Part shown: positions 1 through 10,911 of the stretch, piece by piece | How positions within the stretch are numbered: position 1 is the first letter of the stretch | Layout: each line of letters starts with the position of its first letter | NCBI GenBank assembly: GCA_016210285.1 | Contig: JACQUN010000200.1 | Location: 1 to 10,911 of the forward strand | Direction: 5' to 3' | DNA length: 10,911 nucleotides | Source: Chloroflexota bacterium | GTDB lineage: Bacteria; Chloroflexota; Dehalococcoidia; UBA1127; JACQUN01 | Position numbers and translations under genes: made by a program | The notes under the pieces: model-generated | What the model saw: only the letters and a program-made list of their open reading frames with translations | The model's database searches: none | What the model was told of the DNA's origin: nothing

Positions 1-363
1 CCGGTGAAGCCCAACACCATCGCCAAGTCCCTGGCCATCGGCAACCCCGCCGACGGCTTCTACGCCCTCAAGACCATCTCGGCCTCTGGCGGTTCCGCCG
101 TGGCCGTGCCTGAGGAGGACGTGGTGGAGGGCATCCAGCTCCTGGCTGAGACCGAAGGGGTGTTCACCGAGACCGCCGGCGGCGTGGTGATATCAGCCCT
201 TCGGAGGCTGGTCCAGTCAGGGACCATTCGGCAGGATGAAGTGACCGTGGCGTTCATCACGGGCAACGGCCTGAAGACCCAGGAAGCAGTGGACTCTGTG
301 GTCCACCCCCTGCTGATTGAGCCCACGGTCGCCTCCTTTCAGCAGGCCCTTCACGGGCGCTAG
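1..363 (+). CDS. thrC: Threonine synthase, C-terminal part (5' end outside window)
   Basis: The open frame runs in from the left edge, so only about the last 120 residues are present. Threonine synthase is a PLP enzyme of fold type II that converts O-phosphohomoserine to threonine in the cytoplasm. The segment AKSLAIGNPADGFYALK (residues 8-24 of the visible part), the stretch EGVFTETAGGV and the late ITGNGLKTQEAV are typical of the C-terminal half of the ThrC group found in actinobacteria and Chloroflexota. The stop codon is TAG at 361-363. A NIL-domain gene follows after 47 bases and a CysO-like sulfur carrier after that, both on the same strand. The N-terminal PLP-lysine region cannot be seen. 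A related fold-type II enzyme is possible, but the tail favours ThrC. Confidence 0.88.
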   Translation, partial: PVKPNTIAKSLAIGNPADGFYALKTISASGGSAVAVPEEDVVEGIQLLAETEGVFTETAGGVVISALRRLVQSGTIRQDEVTVAFITGNGLKTQEAVDSVVHPLLIEPTVASFQQALHGR

Positions 364-410
364 GAGCCCGTCCGGCGCTGGCGGCATGAAAGCGGGCCAG
401 GGAGTAGCGC

Positions 411-653
411 ATGGCGAGCCTGCGGGTCAAGTTCACCTTTCCCCCTCGGCTCATCACGGAGCCCGTTATCTGGCAACTGGCGCACCAGTTCCCGGTGGTG
501 ACCAACATCCGCCGTGCCGATGTCCGGGCTGACTTCGGTTGGGTGGTGCTGGAGCTCACCGGCGACGAGGCGGAGATCCAGCGCGGGCTGGAGTGGGTCC
601 GCTCCCAGGGGGTGCAGGTGGAGCTGGTGGGTGGCGACGTGGTGGAGGGGTGA
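411..653 (+). CDS. Stand-alone NIL-domain protein
   Basis: This 80-residue protein is essentially one NIL domain, a small ACT-like ferredoxin fold best known from the C-terminus of the methionine importer ATPase MetN and from NIL-ferredoxin proteins linked to homocysteine synthesis in methanogens. The pattern seen is VKFTFPPRLITEPVIWQLA, then a FPVVTNIRRADV strand, then GWVVLELTGDEAEIQRGLEWV and a final VQVELVGG strand, which covers a full domain. The ATG at 411 is preceded by GGGAG with about 7 bases of spacing. It lies between threonine synthase and a CysO-type carrier, so a role in methionine, threonine or sulfur amino-acid metabolism (sensing or sulfur handling) is inferred. No Cys residues are present, so it is not itself a redox or sulfur-relay protein. 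Confidence 0.8.
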   Translation: MASLRVKFTFPPRLITEPVIWQLAHQFPVVTNIRRADVRADFGWVVLELTGDEAEIQRGLEWVRSQGVQVELVGGDVVEG

Positions 654-716
654 CGGGGGAGCTGCCATGCGCCAGGGCGTCCCCTTCTCCTCGTACCGTT
701 TTACTTTAGGCCTGCA

Positions 717-722
717 TATAAT
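717..722 (+). promoter_or_regulatory. Candidate -10 box upstream of the cysO-like gene
   Basis: A perfect TATAAT lies in the 148-base gap between the NIL gene and the sulfur-carrier gene, with a TG two bases upstream (TGCATATAAT). No good -35 is visible at 16-18 bases. If used, transcription would start near 729 and give a leader of about 70 bases that includes the hairpin at 756-772. Motif match only. Confidence 0.35.
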
Positions 723-755
723 TGAGAGAACAGGGTGCTTGCCAGGCCGAGGCCG

Positions 756-772
756 GGGTTGCGCAGCAACCC
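756..772 (+). promoter_or_regulatory. GC-rich hairpin in the leader of the cysO-like gene
   Basis: GGGTTGC and GCAACCC form a perfect 7-bp stem with a GCA loop, followed by TTT. It sits 15 bases before the AGGAGG ribosome binding site at 788-793. The position suits a weak attenuator or an RNA-stabilising stem. The T run is short, so it is a poor intrinsic terminator. Function is inferred. Confidence 0.4.
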
Positions 773-801
773 TTTGCGACCACATCCAGGAGGTCCGGTT
801 G

Positions 802-1077
802 ATGGGTGTCATTGTGCGGATCCCTGCACCCCTGCGCAGGGTCACCAACGGCCAGGACAAGGTGGAGGTGGAGGCCCAGACCCTTTCCCAGGTGCTGGCA
901 GAGCTGGAGGGCCGCTTCCCCGGCATCAAGGAGCGGCTCATGGATGATAGCGGGGAGCTGCGCCACTTCGTCAACGTCTATATCAACGGTGAGGATGTTC
1001 GCTTCTTGCAGGGGCTGGAAACGGCGACCAAGACCGGCGACGAGGTGAGCATCATCCCAGCGGTGGCAGGCGGGTAA
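802..1077 (+). CDS. CysO-like ubiquitin-fold sulfur carrier (MoaD/ThiS family)
   Basis: This 91-residue protein has the beta-grasp sulfur-carrier fold and ends in PAVAGG, the Gly-Gly tail that is adenylated and thiocarboxylated in this family. The arrangement of an IPAPLRR strand, LSQVLAELEGRFPGIKERL, RHFVNVYINGEDVRFLQGL and GDEVSIIPAVAGG matches Mycobacterium tuberculosis CysO, which donates sulfide to CysM for cysteine synthesis, more closely than E. coli MoaD (my recollection of the family, not an alignment). The ATG at 802 has an AGGAGG 8 bases upstream; upstream in-frame sequence from 514 is only a shadow of the NIL gene. Related actinobacteria also carry such a gene next to thrC. No CysM, Mec or MoeB-like activating enzyme lies in the window, so the partner is unknown. 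Molybdopterin synthesis is the main alternative role. Confidence 0.85.
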   Translation: MGVIVRIPAPLRRVTNGQDKVEVEAQTLSQVLAELEGRFPGIKERLMDDSGELRHFVNVYINGEDVRFLQGLETATKTGDEVSIIPAVAGG

Positions 1078-1078
1078 G

Positions 1079-1093
1079 GGCCGACACCCGGCC
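1079..1093 (+). other. Short hairpin just after the cysO-like gene
   Basis: GGCCG and CGGCC pair as a perfect 5-bp stem with a 5-base loop, starting one base after the stop codon. No T run follows, so it may protect the 3' end of the message or be incidental. Confidence 0.3.
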
Positions 1094-1115
1094 GTCCCTA
1101 CCCAGGCCTATGAAG

Positions 1116-1139
1116 GCGGCCCGAAGCTGCCCGCTTTTT
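1116..1139 (+). terminator. Possible terminator of the thrC-NIL-cysO strand
   Basis: GCGG at 1116-1119 can pair with CCGC at 1131-1134, leaving an imperfect inner stem, and the pairing is directly followed by TTTTT at 1135-1139. The stem is short and interrupted, but its position between converging genes and the T run fit a terminator for the plus-strand genes. Confidence 0.35.
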
Positions 1140-1151
1140 CCTCCTCTCCTG

Positions 1152-1168
1152 GCCCCCTCCATGGGGGC
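1152..1168. terminator. GC hairpin between convergent genes
   Basis: GCCCCC and GGGGGC form a perfect 6-bp stem with a TCCAT loop in the spacer between the plus-strand cysO-like gene and the minus-strand tgt gene. There is no adjacent T run on either side, so a terminator role is suggested only by location. Confidence 0.3.
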
Positions 1169-1231
1169 GGGCAGCCAAGAGTATGACCATGATACCGCAG
1201 CCATAAGGGTGCGATATTTGTTTCCCCAGGT

Positions 1232-2419
1232 TCACTCTTCTTCCTGCAACCTCTGGCCTCCTGGCGTCCCCCTGCGCCCTCGCTGCTGGATTCGGGTCGC
1301 TTCATCGGCGGGGCGGTAGCTTGACAGAAAGGCGCGCCGAAACCTGTCGAAGGTCCCGTCCAGGATGGCCTGTCGCATCCCGGCCATCAGGCGCTGGTAG
1401 AAGCGCAGGTTGTGGAGCGTCGCCAGGCGGTAGGCCAGCAGCTCCCGCGCCTTGAACAGGTGGTGCAGGTAGGCGGCGGAGAAGCGGGTGCAGGTGTAGC
1501 AGTCGCACCCCTCCTGCACAGGGCCTTCCTGCTCCCGGAACCGGCTGGCGGTGACGTCCACCCGCCCGGTGGGAGTGTACAGGGCGCCGGTGCGGGCCAC
1601 ACGGGTGGGCAGGGCGCAGTCAAAGAGGTCGTAGCCCAGCCCGACGCATTCCACCAGGTCCTCCGGCGAGCCAACCCCCATCAGGTAGCGGAGCTGGCCC
1701 TTGGGCAGCAGCTCAGCCGAGAAGGCTGCCGTCTCGTACATGAGGGCCTTGGGCTCCCCCACCGAGAGGCCCCCCACGGCGTAGCCAGCAAAGCCCAGGG
1801 CTGTGAGGGCCGCGGCCCCAGATTGCCGCAGGTGCTTCGAGTGGCCTCCCTGCAGAATGCCCAGGAGAACTCCCTCATGCCCAGCGTGGGCCTCCTGGCA
1901 GCGTCGCGCCCACCGCAGGGTGCGCTCCAGGGCAGACCTGGTCGCCTCCTCGTCGGCTGGGTAGGGGAGGCAGTGGTCCAGGCAGGTGATCAGGTCTGCG
2001 CCCAGGGCCTCCTGGTAGCGGATGACATCTTCCGGCGAGAGCAGGTGCCGCGAGCCGTCCAGGTGCGAGGCGAAGAGGACGCCGTCCTCCGTGACCTGTC
2101 GCAGCTCCCCCAGGGAGAAGACCTGGTAGCCGCCGGAGTCCGTCAGGATGGGGCCGTCCCACCCCATGAAGCGGTGCAGCCCTCCCAGGCGCTGGATGAC
2201 CTCAACCCCAGGCCGCAGGTACAGGTGGTAGGTGTTGGCCAGGAGGATGGACGTGCCGCAGCCGCGGACCTCCTCTGGCGCCAGCGCCTTGACGGAGCCC
2301 TGAGATGCCACGGGCATGAACGCCGGCGTGGGCACCGCTCCGCGAGGGGTGGCCAGGACCCCGGCGCGGGCCAGGCCGCAGGTGGCCTGGATGCGGAAAG
2401 CGAAAGAGGCAGGCTGCAT
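1232..2419 (-). CDS. tgt: Queuine/preQ1 tRNA-guanine transglycosylase
   Basis: At 395 residues this is a complete bacterial TGT, which swaps guanine-34 for preQ1 in GUN-anticodon tRNAs. Visible landmarks are TDSGGYQVFSL with Asp94 (base-binding and catalytic, like Asp102 of the Zymomonas enzyme), Asp148 in LDHCLPYPA (like Asp156), ILQGG at 188-192, GGLSVGE at 216-222, the nucleophile Asp267 in FDCALPTR, and zinc ligands Cys305, Cys307, Cys310 and His336 with the usual spacing. The residue after Asp148 is His where Glu is common. The last 20 or so residues form a charged tail. The ATG at 2419 gives the standard N-terminus; no strong ribosome binding site is seen. No other queuosine genes are nearby. 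It faces the thrC cluster tail to tail. Confidence 0.96.
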   Translation of the reverse strand: MQPASFAFRIQATCGLARAGVLATPRGAVPTPAFMPVASQGSVKALAPEEVRGCGTSILLANTYHLYLRPGVEVIQRLGGLHRFMGWDGPILTDSGGYQVFSLGELRQVTEDGVLFASHLDGSRHLLSPEDVIRYQEALGADLITCLDHCLPYPADEEATRSALERTLRWARRCQEAHAGHEGVLLGILQGGHSKHLRQSGAAALTALGFAGYAVGGLSVGEPKALMYETAAFSAELLPKGQLRYLMGVGSPEDLVECVGLGYDLFDCALPTRVARTGALYTPTGRVDVTASRFREQEGPVQEGCDCYTCTRFSAAYLHHLFKARELLAYRLATLHNLRFYQRLMAGMRQAILDGTFDRFRRAFLSSYRPADEATRIQQRGRRGTPGGQRLQEEE

Positions 2420-2431
2420 GGCCCCATGCTA

Positions 2432-2469
2432 GGGGATGGGAGGCAGAGGGGCAAGGGGGAGTCAGGGGG
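2432..2469 (+). other. G-tract run with G-quadruplex pattern upstream of tgt
   Basis: Five runs of three to five G (2432-2435, 2438-2440, 2448-2451, 2455-2459, 2465-2469) are separated by 2, 7, 3 and 5 bases, which satisfies the usual G3+/N1-7 quadruplex rule. The run starts 13 bases before the tgt start, on the template strand for tgt. It could affect tgt transcription or be simple low-complexity DNA. Confidence 0.5.
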
Positions 2470-2630
2470 TAGTTGTTTCAGTCAGTATGGGGCAGCCACT
2501 CTCGCATCGACGGCGGCATCAGGTAGCCCTGTTCCCGGTCCCAACGCAGGAGTTTCCAAGCGATTAACTCGTACCTCGCCCCATGTTTCTACAAGCTTAC
2601 TCTTTCACCTACACACTGAGAAGGAGGTTC

Positions 2631-2696
2631 ATGGGACAAGCTCTTAGGCAGTCTGATACGTTCGCAAGAACTCAATGGCGCTGGGCTTATCGTTGA
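2631..2696 (+). CDS. Doubtful 21-codon ORF with a perfect ribosome binding site
   Basis: AAGGAGGT at 2621-2628 is followed two bases later by an ATG that opens 21 codons and a TGA. The ORF overlaps the 3' end of the restriction-enzyme gene on the other strand. The spacing between the ribosome binding site and the ATG is shorter than ideal and the peptide (starting MGQALRQSD) has no recognisable features, so it is probably accidental. It is listed because the rest of the 224-base gap between tgt and the restriction gene holds no gene. Confidence 0.12.
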   Translation: MGQALRQSDTFARTQWRWAYR

Positions 2697-3510
2697 ACTT
2701 CCCGACGATTTCGTTGCCGTTTTTGAAGCGGATATGAATCTCGTACCGCTCGAAACTGGAAGGCGTACGCGCTTCGTCATAGTCTTCTAGCAAGGCGACC
2801 GCCTCGTCAACAGACTTTGCCTCATACGCGTTGCCGTGCAAAGGGAGGACAATAATCGCCTGGATTTTGCGGGAGACCGCCGCCGTGAGCGAGGCCATGA
2901 ACTTGTTTACGTCAGAAACGTTGCTCTTGAGTAGTGCAGCCGCTACCGCTTTCTTTTTGGAGGCAGGCAGCGCGTCCCACTGATTCACCTTCTGCTGGAA
3001 GATTGCATCAGGTGTACCTTCATCGGAGAAGGCGTCTATACCGACTTGCTTGAACGCATCAATGACTGAGGAGTAAGGGAAGTACACGACGGTAAATCCT
3101 AGAGACCGCAACTGGCTTAACGCACCTTCCGTGAACACCCCAGCTAGGACAGCACCCTTGAATGGCCCCGAATGGCTGTAGGTTTCGGCCAGAGGCTCAA
3201 TCGCTCCCTGAATCTCTTGCGCCTTGGCGCGTGAGTGCTTTGTGTATCGCCTCCACGCGGTCTCTATAAAGGCCACGGGCGTGCCTTGCTTGGACGGTGT
3301 GCCTCCTCGCTCCAACACGAAGTCCAAGCCGTGCTTATTTCCGTTCTTGTCAACCCACGTGCACTTCAGTCCTGGTCGGCAAGGTCTCTTGCCCTTGCGG
3401 TCAAGGTAGAGCTTGTTCTTCTTAGCGTGCTGTAGCAGCAGGGGAAGGATAGCGCCTTCCAGCATGTCACCGATAATCTGGCCGAATCTATGTGCCGGTG
3501 AAACAGCCAC
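2644..3510 (-). CDS. Candidate restriction endonuclease paired with the adjacent DNA methyltransferase
   Basis: This 288-residue protein is not one I can assign to a named restriction family. Location directly behind a DNA methyltransferase makes a type II-like endonuclease the best guess. The segment HGLDFVLERGG (Asp63) followed by VAFIETAWRRYTKHSRAKAQEI (Glu83) resembles a PD-(D/E)XK core. The residue two after Glu83 is Ala rather than Lys; Lys91 or Lys96 might serve instead. The C-terminal 60 residues (ERYEIHIRFKNGNEIVGKF) look like a separate small beta domain. Start is GTG at 3510, two codons after the methyltransferase stop and in the same frame, so translational coupling is likely. Base composition is lower in GC than the flanking genes, suggesting transfer. 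No signal peptide or membrane segment is seen. Confidence 0.6.
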   Translation of the reverse strand: MAVSPAHRFGQIIGDMLEGAILPLLLQHAKKNKLYLDRKGKRPCRPGLKCTWVDKNGNKHGLDFVLERGGTPSKQGTPVAFIETAWRRYTKHSRAKAQEIQGAIEPLAETYSHSGPFKGAVLAGVFTEGALSQLRSLGFTVVYFPYSSVIDAFKQVGIDAFSDEGTPDAIFQQKVNQWDALPASKKKAVAAALLKSNVSDVNKFMASLTAAVSRKIQAIIVLPLHGNAYEAKSVDEAVALLEDYDEARTPSSFERYEIHIRFKNGNEIVGKFNDKPSAIEFLRTYQTA

Positions 3511-3513
3511 CGC

Positions 3514-4788
3514 TTATCCCTGTACCCACAAGAAACCTTCGTGAAGGGGGACTCGGTGTTTGCGATTCTTCCACTTCACGTTTCGGTCACGTATCTTCTC
3601 GAACCTGTACGAACGGAAGCCAGCTTGGAAGGCGAGTTCACCCAGCCATCGGTCTGTAGGGATGTGGATGCCGTAGGGGGCCGAGTCTCCCACAACAAAG
3701 CAAACTTCGCTCCCTTCAGCGCAGACACGCCGCAGCGTGCGCCATACCTCTTTCATGTCTAAAAAGTAGGCCGCCACCATAAGGTGGTAGTCTTTCTTCC
3801 CGCCATGATTGAGCCGTTCTTCGGCCAGCCTCTCGCAGGCGGTTGAAATCTCCTCAATGAAGGTGGTTCCATGTAGCGCACCCAAGAGCGGGTCGAGACT
3901 CAGCTTCTCGATAGAGGCATGTTGGGAACACGACCGGATAAGCCGTTTCCGGGCCCTCTCGTGCAGCTCTCCCCAACCGTGTACCTCGCCAAGGAAAGTC
4001 ATCTCCAGCCTCGTGGCATCAGCGTAATCGTAGTTGTTTGCGTAGGGCGGCGACGTGACCACCAGGCCGACAGAACCGTCAGTGATGGAACCACATGATC
4101 GCGCATCATCAAGGAAGATGTTGGCCTCGTGTCGGACTTCGAAACCTTGCCAGAGGGTCATGTCCGACAGCATCCTCCGGACCTGGAGGGTGAACGCCTC
4201 ATAGGGAGCCAAAACCTTGGCTTTGGTCTTGGCTGGCAAGACATATTGCCAGGGTGCGGTTCCCGCAAAGGAACACGCTCGCAGGATACTCACCAATGCG
4301 AGCCAGGTGAGCTTGGCGGCTGGGCTACCATCGTTCAAGTGGTCCCATGCACACCGAAGGCTGTCCAAGTCACGGATTGCCTCTTTGGTGAAGCACCCAT
4401 GTATTAGGTCGGGGTAGGACGGCTCCATTCTCCGTTCAGTCTTCGCTCGGTCGGCCACGGCTTGAGCCATGTCGTGGAAATCGTTGGTGGTCGTATACCA
4501 AAGTAGCTTGGCCTCCGCTATGCGTTGGATGAAAGGCTGAGCCTCCACTCCATATGCCCGCACACCAGCGCTTTCAGCAGCAAGGACAGAAGTACCTACT
4601 CCCGCGAACGGGTCCAGAAAGGCTAGGCCATCAACTGTGCTCTTGCAACTCTCTATGACGCTCTCAGCCCATTCCGCCGAGAATCCGGCTGGAAACCGAA
4701 ACCAACCATGCACGGGGAGGCGCATGTTGTGGATGAACGTGGACTTCGCACTCTCCCACTTTGGAGGCTGGATTCTAGTCTGTGTCAT
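3514..4788 (-). CDS. DNA methyltransferase (N4-cytosine or N6-adenine type) of a restriction-modification pair
   Basis: This 424-residue protein carries the S-adenosylmethionine motif FLDPFAGVGTS at 57-67 and the catalytic motif TSPPYANNYDY at 245-255. TSPPY is typical of enzymes that methylate the exocyclic amino group of cytosine or adenine. Motif I lies before motif IV with about 180 residues between them, the order of alpha-class enzymes with a target-recognition region in the middle; YFLDMKEVWRTLRRV and VCFVVGDSA after motif IV fit later conserved strands. The ATG at 4788 has GGGGAG just upstream. It is followed by the candidate nuclease gene after one extra codon. The roughly 50% GC of this block contrasts with flanking genes near 70%. 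Recognition sequence cannot be read from the protein. Confidence 0.88.
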   Translation of the reverse strand: MTQTRIQPPKWESAKSTFIHNMRLPVHGWFRFPAGFSAEWAESVIESCKSTVDGLAFLDPFAGVGTSVLAAESAGVRAYGVEAQPFIQRIAEAKLLWYTTTNDFHDMAQAVADRAKTERRMEPSYPDLIHGCFTKEAIRDLDSLRCAWDHLNDGSPAAKLTWLALVSILRACSFAGTAPWQYVLPAKTKAKVLAPYEAFTLQVRRMLSDMTLWQGFEVRHEANIFLDDARSCGSITDGSVGLVVTSPPYANNYDYADATRLEMTFLGEVHGWGELHERARKRLIRSCSQHASIEKLSLDPLLGALHGTTFIEEISTACERLAEERLNHGGKKDYHLMVAAYFLDMKEVWRTLRRVCAEGSEVCFVVGDSAPYGIHIPTDRWLGELAFQAGFRSYRFEKIRDRNVKWKNRKHRVPLHEGFLWVQG

Positions 4789-4801
4789 GCTCCCCCCGGA
4801 A

Positions 4802-4826
4802 GACTTGGCTATAGTCGGTCAAAGTC
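4802..4826. promoter_or_regulatory. Inverted repeat upstream of the methyltransferase
   Basis: GACTT at 4802-4806 and AAGTC at 4822-4826 are inverted copies flanking a TATAG core, 14 bases before the methyltransferase start. Such symmetrical sites upstream of restriction-modification genes can be operators for a controller protein or for the methyltransferase itself. No controller gene is present here, so the role is speculative. Confidence 0.22.
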
Positions 4827-4884
4827 AATGCGGATGTGGACATCGATTCAAATCCACTGGCCTAGCATATCGCATGAAGCCCCC

Positions 4885-5814
4885 TCACACCGCGTTGCAC
4901 GCCGCCACCTCCTCCGGTGAGAGGGTGATGTCTGCAACCTTGGCGTTCTGCGCGACCTGCTCCGGCTTGCTGGCTCCGGCGATGACCGAGGTGATAGCCG
5001 GGTTGGCCAGCGCCCAGGCCAGGGTCAACTGGGCAGGGGTGTGGCCGGACTGCTGGGCCAGCCCGCCCAGCTTCTCCGCCACGCCGAAGATCTCCTTCCT
5101 GAAGTTGCGCTCCCGGGACTGGGGCCGCTCGGCCATGCGAGAGCCGGGGGGTGGCGCCTCCCCCTCGCGGTAGCGGCCAGCAAACATGCCAGACATGAGG
5201 ACCTGGTAGGGGATCACCCCCACCTGCTGGTCCAGGCACGCGGGGAGCAGCTCCCGCTCAATCTCCCGGTGCATGAAGTTGTAGGAGGGCTGGACCGACT
5301 CGAACCGCTCCAGGCCCAGCTTGTCAGAGACCCAGAGGGCCTTGCAGAGCTGCCAGGCGGCGAAGTTGGAGCAGCCGATGTAGCGGACCATCCCTCTCCG
5401 CACCAGGTCGTCCAGGGTGCGCAGGGTCTCCTCCAGGGGCGTCTCGGCGTCCCAGAAGTGGATCTGGTAGAGGTCAATGTAGTCGGTCTGGAGGCGTCGG
5501 AGGCTGGCGGCCACCCCGTCCATGATGTGCTTGCGAGAGGCCCCGCGGTCGTTGATGCCCTGGCCCTGCGGGCTATACACCTTGGTGGCCAGGATGATCT
5601 CCTTGCGCCGCCCTTTCATGGCCTTGCCCAGGACCTCCTCGGAGCGGCCGGCGTTGTAGCTGTCCGCGGTATCAATAAAGTTCACTCCGTGCTCCATGCA
5701 GGCGTCCACCACGCGGATGCTGGCCTCCTCGTCCACGTAGCCGCCCAACATGTTGGTGCCCAGGCAGATGCGGGAGACCTTGAGTCCGCTGCGCCCCAGT
5801 CGGGTGTACTTCAT
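4885..5814 (-). CDS. Aldo/keto reductase
   Basis: This 309-residue NAD(P)H-dependent oxidoreductase has a TIM-barrel fold. The catalytic tetrad is visible as Asp48 (FIDTADSY), Tyr53, Lys78 (ILATKVY) and His119 (YQIHFWD). Cofactor-binding segments are IGCSNF at 146-151, QPSYN at 175-179 and the C-terminal SVIAGASKPEQVAQNA. It begins with the family's usual KYTRLGRSGLKVSRICLGT. I chose the ATG at 5814 because AGGAAGG lies 6 bases upstream; the ATG at 5820 would sit directly on that site, and extension to 5934 adds non-family sequence. The phrase IPYQVLMSGMFAGRY departs from the common YSPLAQGLLTGKY. The substrate is not predictable. It lies downstream of aroKB with a 120-base gap and its own possible promoter. 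Confidence 0.93.
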   Translation of the reverse strand: MKYTRLGRSGLKVSRICLGTNMLGGYVDEEASIRVVDACMEHGVNFIDTADSYNAGRSEEVLGKAMKGRRKEIILATKVYSPQGQGINDRGASRKHIMDGVAASLRRLQTDYIDLYQIHFWDAETPLEETLRTLDDLVRRGMVRYIGCSNFAAWQLCKALWVSDKLGLERFESVQPSYNFMHREIERELLPACLDQQVGVIPYQVLMSGMFAGRYREGEAPPPGSRMAERPQSRERNFRKEIFGVAEKLGGLAQQSGHTPAQLTLAWALANPAITSVIAGASKPEQVAQNAKVADITLSPEEVAACNAV

Positions 5815-5889
5815 GGGCATCCTTCCTTTCGGCGGTGATTGGGTCTTGGAGCGTGCAGCCTTCGCCCAGGGATCGCTCGATAGGAGTAG

Positions 5890-5918
5890 AGTATGCTGAA
5901 TCCCGCGGGCGGCTGCAA
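5890..5918 (-). promoter_or_regulatory. Possible promoter for the aldo/keto reductase
   Basis: On the minus strand TTGCAG (5918-5913) and CATACT (5895-5890) are separated by 17 bases, matching 3 of 6 and 4 of 6 positions of sigma-70 boxes. Transcription would begin near 5883, about 70 bases before the start codon. Spacing is ideal but the boxes are imperfect. Confidence 0.28.
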
Positions 5919-5934
5919 GGGGAGGCAGGGGCAC

Positions 5935-7659
5935 TCAGGCACCGGGCGCCACTTCCCGCACCGCCTCCTCCACCAGCGAGGATGGCACGTCGTCGCGGGC
6001 CACGGCCCTGCCGATGCCCTCCAGCAGCACCCAGCGGATGGTCTTCCCTGCGGTCTTCTTATCCACCTGCATGGCGGCCCGCACTGCGTCCAGCCTCACG
6101 GGGGGGGAGCGGAGCGGCAGGTGGAAGCGCTCCAGCACCTGCTGCTGGCGCGCCACCCCCTCCGCATCCAGCAGGCCCATGCGGTGGCTGATGTGAGCGG
6201 CAGCCGTCATCCCTATGGCCACCGCCTCGCCGTGGAGGAGCTGGCCGTACTCGGTGGCCGCTTCCAGGGCGTGGCCGATGGTGTGCCCGTAGTTCAGCAG
6301 GGTCCGGATGCCCAGGGTCTCCCGCTCGTCTTTGGTCACCACCTGCGCCTTGATGGCGATGCTGCGCTGCAAGACGGGGACGACGGCCTCCGGGTCAAGG
6401 CGCCCGAGCGCCTCGGCCTGGGCCTCGAAGGCGCGCAACAGGTCGGCGTCCAGGATGAGGCCGTGCTTGACGGCCTCCGCCCAGCCGGAGGCCAGCTCCC
6501 GCGGCGGCAGCGACGTCAGGGTGCGCACATCCGCGAGGACGAAGCGGGGCTGGTGGAAGGCCCCCACCAGGTTCTTGCCCGCGGGGAGGTTCACCGCCGT
6601 CTTGCCGCCAATGGAGGCGTCCACCATGGCTGCCAGGGAGGTTGGGAGCTGGATGAAGGGCATCCCCCGGTTATAGGTCGCAGCCACGAAGCCCGCCAGG
6701 TCGCCCACCACACCGCCGCCCAGGGCCACGATGAAGTGCCCGCGCTCGGCGCGGCGGTGGGCCAGGAAGCGATAGGCCTGCCCGGCCACCTCCAGGCTCT
6801 TGGAGGGCTCCCCCGGCGGCATGATGAAGCTGTGCATCGGGATACCAGCGTCTTCCAGGGAGATCTGGACGCGCCGCTGGTAGCGAGCGGAGACCGTCTC
6901 GTCGCTGATGCAGTAGGCCACCGAGGCCAGCCCTGCCCGCTGGCAGAACCCGCCGAGCTGCTCCAGGAGGCCCCAGCCGACGTAGATCGGGCACGGCCCT
7001 ACCGAGGAGTGCACCACGGCGGCCGGAGCGGGACCCGTGCCTTCTGTGCTCACTTCAGTTGTCCTCTCCCCAGCCTCCGTTGGTTGGCTCCCCTCTGTGC
7101 CAGGGGATGAGGTGGGACGGCGTAGGCGGCCTCGCAAGGCATCCCACGCCCTCACCACCTCCCTAGCTGCCTCCCCCACAGTCAGGGTATCGGTATGGAC
7201 CGTCCAGTGGGCCAGGGCGTAGGCAGGCTGCCGCTGCCCTTTGAGCTGGCGGATGCGACCCAACGGGTCTGGGTCGGCAAGGAGGGGCCGGATCGGATTG
7301 GGCCCACCGCTCGTGGTATCAAACAGGCGCTGGTAGATGGTCTCAGGCCGGGCCTCCAGGCACACCACCACGCCAGAGCGCAGCATCAGCGCCCGATTCC
7401 CGTCGTCCACGACCGCGCCGCCGCCGGTGGCAATGACGGTGGACGCTGTGCGGGCGCAGGCCCCGGCGAGCACCTGCGCCTCCAGGCGGCGGAAGGCTGG
7501 CTCCCCGTCCTCGGCGAAGACGCGTTCAACAGGCTTGCCCGCCCGCCGGGTGATTTCGTCATCCGTGTCCACGAACTCCCAGGCCAGGAGACGCGCTGCC
7601 TCCCGCCCGATGGCGGTCTTGCCCGTTCCCGCGAAGCCGGTGAGGATGAGCTTAGACAC
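5935..7659 (-). CDS. aroKB: Fused shikimate kinase / 3-dehydroquinate synthase
   Basis: This 574-residue bifunctional enzyme covers steps two and five of the shikimate pathway. Residues 1-172 are shikimate kinase: P-loop GFAGTGKT at 8-15, DTDDE at 31-35, TGGGAV at 78-83, RPLL in the lid and RQPAYA at 143-148. A Ser/Thr/Glu/Pro-rich linker spans about 176-220. Residues 221-574 are 3-dehydroquinate synthase: GGGVVGD at 314-320, PTSLAAMVDASIGGKT at 339-354, AEAVKHG with Glu395 and Lys398, and the zinc histidines His459 (NYGHTIGH) and His476 (LHGEAVAIGM). The GTG at 7659 is chosen since it starts the kinase fold and has GAGG 9 bases upstream; it overlaps the stop of the MNT gene by 8 bases, implying coupled translation. 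The first codons are duplicated at 8408-8500. Confidence 0.96.
   Translation of the reverse strand: MSKLILTGFAGTGKTAIGREAARLLAWEFVDTDDEITRRAGKPVERVFAEDGEPAFRRLEAQVLAGACARTASTVIATGGGAVVDDGNRALMLRSGVVVCLEARPETIYQRLFDTTSGGPNPIRPLLADPDPLGRIRQLKGQRQPAYALAHWTVHTDTLTVGEAAREVVRAWDALRGRLRRPTSSPGTEGSQPTEAGERTTEVSTEGTGPAPAAVVHSSVGPCPIYVGWGLLEQLGGFCQRAGLASVAYCISDETVSARYQRRVQISLEDAGIPMHSFIMPPGEPSKSLEVAGQAYRFLAHRRAERGHFIVALGGGVVGDLAGFVAATYNRGMPFIQLPTSLAAMVDASIGGKTAVNLPAGKNLVGAFHQPRFVLADVRTLTSLPPRELASGWAEAVKHGLILDADLLRAFEAQAEALGRLDPEAVVPVLQRSIAIKAQVVTKDERETLGIRTLLNYGHTIGHALEAATEYGQLLHGEAVAIGMTAAAHISHRMGLLDAEGVARQQQVLERFHLPLRSPPVRLDAVRAAMQVDKKTAGKTIRWVLLEGIGRAVARDDVPSSLVEEAVREVAPGA
7592..7650. repeat. Direct repeat copy A (inside aroKB start)
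   Basis: These 59 bases encode residues 4-23 of the shikimate kinase domain (P-loop) on the minus strand. They match 8433-8491 at 56 of 59 positions, offset 841 bases; differences are at 7597, 7621 and 7627. Similarity stops abruptly at the fourth codon of the gene on one side. Confidence 0.95.
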
Positions 7660-7993
7660 GGCGTCCCTCGTCGGGAGGGAACAGCCGGATTCCCCCCTGC
7701 ACCATCCTGTCAATGGTCTCTTTGAGGACCTGGTACTCCTCTTCGGCATAGACGTGAGGTTCCAGGCGCGGAACGTCCAGGGTCTGCTTCACCAGGGCGA
7801 AGGCGTCAGGCCGTGGGGCTCCCCGGTAGACCACCAGCAGGTCCACGTCACTGCTCACGGTGTAGTTGCCCTTCGCATAGGAACCGAAGAGCACAACGAG
7901 GAGTAGTGGAATCCGCTGCTCCAGTTCAGCGATTCCCCCAGTGATAGCCCGAATGACAGCTGACGTGTCATGCTTGGGATAGAAGACGCGCAC
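7652..7993 (-). CDS. MNT-domain nucleotidyltransferase antitoxin (MntA-like)
   Basis: This 113-residue minimal nucleotidyltransferase shows the exact family signature GSX10DXD: Gly37-Ser38, then Asp49 and Asp51 in SSDVDLLVV. In characterised type VII systems MntA neutralises its HEPN partner by transferring AMP to it. The C-terminal PHVYAEEEYQVLKETID is typical of MNT proteins paired with HEPN genes. I chose GTG at 7993, which overlaps the HEPN gene by 26 bases; the open frame continues to 8155 but that part is a shadow of HEPN. No clear ribosome binding site precedes GTG, so reinitiation from HEPN translation is likely. Its last codons overlap the aroKB start by 8 bases, tying its expression to aromatic amino-acid synthesis. 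Confidence 0.9.
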   Translation of the reverse strand: MRVFYPKHDTSAVIRAITGGIAELEQRIPLLLVVLFGSYAKGNYTVSSDVDLLVVYRGAPRPDAFALVKQTLDVPRLEPHVYAEEEYQVLKETIDRMVQGGIRLFPPDEGRRV

Positions 7994-8360
7994 AGAAGGT
8001 GATGACCCGCTCGGCGTGCTCAACGAGTCGCTTCGCCTCCTCTGGGATGTACCGTTCGCGCGGCGTGCCTGATGGATGGGCGTTGGGATACCTGGCTGGG
8101 ATATAGGCCTTGTCCAGCTCCAGTGCTCCGTGAAGCAGCTCTTCTGGAACGGCATGTCTCTTTCCCAGCTCCTTCAGCAGGTCTGCGACCGAGTGCCCCC
8201 AGGCTTCAGCCCCGAGCTTCTGGAATACGGCTTTGACGGCCTTCTCGGCGCCTTGCTGGGCAGAAAAGCATGCCCATTCGTAGAACCCTCGCTCTATATC
8301 GCTCTTGGCATGTTCCAGGTCGCCCTGGGCCTGGTACATCCAGTCACGACTTCGTTCCAA
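7968..8360 (-). CDS. HEPN-domain RNase toxin (HepT-like)
   Basis: This 130-residue all-helical HEPN protein forms the toxin half of a HEPN-MNT pair. The start SRDWMYQAQGDLEHA, then FYEWACFSAQQGAEKAVKAV and GHSVADLL are the standard four-helix layout. The RNase motif R-x4-H is present as Arg90 to His95 (RYPNAH), so it should be catalytically competent. The start is TTG at 8360, with GGAG 9 bases upstream; the family normally begins at this point, although an ATG at residue 8 is an alternative. Family members cleave RNA or tRNA and are silenced by AMP transfer from the MNT partner. It begins 47 bases after the aroK remnant and is inside the repeat-bounded segment. Confidence 0.92.
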   Translation of the reverse strand: MERSRDWMYQAQGDLEHAKSDIERGFYEWACFSAQQGAEKAVKAVFQKLGAEAWGHSVADLLKELGKRHAVPEELLHGALELDKAYIPARYPNAHPSGTPRERYIPEEAKRLVEHAERVITFCARLLSQA

Positions 8361-8407
8361 GAGTCACTACTCCGAGTGTATTTGCCAAGGCGCTTACCTC
8401 GACCCTG

Positions 8408-8500
8408 TTATGAATACAAGCAGGAGAGCAGCCGCGCCGCCTCCCGCCCGATGGCGGTCTTACCCGTACCCGCGAAGCCGGTGAGGATGAGGTGGGGCAT
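8408..8500 (-). pseudogene. Truncated aroK 5' remnant
   Basis: A 30-codon ORF starts with ATG at 8500, two bases after the stop of the upstream Trp-rich gene, and ends in TAA at 8410-8408. Its residues LILTGFAGTGKTAIGREAAR and two Leu are identical to residues 4-25 of the aroKB product; after them the sequence turns into SCLYS and stops. It therefore holds the kinase P-loop but nothing else and cannot be a working kinase. It is best explained as what remained of an aroK gene start when the HEPN-MNT segment was inserted or acquired. Confidence 0.92.
8433..8491. repeat. Direct repeat copy B (in the aroK remnant)
   Basis: This is the partner of 7592-7650: same orientation, 841-base offset, 56 of 59 bases identical. 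Together the two copies bracket the HEPN and MNT genes. Recombination between them would join the ATG at 8500 in frame to the rest of aroKB. Confidence 0.95.
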
Positions 8501-8502
8501 GG

Positions 8503-8967
8503 TCACACTGTTCTCTGCTGCCACACCTGGTATGTACGCTTCAATTCACCTACCCAGAAAGCATCTCGCTCTGAGTCAAGTTGTTCAGGTGTTGTGTCCC
8601 ATTGGGCGGCATCGCTATATAGATGATCCGGAATCCCCGGGAGTCCCCAAAACCCTCTTCCTGGCTTATTGGTGTCCCTGTTCACGACCAAGGCGGAGAT
8701 GAGGGGCCGGCCGCGTCGGTGCTCGTATACGCTGCATGCCCAACATATCCAGCCAATCTTCCGAGGCCACCATTCGTTGTCGGGAAACCAGAGCAAGCCA
8801 ATCTGCCTGCCAAGGTCGCTATAGGTGATGACACGTTCTGTTGCGGCTGTCTTGATAAGTACATTGTACCCCTTCGGGACCAACTCCTCCCATTCCTCCC
8901 AGGAATGGATGGGTCCTCCGTGTTTCATCTGCTCGCTCCACAGACCCTTCAGCAAGTGTGCTTCCAT
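8503..8967 (-). CDS. Trp-rich protein of unknown function
   Basis: I do not recognise this 154-residue protein with confidence. It has 12 tryptophans (about 8%), concentrated in FPDNEWWPRKIGWICWAC and the ends, and no signal peptide or membrane span. The piece ERVITYSDLGRQIG resembles the helix-turn-helix opening of the alkylguanine-transferase DNA-binding domain, but the PCHR active site is absent. The segment RPLISALVVNRDTNKPGRGF looks like a stretch I recall in uncharacterised phage- or restriction-associated proteins; this is a weak memory. The ATG at 8967 has GGAGG 5 bases upstream, a strong site. It follows the DUF2283 gene by 63 bases and ends 2 bases before the aroK remnant. Context suggests defence or toxin function. 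Confidence 0.75.
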   Translation of the reverse strand: MEAHLLKGLWSEQMKHGGPIHSWEEWEELVPKGYNVLIKTAATERVITYSDLGRQIGLLWFPDNEWWPRKIGWICWACSVYEHRRGRPLISALVVNRDTNKPGRGFWGLPGIPDHLYSDAAQWDTTPEQLDSERDAFWVGELKRTYQVWQQRTV

Positions 8968-9030
8968 GGCCCCCTCCCTAGCTCACGCCTCTCCCTTGTA
9001 CCTGGATTCTTCGCGAGAGGAAGTGTCCTA

Positions 9031-9255
9031 CTACTCATTGCCGCTCATATGAGCCATGATGCGGGCCCGCAAGCCCACGATCGTCAGACCTACCACCTCC
9101 TGTCGGTGCTCATCATAGCGCACAACTACACCTTCCCCGATGTCAATCCCCAAAGCTGGCCGTGGGTTCCCGACAGAGATGTACAGCACATCTGCTTCTT
9201 TGTCATATTCCCAGTTCAGCGGAAGCCTTCCTTCCAGTACCTTTATCGCTTCCAT
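9031..9255 (-). CDS. DUF2283 small protein, candidate antitoxin
   Basis: This 74-residue protein matches the DUF2283 pattern: WEYDKEADVLYISVGNP at 15-31 followed by GEGVVVRYDEHRQEVVGLTIVG. DUF2283 proteins often sit beside small toxin-like genes, but their biochemical role is not established. The ATG at 9255 overlaps the end of the preceding toxin-like gene by 13 bases and has GAGGAGG 9 bases upstream (with AGGTGA closer), so strong and coupled translation is expected. It is acidic overall near the C-terminus. The antitoxin role is an inference from the pairing. Confidence 0.85.
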   Translation of the reverse strand: MEAIKVLEGRLPLNWEYDKEADVLYISVGNPRPALGIDIGEGVVVRYDEHRQEVVGLTIVGLRARIMAHMSGNE

Positions 9256-9554
9256 ATCACCTGCCTCCTCTCTAAGGGCCTCCGGGCAAAGTAGGCGGTC
9301 AGAATCACGCCGTCGCGCTGGGTTAACTCCTTATAGACCACCACTAGGAACTTCTCGGTGAGAGGCGTTTCAGAATAGAAACGGACAGCAAGAAGCTCTC
9401 CAAAGTCCCCCTGCTGCATTTGGTCTGGTTCTCCAACAGTCTGAAGCACTTTCTGAACCTGGGTCTGCATTTCTGGGTGGCGACGGGTGATATGTTCCCA
9501 TCGTTCCTGAGTTAGACGAACGGTTACGCCGTTTCTAGAAAGTGTGCTAATCAA
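9243..9554 (-). CDS. Small RNase-like toxin candidate (PBECR/RelE-type fold suspected)
   Basis: This 103-residue protein has the form VRLTQERWEHITRRHPEM, a middle segment GEPDQMQQGDFGELLAVRFY, a hydrophobic strand KFLVVVYKEL and a final GVILTAYFARRP. This layout is what I associate with small nuclease-like proteins of the phage Barnase-EndoU-ColicinE5/D-RelE group, where the W-x-H-I and H-P residues recur; I cannot verify it here. The start appears to be TTG at 9554, the only suitable codon after an in-frame TGA, with no clear ribosome binding site. It begins 35 bases after aroC, so it may be read from the aroC transcript, and it overlaps the DUF2283 gene. A toxin role is inferred from size and pairing. 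Confidence 0.72.
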   Translation of the reverse strand: MISTLSRNGVTVRLTQERWEHITRRHPEMQTQVQKVLQTVGEPDQMQQGDFGELLAVRFYSETPLTEKFLVVVYKELTQRDGVILTAYFARRPLERRQVIWKR

Positions 9555-9589
9555 CGGCGTGCTATCGCGATACCACGCTGTAGCGGAGC

Positions 9590-10795
9590 TTACTCACGTC
9601 TCCCCCTCGGCCCCAGCGTCTTCAGGTAGCCCAGGTAGTTGCGGCGCATCTCCTCAACGTGGTCGCCGCCGAGCTTCTCCAGCAAGGCGTCCGCCAGCAC
9701 CATGGACACCATGGCCTCGCCGATGACCCCAGCAGCAGGCACCTGGCAGACGTCGGAGCGCTCGTAGTGGGCCTGGACGGCCTCCCCGGTGAGCAGGTCC
9801 ACCGATGGCAGGGGTTTCTCCAGGGTGGAGATGGGCTTCACCACGAAGCGGCCCACCAGGGGCATGCCGTTGGTTATGCCGCCCTCGGTGCCGCCGGCAT
9901 TGTTGGTGCGGCGCCTCCACGGGCCGGATGGCGAGAGCGAGTCCCCGTTGCCCTGCTGCTCCACAGGCAGGATGACATCGTGCACCTGGGAGCCACGGAG
10001 GTTTGCCTGCTCCCAACCGTTGCCTAACGAGACGGCCTTCACAGCGGGGATGGACATGAGGGCCTGGGCCACGCGCCCGTCCAGCTTCCGGTCCCACTGG
10101 ACATGGCTCCCCAGGCCGATGGGCACCCCGGCCGCGATGACCTCCACGACGCCGCCGACGGTGTCCCCGGCCTCCCTGGCCGCGTCAATGGCGGCCATCA
10201 TCCCCCGCTCCGCCTCCGGGTCGGCGCAGTGGACGGGGGAGGACTCGACTGCTTCCCAGTTGACGGGCTCCTTCGGCTGCGCCCACACGCCGCCGATACA
10301 GAGAACGTGGGAGTGGAAGGCCATGCCGAACTCTTCCAGGAGGCGGCGAGCCACCGCTCCGGCGGCCACTCGCGCTGCCGTCTCCCGGGCCGAGGCCCGC
10401 TCCAGAATGGTGCGCACGTCGGACTGGAGGTACTTCATGGCGCCGGCCAGGTCGGCATGGCCGGGGCGCAGGCGGGTGACCGGCTTCCCAGGGTTCTCTG
10501 ACGGCTCAACCGCCATGACCTCTTTCCAGTTCTCCCAGTCCTTGTTGCGGATGAACATGGCGATGGGTGAGCCCAGGGTCTTTCCATGCCGCACGCCGGA
10601 CAGGAGCTCCGCGAAGTCCTGCTCAATCTGCATGCGCCCGCCGCGGCCGTAGCCGAGCTGGCGGCGGGCCAGTTGCGCCCGTATGTACGCCTCGCCCAGG
10701 GGAAGCCCGGCGGGCACCCCCTCCACGATAACGCTGCGTCCCTTGCCGTGGGACTCGCCGGCGGTGAGGACGCGGAACAGGGGCACGACCTCCAC
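9590..10795 (-). CDS. aroC: Chorismate synthase
   Basis: Chorismate synthase converts 5-enolpyruvylshikimate-3-phosphate to chorismate using reduced FMN, the last common step to aromatic amino acids. The 401-residue length is normal. All signature regions are present: GESHGKG at 13-19 with catalytic His16, [11 protein letters not shown] at 50-60, RPGHAD at 110-115 with His113, [14 protein letters not shown] at 133-146, [13 protein letters not shown] at 298-310, and [16 protein letters not shown] at 348-363. The start is uncertain: GTG at 10795 is the longest choice, with GTG at 10786 close to a GGAGGT at 10793-10788. It is the first gene of the minus-strand series and is separated from its pathway partner aroKB by the toxin/defence segment. 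Confidence 0.97.
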
Positions 10796-10818
10796 AGGAG
10801 AGCGACCACTACGAAGGT

Positions 10819-10824
10819 ATTATA
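10819..10824 (-). promoter_or_regulatory. Candidate -10 box for aroC
   Basis: A perfect TATAAT on the minus strand ends 23 bases before the GTG at 10795, predicting a start near 10812 and a short leader. No recognisable -35 lies at 16-18 bases upstream; that stretch is C-rich. If real it would drive aroC and perhaps the small genes behind it. Confidence 0.4.
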
Positions 10825-10865
10825 CGTGGTACCCTGGCCACGGGGGAATGGGCACTTGCGCAGGG

Positions 10866-10889
10866 CTCTGGAGGGGCCTTGAGCCAGAG
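10866..10889. other. Inverted repeat at right edge
   Basis: CTCTGG and CCAGAG form a perfect 6-bp stem around a 12-base loop, upstream of the aroC promoter candidate. No T run follows on either strand. It may belong to the end of the next upstream gene, which lies outside the window. Confidence 0.25.
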
Positions 10890-10911
10890 GGCGTTCGCAC
10901 GGGCTTTGAGC

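Follow-up and report, generated by a model that had tools for sequence, protein, structure and literature searches.

The window we analyzed is the entire 10,911-base contig JACQUN010000200.1 of an uncultured Chloroflexota bacterium (GCA_016210285.1), a metagenome assembly, and the genes described here all lie on its minus strand. The working aroKB gene, a fusion of shikimate kinase and 3-dehydroquinate synthase (5935..7659; Pfam SKI, DHQ_synthase and DHQS_C), is preceded by a stack of small genes whose upstream border is aroC (9590..10795; Chorismate_synt, E 1.4e-116). Next to aroC come a 103-aa ORF without a family match (9243..9554), a possible toxin partner of the antitoxin-like DUF2283 gene that it overlaps (9031..9255; PF10049, E 7.8e-8), and then a Trp-rich ORF (8503..8967) with no Pfam, PADLOC or NCBIfam match, which sits directly upstream of a second copy of the aroK start (8408..8500). 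Between this outer copy and the present aroK start (7580..7659) lie two overlapping ORFs, and both of those tested match the families proposed by the initial annotation, namely HEPN (7968..8360; PF05168, E 1.1e-32) and MNT (7652..7993, with a start codon at 7993 chosen by us; NTP_transf_2, PF01909, E 1.1e-9), the stop codon of the latter overlapping the aroKB start. The catalytic motifs of HEPN-MNT pairs are R-x4-6-H in HEPN and GSx10DxD in MNT. Both are present here, as RYPNAH (R-x4-H) and GSYAKGNYTVSSDVD, respectively, and on domains and motifs the two genes are a predicted toxin-antitoxin (TA) pair. In line with the earlier remark that an integrase is missing, a Pfam scan of nine ORFs of the window returned none.

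Codons 4-25 of aroK are present twice in the same orientation with a spacing of 841 bp, 60 of their 66 bases being identical. The identity of 56/59 bases that had been given for the two copies is confirmed on counting from codon 4. A repeat alignment covers 82 nt at 85% (outer 8500-8421, inner 7659-7580, minus strand), and self-BLAST gives 90% over 71 nt (E 1.6e-23). The copies diverge in codons 1-3 and from codon 26 on. The outer one is a 30-codon ORF, MPHL...LLSCLYS, whose codons 26-30 do not match the working gene and which we read as a scar of the old aroK start; the inner one begins with GTG-Ser-Lys and continues into the gene's own codons 26-27. Within codons 4-25, all six differences are synonymous. 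The longest exact run common to both copies is 23 nt, so that a k-mer misjoin is unlikely, leaving room for some other assembly errors. The outer copy has indeed the appearance of the original start: its ATG (8500-8498) lies 2 bases past the stop of the Trp-rich ORF and, across 118 aroK relatives, the third residue is N in 102, H (as in the outer copy) in 5 and K (as in the working gene) in 0. The GTG-Ser-Lys start is unlike those of the 118 relatives, and the present aroK start seems to have been supplied by the insert. Since both copies share one codon register, a crossover between them would fuse MPHLILTG in frame with the remaining aroKB, in agreement with the initial annotation, as read from the copies with no flanks joined.

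The closest relative found, locus L001 of genome G001, has a similar architecture with different cargo. Two aroK 5'-end scars lie there between three other defence or TA modules, and both fragments start close to an ATG. When the 2.3-Mb genome was searched, nothing apart from these two and the self match was better than E 0.01. A Pfam scan of eight L001 ORFs revealed no integrase. Upstream same-strand copies of the aroK start were found only in L001 besides the window (67, 40 and 20 loci, overlapping sets); a single arrangement with strongly diverged repeats shared by all relatives, which would have spoken against the first interpretation, is thus not what the scanned aroK starts display. Neither an empty site nor a donor was found, aroKB identity being at most 65% in all relatives among the 120 proteins listed. 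In L002, aroC and aroKB lie ~120 bp apart, but this is a distant relative. A copy of the aroKB 3' end, with no TA genes between, was seen in L083.

Neither the gene nor the cargo singled out at first proved to be special, and the earlier interpretation is overall partly supported. In G001, duplicated dapA, queA, comM-like, hemL-like and thrS-like gene ends surround TA or Shedu genes, and polA and aroB ends show the layout of the window too, the TA families there being other ones; a hotspot specific to aroK was therefore rejected. An element specific to HEPN-MNT was likewise rejected, given these other families, the 0/30 short HEPN loci with a facing gene-end repeat and the 19/20 long HEPN loci without a flanking repeat better than E 0.01. 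The sole strong flanking repeat among the latter (L201) is a dispersed intergenic repeat, and the locus of the closest HEPN relative (72%, L184) has no flanking repeats. The dapA gene provides a mirror case at the 3' end: 29 relatives end within ~10 residues of a conserved DL/DI, while the intact dapA of G001 has an unrelated 32-residue tail and the scar R3 ends in DLPVGAGA followed by a stop, the native terminal bases being kept in both dapA scars. For dapA as for aroK in the window, the native end lies in the scar, and the end carried by the working gene is, judging from these comparisons, insert-derived. Such scars without recognised TA cargo occur in G001 at hyuB and at a 709-aa ORF. Fresh-looking copies were found in L348 (49/50 identical) and L401 (96% of 69 nt).

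Integrase-made or trans-mobilised elements typically displace gene ends and accrete modules. The locus could accordingly be the relic of such an island that used the gene end for attachment and whose recombinase gene has been lost or is located elsewhere, and the likeness to integrase elements drawn by the initial annotation stands insofar as this is one of several routes to the layout. However, scar edges vary at one and the same gene (aroK, dapA; few, partly decayed scars), which argues against a fixed attachment core. Scars are found at 5' as well as 3' ends of several unrelated genes, and the ORFs scanned in the window and L001 hold no integrase. We thus regard this origin as quite improbable.

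In G001, 5/12 TA loci lie between gene-end repeats versus 6/200 random windows, in three TA families picked after some had been seen in scars; this count supersedes a looser 6/12, because in L340 the PIN gene itself is the duplicated gene. Without the three TA loci known beforehand the figure is 2/9 (p 0.04). Outside G001 the layout is sporadic, being present at 6/29 DUF2283 loci of other genomes and at 0/29 dapA loci elsewhere, and a strict test in other genomes of the order gives 3/29 versus 4/154 (p 0.08). Local direct repeats are not rare in themselves (1.02 Mb of G001 contains 78 pairs at an E cut-off of 1e-4), and the sequences of the window and of most relatives were assembled from metagenomes, as might be expected if the arrangement were an assembly error or an independent partial aroK duplication with TA genes between the copies by accident. 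The short exact runs in the window, the recurrence at aroK in L001 and at other genes, and the G001 count against random windows render this extremely improbable.

The G001 list of 35 repeat pairs was sorted by hand and not blind. We dropped multicopy repeats (55, 33, 22 copies), repeats within one ORF, paralogues such as the gas-vesicle genes of L286, and L262, where the gene call is doubtful. Repeats near an ORF end but not facing the other copy were also rejected (L249, L252, L287, L290, L300, L242:17101); we read these as paralogues, short ORFs, or repeats that are dispersed or at a contig edge. Further non-facing end repeats are present in L097, L105, L112, L196 and others. In a wider scan of 155 loci (1.93 Mb), pairs flagged as facing turned out to be paralogues by length (L046, L049, L051) or a probable paralogue (L197). 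Those flagged in L123, L021 and L007 span 32-41 nt only. L369 and L389 were left out as evidence, being ambiguous; in L355 the comM-like end is repeated, but DUF2283 lies outside the repeats.

The best account, and on balance a probable one, is that incoming DNA recombined by homology at the end of a core gene and left the old end displaced as a scar. The HEPN-MNT pair would have come in beside a short stretch of some related aroK gene, and recombination by homology at the aroK end would push the old end beyond the new module. The product can be written A-B-C-cargo-E-B-D, B standing for the part of the gene that both copies share. Upstream, the old start (MPHL) would stay as a dead scar, while the working gene would run on from the second copy, the incoming end giving the start GTG-Ser-Lys that overlaps the MNT stop. 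Repeats of the event at one gene end would build up stacks in which scars separate the modules, the situation seen in L001. We infer the donor, the order of these events and homology as their driver. The window, L001 and dapA have a homologous anchor on one side, unrelated sequence on the other and the old end retained, as expected for stacking by homology-facilitated illegitimate recombination, a combination that also fits a single crossover of a circle.

The differences between copies bear on this account. Synonymous and nonsynonymous changes number 6/0 in the window (p 0.010) and 8/2 at dapA R3 (p 0.026), as for two alleles that would already have diverged under selection; no synonymous excess is seen at hyuB, thrS and queA (p 0.51, 0.79 and 0.12), and the five loci combined give p 0.013. 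In favour of recombination by homology we count the mostly synonymous differences at the first two loci, the repeat with the exact fit of the pair, the native start in the scar, the L001 scars, the dapA mirror, the layout at queA and the comM-like and hemL-like genes, the G001 frequency and the varying scar edges. Against it we count the three loci without synonymous excess, the post hoc choice of TA families, the p of 0.08 in other genomes, the 0/30 at HEPN, the hyuB and 709-aa ORF scars without TA genes, and the failure to find an empty site or donor.

A long target duplication, in which the module entered at one place of aroK and ~66-80 bp of target were doubled into copies identical at first and diverging later, would leave the same A-B-insert-B-C form, with host sequence directly repeated on either side of the insert. 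The insert-derived working end and native scar end in the window and dapA fit this as well, as do the fresh cases L348 and L401, and PMC3874152 gives long, variable target duplications of ~100 bp for some restriction-modification (RM) systems. Nevertheless, synonymous-only differences in the window and 8/10 at dapA R3 are unexpected under neutral scar decay, with a mixed picture at the other loci, and the native terminal bases in both dapA scars and the L001 fragments starting near an ATG speak against it, so that we consider it rather unlikely. Beyond recombination by homology at core-gene ends, TA modules might be tiny integrase-free mobile units carrying a housekeeping-gene end, which would exit via recombination between the copies, dock by host recombination at the core-gene end of a new host and supply a working start or stop, the essential gene never being lost; this reading, remaining mobility included, is improbable.

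It is usually not explained how, with neither a transposase nor an integrase, TA modules enter chromosomes, and the arrangement described here hints at a general integrase-free way for TA pairs. Gene-end scars would be a readable fossil of each entry, naming the anchor gene, ordering the events and giving them approximate dates. Should the pattern hold, islands of TA and defence genes could be read as stratified stacks, and TA travel on core-gene homology would be testable in any transformable laboratory strain.

We found no report of TA modules flanked by duplicated ends of core genes in a search thin on subscription papers, which leaves absence unproven. Insertions of RM systems with long target duplication were reportedly described by Nobusato in 2000 and Furuta in 2010. 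The window pair resembles type VII HepT-MntA in its order, HEPN then MNT, and in its R-x4-H and GSx10DxD motifs, but its MNT falls below the curated NCBIfam MntA cut-off (32.4 bits vs 60) and its HEPN has no NCBIfam match. A mobile HEPN-MNT pair is also known from a Tn3-family transposon, where, according to PMC7157771, it lies with a transposase and a resolvase, whereas neither is seen in the ORFs scanned here. In homology-facilitated illegitimate recombination, too, one end is homologous and the other not, and foreign DNA is added beside a conserved stretch; it has been described experimentally (PMC3240628, PMC2884548), and no literature link between this process and TA modules was found. 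The closest known counterparts are RM insertions with long target duplication and the immunity-gene arrays of the Vibrio cholerae T6SS. In the former, as in our loci, a small addictive cassette is flanked by host sequence directly repeated over a length of the order of 100 bp (PMC3874152), but they are reported for RM systems, whereas here the cassettes are TA pairs, many of them lie at gene ends, and the repeats differ mainly by synonymous changes in two cases. The latter arise by sequential displacement, likened to homology-facilitated illegitimate recombination in PMC5361080; as in our loci, modules are stacked at a conserved anchor and old parts, including the displaced effector 3' end, remain beyond the new module. 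The V. cholerae anchor lies in a T6SS cluster and effectors are replaced, whereas here the anchors are unrelated, intact housekeeping genes and the cargo is TA or defence modules.

On the minus strand of the window, the start of aroK is present twice, as an outer copy (8500-8421) and an inner copy (7659-7580) recovered by repeat search, and the HEPN toxin-like and MNT antitoxin-like genes, with the expected motifs, lie between them. The duplication proposed in the initial annotation is real: the copies are spaced by 841 bp and share 56 of 59 positions counted from codon 4, or 60 of 66 over codons 4-25 (self-BLAST E 1.6e-23; longest exact run 23 nt), and diverge at codons 1-3 and beyond codon 25. 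All six differences are synonymous. The MNT protein scores under the curated MntA cut-off. GC content is about 0.60 in HEPN and MNT and 0.52-0.55 in the Trp-rich, DUF2283 and 103-aa ORFs, against 0.69-0.70 in aroC and aroKB; the lower values between aroC and aroKB are consistent with acquired DNA. The Trp-rich ORF (154 aa, 8503-8967), immediately upstream of the displaced copy or scar, has no family match. Elsewhere in the window, a type II restriction-modification (RM) pair at 2644-4788 (PADLOC REase_II E 2e-71, MTase_II E 4e-124) is flanked by what we take to be a tgt-like gene and an aldo-keto-reductase-like ORF, and a whole-window repeat scan (E up to 1e-6) found no repeat around it.

The comparison of aroK starts covered the 119 other proteins among the best 120 listed, 118 of them alignable at the P-loop. 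These 118 relatives carry N at residue 3 in 102 cases, H in 5 and K in none. The outer copy begins MPHL, as in bacterium HR23, and the working aroKB starts GTG-Ser-Lys and overlaps the MNT stop. Since K never occupies residue 3 in these relatives and the outer copy reads MPHL, the scar retains a native-looking aroK start, as had been suggested, and the present start seems to have arrived with the insert.

A scan of genome contigs for the aroK region yielded 74 loci. The closest (L001, 65% identity) belongs to a groundwater genome titled Chloroflexi bacterium (G001), and its 5.4-kb aroC-aroKB interval contains two aroK 5'-end fragments, one at 7013-7063 with 90% identity over 51 nt and one at 6306-6332 with 96% over 27 nt. 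Searching the 2.3 Mb of G001 with the aroK start returned, better than E 0.01, only aroK and these fragments, all on one contig and strand. The two fragments are no less similar to each other (97% of 34 nt) than to aroK, and they divide three modules: GmrSD_N with HEPN_RiboL-PSP, DUF433 with DUF5615, and HicB with HicA followed by ABC genes. The duplicated start recurs in L001 with other modules as cargo. When aroK starts were compared with their own surroundings (67 loci, 40 stretches and 20 more, with genomes overlapping between sets), upstream same-strand copies with E below 1e-6 appeared in the window and L001 only. Copies of the aroKB 3' end occur in 2 of 27 loci: L104 has BrnT and BrnA between them and HicBA beyond (its aroKB frame contains stop codons, and its layout was judged by hand, the script flag having fallen on an antisense ORF), and L083 has no toxin-antitoxin (TA) genes between them. 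In another relative, a 2-kb aroC-aroKB interval (L024, 7990-10001) holds AAA-ATPase-like and PIN-like ORFs, judged by eye; no convincing aroK scar was found in it.

Duplicated gene ends were surveyed across 80 contigs of G001, each cut at 20 kb (1,019,744 bases); 35 local repeat pairs were then filtered by hand. Copies facing the intervening DNA derive from the 5' end of aroK and from the 3' ends of dapA (two scars), queA, a thrS-like gene, hyuB, a 709-aa ORF and a PIN gene; queA and hyuB were identified by Pfam matches, and dapA and thrS, like comM and hemL below, are names we presume to apply. The cargo is a PIN remnant (below cut-off) with DUF2283 at dapA, DUF4258 (just below cut-off) with DUF2283 at queA, CorA with Shedu SduA at the thrS-like gene, and HicB-like with HicA (below cut-off) at the PIN gene; no recognised TA gene was found between the hyuB or 709-aa ORF copies. 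The SduA protein, with N and C domains, adjoins CorA at 14683-17001 of its locus (L242). Family searches (DUF2283, 4 loci; PIN, 5; DUF5615, 3) added two genes. At a comM-like gene (Mg_chelatase), a 3'-end scar follows each of two DUF4258 modules; at a hemL-like gene (Aminotran_3), a PIN module is bracketed by a 5'-end scar, the layout of the window. A family gene lay between copies at 5 of 12 loci, against 6 of 200 random 3147-bp G001 windows bracketed (p 9e-5); three of the five were already known when the families were chosen, and without them the count is 2 of 9 (p 0.04).

At dapA, the window arrangement is mirrored at the opposite gene end. In 29 relatives the DapA terminus lies no more than about 10 residues from the conserved DL/DI; the intact G001 gene has an unrelated 32-residue tail, scar R3 ends DLPVGAGA before a stop, and scar R2 has the same terminal bases plus a frameshift.

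Of 247 genomes, 94 had a DUF2283 match. Among the DUF2283 loci of the 29 best, none of them G001, a facing gene-end repeat occurs at 6 of 29, compared with 0 of 29 at dapA (p 0.012) and 2 of 27 at aroKB as a control. In a stricter test DUF2283 itself lay between copies at 3 of the 29 loci; the corresponding count for controls was 4 of 154 (p 0.08). At HEPN loci, facing gene-end repeats were found in 0 of 30, and 1 of 30 scored in the between-copies test. Clear cases involve the ends of polA and a comM-like gene; in L368, alpha/beta-hydrolase gene-end copies surround DUF4258-DUF2283 (again judged by hand after an antisense flag). L348 is a further clear case: a PIN and RHH pair lies between copies identical at 49 of 50 positions. 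The scar there lacks the end present in the intact gene, so that end may be carried by either side. Of 31 DUF2283 loci from the phylum to which a Nitrospirae-titled genome belongs, 8 are bracketed (p 8e-5), mostly by repeats that are not gene ends; in L401 the repeat is a gene end (96% of 69 nt), and the second copy lies where the contig ends. In four other DUF2283 loci of this phylum (L403, L404, L407, L409), direct repeats of 54-87 nt lie close to the TA pair or surround it, outside long ORFs.

The aroK-HEPN-MNT finding is confirmed and wider than first noted. The window belongs to a set of TA and defence modules lying between duplicated housekeeping-gene ends, and such modules are dense in one Chloroflexota genome and sporadic elsewhere. 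Their common form, A-B-C-cargo-E-B-D, where B is the gene piece common to both copies, could be the product of a single crossover at B between chromosome and circle, or alternatively of one-sided homologous integration. The edge of B differs between aroK scars: in the window it falls at codon 25, and in L001 at codon 16, or at about codon 40 if a weak second piece is included. The dapA scar starts differ by 40 nt. G001 has a ComEC-family gene, but so do 10 of 14 control genomes. Insertion with target duplication is a possible route, chiefly in the fresh cases L348 and L401, because the synonymous excess is mixed: it was not found at hyuB, thrS or queA (p 0.51, 0.79 and 0.12), whereas differences are nearly all synonymous in the window (synonymous/other 6/0, p 0.010) and dapA R3 (8/2, p 0.026), as would be expected of alleles already diverged under selection. 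The five combined give p 0.013.

Among known systems, target duplications are described as long and variable in some RM systems in a portion of PMC3874152, and the relevant portion of PMC2654758 cites long-target-duplication work for RM only. HEPN-MNT is carried in a transposon in an account within PMC7157771. Passages of PMC2884548 and PMC3784515 support one-sided homology and transformation-made duplications, and part of PMC5361080 proposes for immunity-gene arrays the same logic as that put forward here for gene-end scars.
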